The notes beneath the pieces were generated by a model, which was given only the letters and a program-made list of their open reading frames with translations, was not told the DNA's origin and made no database searches. The translations under genes were made by a program, and so were the position numbers. Shown in pieces: positions 1 to 44,804 of a stretch of 44,804 nt of DNA. Positions within the stretch are counted from its first letter, which is position 1; each line of letters begins with the position of its first letter. The stretch is from Clostridia bacterium (lineage in GTDB: Bacteria; Bacillota; Clostridia; Oscillospirales; Acutalibacteraceae). Location of the stretch: contig JAFSEP010000012.1 of NCBI GenBank assembly GCA_017435665.1, positions 1 to 44,804 of the forward strand. The letters run 5' to 3'.

Positions 1-106
1 CCCTCCTTCGTGTTTTGTTATTGCAGTTGGCAGACCGCTTTAACTATTATACACGGCGGAGGTCTTTTCTTCCGCTTTTTCCTGTTCATCTATGTAATTC
101 CTTTGG

Positions 107-129
107 AACCACGCGTCCAACGCGTGGTT
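107..129. terminator. Hairpin, possible terminator
   Basis: A perfect 9-bp stem AACCACGCG/CGCGTGGTT closes a 5-base loop and is followed on the plus strand by TTTTCGTT. It lies in the gene-free first 186 bases. At 1-9 the minus strand reads GAAGGAGGG, a plausible ribosome binding site for a gene that leaves the window to the left. Confidence 0.5.
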
Positions 130-143
130 TTCGTTATACAACC

Positions 144-171
144 AAGGTGGGTGCTGTATGGCACCCACCTT
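144..171 (-). terminator. Hairpin downstream of the VTT-domain gene
   Basis: An 11-bp perfect stem AAGGTGGGTGC/GCACCCACCTT with a 6-base loop lies 16 bases beyond the stop of the minus-strand gene that ends at 187. The tail is only weakly T-rich, so termination is inferred mainly from position and stem strength. Confidence 0.5.
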
Positions 172-186
172 CAATAATATCCGAAC

Positions 187-870
187 TTAATCCTCTTTTA
201 CTTCGTTTTTCTTCTTCCTGTCCACAAAATACTTCACCACAAATACAACTATCACTACGGGAATAGCGCATATAATCAACTTGATGAGCAAATCCATAGG
301 TATAAGCTCATAAACTGTATCACCAAGCAGAGTGAAGACTATAACTCTGGGCATAATTCCCAGAACGGATGCAGAATAATATTTGAGTATATTGCATTTC
401 GATGCACCCAGAAAAAGGCTTGTGAAATCAATGGGAAGTCCGGTGAAACGGGTAACAAAAAGCACCGAAAATTTATTTGTAATATCCATTTTAAGAAGCT
501 TCTGTCCGTTTTTGCTCTTGCTTAAAAGCTTGTTTACCGTATCACCACCGAGGAAAAGACCGAGAAGATATGTAGCAATAACCTCAATGCTTATGCCTGC
601 AAAGCTGACAAGTATTGCAGTCAGCGGTGAAAACGCCATACCGACAGAAAGGTAAATAAGAGAGGCGGGAATAACGAATAACAATGATTTCGCAAAGAAA
701 ATTCCGAGTATTATGGCTATTGCCGCATATACGCTTGAAGCACCCTCAACTATAGCACGCACATCAAGGTTTGTCAGCTTTTCATAGTTTAATATAACTA
801 CCGTCAGAATAACTGCGGCAACGGCAACCTTTGCCGCAAGTAAAAGTGCATTTTTTGTTTTTTGTGTCAT
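187..870 (-). CDS. TVP38/TMEM64 (VTT domain) family membrane protein
   Basis: This 227-aa integral membrane protein belongs to the VTT/DedA-like superfamily, whose members are linked to lipid scrambling or small-ion transport; the substrate here is unknown. Several hydrophobic segments are evident: residues about 8-28, then a long helix pair, and a C-terminal helix before a lysine-rich tail. The family signature is visible in the segment VTRFTGLPIDFTSLFLG, with its arginine, proline and the glycine after the loop. The ORF could open at 912, but the ATG at 870 is preceded by AGGAG at the right distance, so that start was chosen. The gene is alone and divergent from the radical SAM gene at 1098, with a shared intergenic region of 227 bases. 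Confidence 0.85.
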   Translation of the reverse strand: MTQKTKNALLLAAKVAVAAVILTVVILNYEKLTNLDVRAIVEGASSVYAAIAIILGIFFAKSLLFVIPASLIYLSVGMAFSPLTAILVSFAGISIEVIATYLLGLFLGGDTVNKLLSKSKNGQKLLKMDITNKFSVLFVTRFTGLPIDFTSLFLGASKCNILKYYSASVLGIMPRVIVFTLLGDTVYELIPMDLLIKLIICAIPVVIVVFVVKYFVDRKKKNEVKED

Positions 871-993
871 AATTCTGCTCCTGAAATAATAAATAGATAA
901 TCCGGGAAACAAGTATACCTAAAATGCACATAAAAAGCAATAGATATGAGTTATTATCACAAAATTAAAAAATTGTATATTTCTGTTAAACGG

Positions 994-1022
994 TAGACAA
1001 AGTGACAAAACTTTGATATAAT
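994..1022 (+). promoter_or_regulatory. Sigma-A promoter for the radical SAM gene
   Basis: TAGACA and a perfect TATAAT are separated by exactly 17 bases. They lie about 75 bases before the ATG at 1098, which has GAGGTG as its ribosome binding site. The assignment is from consensus matching only. Confidence 0.75.
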
Positions 1023-1097
1023 ACAAAAGTTAAATTCTAATTTGGGATGAAATCGCATATTTCATCCCCGTCAGTTCACGTTATGAGGTGATAACAT

Positions 1098-2573
1098 ATG
1101 ACAGCAAAAGAAAAACTCGAAAGAGCTGCCGTAGGTACTGCACTCGATCAAATCCTCAAATATATCGATAAAGACCCCAAGGGCAACCTGATGAAGCTTT
1201 ATAATCTTGGTGAGAAGCTTCTCAACGGCACCTTCGACGACAAATATCTCAGCGGTATACGTAAGGCTATTGAGGACGAAAATAACGTCTATTTCAGATA
1301 TGCCATGAGTCTTCTCAGAGACATAGACAGACCTCTCCTGAAAAAGCTCCTTCTCTCAATGGGCCTTGGCGGATACAGAGGCACAAAGGCTGTAAGAGAA
1401 AACAGAGATATATACAAGTGCAATATACCCTTCCTTATTCTTATGGACCCCACAAGTGCCTGCAACCGTAACTGCAAGGGCTGTTGGTCAGCAGAATACG
1501 GTCATCAGCAGAACCTGACCTATGAGGAAATGAACAGCGTTGTAAATCAGGGCGTTGAGCTCGGCACCCACCTTTATCTTTTTACCGGCGGCGAGCCTCT
1601 CATCAGAAAGAAGGATATTATCGCTCTTTGCGAGGAGCACCCGGACTGTGCATTCCTTGTATTCACAAATGCAACTCTCGTTGATCAGGCCTTCTGTGAA
1701 GAAATGAAGCGTGTTGGCAATATCACACTTGCTATCAGCGTTGAGGGCTCTGAGGAAACCAACGATGCAAGACGTGGTGAAGGTGCATTCCAAACCACTG
1801 TGGAAGCTATGCAGCTTCTGAAAAAGAACGGTTGCCTCTTCGGCATGTCCGTATGCTACACAAGCCAGAACATTGAAACCGTTACAAGCGAAAAGTTCAT
1901 CAAGGATATGATGGACAACGGCGTTAAGTTCGCTATGTATTTCCACTATATGCCCGTGGGACACGATGCCGTACCCGAGCTTATCCCCACACCTGAGCAG
2001 AGAAAGCATATGTATTCATGGCTCAAGGCATTCAGACGTGGTGAAATGGGTCAGGTTATGTTCATTATGGACTTCCAGCACGACGGCGAATATGTAGGCG
2101 GATGCATTGCCAGCGGAAGAAACTACTTCCACATCAACTCTGCAGGCGATATGGAGCCCTGCGTATTCATTCACTATTCAGATTCAAACATCAGAACCCA
2201 TACACTTCTTGAGGGCTTACGCAATCCCTTGTTTATGGCATTCAGAAAGGGACAGCCTTTCAACGAAAATCACCTTCGTCCCTGTCCCATGCTTGAGAAT
2301 CCCGAAATACTCAGAAGAATCGTCAACGAGACGGGAGCAAAGTCAACAGACCTTGTAAAAGAAGAAACTGTTGAGCATCTTTGTGCAAAGTGCGACAAGT
2401 TTGCTGCAGCGTGGGCTCCCGAAGCTGAAGAGCTCTGGAATACCACTAAGCACCCCAAGCCTATGACTCAGTATTGGAGAGATACTCCCGAGGGCAAGGC
2501 TGAGCTTGCGGCAAAAGCAGCAGAAGAACAGACAAGGGGCTGCACAGGCAACTGCACAAGCTGCGGTAAATAA
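1098..2573 (+). CDS. Radical SAM protein of unknown substrate
   Basis: This is a 491-aa cytosolic radical SAM enzyme. The cluster-binding CxxxCxxC is at residues 122-129 (CNRNCKGC), followed by the usual FTGGEPL glycine-rich SAM-contact motif. An N-terminal extension of about 110 mostly helical residues precedes the core. After the barrel, a stretch with CIASGRNYFHINSAGDMEPC resembles the SPASM/twitch pattern that binds auxiliary iron-sulfur clusters. More cysteines follow (CAKC near residue 430) and the chain ends in GCTGNCTSCGK, so one or two extra clusters are likely. Single-gene transcription is suggested by its own promoter and a hairpin after the stop. No precursor peptide or dedicated partner sits next to it, so the substrate cannot be inferred. 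The family assignment is firm; the reaction is not known. Confidence 0.9.
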   Translation: MTAKEKLERAAVGTALDQILKYIDKDPKGNLMKLYNLGEKLLNGTFDDKYLSGIRKAIEDENNVYFRYAMSLLRDIDRPLLKKLLLSMGLGGYRGTKAVRENRDIYKCNIPFLILMDPTSACNRNCKGCWSAEYGHQQNLTYEEMNSVVNQGVELGTHLYLFTGGEPLIRKKDIIALCEEHPDCAFLVFTNATLVDQAFCEEMKRVGNITLAISVEGSEETNDARRGEGAFQTTVEAMQLLKKNGCLFGMSVCYTSQNIETVTSEKFIKDMMDNGVKFAMYFHYMPVGHDAVPELIPTPEQRKHMYSWLKAFRRGEMGQVMFIMDFQHDGEYVGGCIASGRNYFHINSAGDMEPCVFIHYSDSNIRTHTLLEGLRNPLFMAFRKGQPFNENHLRPCPMLENPEILRRIVNETGAKSTDLVKEETVEHLCAKCDKFAAAWAPEAEELWNTTKHPKPMTQYWRDTPEGKAELAAKAAEEQTRGCTGNCTSCGK

Positions 2574-2586
2574 AATATAATAAAAA

Positions 2587-2682
2587 CTGCCACCGGGTAG
2601 TGAAATGCAAAGAAAAAGCATTCGTTTTCACATCGTTAGGTCTTAGAAGATGTGAATAACGAATGCTTATTTTTTAGGAGGT
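2587..2682 (+). promoter_or_regulatory. Attenuator-like leader of pnuC
   Basis: A 19-bp nearly perfect hairpin (arms 2616-2634 and 2649-2668, one bulged T) is followed by ATTTTTT and, within ten bases, by the pnuC ribosome binding site AGGAGG. It can act as the terminator of the upstream gene and as a block before pnuC. Just upstream, CTGCC (2587-2591) can pair with GGTAG (2596-2600). AATGC (2604-2608) can pair with GCATT (2618-2622), which would break the base of the terminator stem. pnuC genes elsewhere are often under NAD-related riboswitches or NiaR. I could not match this leader to a known class. Confidence 0.55.
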
Positions 2683-2686
2683 ATTT

Positions 2687-3373
2687 ATGAAAATCAAAAA
2701 TCCCTTTTCGAGTCTTACAAAATTCGAGCTTGCCTTATGGCTTACATCAGTAATAAGCATAACCGTCAGCTTTCTTATGTCGGGTAACAAAGACTGGCTT
2801 ACGGTTACATCCTCCCTTATCGGTGTTACGGCGCTGATATTCATTGCCAAGGGCTACGTCATCGGTCAGATACTTCTTATAGTATTTTCAGTATTTTACG
2901 GAACAGTTTCGTTTTTCTTCAGCTATTACGGAGAGATGATTACATATCTGGGAATGTCAGCACCTGCAGCTGTGGCAGCTGTTGTTTCCTGGATGAAGCA
3001 CCCGTATAAGGATACAAAGGAAGTGGAAATAAGTCGGCTTACAAAGAAACAGCTGATTATAGGTATACTGTCAACCGTTTCGGTAACTGCTGTGTTTTAC
3101 TTCATCCTGGGCGCTCTTAATAACGCAAGCCTTGCCGTCAGCACCCTTTCTGTCACCACAAGCTTCATCGCCTCATATCTGACATATTACAGAAGCCCTT
3201 ATTATGCCATAGGCTATGCGACAAACGACCTTGTCCTTATAGTTTTATGGATAATAGCCACAATCGAAAGTATCTCTTATTTACCTATGGTGATATGCTT
3301 TATTATGTTTTTCGCAAATGATATTTACGGCTTTGTAAGCTGGAAAAGAATGCAGAAAAGGCAAAGTGAATAA
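2687..3373 (+). CDS. pnuC: PnuC-type nicotinamide riboside / vitamin transporter
   Basis: A 228-aa membrane protein with about seven hydrophobic segments and a short basic C-terminus. The PnuC family moves nicotinamide riboside or related vitamins by facilitated diffusion, and uptake is driven by intracellular phosphorylation. Typical features seen are the long aromatic helix ending in YGEMITYLGM and the closing segment FFANDIYGFVSWKRM, where aromatic residues and the WKR end match the family. AGGAGG lies 5 bases before the ATG. The stop TAA abuts the inverted-repeat element that begins at 3372. No NAD synthesis gene is adjacent, so the actual vitamin (nicotinamide riboside, or thiamine or riboflavin as in PnuT and PnuX) is open. 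Confidence 0.85.
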   Translation: MKIKNPFSSLTKFELALWLTSVISITVSFLMSGNKDWLTVTSSLIGVTALIFIAKGYVIGQILLIVFSVFYGTVSFFFSYYGEMITYLGMSAPAAVAAVVSWMKHPYKDTKEVEISRLTKKQLIIGILSTVSVTAVFYFILGALNNASLAVSTLSVTTSFIASYLTYYRSPYYAIGYATNDLVLIVLWIIATIESISYLPMVICFIMFFANDIYGFVSWKRMQKRQSE

Positions 3374-3648
3374 GATAACGACAGTCGAAACGGTAAGGTT
3401 TAACACAGAATATTTCCGCTATATCTGCGTTAAAAGTCTCGCTAATACGCAAGTATTGGCTTCGCCTTTTGCCTTGATATGACAAAAATATCCTCGTGTT
3501 AAACTTCAAAGAACCTGAAATACCCAAGTTTGCGGATATTCGGGGTTTTCTTCGACGAAGGAATACTGGCGTATTTCGAGGAGAAAAAGCCTCGAAGATG
3601 CGTGAAATTGCGGCATTTCAGGCTTACCGTTTCGACTGTCGCTATCTT
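3372..3648. repeat. 277-bp element with 26-bp terminal inverted repeats
   Basis: The outer 26 bases (3372-3397 and 3623-3648) are inverted copies with one mismatch, sharing the core CGACAGTCGAAACGGTAAG. Inside are further nested inversions: GTTTAACAC (3398-3406) with GTGTTAAAC (3496-3504), and CCTGAAAT (3514-3521) with ATTTCAGG (3615-3622). Two small AATAC-N4-GTATT hairpins are also present. No plausible coding sequence fills it. It lies exactly between the convergent stop codons of pnuC and the 140-aa gene. It looks like a MITE-type insertion or a large structured intergenic repeat; only a genome-wide copy count would tell. Confidence 0.75.
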
Positions 3649-3655
3649 AAGATTC

Positions 3656-4078
3656 TCAGAAGAATATGTTGTTCAGATCAACAGGAACATCCGTTTCAAA
3701 CGGATAAAGACATCTACCATCCTTGGTGCATCTCTGATGAGTATAAAAAGTGAGTATCAGTGTGATTTCTCTGTCGTTTTCATCTAACTCAAAGCAATTA
3801 CAATCTGCAAGCGATATTATACCGGAAAGATTGTTTAGATGCGACGTGGTATCAAAAGAAATATATGCCTTTATATCATATTTTTCTCTGACAATAACCA
3901 AATCCACATCATTCTCTTTTGAATAACAGACCAGTCTGTCAATGAACTTACATTCCTGCACTATACGGCTGGTAAGCTTTATATAAATAAGTTCATCATC
4001 GCATTCGTTCAGACAGCAAATATGACCGGAAGACTTAGGCACTCTTCTTGAATAAATAATTTCACCGTTTTTATTCAT
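3656..4078 (-). CDS. Hypothetical 140-aa protein
   Basis: I do not recognise this protein. It has no signal peptide or membrane segment and is rich in charged residues and cysteines, including CLNECDDELIY near the N-terminus and CTKDGRCLYPFE near the C-terminus. Alternating hydrophobic stretches suggest a beta-rich cytosolic fold. The ATG at 4078 is preceded by GGGAG. The stop lies only 8 bases from the inverted-repeat element, so the true C-terminus could have been altered by that insertion. Upstream on the same strand is a leader with a perfect intrinsic terminator and a nested stem-loop, which suggests controlled transcription and argues that the gene is real. Confidence 0.6.
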   Translation of the reverse strand: MNKNGEIIYSRRVPKSSGHICCLNECDDELIYIKLTSRIVQECKFIDRLVCYSKENDVDLVIVREKYDIKAYISFDTTSHLNNLSGIISLADCNCFELDENDREITLILTFYTHQRCTKDGRCLYPFETDVPVDLNNIFF

Positions 4079-4096
4079 TTTTTATCATACTCCCAA

Positions 4097-4135
4097 TAAA
4101 AAATGCGCAGCCGAAGCCACGCATAAAAACGCAGC
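4097..4135 (-). promoter_or_regulatory. Terminator/antiterminator switch before the 140-aa gene
   Basis: On the minus strand a 9-pair stem ATGCGTGGC/GCTGCGCAT (including G-U pairs) with a TTCG loop (4103-4124) is followed by six T residues and then GGGAG and the start codon at 4078. The upstream sequence GCTGCG (4130-4135) can pair fully with CGTGGC (4116-4121) of the terminator's first arm, giving a mutually exclusive antiterminator. This is the architecture of an attenuator or riboswitch expression platform. The sensing part could be the structure at 4147-4240. Confidence 0.55.
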
Positions 4136-4146
4136 TTTGACCTTTT

Positions 4147-4240
4147 GCTACAAAGTTTCATTCCAAGACAGGATATGAAAAGCAAAGCATACATTTTTTA
4201 CAAAAGTATGCCTGTCCGTATAAATATGAAACTTTGTAGC
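4147..4240 (-). repeat. 94-bp nested stem-loop (candidate aptamer or MITE)
   Basis: A perfect 15-bp inverted repeat (GCTACAAAGTTTCAT at 4147-4161, its complement at 4226-4240) encloses a second stem GACAG/CTGTC and a third stem GCATAC/GTATGC, with unpaired A/T-rich joints. The structure sits 23 bases upstream of the terminator/antiterminator pair of the 140-aa gene. It could be a regulatory RNA domain, or a tiny mobile element with 15-bp ends. I could not match it to a known riboswitch. Confidence 0.6.
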
Positions 4241-4299
4241 AGATTTATTCTATCACATAGGAAATCAAAATGCAACAAGTAAATATTTGCAAAAAATAA

Positions 4300-4322
4300 A
4301 GAAGTGCCGAGTCAGCACTTCT
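4300..4322. terminator. Bidirectional hairpin terminator
   Basis: An 8-bp stem AGAAGTGC/GCACTTCT with a 7-base loop is followed by TTTTACTT on the plus strand and has an A-rich left flank that gives T residues on the minus strand. It separates the 140-aa gene leader from the micro-ORF repeat that begins at 4338. Confidence 0.6.
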
Positions 4323-4337
4323 TTTTACTTATAAAGT

Positions 4338-4578
4338 CCCATAAAAGTTTAAAAACGTTTGATTTACATCAAACGTCTTTAAAAGGAGAAAATATGAAGA
4401 AAACATTCAAAAATGTGAGGAAATCGATCTATGTCAAGGAGGTTTCCCTCCGTTGACAATACATAGTTTACAATAGAGTGAAGAAAAAATCAATAGTTTT
4501 TCTTCAAGTTTTTCAACTTTGGATATTCTCACAATTCATTAGCGATTTTGCACAAGTTTTTGTGCAAAATATTGTGCA
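4338..4578 (+). repeat. Micro-ORF repeat, copy 1 (inverted partner at 6918-7157)
   Basis: About 241 bases that recur in inverted orientation at 6918-7157. Order of parts: a perfect 9-bp hairpin ACGTTTGAT-TTAC-ATCAAACGT (4355-4376), a strong AGGAG site, a 20-codon ORF (4394-4456), a spacer that has diverged between copies, and a terminal hairpin GCACAA-GTTT-TTGTGC. The first half is almost identical between copies, whereas the half after the ORF differs at roughly one base in six. The two copies point at each other and bracket the LCP and yibE/F-like genes. Confidence 0.85.
4394..4456 (+). CDS. Candidate 20-aa micro-protein, copy 1
   Basis: The ORF starts with ATG seven bases after AAAAGGAG and encodes a basic 20-residue peptide beginning MKKTFKNVRK and ending VSLR, then TGA. 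The second copy at 7040-7102 encodes the identical peptide; the only difference in 63 bases is ATC versus ATA, both isoleucine. A strong hairpin precedes the ribosome binding site in both copies. The peptide has no membrane segment. It may be a leader peptide, an element-encoded peptide, or a chance ORF inside a conserved RNA, because a short GGAGG/CCTCC hairpin also lies within it. Only two copies exist here, so the synonymous change is suggestive and no more. Confidence 0.4.
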   Translation: MKKTFKNVRKSIYVKEVSLR

Positions 4579-4599
4579 TTTTGCTATTTGTCAGCCACT

Positions 4600-5502
4600 T
4601 CATTCATACTGTCGGTTAAAGCTGTCAGTATTTTTCACCAATTCCGCCTTTGTTCCCTCTGTTTCAGCTATAAATTGACCGAGGCTTACCTTATTGTTTG
4701 AAAAGTCAAAGGCTGATATATCCGTATCAAGTATATTGACAAGGCTTTTGAAAATCTTATCGGCTTTCGCATAGTTTTCCTGAGTCAGAAATGCACAGAG
4801 CATATCAGAAAGAAAACCACTCATTGTTTCCGGCTTGTTCTCATTTCTTTGAGAAAGATAGTACATATATTTATAGCTTATATCGGGAGTAAGGGTCTGC
4901 TCCCCTTTTTCGATTATATATCCTACACCGTCAACGGAATAGCGCACCTTTTCTTTCACGTTACAGGGTACACCGCCGAAGATTTTTATAAGCCCCTTAA
5001 AGGATGAGTCTGTTGCACGGATATATCGGGATACCGTAACACCTGTCAGGCTTTCCACGGCGCTCCTGAGCTGTACCATACCCCCGTGGGACAGGTGCTT
5101 GCTGAGGCTGCCGTTAAAGCCGTTTGCCTGAACCACATCTTCTGCATCAAGAGTATATATACGTATCTTCCCTTCGCTGAGGCTGACGTTGGCAATAGCT
5201 GCATGGTGAAGATATTTTGAATCGTCATCCGAGCAGACCAAAAGGAAAGTTGCCGAACCCTCAAGAGTTGGGGTAATAACCGTTGTTTCTGATGTCTCAG
5301 TAGTTTCCGGGGTTCTTCCTATAAGATTGTCAATATCAAAATCATACTCCCTGAGAAGAAGAAGAACGCATACGCAGGCAAGCATTACAACCCCTATGCC
5401 GAAAACTATTCCGAAGGTGAATTTTCTGTGACCCTTCTGCTCCTTGTTCGTTCTGAATTCAAGGGAGGTGTTTATTTTATAATTAGAATTATTCTTTTTC
5501 AA
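4600..5502 (-). CDS. LytR/CpsA/Psr (LCP)-like membrane-anchored protein
   Basis: A 300-aa protein with a basic cytoplasmic N-terminus, one membrane helix at about residues 28-50, a T/E-rich linker, and an extracellular domain resembling LCP phosphotransferases, which attach anionic glycopolymers to peptidoglycan. The LCP match is seen in VTVSRYIRATDSSFKGLIKI followed by FGGVPC and a KGEQTLTPDISYKYMYY segment. The arginine-rich block that normally follows (R.R with GR..RQQ) is replaced by YLSQRNENKP, so it is a divergent and possibly inactive member. The start is TTG at 5502, preceded by GGAGG that overlaps the end of the yibE/F-like gene 14 bases upstream. This indicates translational coupling. 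Copy 1 of the micro-ORF repeat lies directly after its stop. Confidence 0.75.
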   Translation of the reverse strand: MKKNNSNYKINTSLEFRTNKEQKGHRKFTFGIVFGIGVVMLACVCVLLLLREYDFDIDNLIGRTPETTETSETTVITPTLEGSATFLLVCSDDDSKYLHHAAIANVSLSEGKIRIYTLDAEDVVQANGFNGSLSKHLSHGGMVQLRSAVESLTGVTVSRYIRATDSSFKGLIKIFGGVPCNVKEKVRYSVDGVGYIIEKGEQTLTPDISYKYMYYLSQRNENKPETMSGFLSDMLCAFLTQENYAKADKIFKSLVNILDTDISAFDFSNNKVSLGQFIAETEGTKAELVKNTDSFNRQYE

Positions 5503-5516
5503 AGGTTATACCTCCG

Positions 5517-6779
5517 TTAAAACAGACTTTTATCAAAATCAGCTTCCTCGCCGCTGATTTCAGGGGATTTTTCCCTTTTCCTTGTACGCTCGGGTCTTAC
5601 TGTATGTCCCGTATACAATGCCGAGCTTATCAAGGATGTCAGCGGTATTGTGAACAGTATTCCGAAGGAACCCACGAGTGCCTGAAGAATGTCAACGATT
5701 ATCATTTCTCTGTTAAGGGTTTCTATAAGAGGCTGTTCATATGCAAAAAGCATAACAACCGTTGACAGGGAGCTTCCTATATAGGCGAGAACAAGAGTGT
5801 TTGACATTGTTCCCATCATATCTCTGCCGATAGCCATACCCGATTTAAACATCCGACTGAAGTTTATATCGGGACTGTTTTCCCTGATTTCATAAAGTGC
5901 CGACGATACAGACATCGCAACGTCCATTATAGCACCCACAGCACCGATAATTATTGCGGCAAAGATAATAGCTTTCAGGTCAATAGGCTTGGGGGTTTCA
6001 AGATAAAGAAGATGCACCATTTCCTCTGTGGTGTTACCCGTAAGCCTGATGGCAATATCCGTAAGCTTGAATAATCCGCCGGCTATACATACGCCACCGA
6101 TGCAGCCTATCCCCGCAGTTATGCTTTTTTTGTTGAAGCCCTGAACTATCATAAGCGTCATAACGGTAATATAAGCGCAGCAGAGAATTGACCAAAGATA
6201 TACGTTCTTACCGGAAAGCACACCGGGAACAAAAACCGCAAAAACGGCAAGAATTGTAAACACCATTGATATAATCGTGTTGAAGCCCTTTGTTCTGCCG
6301 AAAACTATCAGAAGTATGCAGAACAGTATCAGCAGCAGAAGCAGAGCATCGGTTCTGACGAACTCAAAAAGCACGTAGCTGCTGTCGGCATTCTCGTACC
6401 CCACGTTATCCATAAGGATAATCTTCCTGCCCATTTCAACTCTCGTCGGGTCAACTACGCTGGTTCCCTCTATGATCTGAACGGCATCAACATATTTTCC
6501 CTTTTCATCACCCGAGGTTATTTTAGCAGTAAAATATATATAGGTATCCGTTTTCTGCACACCCGAATCATCGAAGGAGCCGTCAACGGTTTTTACTTCC
6601 CCCACTCTTTCAACCTTTGCCACATAGGTTTTTGCGCTGCTGTCAATCTCAAAGCGTGTAAGCCCGTCATTGGCAATAAAAGAAAACACAAGAAGTATGG
6701 CTAATGAAAATATAACTGTAAGTATATATATTATGACCCTTTTGTTTGTCAGCTTAGCCTTTATTTTATCTGAATTCAT
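5517..6779 (-). CDS. YibE/F family multipass membrane protein
   Basis: A 420-aa protein with an N-terminal membrane helix (about 14-34), an extracytoplasmic beta-rich domain to about residue 140, then seven or eight membrane helices. The core from TKGFNTIISMVFTILAVFAV through GAIMDVAMSVSSALYEI and the glycine-rich helices matches YibE/F proteins, whose function is not established; transport has been suggested. The C-terminus is a short charged cytoplasmic tail. The start ATG at 6779 follows AAAGGGTG. It forms a two-gene unit with the LCP-like gene. The whole unit is bracketed by the inverted micro-ORF repeats, and copy 2 sits between this gene and the htrA-like gene. Confidence 0.85.
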   Translation of the reverse strand: MNSDKIKAKLTNKRVIIYILTVIFSLAILLVFSFIANDGLTRFEIDSSAKTYVAKVERVGEVKTVDGSFDDSGVQKTDTYIYFTAKITSGDEKGKYVDAVQIIEGTSVVDPTRVEMGRKIILMDNVGYENADSSYVLFEFVRTDALLLLLILFCILLIVFGRTKGFNTIISMVFTILAVFAVFVPGVLSGKNVYLWSILCCAYITVMTLMIVQGFNKKSITAGIGCIGGVCIAGGLFKLTDIAIRLTGNTTEEMVHLLYLETPKPIDLKAIIFAAIIIGAVGAIMDVAMSVSSALYEIRENSPDINFSRMFKSGMAIGRDMMGTMSNTLVLAYIGSSLSTVVMLFAYEQPLIETLNREMIIVDILQALVGSFGILFTIPLTSLISSALYTGHTVRPERTRKREKSPEISGEEADFDKSLF

Positions 6780-6917
6780 ATAAACACCCTTTATCGGATT
6801 TATCCGATTGTATTAAACAATAAAAATGTAACCTTAGTGTTTTATAATTGTAAATAAAAGGCAAAAACTGTTTACATGCCGCCACTATCTTATTAAAACA
6901 CATATTTTTCGTTGTTT

Positions 6918-7157
6918 TGCACAATATTATGCACAAAAACTTGTGCATAACTGCCAATTAATTGTGTAAGTATCCAAAGTTAAAAAACTTGCAGAAAAAC
7001 TATTGCTTTTTCCCTTGCGCTGATGTAAACTATGTATTGTCAACGGAGGGAAACCTCCTTGACATATATCGATTTCCTCACATTTTTGAATGTTTTCTTC
7101 ATATTTTCTCCTTTTAAAGACGTTTGATGTAAATCAAACGTTTTTAAACTTTATAGG
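6918..7157 (-). repeat. Micro-ORF repeat, copy 2 (inverted partner of 4338-4578)
   Basis: Read on the minus strand, this copy reproduces copy 1 in order: hairpin ACGTTTGAT/ATCAAACGT (7120-7141), AGGAG, the 20-codon ORF, diverged spacer and the GCACAAGTTTTTGTGC hairpin. It occupies most of the 433-base gap between the yibE/F-like and htrA-like genes and points toward the former. Whether it supplies a promoter or leader to yibE/F is unknown. Confidence 0.85.
7040..7102 (-). CDS. Candidate 20-aa micro-protein, copy 2
   Basis: This encodes exactly the same 20-residue basic peptide as the ORF at 4394-4456, with the same AAAAGGAG spacing and the same TGA stop. The single nucleotide difference within the ORF is silent. 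See copy 1 for the alternative reading as part of a structured RNA. Confidence 0.4.
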   Translation of the reverse strand: MKKTFKNVRKSIYVKEVSLR

Positions 7158-7171
7158 GCTTTTTTAACATC

Positions 7172-7205
7172 AACGGCGATGCTCCGAAACAGGAGCATCG
7201 CCGTT
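7172..7205 (-). terminator. Strong hairpin after the htrA-like gene
   Basis: A perfect 14-bp stem AACGGCGATGCTCC/GGAGCATCGCCGTT with a 6-base loop starts 7 bases past the stop of the minus-strand protease gene. The minus-strand tail is not a clean T-run, but stem strength and position support termination or transcript stabilisation. Confidence 0.6.
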
Positions 7206-7212
7206 ATTATTA

Positions 7213-8841
7213 TCAGTTACCGAAGAAATGATTGAAGAAATCCTCAAAATCGCTGTATCCGCCGAACTGGTCATTATCACCGTAGTAATCGTAGTAGCTT
7301 TTAGTTGTGGTTTCTTCTTCCTTTTTTTGCGTATCGGGCTTTTCCTCAACTATCTTTGCCGTAACCTTAAACGTGCTTGTTTTATAGGTTCTTGCATCAA
7401 TGCGACAGATTTCAAGCTCGATTTCATCGCCCACCTTCGCATTGTCTATTATATCGAGAAGCACATCCGAGGATTTCATCTTCTTGCCGTTTACACCGAT
7501 AATCATATCGCCGACCTCAACCTTTGTGCCCTTGAGAGAGCTGTCATCGGAAATACCTGCGATAATAACCGAGCCTGAAGGCAGGCCCTTGATCTGAACC
7601 ACCATGCTGTATGCCTGATAATCACTTACAGATGCATAAGAAATACCGAGCTTGGGTCTGTTGGGTACGTAACCGTAAGAAATGATGCTTTCAACAATGC
7701 TCTTGGCTGTCTCCATAGGTACTGCAAAGCCGATACCCTCGTAATCTGTTGCGGCAATCTTTGAAGAATTGATGCCGATAACCTGACCTGATGAGTTTAC
7801 AAGAGCTCCGCCTGAATTGCCCGGGCTGATAGCTGCAGTATGCTGAATAACCTTCATAGTGTATGTTGAAGTGATTGAACGGTCAAGAGCAGAAACAATA
7901 CCGTCTGTAACTGAGCCGTAAAAGCTTGAACCGCCGGGATTGCCGATTGCGTAAACGGCCTCGCCTACTTTAAGTGCTGTTGAGTCACCAAAGGCAGCTG
8001 CCTTGAGGTTTGTTTCTTCAATGCTGAGAACACCAAGGTCCGTTCTTTCGTCATATCCGACCAGCTTTGCATCGTAAACAGTTCCGTCCTCAAGAAGAAT
8101 ACCGTAGGATGCGATTGTGCTGTCAGAAATAACGTGGGCGCAGGTTATGATATATGTCAGGCTGCCTGATTTATTCTGACCCATTACAACGCCTGAGCCT
8201 TCACCGTAAAGTGTGCCTCTTGAGTCATAAGCAACAACACCGACCACGCAATCCCTTGCCGTCTCCGCAACAACCGTTCCGGGAGAAACAATGGGAGAAG
8301 CTGTGTTTGATTCCTTGGTTGTGTCAACCTCAATCTGAGCAGAATCAACCGTTGAGGATGAGGTGTCGGATACATCCGGCTGAGAATGACCTCCTCCGTT
8401 TCTTCCTATTGCGATACCCATTCCCATAGAACCGATAACGATAAAAAGAACAAGCAAAACTGCAAGCACTTTTTTGCCTTTATTGCTTGAAGGCTTTTTA
8501 GGCGGCTGAGGATTACTGTAATTTGATGAAGAATAGCTGTTGTAACCGCCGTTTCCCGGGGCAGATGCCTTATAAGGATTATATTGCGTATGCTCAGCCT
8601 CAGAAGCCTCATATTCGCTGTCCTGCTTAGGATTGGGAATACGGTATTCACCTGAAGGATTTGACTGTTCAAAGCTGAAGCCGTCCTGATGTCCCTGTAA
8701 ATCCGCACCGTCGGACGATGTATACTCCGGCTCCTGATGATCTTTTTCCTGACTTGAAGAAAAGATATCCTCATTTACAGCAAAACCTTCGTTAGTCTGT
8801 TCGTTTTCATTTTCAAATGAATTTTCTTTTTCGAAATCCAT
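7213..8841 (-). CDS. HtrA/DegP-like membrane-anchored serine protease with PDZ domain
   Basis: A 542-aa S1C-family protease that would degrade misfolded or damaged proteins on the outer face of the membrane. It has a long acidic, asparagine- and serine-rich cytoplasmic N-terminus (about 120 residues), one membrane helix at 124-146, a low-complexity S/T linker, then the trypsin-like domain. The catalytic triad is visible as His236 (in TCAHV), Asp268 (in RTDLG) and Ser343 (in GNSGG). A PDZ domain follows from about residue 390 and includes GDMIIGVNGKKM. The C-terminus is rich in Tyr, Asp and Phe. GGGAG precedes the ATG. It lies downstream of a response regulator and histidine kinase on the same strand, as in CssRS-HtrA envelope-stress modules, which suggests a functional link. 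Confidence 0.9.
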   Translation of the reverse strand: MDFEKENSFENENEQTNEGFAVNEDIFSSSQEKDHQEPEYTSSDGADLQGHQDGFSFEQSNPSGEYRIPNPKQDSEYEASEAEHTQYNPYKASAPGNGGYNSYSSSNYSNPQPPKKPSSNKGKKVLAVLLVLFIVIGSMGMGIAIGRNGGGHSQPDVSDTSSSTVDSAQIEVDTTKESNTASPIVSPGTVVAETARDCVVGVVAYDSRGTLYGEGSGVVMGQNKSGSLTYIITCAHVISDSTIASYGILLEDGTVYDAKLVGYDERTDLGVLSIEETNLKAAAFGDSTALKVGEAVYAIGNPGGSSFYGSVTDGIVSALDRSITSTYTMKVIQHTAAISPGNSGGALVNSSGQVIGINSSKIAATDYEGIGFAVPMETAKSIVESIISYGYVPNRPKLGISYASVSDYQAYSMVVQIKGLPSGSVIIAGISDDSSLKGTKVEVGDMIIGVNGKKMKSSDVLLDIIDNAKVGDEIELEICRIDARTYKTSTFKVTAKIVEEKPDTQKKEEETTTKSYYDYYGDNDQFGGYSDFEDFFNHFFGN

Positions 8842-9027
8842 AAGAACACTCCCTTCGTTTTCTGTATATTAATTGCTGTCTGCAAAAATACTATCTGCCG
8901 ATAAATAATAAATACTGTTTTTTATAGCACTTATACGGCAGCATTAATTTTTTTGAAATTTCCCTTAAAAATACTGTCTTATAAAGACTGATACAATCTT
9001 AGCACCGAAACCTTAAAGCTACCTTAA

Positions 9028-10500
9028 TTATCTCGGTATCACAAAGGTGAATTCTGTATACTCGCCTTCCCGACTGTTTGCTTCGATTTTGCCGTCGTGC
9101 ATATTTATTATGGTCTTTACAATATAAAGTCCCAAGCCTACACCCTTTACGTCAAAGCTTCGTGACTCGTCAACCTTATAAAAGCGCTCGAAAATTCTCG
9201 ATATCTGCTCGGGTGATACACCCGGACCTGAATTTCTGATGGTTACGGTTGTGCTTTCACTGTCGCCCTTTGCAAAAAAGCTGATTTCACCGTTTTCGGG
9301 TGTGAATTTCACAGCGTTATCAATAAGATTAAACACAACCTGATGAATAAGATCCCTGTCGGCAACAATTTTAACATCGCCGATTTCCTCAAGGCCGTTT
9401 ATGGTTATATTCTTTTCGTTTATTCTTTGTTCCATTGAGAACAGAGCCTCAAAAATCTGTGTCTGTATGCTGTATTTAACGGGATTTATTCCTATTTCAC
9501 CCGATTCCATTTTTGAAAGATTAAGCATAGCCACAACCAGTCTTGATAATCTCTTGACCTCCGAGGAAACGGTTTCAAGATACTCCTTTTCCTTTTCTTC
9601 GGGAATCGTTCCGTCAAGAATGCCGTCAACGAATCCGCCGATTGTGGTCATAGGTGTTTTCAGCTCGTGCGAAACGTTTGCAACAAAGCTTTTCTGCGTC
9701 TGGTCATAAACGGCGATTTCATCAGCCATTCTGTTAAGTGCCCTTGCCATTTCAGCCATTTCACCGTCCAGCTTTCTGTCATCGATATGATATGTGAAAT
9801 CGCTTTTCGCATAGTGATCCGTAGCTTCAATCATATTCATAATGGGTCTTGTATATGTTCTGCCATAGGCATAAATAAACAAAAAGGCAAGCAAAAGAGT
9901 CAACACAGCTGCAATAAGAAGCATCTCACTCAGCGATGCAACATATGGCAGCAAACCACCGACGGCATTAATAGTACCGAAAACCCCTGCAACCGTCTTT
10001 CCTTCATAAGTAACGGGCAAGCCTACAACAAAGTTAGAACTGTCGTCCCCTTCTTCAATACCGGTAAGCTCTGTTACACCGCCCTGCTTTGTGCCTTCAA
10101 CAAGCTCTTTTTTTATTTTCAGTTCCTTATGCTGGGTACATTCTTTTCCGCTATTATCAAAGGAGTGACGACAAATAACAATGTTACCGTCAAGGTCTGT
10201 AATAAAGTAATCCGCAGCCGTAGCCTTTGAAAATGCCTCCATATCGTTTCCGAGAACCAGAACGTTCAGTGCTCTGTCAACCCCGTCGCCATCCGTTGTC
10301 TTCAGAACCTTCGTATAGTCCTCTGCTATACTGTGGCAGTTCATATCCAGCATTTCCACCTTTTCATCCCACCATTGGTTCGTAACAAGAACAACGGTCA
10401 TAAGGGAAAACACCAGAAACGCAAACATAATAAGCAATGCGGCACCCAGATAAAATTTGACAAAAAATTTTGTTCTTCTTTTTTTATTTCTTTTATTCAT
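9028..10500 (-). CDS. Sensor histidine kinase (HAMP, HisKA, HATPase_c)
   Basis: A 490-aa membrane kinase. Two membrane helices (about 17-40 and 191-211) flank an extracytoplasmic sensor domain of about 150 residues. A HAMP linker follows (RPIMNMIEATDHYAKSDF), then the phospho-acceptor His278 in NVSHELKTP, the N box near FNLIDNAVKF and G boxes ending in GVGLGLYIVK. The cognate regulator is the upstream gene on the same strand, 70 bases away. A complete intrinsic terminator lies in that gap, so kinase levels should be lower than regulator levels. The ligand is unknown; the neighbouring htrA-like gene suggests cell-envelope stress as an inference. Confidence 0.92.
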   Translation of the reverse strand: MNKRNKKRRTKFFVKFYLGAALLIMFAFLVFSLMTVVLVTNQWWDEKVEMLDMNCHSIAEDYTKVLKTTDGDGVDRALNVLVLGNDMEAFSKATAADYFITDLDGNIVICRHSFDNSGKECTQHKELKIKKELVEGTKQGGVTELTGIEEGDDSSNFVVGLPVTYEGKTVAGVFGTINAVGGLLPYVASLSEMLLIAAVLTLLLAFLFIYAYGRTYTRPIMNMIEATDHYAKSDFTYHIDDRKLDGEMAEMARALNRMADEIAVYDQTQKSFVANVSHELKTPMTTIGGFVDGILDGTIPEEKEKEYLETVSSEVKRLSRLVVAMLNLSKMESGEIGINPVKYSIQTQIFEALFSMEQRINEKNITINGLEEIGDVKIVADRDLIHQVVFNLIDNAVKFTPENGEISFFAKGDSESTTVTIRNSGPGVSPEQISRIFERFYKVDESRSFDVKGVGLGLYIVKTIINMHDGKIEANSREGEYTEFTFVIPR

Positions 10501-10522
10501 ATCATCACCTGCTCAAAACAAA

Positions 10523-10550
10523 AAACGGTTGAACCTGCGTTCAACCGTTT
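10523..10550 (-). terminator. Intrinsic terminator between response regulator and kinase
   Basis: A perfect 12-bp stem AAACGGTTGAAC/GTTCAACCGTTT with a 4-base loop continues on the minus strand into TTTGTTTTG, just before the kinase ribosome binding site. Because it lies inside the two-gene unit it probably works as an attenuator. Confidence 0.75.
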
Positions 10551-10570
10551 CAAGCCGAACCCGACTCAAA

Positions 10571-11260
10571 TCAATCCTTGGTTTCAAATTTATAGCCTAC
10601 GCCCCAGACAGTTCTGAGCTCCCACTTATCTGAAACGCCTTCAAGCTTTTCACGCAGTCTCTTAACGTGAACGTCAACCGTTCTGGAATCACCGTAGTAA
10701 TCAAAGCCCCAAACCTCATCAAGAAGCTGATCTCTTGTGAAAACTCTGTTAGGATTCTTTGCAAGATGGAAGATAAGCTCCATTTCTTTGGGAGGTGTAT
10801 CTACCTGCTTGCCGTTAACCTTGAGCTCATAGTTTGTCAGGTTGATTGAAAGCTTGTCATAGTGAACCTCTTTGATTTCGTCAACGGGATTCTTTGCCGC
10901 ACGGCGAAGAACAGCCTTCACTCTGGCAATGATTTCCTTTGTATCAAAGGGCTTTACAACATAATCATCTGCGCCAAGTTCCAGACCGAGAACCTTGTCA
11001 AATACCTCGCCCTTTGCCGTAAGCATAATAATGGGGTTGTCAGAGAATTTTCTGATTTCTCTGCAAACCTGCCAACCGTCAAGACGGGGAAGCATAATGT
11101 CAAGCAATACAAGATCCGGAGATTCCTCCTGAAACATTGTTACAGCAGTAACACCATCATTTGCAATGGCAACTGTATATCCATCCTTTTCAAGATAAAG
11201 TCTTAATAATTCGCAGATATTAAGATCGTCGTCAACAACAAGTATTTTGCCTAAACTCAT
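10571..11260 (-). CDS. OmpR/PhoB-family response regulator
   Basis: A 229-aa two-domain regulator. The receiver domain has the acidic pair at residues 10-12, the phospho-acceptor Asp54 in VLLDIMLPRLDGW, the LTAK threonine and the lysine of VVKPF. A winged-helix DNA-binding domain fills residues about 130-229, with the typical end DSRTVDVHVKRLREKL. GAGGAGG lies before the ATG. AT-rich sequence upstream (11320-11345) contains TATAAT-like motifs for a promoter. It heads the unit regulator, kinase and htrA-like protease. Confidence 0.95.
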   Translation of the reverse strand: MSLGKILVVDDDLNICELLRLYLEKDGYTVAIANDGVTAVTMFQEESPDLVLLDIMLPRLDGWQVCREIRKFSDNPIIMLTAKGEVFDKVLGLELGADDYVVKPFDTKEIIARVKAVLRRAAKNPVDEIKEVHYDKLSINLTNYELKVNGKQVDTPPKEMELIFHLAKNPNRVFTRDQLLDEVWGFDYYGDSRTVDVHVKRLREKLEGVSDKWELRTVWGVGYKFETKD

Positions 11261-11374
11261 TTGATTTTCCTCCTCGTTATACGGGACAGCGGTATGGATT
11301 ACCCCTTTATCCCTTAACTATAATATATATTATAACTTTTTTATTACAGCCACATATTAACTTTTTTAAAATTT

Positions 11375-13117
11375 TTACATTTTTTCCGGAGCATCGATCT
11401 TCAGCATTTTAAGCACGTTTCTGATCGTATCCTTAACACAGACACAAAGGAAAAGTCTTGCCTGCATAAGATTTTCATCCTCAACGCTGACTCTGCAGGC
11501 GTTATAGAACTTGTGGAAGCAGGTGGCAAGCTCTATACAGTAGTGTGTCACCTTTGCAGGGTCATAATTCTTTGCTGCATTTATAATTGTATCAGAGAGA
11601 GATGAAAGATGGCGGATAAGCTCCCTTTCCTCCTCCTGATTGAGAAGCTCAAGCTGTTCTCTTGTGCATTCCTTCAGCTCAATGCCGTCATTTTTAAGCT
11701 TTCTGATAATACTGCAGATTCTCGCATGAGCATACTGACAGTAATAAACAGGATTCTGTGAGCTCTGCTCAACTGCAAGGTCAAGATCAAAGTCCATTGT
11801 AGAGCCTGCTTCACGCATATTGAAAAGGAAGCGGACTGCATCAATGGGAACTTCTTCAAGAAGATCAACGAGAGTAATCGCCTTGCCTGTTCTCTTGCTC
11901 ATCTTTACCGGCTGACCGTCCTTCATAAGACGGACAAGCTGCATAAGCACAACGTCAAACTTACTGCTGTCTATACCGATAGCTTCCATAGCACCCTTCA
12001 TACGTGCAACGTGACCGTGATGGTCAGCTCCCCAGATGTCAATGGATTTATCAAAGCCTCTTGCAAACTTATTTCTGTGATATGCAATATCTGCAAGGAA
12101 GTATGTGGGGTTACCGTTGGCACGGATAAGAACGTCGTCTTTAAGTTCGAGCTTTTCGATATCCTTATCGCTCTTTCCCTGTTCCTTTAAGATTTTTGTC
12201 TGAACCTCTATGTTTTTATACCATAAAGCTCCGTCTTTTTCATAGGTATAACCGTTTTTCTTGAGTATATCGAGAGTTTCGCTGAGTTCAGTACCGTTAT
12301 GAAGGGTTGATTCGAGGAACCAGAGGTCATAATCGATTCTGTATTTCTCCATAGCTGCCTTCATATTAGCGATATTCTTAGGAAGCGCAAAATCAACAAG
12401 AGCCTTTCTTCTTTCTTCCTCGCTCTTTTCAAGATAGCTGTCACCGTGAATTTCGGCGAACTGAGCTGCTCTTTCCTTAATATCATCACCGTGATAGCTG
12501 TCTTCAGGAAGCTCAACTGCATCCTCACCCCTGAATATCTGCTGATATCTTATGTCGAGAGAAAGGGCAAACTTATCAATCTGGTTACCTGCGTCGTTTA
12601 CATAGAACTCTCTTGCAACCTCATAGCCTGCATAGTCGAGAACTGCAGCAAGGCAGTCACCCAGAGCGCCGCCTCTCGCATTACCCATATGCATGGGGCC
12701 TGTGGGATTTGCGGAAACAAATTCAACATTTATCTTTTTGCCGTTACCGTAATCGCTTCTGCCGTAGTTGTCACCGCTTTCTCTTATATCAAGAAGAACA
12801 TCAGCGTAATAGCTGTCACAAAGATAGAAATTGATAAATCCGGGACCTGCAACCTCTACCTTAGAAAAATAAGTGTCGGTAATATCCATATTTTCAGCTA
12901 TTGCTTCGGCGATTTTTCTGGGTGCAGACCTGAAGGCTCTTGCGTTTACCATAGCGGCATTGGATGAAAAATCTCCGTTGGCTCTGTCGTTGGGAACCTC
13001 AATACCGAAATCGTTCATAGGCTCTGCGGGAAGTGCTCCCTGAGCAACTGCCTTTCCCACTGCCTCAAGAATTATATTTTTAATCTGTTTTTTTGCTTTA
13101 TCTGCTACCTTTGACAT
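11375..13117 (-). CDS. argS: Arginine-tRNA ligase
   Basis: A 580-aa class I aminoacyl-tRNA synthetase that charges tRNA-Arg in the cytosol. The N-terminal Add-1 domain occupies about the first 110 residues. The HIGH motif is HMGN at 143-146 within SANPTGPMHMGNARGG. The KMSKS loop is KMSKR at 405-409, and an all-helical DALR anticodon-binding domain closes the chain. The length is normal for the family. The ATG at 13117 has AGAAGGGG upstream. It follows the DUF1934 gene after 2 bases, the same pairing as ywiB-argS in Bacillus. Confidence 0.97.
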   Translation of the reverse strand: MSKVADKAKKQIKNIILEAVGKAVAQGALPAEPMNDFGIEVPNDRANGDFSSNAAMVNARAFRSAPRKIAEAIAENMDITDTYFSKVEVAGPGFINFYLCDSYYADVLLDIRESGDNYGRSDYGNGKKINVEFVSANPTGPMHMGNARGGALGDCLAAVLDYAGYEVAREFYVNDAGNQIDKFALSLDIRYQQIFRGEDAVELPEDSYHGDDIKERAAQFAEIHGDSYLEKSEEERRKALVDFALPKNIANMKAAMEKYRIDYDLWFLESTLHNGTELSETLDILKKNGYTYEKDGALWYKNIEVQTKILKEQGKSDKDIEKLELKDDVLIRANGNPTYFLADIAYHRNKFARGFDKSIDIWGADHHGHVARMKGAMEAIGIDSSKFDVVLMQLVRLMKDGQPVKMSKRTGKAITLVDLLEEVPIDAVRFLFNMREAGSTMDFDLDLAVEQSSQNPVYYCQYAHARICSIIRKLKNDGIELKECTREQLELLNQEEERELIRHLSSLSDTIINAAKNYDPAKVTHYCIELATCFHKFYNACRVSVEDENLMQARLFLCVCVKDTIRNVLKMLKIDAPEKM

Positions 13118-13119
13118 AT

Positions 13120-13545
13120 TTATTCCCCTTCTGCCTTTCTGAATTCAAAATCAAACTCAATCTCACCTACGGGTACCATCTCAATATCCGTAGCGTATCT
13201 GAAGCTGAGCCTTCCGTTTTCAAAATCCGACTTCATATCCACACAGCTGACTCCCATTGTAAACGACATTTCAGGAGTAATGTGGTGTGACAGATGTCTG
13301 ACGTTTTTCTCAATTATTATGTGGGAATTATGTATTCCCCGACGGTTTATGCTTACCTTGCTTCCGCCCGTAATATGCAGCCTTGTTTCGCAGCCTGCAA
13401 GGTCACCGTCGTTATCCTTATAGGTTATATAATAGCTGTCCCTGTTACCCGTAACCTCGGCAAGAGTATCCATAAAAATCTGCTCTGTTTCGCCCTCGGT
13501 GTATTGGGTTGTAACAATCTTCAAAATATAATCTTTGTCTTTCAA
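13120..13545 (-). CDS. DUF1934 (YwiB-like) beta-barrel protein
   Basis: A 141-aa soluble protein of the DUF1934 family, calycin-like beta-barrel proteins of unknown role that are usually encoded directly before argS. Alternating beta-strand patterns run through the chain, including YYITYKDND and RLHITGGSKVSI. The start is TTG at 13545, seven bases after GAAGAAGGA; no in-frame ATG fits. It is co-transcribed with argS, 2 bases away. No catalytic motif can be named. Confidence 0.85.
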   Translation of the reverse strand: MKDKDYILKIVTTQYTEGETEQIFMDTLAEVTGNRDSYYITYKDNDGDLAGCETRLHITGGSKVSINRRGIHNSHIIIEKNVRHLSHHITPEMSFTMGVSCVDMKSDFENGRLSFRYATDIEMVPVGEIEFDFEFRKAEGE

Positions 13546-13632
13546 AATTCATCCTTCTTCAGTTCATAATAATTCATCGTAAATGATATCATAAAACCCG
13601 GGATAAATCAATACATTCAGGCATAAAAAGAA

Positions 13633-13664
13633 CGGTTTGTGCCGATAAAGTTCAGCACAAACCG
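13633..13664 (-). terminator. Terminator of the secreted hydrolase gene
   Basis: A 10-bp stem CGGTTTGTGC/GCACAAACCG encloses a 12-base loop and runs on the minus strand into TTCTTTTTATG, 20 bases beyond the stop at 13684. Confidence 0.7.
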
Positions 13665-13683
13665 CATTGTTATCGTTTTTTAA

Positions 13684-15606
13684 TCAGCGGTCAAAAAATC
13701 CCTTTGCACCGAAGATTTTATAAATTGCATCATTAGCTGCCTTGAGCACCTTTCCTAAGATCACTGTAAAGAAATCCGGTTCAGCCTCAGCCTGATATAC
13801 GCCTATCTCAATAAGCATATCCTCAACCTCAGCCATAACAGCATTATCAGCCTCGTAGTCGTTGACTGTGCTTTCTGTCATTGCCTGTGCCTTTGCAAGA
13901 ACAGCCTCCTGCTCTGCAGTAAGAACGTAGCCTGTTTCCTCGCAATATCTTTCAAGGTCGGGAAGATAGCTTCTTGTGAGAGGCTTGAGGTTTCTTGCAC
14001 CGTTGAACTGCGGGAAGTAATACTCATCCTCAGCAGGATTGTCACAGTCAGCAATGGTCTTTATCTCACCTGTTGCAAGAGCGAGTGCAAGATCAAGTGC
14101 TGTATTGTTATACTCAAGCTCGTGCTTCTGACCAAAGAAGAACCACGAAGCATTCTTACGGTATGTTGTTGAAATATCAAGTGAGCCGTCGGGTGAAAGC
14201 TCTCTGCCCTGTGCATCGGCAAACCTTGTGCCTGCGGCAACATAGCTTGTGCCCGGTGCAGTTGAGTCAATATTGATAATTTCGTCTGAGTTTGTCAGCG
14301 GTGCATTCTTCATAAATCCGAACATACTGTAATCGGAAGTAATTGCACCAAATGGTAAACCGTAGCCTGAGATATATGAGAATGTCACACCTTCTCTTTC
14401 AAGAGAAGCAATAGTATCGTTTATATTCTTCTTCGCCTGCTGGAACTTGTCGGCTTCTGCCTTTACAACAGGTGACTTAATCAGATATGAAAGGTCATCA
14501 TATCTGTCTGACGGAATAAGATTGCAAAGAGAGGGAGTTGAACAAAACAGCTCTGTTGCAATGCCCTCAAGAGCCATATCAATGAAATTTCTCAGGCTCT
14601 GCTTGGGGAAAATACGAAGAACAATATTTATAAGATAGCCCCAGGGCTCACCGACAAGATCTGCAATAAGACCGTTATAGAAAAGGTCAGCTGAATTGTC
14701 GCAGTAATCTCTTGCAAGAAGGTCAGCAACAACGTCGCTTCCGTCCCACGCACCGACAATACTTACAACACGTCTGATATGATTCTCTTCGGCTGTGGGA
14801 TACGCATCCATATATGCTGTAACCACAGAAGCACCCATACTCATAGGAACCAATACAACATCCTTTGCTCCCACCTTGTTATCGGCAACAATTGTTTCGA
14901 TAAAGCTGTGAAGTCCCTCCACGTTCTTTGAGGTGTATGAGAAGGCGCTGTAATTGAAAACATAAAGATAATCTTCGAAGTTTTCGCCGAACTTTTCCTC
15001 AGCGATATCCTTACAGGGAATCGAGGAATAGAAACGATCCTTTGCCTCACTGCAATATTCACCGTTTGCATCATATGCGCCGGGATATTCGGAAACCGGC
15101 ATAACATATCTGGGCGTTACAACTCTTTCGTTGCTGTTTCCGTTTTCGTCAACAAGGTTAAAACGGAAAAGACTTCTGATAAGAGAATTTATCTCATCCT
15201 GTCTGATAACATTCTTTCTGCCGAAGGATGAAATAAGGAAACGGATAAGAACAGATGCAATATTCTTGATTGAACCTGCCTGAGAAATGTTTTCATCAAA
15301 GCTGTTAAAAATATTCCAGTTTGTTGTGTATTTACCCTCTGCAATCAAGGGTGCGTAGTTTTCGTAATCCTGAAGTGTACCCTTTTCAAAGGCACCTTCC
15401 TGAACATAGCTCTCATCAAAAAGATAAGAATTGCTCTGACCTATACCTGTTACGAAAACAATAAGGCTGTTTTCGCCTTCCGCAAAAGCACTTTTCATAT
15501 TTGCCACAGCTTTAACCGTCTTTTCTGCTTCAGCTGCCGATGAAGGCATAAGTGCCATAGGAATAATCATCGCAACAGCAAGAATAATAGCTATAATTCT
15601 TTTCAT
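13684..15606 (-). CDS. Secreted alpha/beta-hydrolase-like protein
   Basis: This gene encodes 640 aa from the chosen ATG at 15606, which has GGAGG eight bases upstream; an upstream in-frame ATG six bases earlier and a longer ORF also exist. A clear signal peptide (MKRIIAIILAVAMIIPMALM then SSAAEA) predicts export. The core carries VLVPMSMGAS, a GxSxG-like nucleophile elbow with serine in MSMGA, and later YISGYGLPFG. The same two motifs appear, with SHGGQ and IYIISGYGAPS, in the secreted protein at 31570-33516, so the two are distant paralogues. The C-terminus ends in an amphipathic segment with ILGKVLKAANDAIYKIFG. Lipase or esterase activity is inferred from the fold; the substrate is unknown. 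Confidence 0.75.
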   Translation of the reverse strand: MKRIIAIILAVAMIIPMALMPSSAAEAEKTVKAVANMKSAFAEGENSLIVFVTGIGQSNSYLFDESYVQEGAFEKGTLQDYENYAPLIAEGKYTTNWNIFNSFDENISQAGSIKNIASVLIRFLISSFGRKNVIRQDEINSLIRSLFRFNLVDENGNSNERVVTPRYVMPVSEYPGAYDANGEYCSEAKDRFYSSIPCKDIAEEKFGENFEDYLYVFNYSAFSYTSKNVEGLHSFIETIVADNKVGAKDVVLVPMSMGASVVTAYMDAYPTAEENHIRRVVSIVGAWDGSDVVADLLARDYCDNSADLFYNGLIADLVGEPWGYLINIVLRIFPKQSLRNFIDMALEGIATELFCSTPSLCNLIPSDRYDDLSYLIKSPVVKAEADKFQQAKKNINDTIASLEREGVTFSYISGYGLPFGAITSDYSMFGFMKNAPLTNSDEIINIDSTAPGTSYVAAGTRFADAQGRELSPDGSLDISTTYRKNASWFFFGQKHELEYNNTALDLALALATGEIKTIADCDNPAEDEYYFPQFNGARNLKPLTRSYLPDLERYCEETGYVLTAEQEAVLAKAQAMTESTVNDYEADNAVMAEVEDMLIEIGVYQAEAEPDFFTVILGKVLKAANDAIYKIFGAKGFFDR

Positions 15607-15759
15607 ATTCATACCCCTCCGTATAATATATCTATTATATTCTAGCACCCATAGCAACATTTTTCAAACAATTTTTTAATATTCGGCAGTTTTCACAAGA
15701 GAAAACAAATATATTTACATATGGGAAACACGGGATTAATTCATTATTCACAAAAGTTA

Positions 15760-15791
15760 AAGCTCTTACCGTCAGTTTCCGGTAAGAGCTT
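15760..15791 (-). terminator. Hairpin downstream of the E2-like gene
   Basis: An 11-bp stem AAGCTCTTACC/GGTAAGAGCTT with a 10-base loop is followed on the minus strand by TAACTTTTG. It lies about 50 bases past the stop of the gene ending at 15844. Confidence 0.65.
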
Positions 15792-15843
15792 ATCTATTCG
15801 CCGACACCACACAAGGCAGTATTTCTTTATGTGGTTTAGGCGT

Positions 15844-16857
15844 TTATGCAGTTCTTTCTGATTTTTCTCTCTTTGAGTTTAATCTCTTCTCAATATGCAG
15901 GTCGGGTATTCTCTTATCCTCATCAACCCATTGATGAATAACCTTGGGATTCTCAAAGATTTCATCGAGCCTCTTTATAAAGGGTATGATATCACCGAAG
16001 TCAAGAGCTCTGTGGTCAAATGCTATGCACAAGGGCAGAACCTTTCCTACGGTTACTTCCTTTTCACCGTTTTCCTTTTCAGTTACCACAGGCTTATCCA
16101 TAACCGCACCGACAGCAAAAGCGCTTACCTGGGGCGGAATGATTTCAAGTAAAGCCAGAGCACCCTTCTGCTGAAGATAGAGCGAACCTATATTCGATAC
16201 GGTTACTGTGCCCTGCTCAATATCTCTGTCTCCCAGACGCTCTGTGACAGGAATTGCATTATATTCTTTCTTTGCTCTGCCTGACAGAGTTTTTACCCTG
16301 CACTTTCCTATTTTCGCACCGAGGATTCTTCTTGTTGCCTGAGCAAGCTTGCCCTGCTTTATGGTGTTTATCGTCTTATTATATGACACCTGAAACATAG
16401 CTTCATTAAGATCTGATTTTTCAGCTCTGCGTCTGAGGTCAGCTATATACCTTGTCATATCATCAAGATTTCTCTTCTGGAAATCACGGAGGTTTGTTGT
16501 CATCATTTCACCGTTTGGCAGAATGGTGGTCATGGAGATATTAATATTCTCAAAAGTTTCTATGGTACCGCTTACATAATCCTTGTTATATCTGATGTGT
16601 GCATTCATCTGCGGTGCAGCCTTGAGGCCTTCAACAATAACTCTGAGCATAAGCGTATTGAAAGTTATCTTGTCAGCACCTGTTCTGTGCATATTCAGTT
16701 TTTTGAATTCTTCAAAAAACTTCGTTACCGTAGGCTCATACATATAGGAAACATGAGGTATTGTTTCCCATGATTCAGTTGTAATGGCTGACACCATTTT
16801 TCTCTGAATACCGAAATTTTCCACATTTGTTACCTTGAGGTTAGTTTTGTTGCTCAT
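15844..16857 (-). CDS. Stand-alone 2-oxoacid dehydrogenase acyltransferase (E2 catalytic domain)
   Basis: A 337-aa protein made only of the E2/chloramphenicol-acetyltransferase-like catalytic domain. There is no lipoyl domain, no E3-binding domain and no dehydrogenase genes nearby. The C-terminal active-site region is DHRALDFGD, with catalytic His282 and Asp286 present, but the usual HxxxDG glycine is Phe287. SNIGS near residue 221 matches the family's SNxG turn. It probably forms trimers and transfers acyl groups from CoA or another carrier to an unidentified acceptor. AGAAGGGA precedes the ATG. The gene stands alone. Confidence 0.8.
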   Translation of the reverse strand: MSNKTNLKVTNVENFGIQRKMVSAITTESWETIPHVSYMYEPTVTKFFEEFKKLNMHRTGADKITFNTLMLRVIVEGLKAAPQMNAHIRYNKDYVSGTIETFENINISMTTILPNGEMMTTNLRDFQKRNLDDMTRYIADLRRRAEKSDLNEAMFQVSYNKTINTIKQGKLAQATRRILGAKIGKCRVKTLSGRAKKEYNAIPVTERLGDRDIEQGTVTVSNIGSLYLQQKGALALLEIIPPQVSAFAVGAVMDKPVVTEKENGEKEVTVGKVLPLCIAFDHRALDFGDIIPFIKRLDEIFENPKVIHQWVDEDKRIPDLHIEKRLNSKREKSERTA

Positions 16858-17031
16858 AAGTTATCCCTTCTTTGCATTAAAATATACGAAACGAAGTATT
16901 CATTTCGGCTGTATAATAAAATAGACATATTGCAAAGATGTGTTGATTTAATAAAATAAAAATAAAGCAATATAAACTTTTTCGAAACTGTAATTTACAT
17001 ATTGTTTATAATTCACATCTATGACAAAAAA

Positions 17032-17057
17032 ACAGAGCCGGCATGCGCCGACTCTGT
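17032..17057 (-). terminator. Terminator of the PanE-like gene
   Basis: An 11-bp stem with one mispair (ACAGAGTCGGC/GCCGGCTCTGT on the minus strand) and a 4-base loop is followed by seven T residues. It lies 14 bases beyond the stop at 17072. Confidence 0.85.
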
Positions 17058-17071
17058 CAAATATGTATAAC

Positions 17072-18091
17072 TTACTTTGCAAGGCAATCAAATTCCTTGA
17101 GATTATCCATTGAGATTTCTCTTTCACCGTTTTCGATTTCACGGATAAGCTTTACGATAAGATCATTATAGGGTGTTCTTACGCCGTACTGCTTACCTTT
17201 TTCGGAGATATATCCGTTAAAGATGTCAATCTCTGTCTTTTCGCCTCTTTCAAGTGACTGAAGAAGTGAGGGCTTGACACCGGAATACTTCAGCTTACCG
17301 AAGCCACGGAAAATAGCCTTGAGAACTGACTTATATGCATTTGACTTGCTGATAAGAAGGAAACGGTAATCAAGAATTCCGTTATAGGGAGGAACTTTAA
17401 GACCCATAGCCTTTGAAACATAGAAGCCTTCTGTTGCAATATTGATGAATACTTCTCTTGCTCTGGGATCATCAAGAACTATACCGAGCGTATTGCCTGC
17501 GATGCCGCAGGTTGAGTTAATGCATGAATTGATGATAAGCTTTGAGAAAAGCTCTCTAGTGATATCTGTTGAAATCTTTGTAGGAAGAACGCTGTCATAC
17601 ATCTTGCGAAGGTATTCGAGCTTGGGTGATGTCTGACCCTTGGGCATACCGATATAGAACTCGCCTGTGCTTGTCATTTCAACCTCTGTAAGAGACTTTG
17701 CTGTTGCGCCGAAGCCAATCATAACGCTGACTGTTCTGTGCTCTCCGACAACTGCACTAAGACGCTCTGTAACAATACCGTTCTGCATACATACAACAAG
17801 TGCATCATCCTTGATGTGAGGAAGCATCTTCTCTGCAAGCATAGGCATTGAGTGTACCTTTGTTGCAATAATGCAGATATCGTATTTTTCGGTCAGCTGA
17901 TCTATACTGCCAAATGCGGGAATTTTAACACAATGGTCGCCCTTCTTACCTGTAAGCTTATAGCCCTCGGTGCTGATTTTATTTGCAACCTCATCGTTTA
18001 CACAAACAACTGAAATGTCAAAGCCTGCTTCCTTCATAAGAACGGCAGCAGTACCGCCGACTGAACCGGGACCTACGAGTATAACTTTCAT
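17072..18091 (-). CDS. 2-dehydropantoate 2-reductase (ketopantoate reductase) family protein
   Basis: A 339-aa NADP-dependent oxidoreductase of the PanE/ApbA family. The N-terminal Rossmann domain begins with VGPGSVGGTAAVLM (residues 6-19). The C-terminal helical domain contains the expected lysine in ELFSKLIINSCINS. Ketopantoate reduction to pantoate serves CoA synthesis. No panB, panC or panD is adjacent, and several related enzymes act on other 2-oxo acids, so the exact substrate is unproven. The chain is slightly longer than the usual 290-310 residues because of an extended C-terminal tail after about residue 310. GGAG precedes the ATG. Confidence 0.8.
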   Translation of the reverse strand: MKVILVGPGSVGGTAAVLMKEAGFDISVVCVNDEVANKISTEGYKLTGKKGDHCVKIPAFGSIDQLTEKYDICIIATKVHSMPMLAEKMLPHIKDDALVVCMQNGIVTERLSAVVGEHRTVSVMIGFGATAKSLTEVEMTSTGEFYIGMPKGQTSPKLEYLRKMYDSVLPTKISTDITRELFSKLIINSCINSTCGIAGNTLGIVLDDPRAREVFINIATEGFYVSKAMGLKVPPYNGILDYRFLLISKSNAYKSVLKAIFRGFGKLKYSGVKPSLLQSLERGEKTEIDIFNGYISEKGKQYGVRTPYNDLIVKLIREIENGEREISMDNLKEFDCLAK

Positions 18092-18218
18092 AATAGTTTC
18101 TCCTTAATAGAAATTTTCATACATTTATGTACAATCAACAATATTTTATACCACTTGCCGTAAATTGTCAACCTGTATTTTCCGACAGACAGTCAGCCCA
18201 TTGTTAATTTCTTCTCTA

Positions 18219-18247
18219 TTGACAACAGTCAGAACCTGATTTATTAT
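18219..18247 (+). promoter_or_regulatory. Sigma-A promoter of the ECF-DUF1893-AKR operon
   Basis: A perfect TTGACA and TATTAT (one change from TATAAT) are 17 bases apart, 28 bases before the ATG at 18276. No riboswitch-sized leader fits in this short 5' region. Confidence 0.8.
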
Positions 18248-18275
18248 ATAGTAAATAACAAATAAGGAGCAAAAT

Positions 18276-18833
18276 ATGGAAAACACACTTTCACTCAGAA
18301 AAAACAAAATATTCCTCAGATTGGCAGCAGTTGCTCTCTCTGTTACCGCATCCGTAATCTTCGTTCAGTTGTTTCACTATGCCGGTATGATCTCTGGGCT
18401 TGACGCCGCAGTAGGTGCCGCCCTTCTTCCCATGCACATTCCCGTGCTCATATCAGGCTTTCTCTGCGGTCCCGCAGTTGGCTTTGCCGTCGGTTCCCTG
18501 AGCCCCGTTATATCCTTCCTGATATCGGGTATGCCCACATCTGCACTTCTTCCCTTTATGGTAATTGAGCTTGCGGTTTACGGTCTTGTTTCAGGTGCTT
18601 TAAGCAAAACAAAGCTCCCGCTTTTTGCATCTGTTCTCACAGCTCAGACTGCAGGCAGAATTGCAAGAGCTATGGCTGTTGTTTTTGCGATTTACATAAT
18701 AGGTAACGAGTCTCTTACCCTTGCTTCAATAAAGACGTTTATCCTTTCAGGCATATTCGGAATCGTTATACAATGGGTAGCCGTTCCCTTTGCTGTTGAA
18801 AAAATGAAAGGTCTCGGAAAATATTATGAATGA
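18276..18833 (+). CDS. ECF transporter S component
   Basis: A 185-aa membrane protein with about six hydrophobic helices, of the substrate-binding S-component type in energy-coupling factor importers. The family pattern is seen in GAALLPMHIPVLISGFLCGP and the following GFAVGSLSPVISF. No EcfA, EcfA' or EcfT gene is present, so it would use a shared energising module encoded elsewhere. The ATG follows AAGGAG. Its stop overlaps the DUF1893 start by 8 bases, so the partners downstream probably act on the imported compound. The compound is unknown; a vitamin or cofactor precursor is the usual cargo. Confidence 0.85.
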   Translation: MENTLSLRKNKIFLRLAAVALSVTASVIFVQLFHYAGMISGLDAAVGAALLPMHIPVLISGFLCGPAVGFAVGSLSPVISFLISGMPTSALLPFMVIELAVYGLVSGALSKTKLPLFASVLTAQTAGRIARAMAVVFAIYIIGNESLTLASIKTFILSGIFGIVIQWVAVPFAVEKMKGLGKYYE

Positions 18834-19257
18834 TTTGCAGAAAGCAAGAAGCATCCTGGAAAGCGGAAACCACACTTGTGTTCTCTGCAAAGGTGACGCT
18901 GTTTATATAAGCGACAAAAGCGGGATTGCTCCTATGGTCGGATTTATCTCGGAAGGCGTTGACCTGAAAGGCTTCAGCGTTGCAGACAAAATCGTAGGCA
19001 AGGCAGCTGCAATGCTCTTCATTCTTGCAGGAATAAAAAATGCATACGGAGAGGTTATGAGCATCGGAGGACTTGAGTTCCTTGAGCAGAACGGTATCGG
19101 TGCTTCGTATAACGTATTGACGAAAAAAATCATCAACCGTTCAGGAACGGATATTTGCCCGATGGAAAAAGCAGTTGAAAACATCTCTGTTCCCACAGAG
19201 GCATTTTTATCAATAAAAGAAACAATCAGAAAATTAAAGGAGGCTGAATCCCAATGA
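18826..19257 (+). CDS. DUF1893 family protein (deaminase-like fold)
   Basis: A 143-aa soluble protein of the DUF1893 family, which has a cytidine-deaminase-like fold but no established activity. The match is seen in GFSVADKIVGKAAAMLFILA and a C-terminal block with NRSGTDICPMEKAV. Only two cysteines are visible (residues about 19-22) apart from the CPME cysteine, so a classical zinc site is not obvious. It overlaps the ECF S gene by 8 bases and the aldo/keto reductase by 4 bases (ATGA), the tightest coupling in the window. Confidence 0.85.
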   Translation: MNDLQKARSILESGNHTCVLCKGDAVYISDKSGIAPMVGFISEGVDLKGFSVADKIVGKAAAMLFILAGIKNAYGEVMSIGGLEFLEQNGIGASYNVLTKKIINRSGTDICPMEKAVENISVPTEAFLSIKETIRKLKEAESQ

Positions 19258-20366
19258 AAAAATTAGGCTTCGGCATGATGCGTCTTCCCCTGACAAATCC
19301 GGAGGATCAGAAAAGCATAGATATTGAACAGACCTGCAAAATGGTCGATACCTTCCTTGAAAAAGGCTTTACATATTTTGACACCGCATATATGTATCAC
19401 GATTTTACCAGCGAAAACACCGTTAAAAAAGTGCTTGTTGAAAGACATCCCCGTGAGAGCTTTCTTCTTGCATCAAAGCTCCCCGTTATGTTTCTGAAAA
19501 AGAAATCCGATATGGAGAGAATTTTCAACGAGCAGCTTGAGAAATGCGGTGTGGAATATTTTGATTATTATCTTCTGCACTCTTTGCAGGATAAGTCATT
19601 TAAAACTGCCGAAAAACTCAAGGCTTTTGATTTTGTTATGCAGAAAAAGGCTGAAGGCAAGATTAAGAAAATTGGCTTTTCCTTCCACGACAGTGCAGAT
19701 GTGCTTGATAAGATACTGAAGGCTCATCCCGAAATGGAGTTTGTTCAGCTTCAGATAAACTATCTTGACTGGGAAAGCAACAATGTTCAGTCAAGAAAGT
19801 GCTATGAAACCGCCCTTAAATACGGCAAGGAAATCATAGTTATGGAGCCTGTAAAGGGCGGCACCCTTGCAGCAGTACCCAAGAAATCCGAGCAGGCAAT
19901 GAAAGAGGTTCAGCCTGATTTATCCGTTGCATCTTGGGCAATCCGTTTCTGTGCAAGTCTTGAAAATGTAATCTGCGTTCTCAGCGGTATGAGTAATATG
20001 GCACAGCTCAACGACAATCTCGGTTATATGGAAAGCTTTGTTCCCTTCACGCAGAAGGAAAACGAAATTGTTATGCAGACCGCAGATATGATAAATGCAA
20101 CAGCATCTATTCCCTGCACAGCCTGCAGATACTGTGTCAGCGAATGCCCGAAGAATATCCCCATTCCCGATTATTTTGAGCTTTACAATGCTCAGAAGCA
20201 GGAAATTGAAAAGCCCTTCACCGTTGAGGAGGTTCACTATGAAGCTCTCGCCGACAGATACTCAAAGGCTTCCGACTGCATTGAGTGCAAAAAGTGCTCG
20301 AAAATCTGTCCTCAGCATCTGAATGTTCCCAAATATCTCAAGAGAGTGGCAGAATTGTTTGAATAA
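19254..20366 (+). CDS. Aldo/keto reductase with C-terminal 2[4Fe-4S] ferredoxin domain
   Basis: A 370-aa enzyme. The aldo/keto reductase barrel starts immediately (KLGFGMMRLPL) and shows the tetrad elements FDTAYMYH, the lysine of ASKLP and the histidine of YYLLHS. The C-terminal 90 residues hold two ferredoxin motifs, CTACRYCVSECP and CIECKKCSKICP, so it can pass electrons between NAD(P)H-type chemistry and iron-sulfur carriers. Such fused enzymes are common in anaerobes, and their substrates are mostly unknown. It is the last gene of the ECF-DUF1893 operon, with AAAGGAGG before its start and a strong terminator after its stop. Confidence 0.9.
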   Translation: MKKLGFGMMRLPLTNPEDQKSIDIEQTCKMVDTFLEKGFTYFDTAYMYHDFTSENTVKKVLVERHPRESFLLASKLPVMFLKKKSDMERIFNEQLEKCGVEYFDYYLLHSLQDKSFKTAEKLKAFDFVMQKKAEGKIKKIGFSFHDSADVLDKILKAHPEMEFVQLQINYLDWESNNVQSRKCYETALKYGKEIIVMEPVKGGTLAAVPKKSEQAMKEVQPDLSVASWAIRFCASLENVICVLSGMSNMAQLNDNLGYMESFVPFTQKENEIVMQTADMINATASIPCTACRYCVSECPKNIPIPDYFELYNAQKQEIEKPFTVEEVHYEALADRYSKASDCIECKKCSKICPQHLNVPKYLKRVAELFE

Positions 20367-20381
20367 ACATTACACAACGAT

Positions 20382-20420
20382 AAAGCAGACCGTATCGGAC
20401 ACCCGATACGGTCTGCTTTT
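20382..20420. terminator. Bidirectional terminator between convergent operons
   Basis: A long perfect stem AAAGCAGACCGTATCGG and its complement around a short loop is followed by a T-run on the plus strand and has an A-rich left flank giving TTTATCG on the minus strand. It serves the aldo/keto reductase operon and the convergent TrkA-TrkH unit. Confidence 0.85.
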
Positions 20421-20422
20421 TA

Positions 20423-20635
20423 TCAGTTAGTTATAATTGATTTCTTTTTTCCGTTTTTATCTCTGGGGTATTCCCTTACCCTTACGATAAAATCGGTGTT
20501 TATTATCTGTGTACCGTCCTTGCACTCAATAAGCACAGCCTTATCGGTTACCTCTTTAATAACACCGGTTATCTGAGTTTCAAAAGCATAGATGATACAC
20601 TCTTTATCAATATAGTTTTTAATAAGCTCTGTCAT
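20423..20635 (-). CDS. Small beta-rich hypothetical protein (DUF6897-like)
   Basis: A 70-aa protein starting MTELIKNYIDKECIIY, with an Sm-like or small beta-barrel look (TGVIKEVTDKAVLIECKDG); the resemblance to DUF6897 is from memory and tentative. The ATG at 20635 has a good GGAG site. The frame stays open upstream to an ATG at 20755. That longer 110-aa form would add a hydrophobic helix and a run of arginines and lysines (LLMRRRKKK), making a membrane-tethered protein. The long form would begin 4 bases after the YhhN-family stop but has no clear ribosome binding site. It is the last gene of the TrkA-TrkH-YhhN unit. Confidence 0.65.
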   Translation of the reverse strand: MTELIKNYIDKECIIYAFETQITGVIKEVTDKAVLIECKDGTQIINTDFIVRVREYPRDKNGKKKSIITN

Positions 20636-20758
20636 AATAAAATCTCCTGTCCGTCTGTTACGGATAATTTTCAAAAACATCTGCTTTTTCTTCCGTCTTC
20701 TCATCAGAAGGAACAGAATTATAAAAAGCATAAATATGGGGAAATATGTTTCCATAAC

Positions 20759-21490
20759 TTATAAGAGGATAATTGTCAGAGCAATAAGGTACTGAGCAAT
20801 GTAATATGTCACGTGGTTAAGCACAAAATTTACGGGTGTATTTCTCGGTCCGAAATACTGACCTGAAAGAATGATATCGGAGATAAGGAAAAGACCGCCT
20901 GCAAGTGTAAATGCAATGTACGGTACGCAAGCAGCAATGCTTCCCTCTGCAAGATACGTGGCAACAAGAGCCACTCCTGCCGTTGTCATTGTAAGACCAA
21001 CTACTGCACTGTAAAGAAAAACTATCGGTCTGAACTTGCCATAGTCAAGCTTTGAGGGCTTTTCAAGAAGTGCATTTACAATAGCAATAACAAATGCAAG
21101 TGCTATGGCGATAAGCATATGAACGAAGCCAAGCTCAGCCTGCATAATCATTGCGCCTACGTAGAAGAAATGTCCTATCGCAAATACAGCAAAGCCTGCA
21201 TAGAGGTATTTTTCGTCATCCTTCGGATAAACCCACTTCTGGTCGAGATAGATATCACCGAGAAGGCCGAATACAAGTCCCATAATAACCATAAGACCGT
21301 ATTTGATAACAGCCATATCGGCTGTTGCGCTTATAACGTGATTAACACCGAAGAAGGCAGTTGCAATAAAGAAAATCGAAGCTACCATCTTAGTGAAAAC
21401 ACCGGGAACGGATCTTTTCTTATTACAGGTTATAAGAAACGCAAGTACCGCTACCACACCCAGAACACATGAAACAATAATTCCTGTCAT
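20759..21490 (-). CDS. YhhN (TMEM86, lysoplasmalogenase-like) family membrane protein
   Basis: A 243-aa integral membrane protein with about eight hydrophobic helices. The family is seen in GLVFGLLGDIYLDQK (with the conserved Asp), FAIGHFFYVGAMI (conserved His) and the C-terminal GGLFLISDIILS and NHVTYYIAQYLIAL. Animal members hydrolyse the vinyl-ether bond of lysoplasmalogens. Plasmalogens occur in many clostridia, so the activity is plausible but unproven here. The ATG at 21490 overlaps the stop of trkH in ATGA and has AAAAGGAG upstream; the ORF's earlier ATG lacks a site. Confidence 0.85.
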   Translation of the reverse strand: MTGIIVSCVLGVVAVLAFLITCNKKRSVPGVFTKMVASIFFIATAFFGVNHVISATADMAVIKYGLMVIMGLVFGLLGDIYLDQKWVYPKDDEKYLYAGFAVFAIGHFFYVGAMIMQAELGFVHMLIAIALAFVIAIVNALLEKPSKLDYGKFRPIVFLYSAVVGLTMTTAGVALVATYLAEGSIAACVPYIAFTLAGGLFLISDIILSGQYFGPRNTPVNFVLNHVTYYIAQYLIALTIILL

Positions 21491-22986
21491 ATTAATTTCT
21501 CCTTTTTTATAATTCTTGACTCCTTGGAGTCTTTTTTTCTTTTTGTCCTGCCCCATATTCCTGCGCTGAAGAACACAAGAAGAGGCATAATTTCAAGTCG
21601 TCCCGCCAGCATATCAAAGATAAGCACCAGCTTTGACAGCACCGAGAAATCGGCAAAGTTACCCACAGGTCCTATGGCACCAAGACCGGGACCGATATTA
21701 TGCATACAGGTAATAACCGAGGTGGTGTTTACTGCAAACTCAAAATTATCAAATGAAACAATAATCATAGAAACTGCAATAATCATCATTTCGAGAATAA
21801 AGTATGCCCTGACATTCTTAACGGTTTCGCCGCTTACCTTCTTGCCGTCCATTTTAACCGTGGTAATGCTTTTCGGATGAATCGTGTGATCAATTTCCGT
21901 AAATGCGCTCTTGACAAGAATCATAATTCTTGCCACCTTCATACCACCGCCCGTACTTCCCGCACAGGCACCGCAGAACATAAGCAGTATAATAAGCATT
22001 TTTGAAAACCCGGGCCAAAGATTAAAGTCAGCCGTTCCGTAACCCGTTGATGAGATAATGGAAGCAACCGTAAAGAATGATCTTCTGAGCGTTTCACCAA
22101 CACTTCCGTAAATACTGTAAACATTAAGGGAAACGGCAATTATGGCTACTGTCACAATTACAAGGTATGTTCTCATTTCTTCATTCTTCAAAGCCTCCTT
22201 GAAGCGCTTTGTCAGAAGCATATAATAAATTCCGAAGTTAATTCCGAACAGCACCATAAACACGGCAATAACCATTTCAAAATAGACGTTATTATAACCG
22301 CCGACACCTGCATTTGTTACTGCGAAGCCACCTGTACCTGCTGTACCGAAGGAAAGACAGATTGCATCAAACAAGGGCATACCACCTATGAGAAGGAGGA
22401 TACACTCAACAACAGTAAGAACAAGATACATAACATATAGTATGACTGCTGTGTGTCTGATTCTGGGCCTGAGCTTGTCAACTACGGGTCCGGGACTTTC
22501 AGCCTTCATAAGCTGCATACTGTGTCCACCGACCATAGGAACAATGGTCAGCAGAAACACAAGCACGCCCATACCGCCTATCCAGTGAGTTTCACTTCTC
22601 CAGAAAAGCGCCGCCTTAGACAGCACTTCAACATCAGTCAGGTTGCTTGAGCCTGTTGTAGTAAAGCCCGAAACCGTCTCAAACAATGCCGAAATATAGG
22701 AAGGGATATCTCCGCTGAGAACAAAGGGTACCGCACCCACAAGGCTTATTACTATCCAGCTCAGAGCAACAACTGCAAAGCCTTCCTTTGCATAAAACTT
22801 TGTGTTTTTCGGTTTTTTCAGGTGCATAAGCAAACCGACTATAAAGCTGACTGCCACTGTTATCAGAAAGCTGAAAAGCTGTGCTGTTTCTCCGTAAATC
22901 AGAGCAACCACGCAGGGCAGAAGCATAGCCGCCGCTTCAATGTTTAACACCCATCCGAGAATATATACAATTATAGAATAATTCAT
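21487..22986 (-). CDS. trkH: TrkH/KtrB-family potassium channel-transporter
   Basis: A 499-aa membrane subunit of a Trk-type K+ uptake system. The four pore loops with the selectivity-filter glycines are visible in order: SGFTTTGSSN, FGTAGTGGF, ISSTGYG and HNIGPGLG; a CAGSTGGGMK helix region follows the third. It works with the cytoplasmic gating ring formed by TrkA, whose gene ends 24 bases upstream, so the two are co-transcribed. The last four bases overlap the YhhN-family start. The length is typical for TrkH rather than the shorter KtrB. Confidence 0.93.
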   Translation of the reverse strand: MNYSIIVYILGWVLNIEAAAMLLPCVVALIYGETAQLFSFLITVAVSFIVGLLMHLKKPKNTKFYAKEGFAVVALSWIVISLVGAVPFVLSGDIPSYISALFETVSGFTTTGSSNLTDVEVLSKAALFWRSETHWIGGMGVLVFLLTIVPMVGGHSMQLMKAESPGPVVDKLRPRIRHTAVILYVMYLVLTVVECILLLIGGMPLFDAICLSFGTAGTGGFAVTNAGVGGYNNVYFEMVIAVFMVLFGINFGIYYMLLTKRFKEALKNEEMRTYLVIVTVAIIAVSLNVYSIYGSVGETLRRSFFTVASIISSTGYGTADFNLWPGFSKMLIILLMFCGACAGSTGGGMKVARIMILVKSAFTEIDHTIHPKSITTVKMDGKKVSGETVKNVRAYFILEMMIIAVSMIIVSFDNFEFAVNTTSVITCMHNIGPGLGAIGPVGNFADFSVLSKLVLIFDMLAGRLEIMPLLVFFSAGIWGRTKRKKDSKESRIIKKEKLI

Positions 22987-23010
22987 AAATCGTCACCTAC
23001 GGAATAATTC

Positions 23011-24369
23011 TTATGCTAATATATCACTCAGGTCGTTGAGTCCTGTCTGTGTTGTAGCAACAATTACGGTATCACCCACCTCAATGGTAGTAAGACCGTT
23101 GGGGATTATCATTTTACCGCCTCTGTTTATACAGCAGACAAGCAGATCACTCTTGAGCTGCAGGTCGCTGAGGGGTATGCCGATTACATCAGACATTCCT
23201 CTTGCATAAAACTCAAGGGCTTCAACCTTATTATCAACTATCTTATAAAGCTTCTGCACGTTGCTTCCCTGTGAATTTTCCAGAGCACGGACATAGCTGA
23301 CAATCATTTCGGCGGTTATAAACTTGGGATAAACCGTTGAGCCTATGTTAAGCTTTTCCAGAACTATACCGAAATTATACTTATTTATTTTTGTAACAAC
23401 CTTGGCATCAGTGTTATTTTTAACATAGAGGGAAAGCATGATGTTCTCCTCGTCAAAGTCAGTCAGAGAAGCAAAGCCGTCCATACTGTCCATGTCTTCC
23501 TCATAAAGAAGCTGTTCATCAGTTCCGTCGCCGTTAATAATAACAACCGATGAAGGAAGGGTTGCAGCAAGAAACTCGCAACGCTTTCTGTCTTTTTCAA
23601 TTATTTTCACCTTAAAGCCGTGGTCACCAAGCATATGCGCAAGATAATAGGTAATCTTACCTCCGCCCACAATCATAATTTTCTTTATTTTTCCGATTTC
23701 AATACCGAATTTTTTGAAAAATCCCTCTGACTCATTTTTGGAGGTAACAAAAGAAATTTCATCACCTGCACGAAGCACAAAGGAGCCTGAGGGAATAAAG
23801 ACCTCACCGTCTCTTTCAACGGCACATATAAGCACCTTACCGCTGCTTTTTCCGAGAGCCTCATAGATTGCCTTTCCGGCAAGAGGAGAGCCTGCGGGAA
23901 TAACCATTTTCAAAAGCTCCACTCTGCCCGAAGCAAAGGTGTCAACCTCAATGGCTGACGGGATTCTGAAAAGCCTGCTGATTTCAAGAGCTGCCTCATA
24001 TTCGGGATTAATAATTGCCGACAAACCGAGTCTTTCCTTGATAAAGCCTCTTTCCGAAAGGTAATCCGGGTCACGCACTCTTGCTATCGTGTCACAGCGA
24101 GTTGATTTCTGAGCAATAAGACAGCAAAGAAGGTTAAGCTCATCATTGGGGGTAACTGCTATAAACAAATCCGCATCCTCAACCCCTGCATCAAGCTGAA
24201 CATTATATATAGCACCGTTACCCACAATACCTCTTACATCAAGAGCCTGGGTAACTTTATCTATCGCATCTGCATCACAGTCTATTACGCAGATATCGTG
24301 GCCTTCGTTAAAAAGCTGTTCCGCTACGGTTGAGCCGACCTTACCGCAGCCAACAATAACAATATTCAT
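23011..24369 (-). CDS. trkA: Trk system potassium uptake protein TrkA
   Basis: A 452-aa regulatory subunit with two tandem RCK units. The first Rossmann fold begins MNIVIVGCGKVGSTVAEQL and the second IMIVGGGKITYYLAHML near residue 225. Each is followed by an RCK_C (TrkA-C) lobe, and the second ends near the C-terminus with IPNGLTTIEVGDTVIVAT. It binds NAD(H) or ATP and gates TrkH. The ATG at 24369 has GGAGG at ideal distance; the longer frame begins with TTG inside that site. First gene of the unit trkA, trkH, yhhN-like and the small ORF. Confidence 0.95.
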   Translation of the reverse strand: MNIVIVGCGKVGSTVAEQLFNEGHDICVIDCDADAIDKVTQALDVRGIVGNGAIYNVQLDAGVEDADLFIAVTPNDELNLLCCLIAQKSTRCDTIARVRDPDYLSERGFIKERLGLSAIINPEYEAALEISRLFRIPSAIEVDTFASGRVELLKMVIPAGSPLAGKAIYEALGKSSGKVLICAVERDGEVFIPSGSFVLRAGDEISFVTSKNESEGFFKKFGIEIGKIKKIMIVGGGKITYYLAHMLGDHGFKVKIIEKDRKRCEFLAATLPSSVVIINGDGTDEQLLYEEDMDSMDGFASLTDFDEENIMLSLYVKNNTDAKVVTKINKYNFGIVLEKLNIGSTVYPKFITAEMIVSYVRALENSQGSNVQKLYKIVDNKVEALEFYARGMSDVIGIPLSDLQLKSDLLVCCINRGGKMIIPNGLTTIEVGDTVIVATTQTGLNDLSDILA

Positions 24370-24493
24370 ATATTCCTCCAAAACGAAAAGATGTCTCTTT
24401 ATACTTTTGTCCGTACATTATATCACACCGTTGCGAAAATTTCCATAGTTTTATCAAATTATATGACACATTCCACAATATTCCCCTGTAATA

Positions 24494-24522
24494 TTGAAAA
24501 TGTTTTCGTTATGTTGTATAAT
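24494..24522 (+). promoter_or_regulatory. Sigma-A promoter of the GH31 gene
   Basis: TTGAAA and a perfect TATAAT are separated by 17 bases and lie 33 bases before the ATG at 24555. No obvious operator or cre site was recognised around it. Confidence 0.8.
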
Positions 24523-24554
24523 TAACATATATATACTTTGAAAGGAGAAACAGA

Positions 24555-26963
24555 ATGTATATCGATTTTTATAAAGAGCACTTTGCCCTCGGACAGGAAA
24601 GTGTTACAAATGCAGAAAACATTATAATAAGAGGAAAGGTCAGGATAAGTGTCCTCAGCGACAGAGTCCTCAGAGTTGAGGTTGACAGTAAGGGACAGTT
24701 TACCGATGAGCCTACGCAGTGTGTGTGGTACAGAAACTTTTCTTCCCCGAAATTCAGAACCGTTGAAAACGGAAAAATTATAAAGATTATAACCGAAAGA
24801 GCAATGTTCATATATGACCTCCGAGCAAAGAAAATGCTTTCGGTCACACTTGAAAACGGCAAAACGGTAACAGATTATAGGAAGGGCAACCTCAAGGGCA
24901 CATACCGCACTCTTGATATGACAAGAGGCGCAATTCCCCTTGAGGACGGTCTCATTTCTACCGAAGGCGTCACAATGTTTGACGACTCTAAATCTCACAT
25001 TCTCAATAAAAACGGTCAGATAAAGGAAAGAAGGGCAACACAGAAGGACGAATACTACTTTGCCTTCGGTCACAGCTACCGAGATTGTATAAACGCCCTC
25101 TATTCCCTTTGCGGAAAGGTGCCTCTTGTTCCCCGTTACTGCCTGAGTAACTGGTGGTCAAGATATAAGGCTTATTCCCAGCAGGAATATATTGACCTTA
25201 TGACAAAATTCATTGACAGCAAAATCCCCATTACCGTTGCAACGGTTGATATGGACTGGCATTGGGTTGACCTCAGCCGCTTCGGTGACGATGCAAAATA
25301 TCAGTTCCGCATTGAAAACGGCAAGTTCATCCGCAACCTTGTGGAAGCTGACGGCTGGACGGGTTACAGCTGGAATACTGAGCTTTTCCCTGATTACAAG
25401 GGCTTCCTTCAGTGGCTTCAGGATAAGAATTTCAAGGTAACGCTCAATCTTCATCCGGCTCAGGGTATGCGACCCTTTGAGGTGATGTATAAGGAATTTG
25501 CAGAAAGAATGAGTATCAATCCTGCAACCAAGCTTCATATTCCCTTTGATATCACCGATAAAAAGTATATGGAAGCCTACTTCGACATCGTTCACAGGAA
25601 ATACGAAGAAGAGGGTGTTGACTTCTGGTGGATTGATTGGCAGCAGGGAAAGACCTCAAAGATCAAAAACCTTGATCCTCTTTGGGCACTCAATCATTAT
25701 CACTATCTTTATTCCGGTAAAAACAATAACCGTCCTCTTATTCTTTCAAGATACGCTCAGATAGGCTCGCATCGTTATCCCCTCGGTTTTTCCGGTGATG
25801 CCACAATAAACTGGCCCTGCCTTAACTTCCAGCCATATTTCACCGCCAATGCAGCCAATGTGGGCTATACGTGGTGGAGTCACGATATCGGCGGTCATAA
25901 CTTCGGAAACAAGGATGACGAATTATATCTGCGCTGGGTTCAGTTCGGTCAGTACAGTCCTATTATGAGACTTCACTCCACTCACAACGAATTTATGGGC
26001 AAAGAACCCTGGAAGTTCAAGAGTGAGGTAAATGAGCTTGCAACACAATGCCTGAGAATGAGACACAGAATGCTCCCCTATCTCTATTCAATGAATTACA
26101 GAACACATAAGTACGGCATAGCAATATGCGAGCCTATGTATTACGTTGACAGTGAAGACAAGAGAGCATACAAGTATAAAAATCAGTACCGTTTCGGCTC
26201 TGAGCTTATTGTTGCCCCCGTAACCGAAAAAATAAACAGGAAGATAAATATGGCTAAGGTTAAGCTCTGGCTTCCAAAGGGCAGATACACCGATATTTAT
26301 AACGGAAGAATTTACGAGGGCGGCAGAGAATATACGGTATACAGAGGTCTGGAAAGCATACCCGTGTTTGCGAAGGAGGGCGCAATTATACCCCTCGGAA
26401 CAGATGCATACACGAACAACTGGAAAAATCCTCAGGATATGGAAATTCTTATTTACAGAGGAAACAACAGCTTTACAATGTATGAGGACGACGGTGAGAC
26501 CAACGATTATCAGCAGGGCAAATTTGCTACAACCACTATGAAGGTGCTCGAAAGCGGTTCCTCTCTCAAATTCACAATCAGAGCTGCCGAGGGTGATACA
26601 AGTGTTATCCCCGAAAAGAGAAACTATACTCTTTCCTTCAAGGACGTTGCCTCCTGCGACAGCATCATTGTCAGAAAGGGCGAAAAAGAGCTTACTCTTA
26701 CAAGCAAGACTAACGGATTTGTTTCTGTTGACATTTACAAGGCAAAGTGTAATGAGGAAATTGAAATCGAGCTGATTAATTATATTCCTACGGTAAATCA
26801 GAATAAGAAGGAGGCTCTTATTGAGGTTATCTCTAAATTCCAGGGTAACAACAACCTTAAACAGACTCAGTACTTCTCATTCATCAACAATCCCACAGGT
26901 AAAAAGATTCCCTGTCAGGCACCCTTCAAGGGACCCATCGAGGAAATCCTTGCACTTAAATAA
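24555..26963 (+). CDS. Glycoside hydrolase family 31 (alpha-glucosidase/alpha-xylosidase-like)
   Basis: An 802-aa cytosolic glycosidase without signal peptide. An N-terminal beta-sandwich (to about residue 180) is followed by the GH31 barrel. The catalytic nucleophile is Asp361 in WWIDW and the acid/base is probably Asp415 in GFSGDA. Other family landmarks are VDMDWHW, WWSHDIGGH and MRLHSTHNE. A C-terminal beta-rich part with a MYEDDGETNDYQ stretch matches the DUF5110 domain. GH31 enzymes release alpha-linked glucose or xylose from oligosaccharides. AAAGGAG precedes the ATG. Single gene with its own promoter and terminator, convergent with the GH20 gene. Confidence 0.93.
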   Translation: MYIDFYKEHFALGQESVTNAENIIIRGKVRISVLSDRVLRVEVDSKGQFTDEPTQCVWYRNFSSPKFRTVENGKIIKIITERAMFIYDLRAKKMLSVTLENGKTVTDYRKGNLKGTYRTLDMTRGAIPLEDGLISTEGVTMFDDSKSHILNKNGQIKERRATQKDEYYFAFGHSYRDCINALYSLCGKVPLVPRYCLSNWWSRYKAYSQQEYIDLMTKFIDSKIPITVATVDMDWHWVDLSRFGDDAKYQFRIENGKFIRNLVEADGWTGYSWNTELFPDYKGFLQWLQDKNFKVTLNLHPAQGMRPFEVMYKEFAERMSINPATKLHIPFDITDKKYMEAYFDIVHRKYEEEGVDFWWIDWQQGKTSKIKNLDPLWALNHYHYLYSGKNNNRPLILSRYAQIGSHRYPLGFSGDATINWPCLNFQPYFTANAANVGYTWWSHDIGGHNFGNKDDELYLRWVQFGQYSPIMRLHSTHNEFMGKEPWKFKSEVNELATQCLRMRHRMLPYLYSMNYRTHKYGIAICEPMYYVDSEDKRAYKYKNQYRFGSELIVAPVTEKINRKINMAKVKLWLPKGRYTDIYNGRIYEGGREYTVYRGLESIPVFAKEGAIIPLGTDAYTNNWKNPQDMEILIYRGNNSFTMYEDDGETNDYQQGKFATTTMKVLESGSSLKFTIRAAEGDTSVIPEKRNYTLSFKDVASCDSIIVRKGEKELTLTSKTNGFVSVDIYKAKCNEEIEIELINYIPTVNQNKKEALIEVISKFQGNNNLKQTQYFSFINNPTGKKIPCQAPFKGPIEEILALK

Positions 26964-26997
26964 AATCTAAATATATAAACAGCCTGAATATAAAATG

Positions 26998-27032
26998 TCC
27001 GAGACTCGTTTTTATACGAGTCTCGGATTTTT
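26998..27032. terminator. Terminator between GH31 and GH20 genes
   Basis: A perfect 12-bp stem TCCGAGACTCGT/ACGAGTCTCGGA with a 6-base loop is followed by TTTTT on the plus strand, 34 bases beyond the GH31 stop. Confidence 0.85.
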
Positions 27033-27093
27033 AGGTTATTTTCTGCTACTTTTTTAGGAGCACAGTCCTTATTCTTGCCTGAGGATTGCTTTT

Positions 27094-28515
27094 TTACTTA
27101 TCACGCATATTGCCTATAAGCTGTTTTGTGAAATCCTTATTCAGCTTATCAATAAAGAACTTTGCCGTTCCGATTTTCTGAGCAAGCTGATTTCTGTTCC
27201 AGTCAGATTTCGGAGCCCAATCCGTTGTGTCAAACATTCCCATAAGATTGCAAAGGTCGCTTTCGAACTTTTCGTATGAGGGCTTGTTTTCGCACCAACC
27301 CGTCTGGGCAACAGCTATATTTCTGGGGAAGCAGAGATATGTCATTCTCTTGAAATCGGGAATATACTCTGTCCATACAGGTGCCTCAACACCGATAACC
27401 TTCTTTGCTATTTTTTCGTCATAGCAATAGGTCTTTTTAAGCGGTGTCATCTCGTAAGGATAATCCATATAGTAAGCAAAGAAATCGCTTACTATAATGT
27501 CATGGTCAGGATATTTCTCATATCGCTTCTCACCGTCAAGCCAGAACTGAATAGTTGCTTCACCATTAAGATTTCCGCCGTTAAGGCTTTCATTCCAGCT
27601 GACCACCTTCTTACCCTTATTTCTCAGATACTCTGAAATACGGTTAACAAAGTAACCCTGAAGCTCCTCCTCGTTGGCAAGACCTTCAGCCTTAATCTTG
27701 GCCTGACATTCAGGACATTCCTTCCACTGCTTCTTCGGAGCTTCGTCTCCGCCGATATGGAAATACTCATAGGGGAAGAGCTCGCACACTTCATCAAGGA
27801 TATCAAAAATAATTTCATAGTTCTTTTCTCTGCCTGCGCAGATTATATCCTTGAAAACACCTGCGGTCTTCTTTACTTCAACCTTTTTGTCTCCGCAGAC
27901 CATTTCGGGAAGAGAGGCCAGAAGTGCCGATGTATGACCGGGAAGATCAATTTCGGGAATGGTATCAATGTAAAGACTCTTTGCGTATGCTACAACCTCT
28001 CGGATTTCATCCTTGGTGTAGTATCCGCCGTAGTCTGCATTGTTTACCTCTTTACCAAGGCTTGTGCCGTGTCTTACTGAGCCGATTTCAGTCAGCTGAG
28101 GATACTTATCAATCTGTATTCTCCAGCCCTGATCCTCTGAAAGATGCCAATGAAACTTATTGAACTTGAATGCTGCACACAGGTCAATCATCTTCTTGAT
28201 TTCATCAACGCTGAAAAAATGACGGCAGCAGTCAATCATAAATGAACGGTATTCGTACTTAGGCTTATCCTCAATAAGCATCTCGGGCATCATATTGCCG
28301 TACTGATATTTAAGCTGGTCAAGGGTTTTCTCTGCATAAAAGAAGCCTTCATCGCCCGATGCTCTTACGGTAACAGCACCGTCGCATACAGATAATTCAT
28401 ATTCTTCTCTGCCGAGAGTTTTATCAATAACCTTCACGGGCTCGCCATTTATTTCGGTTTTATTGATACTTGTAATATTAAGCCTTGAGGGAAACGGGAG
28501 TAAGGAAATATCCAT
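27094..28515 (-). CDS. Glycoside hydrolase family 20 (beta-N-acetylhexosaminidase)
   Basis: A 473-aa enzyme with a short N-terminal GH20b-type domain (to about residue 85) and the catalytic barrel. The catalytic pair Asp257-Glu258 is in YFHIGGDEAP, and KFHWHLSEDQGWRI and PEIDLPGHT are classic GH20 motifs. There is no signal peptide, so it should act on imported GlcNAc- or GalNAc-containing oligosaccharides by substrate-assisted catalysis. The ATG overlaps the stop of the GtrA-like gene by one base (TAATG), and its GGAGGAG site lies inside that gene's end, so translation is coupled. Confidence 0.93.
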   Translation of the reverse strand: MDISLLPFPSRLNITSINKTEINGEPVKVIDKTLGREEYELSVCDGAVTVRASGDEGFFYAEKTLDQLKYQYGNMMPEMLIEDKPKYEYRSFMIDCCRHFFSVDEIKKMIDLCAAFKFNKFHWHLSEDQGWRIQIDKYPQLTEIGSVRHGTSLGKEVNNADYGGYYTKDEIREVVAYAKSLYIDTIPEIDLPGHTSALLASLPEMVCGDKKVEVKKTAGVFKDIICAGREKNYEIIFDILDEVCELFPYEYFHIGGDEAPKKQWKECPECQAKIKAEGLANEEELQGYFVNRISEYLRNKGKKVVSWNESLNGGNLNGEATIQFWLDGEKRYEKYPDHDIIVSDFFAYYMDYPYEMTPLKKTYCYDEKIAKKVIGVEAPVWTEYIPDFKRMTYLCFPRNIAVAQTGWCENKPSYEKFESDLCNLMGMFDTTDWAPKSDWNRNQLAQKIGTAKFFIDKLNKDFTKQLIGNMRDK

Positions 28516-29078
28516 TATTTCTGCTCCTCCTTTTCCTCCTTTTTCTTATGGAAGAGAATCTTGTCAACGGGGAAGTAAAGGAAGAACTGAAGTGCAGAGC
28601 AAACCATCATTGCTGCATTACGTGCAAGAGCTTCTGCCCAACCAAAGCCGAGGAAAAGAGTGTTAAGAGTGGGAGAAAGCCATGCTGAGAAGAAAATAAG
28701 TGCGATTGTAAATGCTATGTAAATAGGAAGAGTAACAGCAACGTTTGCACCTGAATTGAAGGTCTTTTCCTTGTTTACGAAGAAAGCAACAATCTGAGCA
28801 ACGATATTAGCAACATTGAATGCTATACAGTATCCGAGACCGCCTGAAATAATGTTTCCTAATTCGTCGTAGTTAACAGGATAGCTTAATACCCATAAAT
28901 TGAATTCCTGAGCATACATTTCCTGAATAGCGGGAATAAGCGGAATAAGGTTTGTCAACGCTACCTGAACCAGCATAGCAAGAAGACTTACTACGATGAA
29001 CTTTACAAACTGCCATACTGTTACAAGTAAGCTGCCCTTGTTTTCGGCTGCCTGATCAATCTGCTTTAATTTTGACAT
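28515..29078 (-). CDS. GtrA-like family membrane protein
   Basis: A 187-aa protein with four hydrophobic helices and a highly charged K/E-rich C-terminus. The GtrA-type pattern is seen in the first helix region VWQFVKFIVVSLLAMLVQ and in AQIVAFFVNKEKTF, with the conserved asparagine and phenylalanine. GtrA family proteins are thought to move lipid-linked sugars across the membrane or aid glycosyltransferases. This one is slightly longer than usual. AAAAGGAG precedes the ATG at 29078. Coupled to the GH20 gene, which links it loosely to amino-sugar metabolism. Confidence 0.8.
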   Translation of the reverse strand: MSKLKQIDQAAENKGSLLVTVWQFVKFIVVSLLAMLVQVALTNLIPLIPAIQEMYAQEFNLWVLSYPVNYDELGNIISGGLGYCIAFNVANIVAQIVAFFVNKEKTFNSGANVAVTLPIYIAFTIALIFFSAWLSPTLNTLFLGFGWAEALARNAAMMVCSALQFFLYFPVDKILFHKKKEEKEEQK

Positions 29079-29104
29079 AATTTTTTCTCCTTTTGGTTTG
29101 TGAA

Positions 29105-29655
29105 TTATAATTTATTTACAATGTTGAATGCATCAACAAAGAAATCCGTCATATCCCTCAGCACCGTAAGACCACCCATAAAAATCATATGGTTGCCGTA
29201 ATATATCGGCATAATGTTCCATTGTCCCGGCTTCACGTTGCCCTCTGCGTATTCCACCTGAGGTGCATTGAAGGGAGCTAATGCTGAGTATGTATTTACA
29301 AGGCCATCATTGGGAAGCCATTTTTCATCAATTACATAGCCACCCTCTGTAACACCTGTCAGCTTACCCATTTCCACGGATGAAGAAACAAACATATTCT
29401 CCATTTCTTTCATATCGGGAACGTGGTATCCGTTTTCATCCTCATAGGTTGCCTGAGCAGCATATGAAAAATAGTAAACATTTTCAAGTGTATCTATATT
29501 CTCGTTAAGCACAAGGGCATTATCTATGGTCATATCGTAGCTTGCCCTGTCATCTTCGGGTCTTTCGCCCCCTGAAGGCATTATCATACCTACTACATTG
29601 CCGATAATACAATGCTGATAAATTTCTGAATAATTCCCATAAATACTGCTGTCAT
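29105..29655 (-). pseudogene. Remnant of a secreted triacylglycerol-lipase-type gene
   Basis: The 160-aa open segment from 29587 down to 29105 looks like the C-terminal third of a staphylococcal-type lipase: it has YYFSYAAQAT, a NDGLVNTYSALAPFNAP block, and PGQWNIMPIYYGNHMIFMGG with the expected catalytic histidine region. There is no GxSxG elbow. A proper ribosome site (GAGGAGG) and ATG exist at 29653-29655, but that frame stops after 20 codons (MTAVFMGIIQKFISIVLSAM). The lipase frame is open upstream of its first ATG, back to a stop at the ribosome site, without a start codon. The simplest reading is an internal deletion joining the original start to the tail out of frame. A short functional protein started at 29587 is less likely because no site precedes it. 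Confidence 0.65.
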
Positions 29656-29794
29656 AAATGAATCCTCCTCAACATATTCAATAAATTATTATTGCAACCA
29701 AATTATAACTTAATATCAGTTCATTTGCAATAAATATGCCGCTTTGTTAATTGTTTATTAAACAATTTGGATTCAATTTGTATGACAACAAGTT

Positions 29795-31372
29795 TTATTC
29801 TTCTTCTTTTTTCATTACGTGGATGTCCTCGGGATAGAAATACAAGCCAACCTCGGAATCCTCCCTGTAAGGACGGGTTGTTGTTACCTTGTATTCATAG
29901 CCTCTTGTACAGAAAGTAACATCATAGGTTCCTGCCTGAATTGTTTCGGGATCAAAGTCATATTTAACCTCGGTTATTTTTACCTGCTCTCCGTCCTCAA
30001 GGCTCCACGCAGAAGCATTCGCCCATGTCATAAGGTCAGTATCGATAGCGATACTCTCCCTTACATCCTCAACCTTTTTAAATATATTCATAGCGTAAAT
30101 CTCTTCGCCCTGAACATTACTTACGACTCTGTTCTGCTGTTTAACAACAGCGTTGACCGTAATTGAAGTGCCCATTGCAGTTGAGAAGGTTACGGGATAG
30201 GTTCCTATTTCGGGCTTTATATCATAATCAATTTCCTTGATTGAAACATATTCCTCCGTCTCAGAATCCCAAGCCTCAGCGCAGGCAAGAGCTATAACGG
30301 TTGAATCGGAAAGCTCGTTTACGTCTTCAAGGTCGAGAAGGAAGTTACTTGCACTTATCTTCTCGCCCTCCTGATGGTTGAAAACGGGCTTGTCATCGCT
30401 GAGCTGAAGTGATACGGTAATGGAAGTACCCACTCTTGTTTCAACGATTATCTGATGATGTATACCCTTGAATATATGGGACTTGACCGTGCCCTTGAGC
30501 ATACCCTTTTCCTTGGGCACAACATCAATATTGCTGGGACGGATAACGACGTCAACCTCTTCATTTGCACCGAAGCCCTCTGCATTGCACTTGAACTTCT
30601 TATCCTCAAACATAACGAGGTTATCCTCAAGCATAATGCCGTCAACCATATTTGCCTCACCGATAAATCGGGCAACAAACTGATTTGCGGGGCTTTCGTA
30701 TATTTCCTCGGGAGTTCCTATCTGCTGAATAAAGCCGTCGTTCATAACAACTATCTTATCCGAAAGAGTGAGCGCCTCCTCCTGGTCGTGAGTAACGAAG
30801 ATGAAGGTGATGCCAACCTCCTCCTGAATACGGATAAGCTCCTGCTGCATTTCCTTTCGCAGCTTGGTATCAAGTGCTGCCAAGGGCTCATCAAGAAGCA
30901 GAACCTTAGGCTCGTTGACGAGAGCTCTGGCGATAGCTATTCTCTGCTGCTGACCGCCACTCATAGCCGTGATGCTTCTTTTCTCATAGCCCTCAAGATT
31001 TACAAGCTTGAGCATTCTCTTGACCTTCTGAACGATAACGTCGTTAGGCTCCTTCTTAATTCTCAGACCGAAGGCAATATTCTCAAAAACGTTAAGATGC
31101 GGAAAAAGCGCATAGCTCTGAAAAACAGTATTTACCTCTCTCTTATAGGGAGGCAGCTTAGAAATTTCCTTGCCTTCGAAAAGCACCTCACCGCTGTCTG
31201 CCGTTATGAAGCCTCCGAGAATTCTCAGCAGAGTAGTTTTACCGCAACCTGACGGACCCAAAAGCGTTACAAACTCATTTTCGTTAATATCGAGGGATAT
31301 ATTATTAAGTACCGGCTTTTCACCTTCATAGCTTTTGGTTATGTTTTTAAACTGAATTATTTTTTTGTCCAT
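29795..31372 (-). CDS. potA: PotA-like spermidine/putrescine ABC ATPase with inserted tandem repeats
   Basis: A 525-aa ABC ATPase; PotA proteins are normally about 350-380 residues. Walker A is GPSGCGKT (39-46), the signature MSGGQ (137-141), Walker B VLLLDE (157-162) and the switch histidine is in [14 protein letters not shown] domain begins near residue 275. Its strand ending HHQIIVET (to 312) should continue directly into [12 protein letters not shown] (491 onward), which ends in the usual [13 protein letters not shown]. Between them lie two tandem repeats of about 85-88 residues (about 315-400 and 401-490), each opening with GTSITV and closing with a G-TY-VTF strand. No permease or binding-protein gene is adjacent, so the substrate rests on ATPase similarity alone. 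Confidence 0.85.
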
Positions 31373-31528
31373 ATCAGGTCACTTCCTATCTTTTATCAAC
31401 AAAAATGCACCCTCTGAATCGGGCGTATATAATATATCACTTTTTTTATAAAAAATCCATAGTTTTTTTAAATTGTTTCAAGTCTTACACCCTTTGTTTT
31501 CAGCTTCTTGCGTTCACCGAAATGATAA

Positions 31529-31557
31529 AAGCAGCACACCCGTCGGGCGTGCTGCTT
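31529..31557 (-). terminator. Terminator of the second secreted hydrolase gene
   Basis: The stem AAGCAGCACRCCCG/CGGGYGTGCTGCTT, almost perfectly self-complementary around a tiny loop, runs on the minus strand into TTTATCATTT. It begins 12 bases beyond the stop at 31570. Confidence 0.75.
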
Positions 31558-31569
31558 GCCTTTAAATTA

Positions 31570-33516
31570 TCAGACCTTGATTAAAAAGCCGAAATACCTG
31601 TTTATGAAGTTTTTAACTGCTCTGTAAATGATATCGAAAAATTCGGTAACACCCAGCTTGTTGAACCATTCGAGAGTTTCCTCGTCCTTGATATGATCCT
31701 CAAATCCGCTGTCCGAAGCAAGCTTCACATAGGGATTCTCTCCGTCGTACTCAGGAGCATCACCGTTAAGCAGAGTAAAGTAGAACGCCTTATCGTTCAG
31801 AGGTGTAATACTGCCCACAAGGGTATATGCAACCGTAACCTCTGCAACGGAGAGGCTTTCAGCAGGAACTTCCCCGTCAAATTCTAATTCAAGGCTTTCA
31901 CCCGGTGCAAGAGCCTTAAAGAGATAATCTGTCGGATCGAAGCTGATATCTGCACCGCTGACGGAGACTGAAGAAATCTGCATATTGTTCTTGAGTGAAA
32001 GGTTAGTAACAATCAGCTTTGTGTCCGAAGAATCAAGATATCCGGGAACAGATGAATCAAATTCCGCATAAACCGACTCGCAGACATTCATCGCCTCATG
32101 GAACTGAGGATAAGCCTCATATGTGCGAACATTGACTCTTTCGTCTGACTCAACGAGAAGCTTCATAAGCGTCTTTGAATACTCATCCTTGAAGGTCATA
32201 CCATGGAAAAGACCGTCAACAAACCAGGTCGTTTCTGGAAGGTATGCCGTAGTTGCATCAACATTCATCTTAGGAGAAAGATGGTTATGTGCGGAATTAT
32301 CGCAATTCTTACCTATTACCTGATAACCGTCATTGAATCTGTAACCGAAAGGAGCGCAGGTTGCACCGGATGAAGCGTTAAGAGAGATAATTGCATCGGA
32401 TTCCTCCTGTGTTCCCACAACGCTGGGTGCTCCGTAACCGCTGATAATATAGATATTTGCACCTGCATCCTCAGCCTTTTCAAGAAGTGAGGGAAGGTTG
32501 GGCAGAAGCTCATAGTGGAAGTAATCGCACTTTTCCATTACCTCTGAATTACGGAATTCTTCAGTAACCTCAAAATTCGCCTTGATTTCCTCATACTTAT
32601 CAGCAGGAACAAAATCCCAGATGCTTCCCCATCTGCCCAGAAGCTGATATGCATAGGGCATAAGATAATGAAGAAGCTCATCAAGGAAGCCCAGAGCATG
32701 AGCCTTCATAAGCCAGTCAAGGTCTTCCTCAAGCATCATACCGTTCTGTATAAAATACATAAGGGTTTCTTCATCAAAGTGAATATCATCTGCAAGAAGA
32801 TCGTAAGCAAGAAGTGCACCTCCGATAGCAGGTACTGTGAGAACAGCGTTATTTACCCTAGCCTTATACCCGTAAAGTGAAAGATAGGTTGCGCTTGTCT
32901 GACCGCCGTGGCTGACTGCAAGGATATTAACCTTTGATGCGCCCGTATATTCGAGGACATCTTCAATATATACGTCAAGATCCTTTGCACAGTCAACAGT
33001 ATTCTGTCTGAAATCTGTTGAAAAATTAAAGGTCCATTCATCAGCCTTTTCACCCAGATACTGAGAAACGTAGGGCATTATCTCTGTCTCATGTGTATGC
33101 GCACCGTTTTCGTTTTCTTTAAGCCATGCTGTGCTTGTATCCTCAGCATCCTTATGGTAACGGTAAAGCTCATAAACAGATTCACCCTTTTCGTCGTATG
33201 CAAGGTCGCCGTAAAGCTCCAGCATTGCTGTACCTAATCTGTCCGCAAGACGCTTTGCATCACCCTGAGCAAGATTAGCAATATCAATTCCGATTTCGAT
33301 TGCCGATTCCTTTACACGGCCGAGAATTTCATCAAGGTCTACGCCCCAGACGTGTACCTTATCACCGTTCTCATCAATTCTGTACATACTCGATGAGCTG
33401 TAACCGGGAACAATGATGATGGGATAGACCTCATCCTCCTGCACTGCAACAGCCACAGGTGCCGTAAGCACGAAGCACATTGTCAGCGCAAGAATTACCG
33501 CAAATATTTTCTTCAT
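31570..33516 (-). CDS. Secreted alpha/beta-hydrolase (lipase-like) protein
   Basis: A 648-aa exported protein with a signal peptide (MKKIFAVILALTMCFVLTAP then VAVAVQ). The mature start YPIIIVPGYSSSSMYR matches the strand and HG/PG oxyanion region of PGAP1 or LCAT-like lipases. The nucleophile elbow is AVSHGGQTS (GxSxG variant with Ser in SHGG). IYIISGYGAPS further on is shared with the paralogue at 13684-15606. The C-terminal 150 residues are beta-rich, followed by an amphipathic tail FFDIIYRAVKNFINRYFGF. An acyl-ester substrate is likely but unproven. GAAGGAGG precedes the ATG. The gene is monocistronic, with a terminator after it and a 290-base intergenic region upstream. Confidence 0.78.
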   Translation of the reverse strand: MKKIFAVILALTMCFVLTAPVAVAVQEDEVYPIIIVPGYSSSSMYRIDENGDKVHVWGVDLDEILGRVKESAIEIGIDIANLAQGDAKRLADRLGTAMLELYGDLAYDEKGESVYELYRYHKDAEDTSTAWLKENENGAHTHETEIMPYVSQYLGEKADEWTFNFSTDFRQNTVDCAKDLDVYIEDVLEYTGASKVNILAVSHGGQTSATYLSLYGYKARVNNAVLTVPAIGGALLAYDLLADDIHFDEETLMYFIQNGMMLEEDLDWLMKAHALGFLDELLHYLMPYAYQLLGRWGSIWDFVPADKYEEIKANFEVTEEFRNSEVMEKCDYFHYELLPNLPSLLEKAEDAGANIYIISGYGAPSVVGTQEESDAIISLNASSGATCAPFGYRFNDGYQVIGKNCDNSAHNHLSPKMNVDATTAYLPETTWFVDGLFHGMTFKDEYSKTLMKLLVESDERVNVRTYEAYPQFHEAMNVCESVYAEFDSSVPGYLDSSDTKLIVTNLSLKNNMQISSVSVSGADISFDPTDYLFKALAPGESLELEFDGEVPAESLSVAEVTVAYTLVGSITPLNDKAFYFTLLNGDAPEYDGENPYVKLASDSGFEDHIKDEETLEWFNKLGVTEFFDIIYRAVKNFINRYFGFLIKV

Positions 33517-33730
33517 AAAAATCCTCCTTCAAAGGCACTTTTTCCTGCCTCACTTAATAACAGAACAATTCTACATCATTCGAAAAACTTTTTCAAGACA
33601 TTTGTAAACTTTTGTTAGTTATTTCCAACACTTTTTGTCGGATTTATCTGTGATTATTGTTGTTTTTTACTCAATAGCATTTTAGTTGAAAAATTTTTTC
33701 GGAAAAAACAAGAATATTTTTTAAATTCAT

Positions 33731-33759
33731 TTGACAAGAAGGCTTTTATCTGTTATAAT
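33731..33759 (+). promoter_or_regulatory. Consensus sigma-A promoter of the tRNA operon
   Basis: TTGACA and TATAAT, both perfect, are exactly 17 bases apart. The predicted start is about 42 bases before the tRNA-Leu. The 214 bases between this promoter and the secreted hydrolase gene are AT-rich and show no other feature. Confidence 0.9.
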
Positions 33760-33808
33760 GTCCTGCGGACGTGAGAGATATGTTCATTTGTCATAAGTCC
33801 GACTATTT

Positions 33809-33895
33809 GCAGAAGTGGCGGAATCGGCAGACGCGCTAGATTCAGGTTCTAGTGATAGCAATATCGTGAGGGTTCAAGTCCCTTCTTCTGCACCA
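33809..33895 (+). tRNA. tRNA-Leu(CAG)
   Basis: An 87-base class II tRNA with acceptor GCAGAAG/CTTCTGC, D-loop GGCAGACGC, anticodon stem CTAGA/TCTAG with loop TTCAGGT (anticodon CAG), a long variable arm (AGTGATAGCAATATCGT), T-loop TTCAAGT and encoded CCA end. It reads CUG codons. Confidence 0.95.
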
Positions 33896-33921
33896 TGCAG
33901 TTTGAAGGAATAAAAAAATAT

Positions 33922-33997
33922 CGGGGTGTGGCGCAGGTGGTAGCGCGCTTGACTGGGGGTCAAGAGGTCGCAAGTTCAAGTCTTGTCACTCCGACCA
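33922..33997 (+). tRNA. tRNA-Pro(GGG)
   Basis: A 76-base tRNA with acceptor CGGGGTG/CACTCCG (one G-U pair), anticodon stem CTTGA/TCAAG with loop CTGGGGG (anticodon GGG), T-loop TTCAAGT and encoded CCA. It lies 26 bases after tRNA-Leu and shares its promoter. Confidence 0.95.
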
Positions 33998-34001
33998 TAG
34001 T

Positions 34002-34035
34002 GAGTGTTCATAACGGACTTAAGTTATGAACACTC
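34002..34035 (+). terminator. Terminator of the tRNA operon
   Basis: A perfect 13-bp stem GAGTGTTCATAAC/GTTATGAACACTC with an 8-base loop is followed by GATTTTCTTTTTC. Its left arm and loop also form one end of the inverted repeat around the next gene. Confidence 0.8.
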
Positions 34036-34125
34036 GATTTTCTTTTTCAGCAAGGTCACTGGCTGAAACGGAATTTGCTTTACAAATTCCCTGCTCGTTA
34101 CGGTGTAGGACATTTTCACATGGGG

Positions 34126-34154
34126 TTGAACTTACACAATGCTTGTGATAAAAT
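34126..34154 (+). promoter_or_regulatory. Promoter of the cassette gene
   Basis: TTGAAC and TAAAAT are separated by 17 bases and lie 44 bases before the ATG at 34199. It is fully inside the inverted-repeat-bounded segment. Confidence 0.65.
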
Positions 34155-34198
34155 AAAAATATAATTTTCTACGAGTTTCATCGGGAGGCGAATTAGAT

Positions 34199-34765
34199 AT
34201 GAGCATGGACTACTACGTTTATTTAAAACACCCAGATACATTTTCTGCCCAATCCTTTGAACAATACTGTAGTTCTCTTGGGTTGCATATCGAACTGCAT
34301 CCTTCGTTTAACCTGTTAGAGGATGCCGGTTTTTCGCCAATTCGCCTTATTGACGAACGATTCGTCAGAGATGGTAGAAATCACGACTTCTTATCCGGTT
34401 TCGAACTTTATTCTTCTGAATATCAACATGCTTTACAGCCACAGAAAAAGGCAACAGGTTTCTTGCACAAAATATTCAAAGCAAAGCCTATTCAAGAAAC
34501 ACCCTTTGATAGAGCAATTAACGATGCCACATGGTTGATAGAGCTTCGCTGTGGCAGCGCCGATTCTTTTGAGGTGTTATTGGCATACATTTTCGGTGCA
34601 TATCTTGTAAAATGTTACGGCGGAGTGTTTGACGATCCGCAAACCGGGCAGTTCTATGATGATCATAACCACTTAGAAAATGAAATTAAGGCAATAATAG
34701 CAGACTTGCTGGAACAAGGAAATACTGGCGAACTGCTTACACACGAATTTATGGGGTGGACATAA
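34199..34765 (+). CDS. Hypothetical 188-aa protein, cassette cargo
   Basis: I do not recognise the family. The protein is soluble, with no signal peptide. It starts MSMDYYVYLKHPDTF, has two or three mixed alpha/beta blocks and a C-terminal helical segment (NHLENEIKAIIADLLEQG). The overall look, a short basic or aromatic opening and an acidic body, is like immunity or accessory proteins seen on mobile DNA, but there is no diagnostic motif. GGGAGG precedes the ATG at a somewhat long distance; a second in-frame ATG six bases later would also fit. Codon use (frequent TTG, TTA and CAT) differs from adjacent genes. Confidence 0.75.
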   Translation: MSMDYYVYLKHPDTFSAQSFEQYCSSLGLHIELHPSFNLLEDAGFSPIRLIDERFVRDGRNHDFLSGFELYSSEYQHALQPQKKATGFLHKIFKAKPIQETPFDRAINDATWLIELRCGSADSFEVLLAYIFGAYLVKCYGGVFDDPQTGQFYDDHNHLENEIKAIIADLLEQGNTGELLTHEFMGWT

Positions 34766-34793
34766 AAGTCCGTTATGAACACCGGCACCATCT

Positions 34794-34830
34794 GAAGAGA
34801 TTATCCGAAAGGATAGTCTCTTCTTTTTTT
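34794..34830 (+). terminator. Terminator after the cassette
   Basis: The stem GAAGAGA-TTATCC with GGATAG-TCTCTTC (a near-perfect 13-pair hairpin with a GAAA loop) is followed by seven T residues. It may be the original terminator of the tRNA operon, now separated from it by the insertion. Confidence 0.85.
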
Positions 34831-34850
34831 GGGTCTTGAGACCCAACATT

Positions 34851-34884
34851 AAATCCCATACGAGATAACTCTCGTATGGGATTT
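34851..34884 (-). terminator. Terminator of the dnaJ end of the heat-shock operon
   Basis: A perfect 14-bp stem AAATCCCATACGAG/CTCGTATGGGATTT with a 6-base loop lies 7 bases past the dnaJ stop. A second palindrome, TTGGGTC-TTGA-GACCCAA, follows at 34829-34846. Confidence 0.75.
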
Positions 34885-34890
34885 GCTTTA

Positions 34891-36090
34891 TCAATCAAAA
34901 ATGTCCTTCACTCTGTCAAAGAAGTTCTTTTTATCTTCTGTTGCAGTACCGTCGTTCACGTTGTTCTTCGGCTTGTCGGGAAGTGAATCGTTAAATTTTC
35001 TGAGCATATCTTTCTGTGTGCTGTTGAGATTTCTCGGAACATCAACAATGATCTTCACAAACTGATCGCCCTTAGCCTTCTGATTAAGCTTCTGTATACC
35101 TCTGGAACGGAGTCTGAACACTTCTCCCGGCTGAGTGCCTGCAGGAAGATCAAACTTAACCTTACCGTCAAGCGTAGGAATGTAAAGAGTATCACCTAAA
35201 GCCGCCTGTGCAAAGGTTACCGTCTGATCGAGCCATACATCGTAACCGTCTCTTGAGAAGAAGGGATGAGGTCTTACGCTGACTCTGATAATAAGATTGC
35301 CGTTGGGGCCGCCGTTTGTACCCTTGTTACCACCGCCGGCTACCTGCATTGACTGTCCGTCATCAATACCTGCGGGAATGTTTATTTCAACAGTTTCGTT
35401 CTGCTTCATAAAGCCTGTGCCACGGCACTTGGAACAGGGATTGGGTATAACCTTACCCTTTCCGTTACAGCTAGGACAGGTCTTCACGGTGCTCATCACA
35501 CCAAATGGTGTGCGCTGCTGAACCGAAATCTGACCGCTTCCGTTACATTGCTTACAGGTTTCGGCGTGCGTGCCTGCTGCTGCACCCGAGCCTTTACAGC
35601 TGTCACAGGTTACAATCTTACCGACTTCAATCTTACGCTGACAACCCTTTGCCGCTTCTTCGAAGGAAACGGTAACCCTTGTCTGTATATCGCTTCCTCT
35701 TCTCGGTGCGTTGGGGTTTGCACGTCTTCCGCCTCCGAAGCCTCCTCCGAAGCCTCCGCCAAACATACTGCCGAGAATATCACCAAGATCAAAGTCCATA
35801 TCCCCGCCAAAGCCTCCGAAGCCTCCTCCGAAGCCTCCGCCTGCACCTCCAAAGCCGTTGGGGTCAACACCTGCATGACCGAACTGGTCATAGCGGGCCT
35901 TCTTCTGTGAGTCGGAAAGAACCTCATAAGCTTCATTTGCTTCCTTGAACTTTTCCTCGGCTGTCTTGTCGCCGGGATTAAGGTCAGGGTGATATTTCTT
36001 GGCAACCTTTCTGTATGCTTTTTTTATTTCATCGTCACTTGCTGTCTTGCTGACACCAAGGACCTCGTAGTAATCTCTCTTTTCTGCCAT
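34891..36090 (-). CDS. dnaJ: Chaperone protein DnaJ
   Basis: A 399-aa type I Hsp40 co-chaperone that delivers substrates to DnaK and stimulates its ATPase. The J-domain has the HPD motif in [12 protein letters not shown] glycine/phenylalanine-rich linker encoded by short GC-rich direct repeats follows. Four zinc-binding CxxCxGxG motifs are visible ([32 protein letters not shown]), then the substrate-binding C-terminal domains. The ATG at 36090 has AAAGGAA upstream; a longer in-frame start at 36114 lacks a site. Last gene of the hrcA-grpE-dnaK-dnaJ operon. Confidence 0.97.
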
Positions 36091-36184
36091 AGTGTATTCC
36101 TTTCTACCGAGCAAAATTGAATATCATAAGCCGTTTCTATAACATTCAATTTTGTTCGGTGCCGTCTCCCTGAAAATCGGGCTG

Positions 36185-36208
36185 TAAGGGCAGGTTTCCC
36201 TGCCCTTA
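36185..36208 (-). terminator. Hairpin between dnaK and dnaJ
   Basis: A perfect 10-bp stem TAAGGGCAGG/CCTGCCCTTA with a TTTC loop sits 15 bases after the dnaK stop and about 95 bases before dnaJ. There is no T-run on the minus strand, so it may stabilise or process the transcript rather than terminate it. Confidence 0.5.
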
Positions 36209-36223
36209 GCCTTATTCAAGTTA

Positions 36224-38107
<1,884 letters not shown>

Positions 38108-38115
38108 TTACTTTT

Positions 38116-38646
38116 TTAGTTTGCGACCTTGACCATAGCGTGTCTTAAAACTCTGTCGCCGAGCTTATAGCCCTTTGAGAAAACATCTGTTATAACGTTT
38201 TCCTCAAGACTTTCATCTTCGCAGTGCATAACTGCATTGTGGATATTCGGGTCAAACTGTTCACCGGGCTCGCCGAACTGTTCAACACCCAGCTTCCTGA
38301 GAACCTCCATAAAACTGCCGAAGGTCATTTCAACACCTTTTCTGTAAGAATCGAAATCTGCTTCTGCGTTCATAGCTGCTCTCTCGAAGTTATCAAGTAC
38401 GGGAAGAAGCTCTGTCAGAGCCATAGCCTTGCTGTCGCCCGCTATTGCTTCCTTTTCTTTTATGGAGCGCTTTCTGAAATTATCATATTCAGCAAGAGTT
38501 CTCATATGAGCTTCCTTTGCCGCATCAAGCTCCTTCTGAAGCTTTTCGGTTTCATTTTCCTCTTCACTATTTTTGTTTTCGACTGCCTCATTTTCATTTA
38601 TGAGTTCGTCTTCTGTCTGTGGTGCTTCCTTTTCTTTCTTTGCCAT
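38116..38646 (-). CDS. grpE: Nucleotide exchange factor GrpE
   Basis: A 176-aa GrpE. A charged, disordered N-terminus and coiled coil (to about residue 75, KLQKELDAAKEAHMRTLAEYDNFRKR) lead into the family block ALTELLPVLDNFERAA. The C-terminal beta-wing ends in GYKLGDRVLRHAMVKV. It releases ADP from DnaK. Its ATG overlaps the hrcA stop (TAATG), with GAGGAG upstream, showing translational coupling. Confidence 0.97.
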   Translation of the reverse strand: MAKKEKEAPQTEDELINENEAVENKNSEEENETEKLQKELDAAKEAHMRTLAEYDNFRKRSIKEKEAIAGDSKAMALTELLPVLDNFERAAMNAEADFDSYRKGVEMTFGSFMEVLRKLGVEQFGEPGEQFDPNIHNAVMHCEDESLEENVITDVFSKGYKLGDRVLRHAMVKVAN

Positions 38647-39686
38647 TATTTCATCTCCTCTTCGCCTTCTAATGTGTCAGTCAGCAATGAGCCGACCAAA
38701 TCTGTTATAAACCTTATCCTGGGAATAAGTCTTGCATAGTCAATTCTGGTGGGACCGATAATACCTATGGCACCGCCGTCATGTCCCTGAATACTGTAAC
38801 GGGAAATTATCATAGTGGAGTTTTCAAGCTGACGGTACATATTTTCAGAGCCTATAACGACCTGCAAACCGTTTTTATTGGAAGACATTACTCTTTCCAG
38901 CTTATCGTCATCGGTCAGGAAATCCAGCATTTCATATGCATTTGAACTGTATTCTCTGTGATTGAGAAGATTTTGTCTGCCCTTGAGTCTTACCTCTGCC
39001 TGAACTGCCTGATTAGCTAAATCAGCAAGTGCAACCATCAGCGGCGACATAGCAAATGCGTTGTTTCCCAAGGATGCAACCAAGGTCTGTATCATTACCA
39101 TTCCTATGTCTGCAACCGGTCTGGAAATGAAGGATTCCTCAACAATTCTGTTAAAGCAGTCTACCATTTCTGCTGTTATGTCAACATCTGTTTTGCAGAC
39201 ACTATTTTTGATTATACCTGTTGAGGTCATCAGAACAATCATTGCTATTCTGTTTCCTATCGGTACAATCTCAATGCGCTTTACCGTTGCACCTGCATCT
39301 GTGGGAGTTGTTGCAACCGTGGTGCAATTCGTCAGCTTTGCAAGGATTTCTCCTGCCTTTTCAAGCAGCTCTTCAGGGTCACCGATATGGCTTCCTATGA
39401 TACGCCGAATCTGCATCTGCTCGTCTTCGTCAATTTCATTTTCACCCATAAGGTTATCAACATAATATCTGTAACCCTTCTGAGTGGGGATTCTTCCCGC
39501 TGAGGTATGAGGCTGATCGAGATAACCCATTTCAGCAAGATCCGACATCTCGTTTCTTATGGTTGCCGATGAAACAGAGAAGGGAAGGAAATCCATAAGA
39601 ACCTTTGAGCCCATGGGCTCACCTGTTTTGACATACTGCTCAACGATAGTAGCAAGTATTTTCTTTTTTCTTTCACTAAGCTCCAC
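38646..39686 (-). CDS. hrcA: Heat-inducible transcription repressor HrcA
   Basis: A 346-aa repressor that binds CIRCE and is kept active by GroE in related bacteria. An N-terminal winged helix (SVSSATIRNEMSDLAEMGYL) is followed by the GAF-like and dimerisation domains, ending in IGIIGPTRIDYARLIPRIRF. The start is GTG at 39686, with GAGGTG upstream. First gene of the operon; the CIRCE operator lies 23 bases upstream, so it is autoregulated. Confidence 0.97.
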   Translation of the reverse strand: MELSERKKKILATIVEQYVKTGEPMGSKVLMDFLPFSVSSATIRNEMSDLAEMGYLDQPHTSAGRIPTQKGYRYYVDNLMGENEIDEDEQMQIRRIIGSHIGDPEELLEKAGEILAKLTNCTTVATTPTDAGATVKRIEIVPIGNRIAMIVLMTSTGIIKNSVCKTDVDITAEMVDCFNRIVEESFISRPVADIGMVMIQTLVASLGNNAFAMSPLMVALADLANQAVQAEVRLKGRQNLLNHREYSSNAYEMLDFLTDDDKLERVMSSNKNGLQVVIGSENMYRQLENSTMIISRYSIQGHDGGAIGIIGPTRIDYARLIPRIRFITDLVGSLLTDTLEGEEEMK

Positions 39687-39708
39687 TTCATCACCTCTTT
39701 CTGTGGCT

Positions 39709-39735
39709 TTAGCAATCTACCGCTTAGAGTGCTAA
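39709..39735 (-). promoter_or_regulatory. CIRCE operator (HrcA-binding site)
   Basis: TTAGCAATC, nine bases, then GAGTGCTAA: one mismatch to the canonical inverted repeat TTAGCACTC-N9-GAGTGCTAA. It lies between the promoter and the hrcA start codon, where bound HrcA would block transcription of all four heat-shock genes. Confidence 0.95.
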
Positions 39736-39746
39736 CCTACGCTCAT

Positions 39747-39775
39747 AATATACTACGATTGCTAATGTTTGTCAA
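39747..39775 (-). promoter_or_regulatory. Sigma-A promoter of hrcA-grpE-dnaK-dnaJ
   Basis: On the minus strand a perfect TTGACA (39770-39775) is followed after 17 bases by TATATT (39747-39752). The spacer contains an extra CIRCE half-site TTAGCAATC at 39757-39765. The predicted start lies just ahead of CIRCE. Confidence 0.8.
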
Positions 39776-39853
39776 TAGTTTTTGCAAAAATAATTATTTA
39801 TACCACTATTTTTAAAAGTTTTTTATTTCGATTATCTTTTGTTCCTACCACCT

Positions 39854-39945
39854 GTGCGGCTTCGCCGCACGCCGCCCACGACTGCGGGCGGCACACCCCC
39901 TCAGTATTTGACTTTGTCAAATACAGCTCCCCCTAAAGGGGGAGC
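39854..39945. repeat. Cluster of four palindromic hairpins
   Basis: Four perfect stems follow one another: GTGCGGC/GCCGCAC, GCCGCCC/GGGCGGC, GTATTTGAC/GTCAAATAC and GCTCCCCCT/GGGGGAGC. The GC-rich stems contrast with the AT-rich flanks. This resembles dispersed extragenic palindrome units of Clostridia genomes, as I remember them. It fills most of the 341-base gap between hrcA and the secreted-protein gene. Confidence 0.7.
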
Positions 39946-39980
39946 CTGACAGATTATCATATAAAGTGCAACACCAAAAA

Positions 39981-40010
39981 TTAAAGGCCTTCCTTACGGA
40001 AAGCCTTTAA
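39981..40010 (-). terminator. Terminator of the small secreted-protein gene
   Basis: An 8-bp outer stem TTAAAGGC/GCCTTTAA with further inner pairs (TTCC/GGAA) is followed on the minus strand by TTTTTGG, 18 bases past the stop at 40028. Confidence 0.75.
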
Positions 40011-40027
40011 AATATGTAACCTTAATA

Positions 40028-40597
40028 TCAGGTGAGTTCCATATCGATACCGAGACTTGCAAGAAGCTCAACGAATGTACCCTGTAACTCTGTTCCGAAC
40101 AGTACGCCGATAATCTTTGCAAAGATCTGCATAATCTTAGCGAGAGTGCTTGTCTGTTCAATGGGCTTAGCCTGTGCTAAGAATACAACATATTCGCCGT
40201 TTTCTGCTGTGTCGGGAATCTGGTAGTATGAACCGCCGCTGAGTGTGTAACCGATTGCTTCACCGGGAACTGTTGTGCTTGCAACGTACCATACACCGTA
40301 TGTTTCATCGCCTGTGTTCTTGATTTCAGGAAGCTGAACGAAATTGCCACATGTGAAACCTGAAGTATCTCTGAGAACATAGCAGCCCTTGTTGGGATCT
40401 TCTGTAACCTTCTGAAGGTTGCCCATATAAACTGTACCAACCTGATAGCTCATATAGTTAAATACGAGTGAAACACAGTAGGGAGCTGAGCAAGAAACCT
40501 TTTCGGGAGCTGTTGTTTCGTCGGCTGCTGTACCAACAATACCGAATGAACCGAGAAGCATAAGTACTGCCAAGAAAACTGAAATTACCTTTTTCAT
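40028..40597 (-). CDS. Small secreted hypothetical protein
   Basis: A 189-aa exported protein. The signal peptide is MKKVISVFLAVLMLLGSFGI followed by a VGTAADE cleavage region. The mature part is a single beta-rich domain with two cysteines near its start (SCSAPYC) and others further on, ending in an amphipathic segment with IMQIFAKIIGVLFG. I do not recognise a family. The segment resembles C-terminal tails of the two secreted hydrolases in this window. It is monocistronic, with its own promoter and terminator. Confidence 0.75.
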   Translation of the reverse strand: MKKVISVFLAVLMLLGSFGIVGTAADETTAPEKVSCSAPYCVSLVFNYMSYQVGTVYMGNLQKVTEDPNKGCYVLRDTSGFTCGNFVQLPEIKNTGDETYGVWYVASTTVPGEAIGYTLSGGSYYQIPDTAENGEYVVFLAQAKPIEQTSTLAKIMQIFAKIIGVLFGTELQGTFVELLASLGIDMELT

Positions 40598-40655
40598 AGT
40601 CTTTTTTTCCTCCGTTTTATGTTATTGGTAACAATAACTTTATTCTACATCGTAG

Positions 40656-40684
40656 ATTGTATCATAGTTTTAAAATCATTGCAA
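40656..40684 (-). promoter_or_regulatory. Promoter of the small secreted-protein gene
   Basis: On the minus strand TTGCAA and TACAAT are 17 bases apart, about 60 bases before the ATG at 40597. Confidence 0.65.
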
Positions 40685-40788
40685 GAGTTTTTTATTAAAA
40701 ATATCTTAAAAACTACCGATTTAATTTATCTGCAACAAGTATTGCACTTTCAGGGTTGTTTGCCTGAGACGTTTTATGCGGTCTCGGG

Positions 40789-41328
40789 TTATATTTGCAG
40801 AAAGCCTGCCTCATCGATGATACGTGAAACAATCTTTGTTGCTGTTTCGTAAAGCATACTTCCTGTTTCGATGAAGCTCTCGTTATCCTCAACAGAGCAA
40901 AGCATTGCGAAGGTTTCACCGACATTTCTTGCTATATCGCCGCCGTCCTTTACACTTGCATAATAGAATGAGAACGCCATACCGTCCGATATGTTTTCAT
41001 AAAAGCCTGATGAGCGATTCTGAATTTCATCATACATGGCATTTATTGCAGTTGTTGCAAGTAAGGGTGATGAAATAAGCATCTGAAGGTTCGCTTCAGC
41101 CGCAAAAATGAAAAGCACCTTTATCTGATATATAATATCGGATTTCAGAAATTTGGGAGAAACAAGGTCTTCTATTCTGATATCCATATTACTCAGACCT
41201 GCACCCAATGCCTTTGCCTTATCAATATTTCCGTTGGCTCGGTGTTCCTTCATCATTTCAAGAACAACCGCAAACTCCGAATTTTCATCCTTATGATTAT
41301 TACCGTAAATCTTTACCTCTTCCGACAC
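40789..41328 (-). CDS. Hypothetical protein upstream-coupled to a PHP-domain gene
   Basis: A 179-aa, mostly helical cytosolic protein with no recognised domain, signal peptide or membrane segment. An N-terminal charged stretch (about 40 residues) precedes a helical body with FLKSDIIYQIKVLFIFAAEANLQML and a C-terminal helix ETATKIVSRIIDEAGFLQ. The start is GTG at 41328, preceded by AAAGGTGG. It lies 18 bases after the PHP-domain gene on the same strand, so the two are co-transcribed. Nothing in it indicates function. Confidence 0.75.
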   Translation of the reverse strand: MSEEVKIYGNNHKDENSEFAVVLEMMKEHRANGNIDKAKALGAGLSNMDIRIEDLVSPKFLKSDIIYQIKVLFIFAAEANLQMLISSPLLATTAINAMYDEIQNRSSGFYENISDGMAFSFYYASVKDGGDIARNVGETFAMLCSVEDNESFIETGSMLYETATKIVSRIIDEAGFLQI

Positions 41329-41346
41329 GAAAGAACACCACCTTTA

Positions 41347-42213
41347 TTATTTCGTTGCTTCAGCTCTTTTTTGCTGACGTTTTTTCTTTGCCTGATACTT
41401 GAGAAGCAAATCCAAATCCTCCTGAGGCATTGTATAGTCCCCGATTTTTCTCGGTGTAGCGCTGTACATACCGTGGAAATCGCTTCCGCCTGTCATAAGC
41501 AGCTTGTTTTCCTTTGCAACAGCCTTCAGTCTTTCTGTCTGCTCGGGAGTGTTTTTCGGATGCCATACCTCAACACCGTCAAGGCCCTGAGGAATAAGCT
41601 CCTCAAGCAAATCGAAGTTATCATAATGACCCGGATGAGCAAGTATTGCTATGCCGCCTGCCTCATGAATTGCATCGATAATTTCCTTAGGTTCGGGATA
41701 ATCTATCTTATATAGTATATTGTTTGCACTTTCGGGAGAAAACAGTTCATTGAACAGTTCACCGTAAATTGTGTTCGTATATCCGCACTCAACAAGAGCG
41801 TGCATAATATGCTGTTTATATATATTGGTGGAACCCGATGCGCATCTTACAACAAAGTCAGGTGTGATGGGAAAGCGCTGGGCTGCCTTCAGTATCATCA
41901 GCTGTCCTGCTCTTTTTCTTGCAGCAGATATGCGTCTGCACAAGCCTTCAAGTCTGTCAGGAAATTCCGGAAGATAGCAAAGGATGTGAGCCTTCTGTCC
42001 TCTTTCTTTGTTATAAGCAGAGAACTCAACGCCCGGTATAACCTGTAAACCGAGTCTCTCACCGATCATCTGACCTCTGCGTGTTCCCGCAAGACTGTCG
42101 TGGTCGGTTATGGCAATCGCAGTCATTCCACTCTTTTTTGCAACCATTATCAAATCATCAATTCCCAGAGAGCCGTCTGACAATTTTGTATGACAATGCA
42201 AATCAATTGACAT
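41347..42213 (-). CDS. PHP-domain metal-dependent phosphoesterase (RNase AM / YciV-like)
   Basis: A 288-aa enzyme with the four PHP motifs: DLHCHTKLSDG (residues 4-14), ITDHDSLAG, PGVEFSA, and later HPGHYDNFD plus GSDFHG. These histidines and aspartates bind a tri-metal centre. Closest known relatives hydrolyse 3',5'-nucleoside bisphosphates or trim the 5' end of 5S and 23S rRNA. The GSDFHG motif and chain length fit that group better than the PHP domain of DNA polymerases. AAGGGG lies before the ATG. Confidence 0.88.
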   Translation of the reverse strand: MSIDLHCHTKLSDGSLGIDDLIMVAKKSGMTAIAITDHDSLAGTRRGQMIGERLGLQVIPGVEFSAYNKERGQKAHILCYLPEFPDRLEGLCRRISAARKRAGQLMILKAAQRFPITPDFVVRCASGSTNIYKQHIMHALVECGYTNTIYGELFNELFSPESANNILYKIDYPEPKEIIDAIHEAGGIAILAHPGHYDNFDLLEELIPQGLDGVEVWHPKNTPEQTERLKAVAKENKLLMTGGSDFHGMYSATPRKIGDYTMPQEDLDLLLKYQAKKKRQQKRAEATK

Positions 42214-42385
42214 CTGTTCATTACCCCTTTCTGCACTTTCTTATAAAAATGGACAAATGCCCTCAATATAACTGTAACATTTGTTATTTTACTATTTTTA
42301 AATAAAAATTTCAAGGGGTTATCCGTAAAAAATCAAATATTTTCTATATCTGACAAGCTCTCAGCGGCCTTGAGACAAAAAAAGG

Positions 42386-42411
42386 ACAGATACATCAGAC
42401 AATGCATCTGT
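42386..42411 (-). terminator. Terminator of the nucleosidase-like gene
   Basis: A 10-pair stem ACAGATGCAT/ATGTATCTGT (one G-U) with a 6-base loop runs on the minus strand into CCTTTTTTTG. The rest of the 42214-42438 gap is AT-rich without other features. Confidence 0.8.
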
Positions 42412-42438
42412 TCCCCTTTGAACTAAGGTTTTCTAATC

Positions 42439-43164
42439 TTAATTTACCCAAACAGAATCCTCATCAAACATTCTGCTTATAATATTTGAAAGCACTTCGG
42501 TAAGACAGGTTTCCTGTCTGTCGTTCATTTCCCTGTAACTGCCCTCGGCAGAATCGTCAGCGTCGTCACTGATTTTTCTGATACTCATAAAGGGTACGCT
42601 ACACTTATCGCAAACAGAAGCTATTGCTCCCGTTTCCATATCAAACGCATTGATTCCGAATGTTTCCTTATAATAATTCTTCTTCACACTGTCTGCAAGG
42701 AATATATCGCCCGTTCCGAGCCTGCCCTTCATAAGTCCACGGCTCATGGAGCCAAGACGGAGAAGCATCTCGTCTGCCTGATAAATATATTTCTGTCCGT
42801 CCGGCTTTTCACCGGGCTTATATCCGATAGCTGTAAGGTCATAGTCACACTCAACGTAAGCTGTGCCGAGAACTATGTCCTCTCTGTTACAGCCCGAAAC
42901 CGCACCCGAGAGACCTGCGTTCATTATATAATCAGCATTATCTGTGGAAATAAGCAAAGCCGTTGCCGAAGCTGCATTGACCTTTCCTATACCGCATTTG
43001 ACACCGATAACCCTGATTTCTCTGTCACCCTTTTCCAGAGTGAACTCTATACTCTCGTTACCGTATCTCATGCTTCTGACTCCCCTGTTTTCTTCTGCAA
43101 ATTTTTCAAAGGGAGAATACTCCATACCGTCTGCAAAAACGAGACCGACTGTCTTTTTCATCAT
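42439..43164 (-). CDS. 5'-methylthioadenosine/S-adenosylhomocysteine nucleosidase-like protein
   Basis: A 241-aa member of the nucleoside phosphorylase (PNP/UDP) superfamily. The MTAN pattern is visible in VIGVKCGIGKVNAASAT, the NAGLSGAV turn, LGTGDIFLAD, the purine/ribose site NAFDMETGAIASVC, and PFMSIRKISDDAD, whose aspartate is the likely catalytic acid. It would split MTA or SAH to adenine plus a thioribose or ribosyl homocysteine, in methyl recycling. Two ATGs in tandem open the frame; GGAAG precedes the first. The promoter upstream has perfect -35 and -10 boxes. Confidence 0.85.
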   Translation of the reverse strand: MMKKTVGLVFADGMEYSPFEKFAEENRGVRSMRYGNESIEFTLEKGDREIRVIGVKCGIGKVNAASATALLISTDNADYIMNAGLSGAVSGCNREDIVLGTAYVECDYDLTAIGYKPGEKPDGQKYIYQADEMLLRLGSMSRGLMKGRLGTGDIFLADSVKKNYYKETFGINAFDMETGAIASVCDKCSVPFMSIRKISDDADDSAEGSYREMNDRQETCLTEVLSNIISRMFDEDSVWVN

Positions 43165-43197
43165 TAAAACTTCCTTTCGGCTTTGAGAATAATTTAT

Positions 43198-43227
43198 ATT
43201 ATACAGTCAGATATTAACATCTGTCAA
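43198..43227 (-). promoter_or_regulatory. Sigma-A promoter of the nucleosidase-like gene
   Basis: On the minus strand TTGACA (43222-43227) and TATAAT (43198-43203), both perfect, are 18 bases apart and about 35 bases before the start codon. The region 43228-43380 between this promoter and the next terminator holds no gene that I can see. Confidence 0.85.
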
Positions 43228-43383
43228 CTTCTTTATTACGGGCATAATATGTATTAGTGTCCTTTGACGCTTCCGTGAAAAATGTAACCGGTGGCACAAC
43301 AGATGAATCAGTTTCCGTTTAAGACGGTATATTCATCAGCAGTCCACGAAAAGCCGGTTTCGCTTTCAGCCGTTTTTCACTTA

Positions 43384-43411
43384 AAAACAGGAGGCAACAG
43401 CCTCCTGTTTT
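43384..43411 (-). terminator. Terminator of the MFS transporter gene
   Basis: A perfect 12-bp stem AAAACAGGAGGC/GCCTCCTGTTTT with a 4-base loop is followed by further T residues on the minus strand. It begins five bases beyond the stop at 43416. Confidence 0.9.
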
Positions 43412-43415
43412 GATT

Positions 43416-44606
43416 TTATCTCTGTACCAGAGTACCCTTTTTGTTTCTGACCGCAAGAATAATAAGCGTCGTAACAGGAAATACGATAGCGCACAGCATA
43501 CCCATATTAAGGTTTCCGCCGAGAACGGAAGAAGCAGCAGTTACCGTGCTGGGACCGATTGAACAGCCCAGGTCTCCTGCAAGTGCAAGGAAGGAGAACA
43601 GTGCAATTCCTCCTTTTATCTCACCTGCCGAAAGGCTGAGTGCCCCCGGCCAGAGGATACCTACGGAGAAGCCGCATACCGCACAGCCGATAAGTGAAAC
43701 CACCGGCCACGGTGAAAGAGTGATAACAAGGTAACTTACAACGCAAAGGCTGAGACTGAACATCATATATTTATAGAGGTTAATTTTTTTACTGAAGGTG
43801 CCGTAAACCGTTCTTGATATACCCATCATAAGGGCAAACATCAGAACACCTGCAAGATCTCCTGTTGTTTTGGAAACACCGAGAGCCTCCTCAGCAAAGG
43901 CTGAAACCCATTGAGAAATTGCCTGCTCACTCGCACCCGCAAGAAGAACAAGTACAGCCATTATCCAGAAGCTTTTCATTGAAACAAGCTTTTTCGGAGT
44001 TACTGTAGCTTCACCGATTTCCTCAAGGCTTCTGACAGGAACAAACATAAAGAATATTGCATTGACAAAGGGGATTATTGCCCATAAGGCAGTTATCAGC
44101 TTCCAGTTTTCTGTTCCGAAGAAGGTGAAAAATGCCGTTGAAACCGATACAAGAAGTATACAGCCCCAGCAATATCCCGAATGAAGGAAGCTGATTGCTC
44201 CCGATTTGCTGTCATTGGGGCAGGCTTCAACTATGCCGTTCACAAGAACCTCCATCGTTCCTGCACCTACGGCGTAGACAGCACCGGCTGTCAGCAGACC
44301 TGCAAGAGGATTTGTGAACACATCGGGCAGGATTGTCAGGCATACCACACCGAAGCACTCTATAAACAATGAAGCAACAACACACTTCTTATATCCGAGC
44401 TTGCCGATAATTTTCGGTGCAAACAAATCTGCCAGAACCTGACAGGTGAAATTCACCGTTGCCAGAATGCCGATTTTTTCGAGAGAAATTCCGTATGTAT
44501 CCTTGAAGGTAACATACAAAAGAGGAACATATGCATTTGTTATGGCAAGAGCAAGATAACCCATAATTGATGCTGCCATAGTATGCTTGTAGCTTAACTT
44601 TTTCAT
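43416..44606 (-). CDS. Major facilitator superfamily transporter
   Basis: A 396-aa membrane protein with 12 predicted helices in two halves, separated by a charged loop around residue 195 (VPVRSLEEIGEATVTPKK). The first half has the loop FAPKIIGKLGYKKC, matching the MFS loop 2-3 pattern. The profile resembles sugar or organic-acid porters of the FucP/YfkF kind, but I cannot name a substrate. CGGAGG lies before the ATG at 44606. There is no operon partner in the window. The remaining sequence to 44804 shows no gene. Confidence 0.88.
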   Translation of the reverse strand: MKKLSYKHTMAASIMGYLALAITNAYVPLLYVTFKDTYGISLEKIGILATVNFTCQVLADLFAPKIIGKLGYKKCVVASLFIECFGVVCLTILPDVFTNPLAGLLTAGAVYAVGAGTMEVLVNGIVEACPNDSKSGAISFLHSGYCWGCILLVSVSTAFFTFFGTENWKLITALWAIIPFVNAIFFMFVPVRSLEEIGEATVTPKKLVSMKSFWIMAVLVLLAGASEQAISQWVSAFAEEALGVSKTTGDLAGVLMFALMMGISRTVYGTFSKKINLYKYMMFSLSLCVVSYLVITLSPWPVVSLIGCAVCGFSVGILWPGALSLSAGEIKGGIALFSFLALAGDLGCSIGPSTVTAASSVLGGNLNMGMLCAIVFPVTTLIILAVRNKKGTLVQR

Positions 44607-44659
44607 ACTGACCTCCGTTTTATAATCGTATCATAGGGTGACGGGTGTAATCCGAACCC

Positions 44660-44767
44660 CCCAAAAAGCGTGAATTTTTGCGGCTTTTCGGCGTTTCGGA
44701 TTTGAAAGGCGATAGCCTGTCTGCATCCTCAACATCCAAAAACCCATCAAAAATTCGCACTTTTGGG
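44660..44767. repeat. Imperfect inverted repeat at window end
   Basis: The sequence at 44660-44679 (CCCAAAAAGCGTGAATTTTT) recurs in imperfect inverse complement at 44749-44767, with about 70 bases between. The stretch is G/C and T-rich and continues past the window edge, so its extent cannot be judged. Confidence 0.35.
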
Positions 44768-44804
44768 TCGTAAGATTTTTTTCGGAACGGATTTTTGGCA
44801 AATC

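Follow-up and report, generated by a model that had tools for sequence, protein, structure and literature searches.

A putative trans-acting small RNA with a conserved core antisense to gene starts in one genus of uncultured gut Clostridia

RsaE/RoxS and FsrA are small RNAs (sRNAs) of low-GC Gram-positive bacteria in which a C-rich motif binds Shine-Dalgarno (SD) sequences. The cia-dependent csRNAs (Ccn) of Streptococcus are 51-202 nt long and intergenic, have their own promoter and terminator, and are composed of two stem-loops and an unpaired region complementary to the SD sequence and the start codon (CAU anti-start) (available text of PMC3091779). Their pairing around the comC start region is backed by compensatory changes (available text of PMC4507080). 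LhrC of Listeria is a small RNA that binds an mRNA through CU-rich sites and whose expression is controlled by a two-component system and by envelope stress (available text of PMC4132741, which also mentions RsaE and FsrA).

The window analyzed here is a stretch of 44,804 nucleotides from a Clostridia bacterium (contig JAFSEP010000012.1). It includes an inverted repeat (4329-4578 against 6918-7167; 250 nt, 90% complementary), as an earlier note on this DNA had claimed, and its copies flank two genes, one of the YibE/F kind (PF07907, E 7.5e-78) and one of the LCP family (PF03816, E 2.2e-7). In the genome the repeat occupies these two places only, both by DNA search and by covariance model, and the two copies are a duplication. 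On sequence evidence, each copy is a predicted free-standing small non-coding RNA gene, situated on the strand opposite to a micro-ORF (Table 1). A functional RNA, which the earlier note had offered as an alternative to a peptide, is thus supported, but on the other strand. Because the working strand is opposite to that of the micro-ORF, both RNAs point outward, and not inward as had been described. The front hairpin of that description corresponds to the 3' terminator of the RNA, and its spacer with the GCACAA hairpin corresponds to the promoter and upstream region of the RNA. The better preservation of the front half was confirmed: with the halves split at the predicted RNA start, 116 of 120 positions are identical in the half with the hairpin and the micro-ORF, and 102 of 125 in the other.

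Table 1. Positions of the predicted sRNA genes and associated features in the window.
Feature	Coordinates	Strand	Remarks
sRNA copy 1, predicted transcript	4351..4460	-	~110 nt; 5' hairpin, then linear region containing the anti-SD/anti-start core, then terminator
-35 hexamer TTGATT, copy 1	4488..4493	-	17-nt spacing; misses threshold of consensus promoter scanner
-10 hexamer TAAACT, copy 1	4465..4470	-	
Core, copy 1	4384..4407	-	+ strand complement AGGAGAAAATATGAAGAAAACATT = SD, AUG, codons 2-4; exact match
Intrinsic terminator, copy 1	4348..4383	-	scanner-listed hairpin; helix covariation in relatives
Upstream region with GCACAA/TTGTGC repeats, copy 1	4494..4580	-	
sRNA copy 2, predicted transcript	7036..7145	+	
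-35 hexamer TTGCTT, copy 2	7003..7008	+	not flagged by consensus scanner
-10 hexamer TAAACT, copy 2	7026..7031	+	
Core, copy 2	7089..7112	+	
Terminator hairpin, copy 2	7113..7148	+	same hairpin as copy 1; absent from scanner listing
Upstream region with GCACAA/TTGTGC repeats, copy 2	6915..7002	+	
Micro-ORF copy 1	4394..4456	+	antisense shadow of sRNA
Micro-ORF copy 2	7040..7102	-	antisense shadow of sRNA

A sample of 33 copies was gathered by similarity to the core with up to 3 substitutions; the duplicate locus L082 was removed, and a copy found later in genome G044 stands outside the sample. The predicted RNAs are 109-130 nt long; they open with a hairpin at the 5' end, continue as an unpaired U/C-rich stretch and close with a terminator hairpin at the 3' end. 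A promoter of the form TTGNNN-N17-TANNNT precedes all 33 copies, against a mean of 1.64 expected from shuffles, and other spacers (15, 16, 18 and 19) were found in 0-1 copies. When the spacing was left free at 16-18, 17 was picked in 28 of the 28 scored copies (1 copy was unscored). Consensus scanning of the window copies flagged neither promoter and one of the two terminators. The predicted folds have z-scores of -5.26 (copy 1) and -5.09 (copy 2) relative to 200 shuffles; that of one relative has only -2.72.

The terminator helix was analyzed on hits realigned with the covariance model R1, which was built from 17 majority-type copies and a structure set by the authors. Counted on an alignment that leans to this structure (35 hits, 30 distinct rows, one of which is a chance hit, L013, minus strand), 99.7% of the cells are paired and 11 of the 12 pairs show changes on both sides; none of 500 shuffles scored as high, and slid controls are paired at 37-57%. 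RNAalifold returned zero pairs on the full alignment, because the terminator arms are misaligned between groups. The predicted gene shows the general features of trans-acting sRNAs: its own promoter and terminator, an intergenic position, no conserved ORF and a conserved seed. Its architecture and strand are evident from these predicted signals, and the RNA is presumably expressed.

The conserved seed is a 21-nt core, UGUUUUCUUC(A/G)UAUUUUCUCC, with 20 of 21 positions invariant in all 33 aligned copies, whereas the 5' part diverges. As read from this alignment, it is complementary to the start of an "MKKT" gene, covering AGGAG, a spacer, AUG and codons 2-4 (AAG AAA ACA, "KKT"). The single variable position is A or G, either of which pairs with the U of AUG. 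In the folded copies the SD/AUG-complementary region is unpaired between the 5' stem-loop and the terminator, the G044 copy apart; that copy carries one additional U and a C within the core and seems to be without the 5' stem, its first bases lying outside the folded sequence. Openness of the core in the predicted ensembles is moderate (mean 0.70; above 0.7 in 19 of 33 copies). Exact matches of the 24-mer core were found in 29 stretches of the GTDB collection, 26 of which are members of the sRNA family. The remaining three, from other phyla, are all starts of long ORFs that begin with MKKTL, with signal-peptide-like N-termini and without the promoter.

The unpaired SD/AUG-complementary region between two stem-loops is shared with the csRNAs, as is the intergenic gene with its own promoter and terminator. 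Unlike in the csRNAs, the core extends as far as codons 2-4 and hardly varies across the genus, the hosts belong to another class of bacteria, and no CiaR-type box is present upstream (TTTAAG-N5-TTTAAG with up to 2 mismatches: 0 of 33 copies in the 110 nt upstream of the -35 plus the -35). LhrC differs in its three UCCC-containing sites; here the 5' and linear portions taken together contain UCCC in 5 of 33 copies, and a single long anti-start stretch makes up the core. A known RNA family was considered and rejected, as Rfam 15 at gathering score identified only two tRNAs, elsewhere in the window. The permissive Rfam matches for 4250-7250 are far below gathering scores, and RsaE/RoxS and FsrA are absent from them. 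In the literature searched, no paper joining sRNAs with Oscillospirales or Ruminococcaceae was found.

Among the 34 genomes of the genus, the covariance model detected the sRNA in 32, most of its hits including sequences used to build it, and a 24-mer with up to 3 mismatches was found in 31. One copy is present in 30 genomes and two in the other two, in contrast to the five csRNA siblings of Streptococcus pneumoniae. The core is kept nearly letter for letter across these copies, though their 5' parts do not align. The other genomes sampled, 393 of the order and 197 of the family, yielded no recognizable member. R1 at E <= 0.001 with stricter filters matched 13 of 394 order genomes, one being the window genome. 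The other 12 matches score 31-39 bits and the weakest true members 38-41 bits, so that the R1 score alone does not separate them; the 17-spaced promoter is absent in all 12, and long antisense ORFs begin at several of them. A 21-mer with up to 2 mismatches was found in 18 of 200 family genomes, of which 3 belong to the genus and 15 do not. All 15 lack the promoter, and 11 of them lie where an antisense ORF of 60 codons or more begins, with MKK in 9 cases. Within the sampled genomes, the predicted family is restricted to one genus. Viral carriage was rejected, since the exact 29-nt pattern gave 0 matches in IMG/VR.

A box like TTNANNNAAAGGTAGAA (2 mismatches allowed) begins 41 bp upstream of the -35 in 24 of 33 copies, 52 bp upstream in 3, 51 bp in 1 and elsewhere in 3, and was not found in 2. 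ACAAAA is seen further upstream in 29 of 33 copies, a count without a chance control. With 1 mismatch, the box was found at 31 places in the 34 genomes, 10 of them beside the sRNA; 8 of the other 21 are one repeated sequence in G021.

It is proposed, with a probability of roughly 0.8, that this RNA of about 110 nt with its own promoter and terminator acts in trans to block translation start regions. Its most strongly conserved segment is complementary to a ribosome-binding site with its start codon, which suggests that the RNA probably blocks the translation of other genes. The promoter would be switched on, perhaps by a regulator acting on the conserved boxes upstream; the core would pair with the SD sequence and start codon of several mRNAs, and this pairing would block ribosome binding and lead to repression. 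Repression, the targets and control by a regulator are presumed from the sequence features above. The RNA probably has many targets, perhaps biased to secreted proteins: the seed fits genes beginning MKK(T), and secreted proteins and lipoproteins are therefore likely to be among them.

Computed pairing indicates a modest preference for gene starts. Over 218 genes, the seed pairs more strongly with starts than with coding sequence (a difference of -5.04, compared with -3.57 +/- 0.63 for shuffled seeds, at least 1 of 40 of which reached -5.12). The difference over 201 genes of congeners, with one linear region typed from a congener used for all, is -5.58 against -3.68 +/- 0.59 (0 of 30 shuffles). 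Signal-peptide-like genes rank higher, with an AUC of 0.66 against 0.55 +/- 0.05 for shuffled seeds (best shuffle 0.68), and 0.63 against 0.51 +/- 0.05 in congeners (0 of 30 shuffles). No conserved target is evident, because the 24-mer with up to 3 mismatches has a single mRNA match in the genus, at a site in G047 that is the start of an MKKT gene whose product does not look secreted. Some of the near matches found in other genera are starts of proteins that lack a signal peptide. The best target lead is a secreted alpha/beta hydrolase (start at 33516, minus strand), with weak pairing in several relatives. A gene which we take to be ArgR shares its start region among the 3 genomes fetched, and conserved genes may keep their starts anyway. 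It is a speculative and rather unlikely extension that the RNA, as the antisense of an idealised start (SD, AUG, K-K-T), serves as one global brake on secretome translation instead of acting on one or two mRNAs.

There is a small chance that the same sRNA activates translation or titrates another RNA or protein. Another partner would be compatible with the lack of a conserved full-length target, but the core complements SD and AUG in register, as proposed for the csRNAs, for which control is mostly negative (available text of PMC3091779). A cis-acting leader or attenuator of the directly downstream gene is improbable. An ORF of at least 90 aa follows 28 of the copies, and in 22 of these it runs in the same direction as the RNA, which speaks for a leader; in the other 6 it is convergent, as at copy 2, where the RNA points at the 3' end of an HtrA-type protease gene, and the downstream genes belong to many unrelated clusters. 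The conserved terminator helix also argues against a leader.

The neighbours of the sRNA differ between clades. The specific link with yibE/F-LCP that had been suggested was not sustained: among 29 copies with listed neighbours, LCP adjoins the sRNA only in the window genome and in G045, where two copies stand in tandem around LCP without yibE/F. The association looks incidental, and the RNA does not appear to depend on these genes. Copy 2 is adjoined by the HtrA-type protease gene and an OmpR-type two-component system. An analogy with CiaRH-HtrA was set aside, as this copy faces the 3' end of the gene and the protease cluster has no other member in the compared loci.

It is very unlikely that the micro-ORF encodes a 20-aa micro-protein or leader peptide. 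Both window copies do have the same 20-codon ORF with an ATG and a strong ribosome site and one silent difference, as reported before, but this form (MKKTFKNVRKSIYVKEVSLR) is found only in these two copies. Neither start nor frame is conserved in the 33 copies, and the earlier note's own check, a search for stops, went against the peptide: ACG replaces ATG in 16, and the frame stops after 5 codons in 17 (12 MKKTL and 5 TKKTL), a comparison in which a few frame lengths are shortened by the end of the excised RNA. In G045, one copy has 6 codons and the other a different, longer frame. The back-translated peptide pattern found nothing in GTDB genomes, and the promoter and terminator lie on the opposite strand. 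The micro-ORF is an antisense shadow of the sRNA core. Equally implausible is a MITE-like small mobile repeat or a composite element with these copies as its ends and yibE/F and the LCP gene as its cargo, readings that the inverted bracketing copies and varying neighbours might suggest; the earlier note had seen a resemblance to a composite element. Copies are one or two per genome and not many and dispersed, those of G045 are in tandem without yibE/F, no transposase is present among the 14 window ORFs scanned against Pfam, and the parts that are conserved belong to an RNA gene.

The predicted sRNA represents a family without an Rfam 15 match, from uncultured gut Clostridia. Its seed is unusual, being unchanged at 20 of 21 positions and antisense to the start of an MKKT gene. 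For annotation, it is a warning that a perfect ribosome site with an ATG can be the shadow of an anti-SD RNA. If a general brake on secreted proteins were true, the RNA would offer a simple handle on the control of secreted enzymes in these bacteria.

The inverted repeat pair described in the earlier note is real. Its two arms are 250 nt long and 90% complementary, and genes of the YibE/F and LCP families lie between them; no third copy was found in the window genome by DNA search or with a covariance model. Between the two copies, the half with the 20-codon micro-ORF is identical at 116 of 120 positions, and the other half at 102 of 125. The earlier note offered a translated peptide as one reading of the micro-ORF, which is not retained: among 33 copies from 31 genomes the start codon is ATG in 17 and ACG in 16, the frame reads MKKTL-stop in 12 and TKKTL-stop in 5 (17 copies stopping after five codons), and the 20 codons are found only in the two window copies. 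This line-up, in which neither start nor frame is kept, makes a translated micro-ORF very unlikely. The strand and reading preferred there are also wrong, as homologues carry, to judge from their sequences, the parts of a small RNA (sRNA) gene on the other strand. A gene was seen there because the complement of the sRNA core, its best-kept 21 nt, has the exact appearance of a gene start. The features discussed are listed in the table.

Coordinates of the predicted sRNA copies and associated features
Feature	Sequence	Position	Strand
sRNA copy 1	window	4351-4460	-
sRNA copy 2	window	7036-7145	+
Inverted repeat pair	window	4329-4578, 6918-7167	
16-bp inverted repeat	window	4146-4241	
ORF	window	3656-4078	
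HtrA-type trypsin/PDZ protease gene	window	7213-8841	
HAMP histidine kinase gene	window	9028-10500	
OmpR-type response regulator gene	window	10571-11260	
Tandem sRNA copies	L086 (G045)	4151-4261, 5496-5606	
Divergent sRNA copy, model match	L126 (G044)	5020-5092	

With copy 1 as the query, 21 of 39 genomes were matched: the window genome itself, 19 congeners, and one genome of another family. In 18 congeners the shared stretch is AGGAGAAAATA(T/C)GAAGAAAACATT, with little else in common with the query; the remaining matches lie elsewhere in copy 1. All 33 copies carry a promoter pattern TTGNNN-N17-TANNNT in the 110 nt preceding the core (shuffles: mean 1.64, maximum 6), while spacers of 15, 16, 18, or 19 gave 0 or 1 copies. 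When the spacer was left free at 16-18, 17 was chosen in 28 of 28 scored copies; one copy (L034) failed this stricter pattern and was unscored, and it fits the looser one. The window hexamers (-35 TTGATT / TTGCTT, -10 TAAACT) are poor, and therefore a consensus scanner flagged neither window promoter; it listed the terminator of copy 1 and not that of copy 2. The case for an sRNA gene rests on comparison between copies, not on the scanner.

The terminator helix pairs in 99.7% of cells across 35 model-aligned matches (30 distinct rows), in an alignment that leans to its own structure and includes one chance match. Terminator pairs were changed on both sides in 11 of 12 cases, a value reached in 0 of 500 shuffles, and sliding one arm lowered pairing to 37-57%. 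Fold z-scores against shuffles for the six copies folded were -5.26 and -5.09 in the window and -4.84, -2.72, -5.61, and -4.49 in four relatives. These comparisons give good support to the window repeats as members of an sRNA gene family whose general kind is already known.

Most copies have a box resembling TTNANNNAAAGGTAGAA upstream of the -35: its start is 41 bp away in 24 of 33 copies, 52 bp in three, and 51 bp in one. The ten or eleven bases by which it moves correspond to roughly one turn of the helix, which would be expected for an activator site. The window copies do not carry this consensus and have GCACAA/TTGTGC repeats upstream. A perfect inverted repeat, whose 16-bp arms (TGCTACAAAGTTTCAT / ATGAAACTTTGTAGCA) are separated by 64 bases, lies between an ORF and sRNA copy 1.

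The core is complementary to AGGAG, a spacer, AUG, and the codons AAG AAA ACA. It is invariant at 20 of 21 positions in all 33 copies, unlike the 5' part of the sRNA, which cannot be aligned between groups; part of this invariance is selection, because core similarity, with at most 3 of 24 bases substituted, was the criterion for gathering the copies. At the one variable position A and G both occur, and the U of AUG that it faces can pair with each of them. A search with R1, a covariance model built from 17 majority-type copies, added only one further copy (genome G044), whose core has an extra U and also a C. This divergent copy is apparently without the 5' hairpin and has two UUUUCUCC motifs, a different terminator, and TTGCAA-N17-TATTAT upstream. 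The 24-base form of the core matched 29 stretches of the GTDB collection exactly. Among them, 26 are sRNA members, titled uncultured Oscillospiraceae, Ruminococcaceae, Clostridia, and similar, many from ruminants. The remaining three carry the titles Elusimicrobium (two) and Omnitrophota; each is the start of a long ORF that begins MKKTL, with an N-terminus that looks signal-peptide-like by eye, and both promoter and strong downstream hairpin are absent there. The anti-gene-start seed of the putative sRNA is unusually rigid.

R1 detected the sRNA in 32 of the 34 genomes of the genus, many of the matched sequences being part of R1 itself, and in 15 of the 15 with completeness of 90% or more and contamination of 5% or less. 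The model-independent 24-mer pattern (up to 3 mismatches) gave 31 of 34. R1 found no sRNA in G008 (72% complete) and G022 (490 contigs, 6% contamination). Copy number is one in 30 genomes and two in the window genome and G045. Among 394 genomes sampled from the order, 12 weak R1 matches were found besides the window genome; several are starts of antisense genes, and none has the 17-spaced promoter. With the 21-mer (up to 2 mismatches), 18 of 200 family genomes were matched, three of the genus and 15 others; 11 of these 15 sit at the start of an antisense ORF 60 or more codons long, and the promoter was found in none. An exact 29-nt pattern was not found in viral contigs. In another genome, G020, CGCACAAAATATGAAGAAAA occurs near the start of nine contigs (first 70 bases) and in two other places, and is probably repetitive DNA at which the assembly was interrupted.

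Neighbor genes vary between clades. Downstream genes, named by eye, include a MATE transporter, a serine dehydratase, a Na/Pi cotransporter, a lipoprotein, and a small regulator. Of 28 copies followed by an ORF of 90 aa or more, 22 have it in the same direction and six in convergent orientation; one further copy is without such an ORF. The two tandem copies of G045 lie on either side of an LCP gene that clusters with the window LCP gene. Paralogous copies are more alike within the window genome and within G045 than copies are between these two genomes (upstream 82-86% against 62-66%), pointing to separate duplications or to gene conversion. This likeness is observed even though both genomes have a copy just downstream of an LCP gene, a hint of gene conversion. 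The protease, kinase, and regulator genes beside copy 2 are reminiscent of streptococcal CiaRH-HtrA; among the other loci that were compared, none has a gene of the same cluster as the protease gene, which adjoins copy 2.

No match to the sRNA was found in Rfam 15, and in the literature searched nothing was found joining sRNAs with Oscillospirales or Ruminococcaceae. The main text of a structured-RNA survey of human microbiomes (PMC8040213) does not contain the words sRNA, Shine-Dalgarno, Ruminococc-, or Oscillospir-. The sRNA shares its architecture with the streptococcal csRNAs, in which an unpaired region is complementary to the SD and AUG (PMC3091779, PMC4507080). The defining CiaR-type promoter box of csRNAs is found in 0 of 33 copies, and thus the sRNA is not filed as a csRNA, though it is likely to work like one. 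LhrC of Listeria is a looser analog (PMC4132741).

By pairing with gene starts, the sRNA would hide start regions from ribosomes. In the window genome (218 genes from 311 kb), gene starts exceed gene interiors in predicted pairing strength by 5.04 kcal/mol; 40 shuffled seeds gave 3.57 +/- 0.63, and at least one of them reached 5.12. The congener sample (201 genes from 334 kb) gave a difference of 5.58, compared with 3.68 +/- 0.59 for shuffled seeds and beyond 30 of 30 of them. Signal-peptide-like genes, called by a crude rule of our own, rank higher both in the window genome (AUC 0.66 against 0.55 +/- 0.05; largest shuffle 0.68) and in congeners (0.63 against 0.51 +/- 0.05; above 30 of 30 shuffles). 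Because either sample amounts to only some 14% of the sequence of one genome, targets cannot be listed. The best-pairing gene of each sample encodes a secreted alpha/beta hydrolase, and the two are related; other members of that family show poor predicted pairing. Apart from the sRNA, a single site in the genus comes within 3 mismatches of the 24-mer, the start of an MKKT gene in genome G047 that is not secreted-looking. Some of the near matches in other genera belong to proteins that have no signal peptide, and the bias of sRNA pairing to secreted proteins would therefore be a tendency at most.
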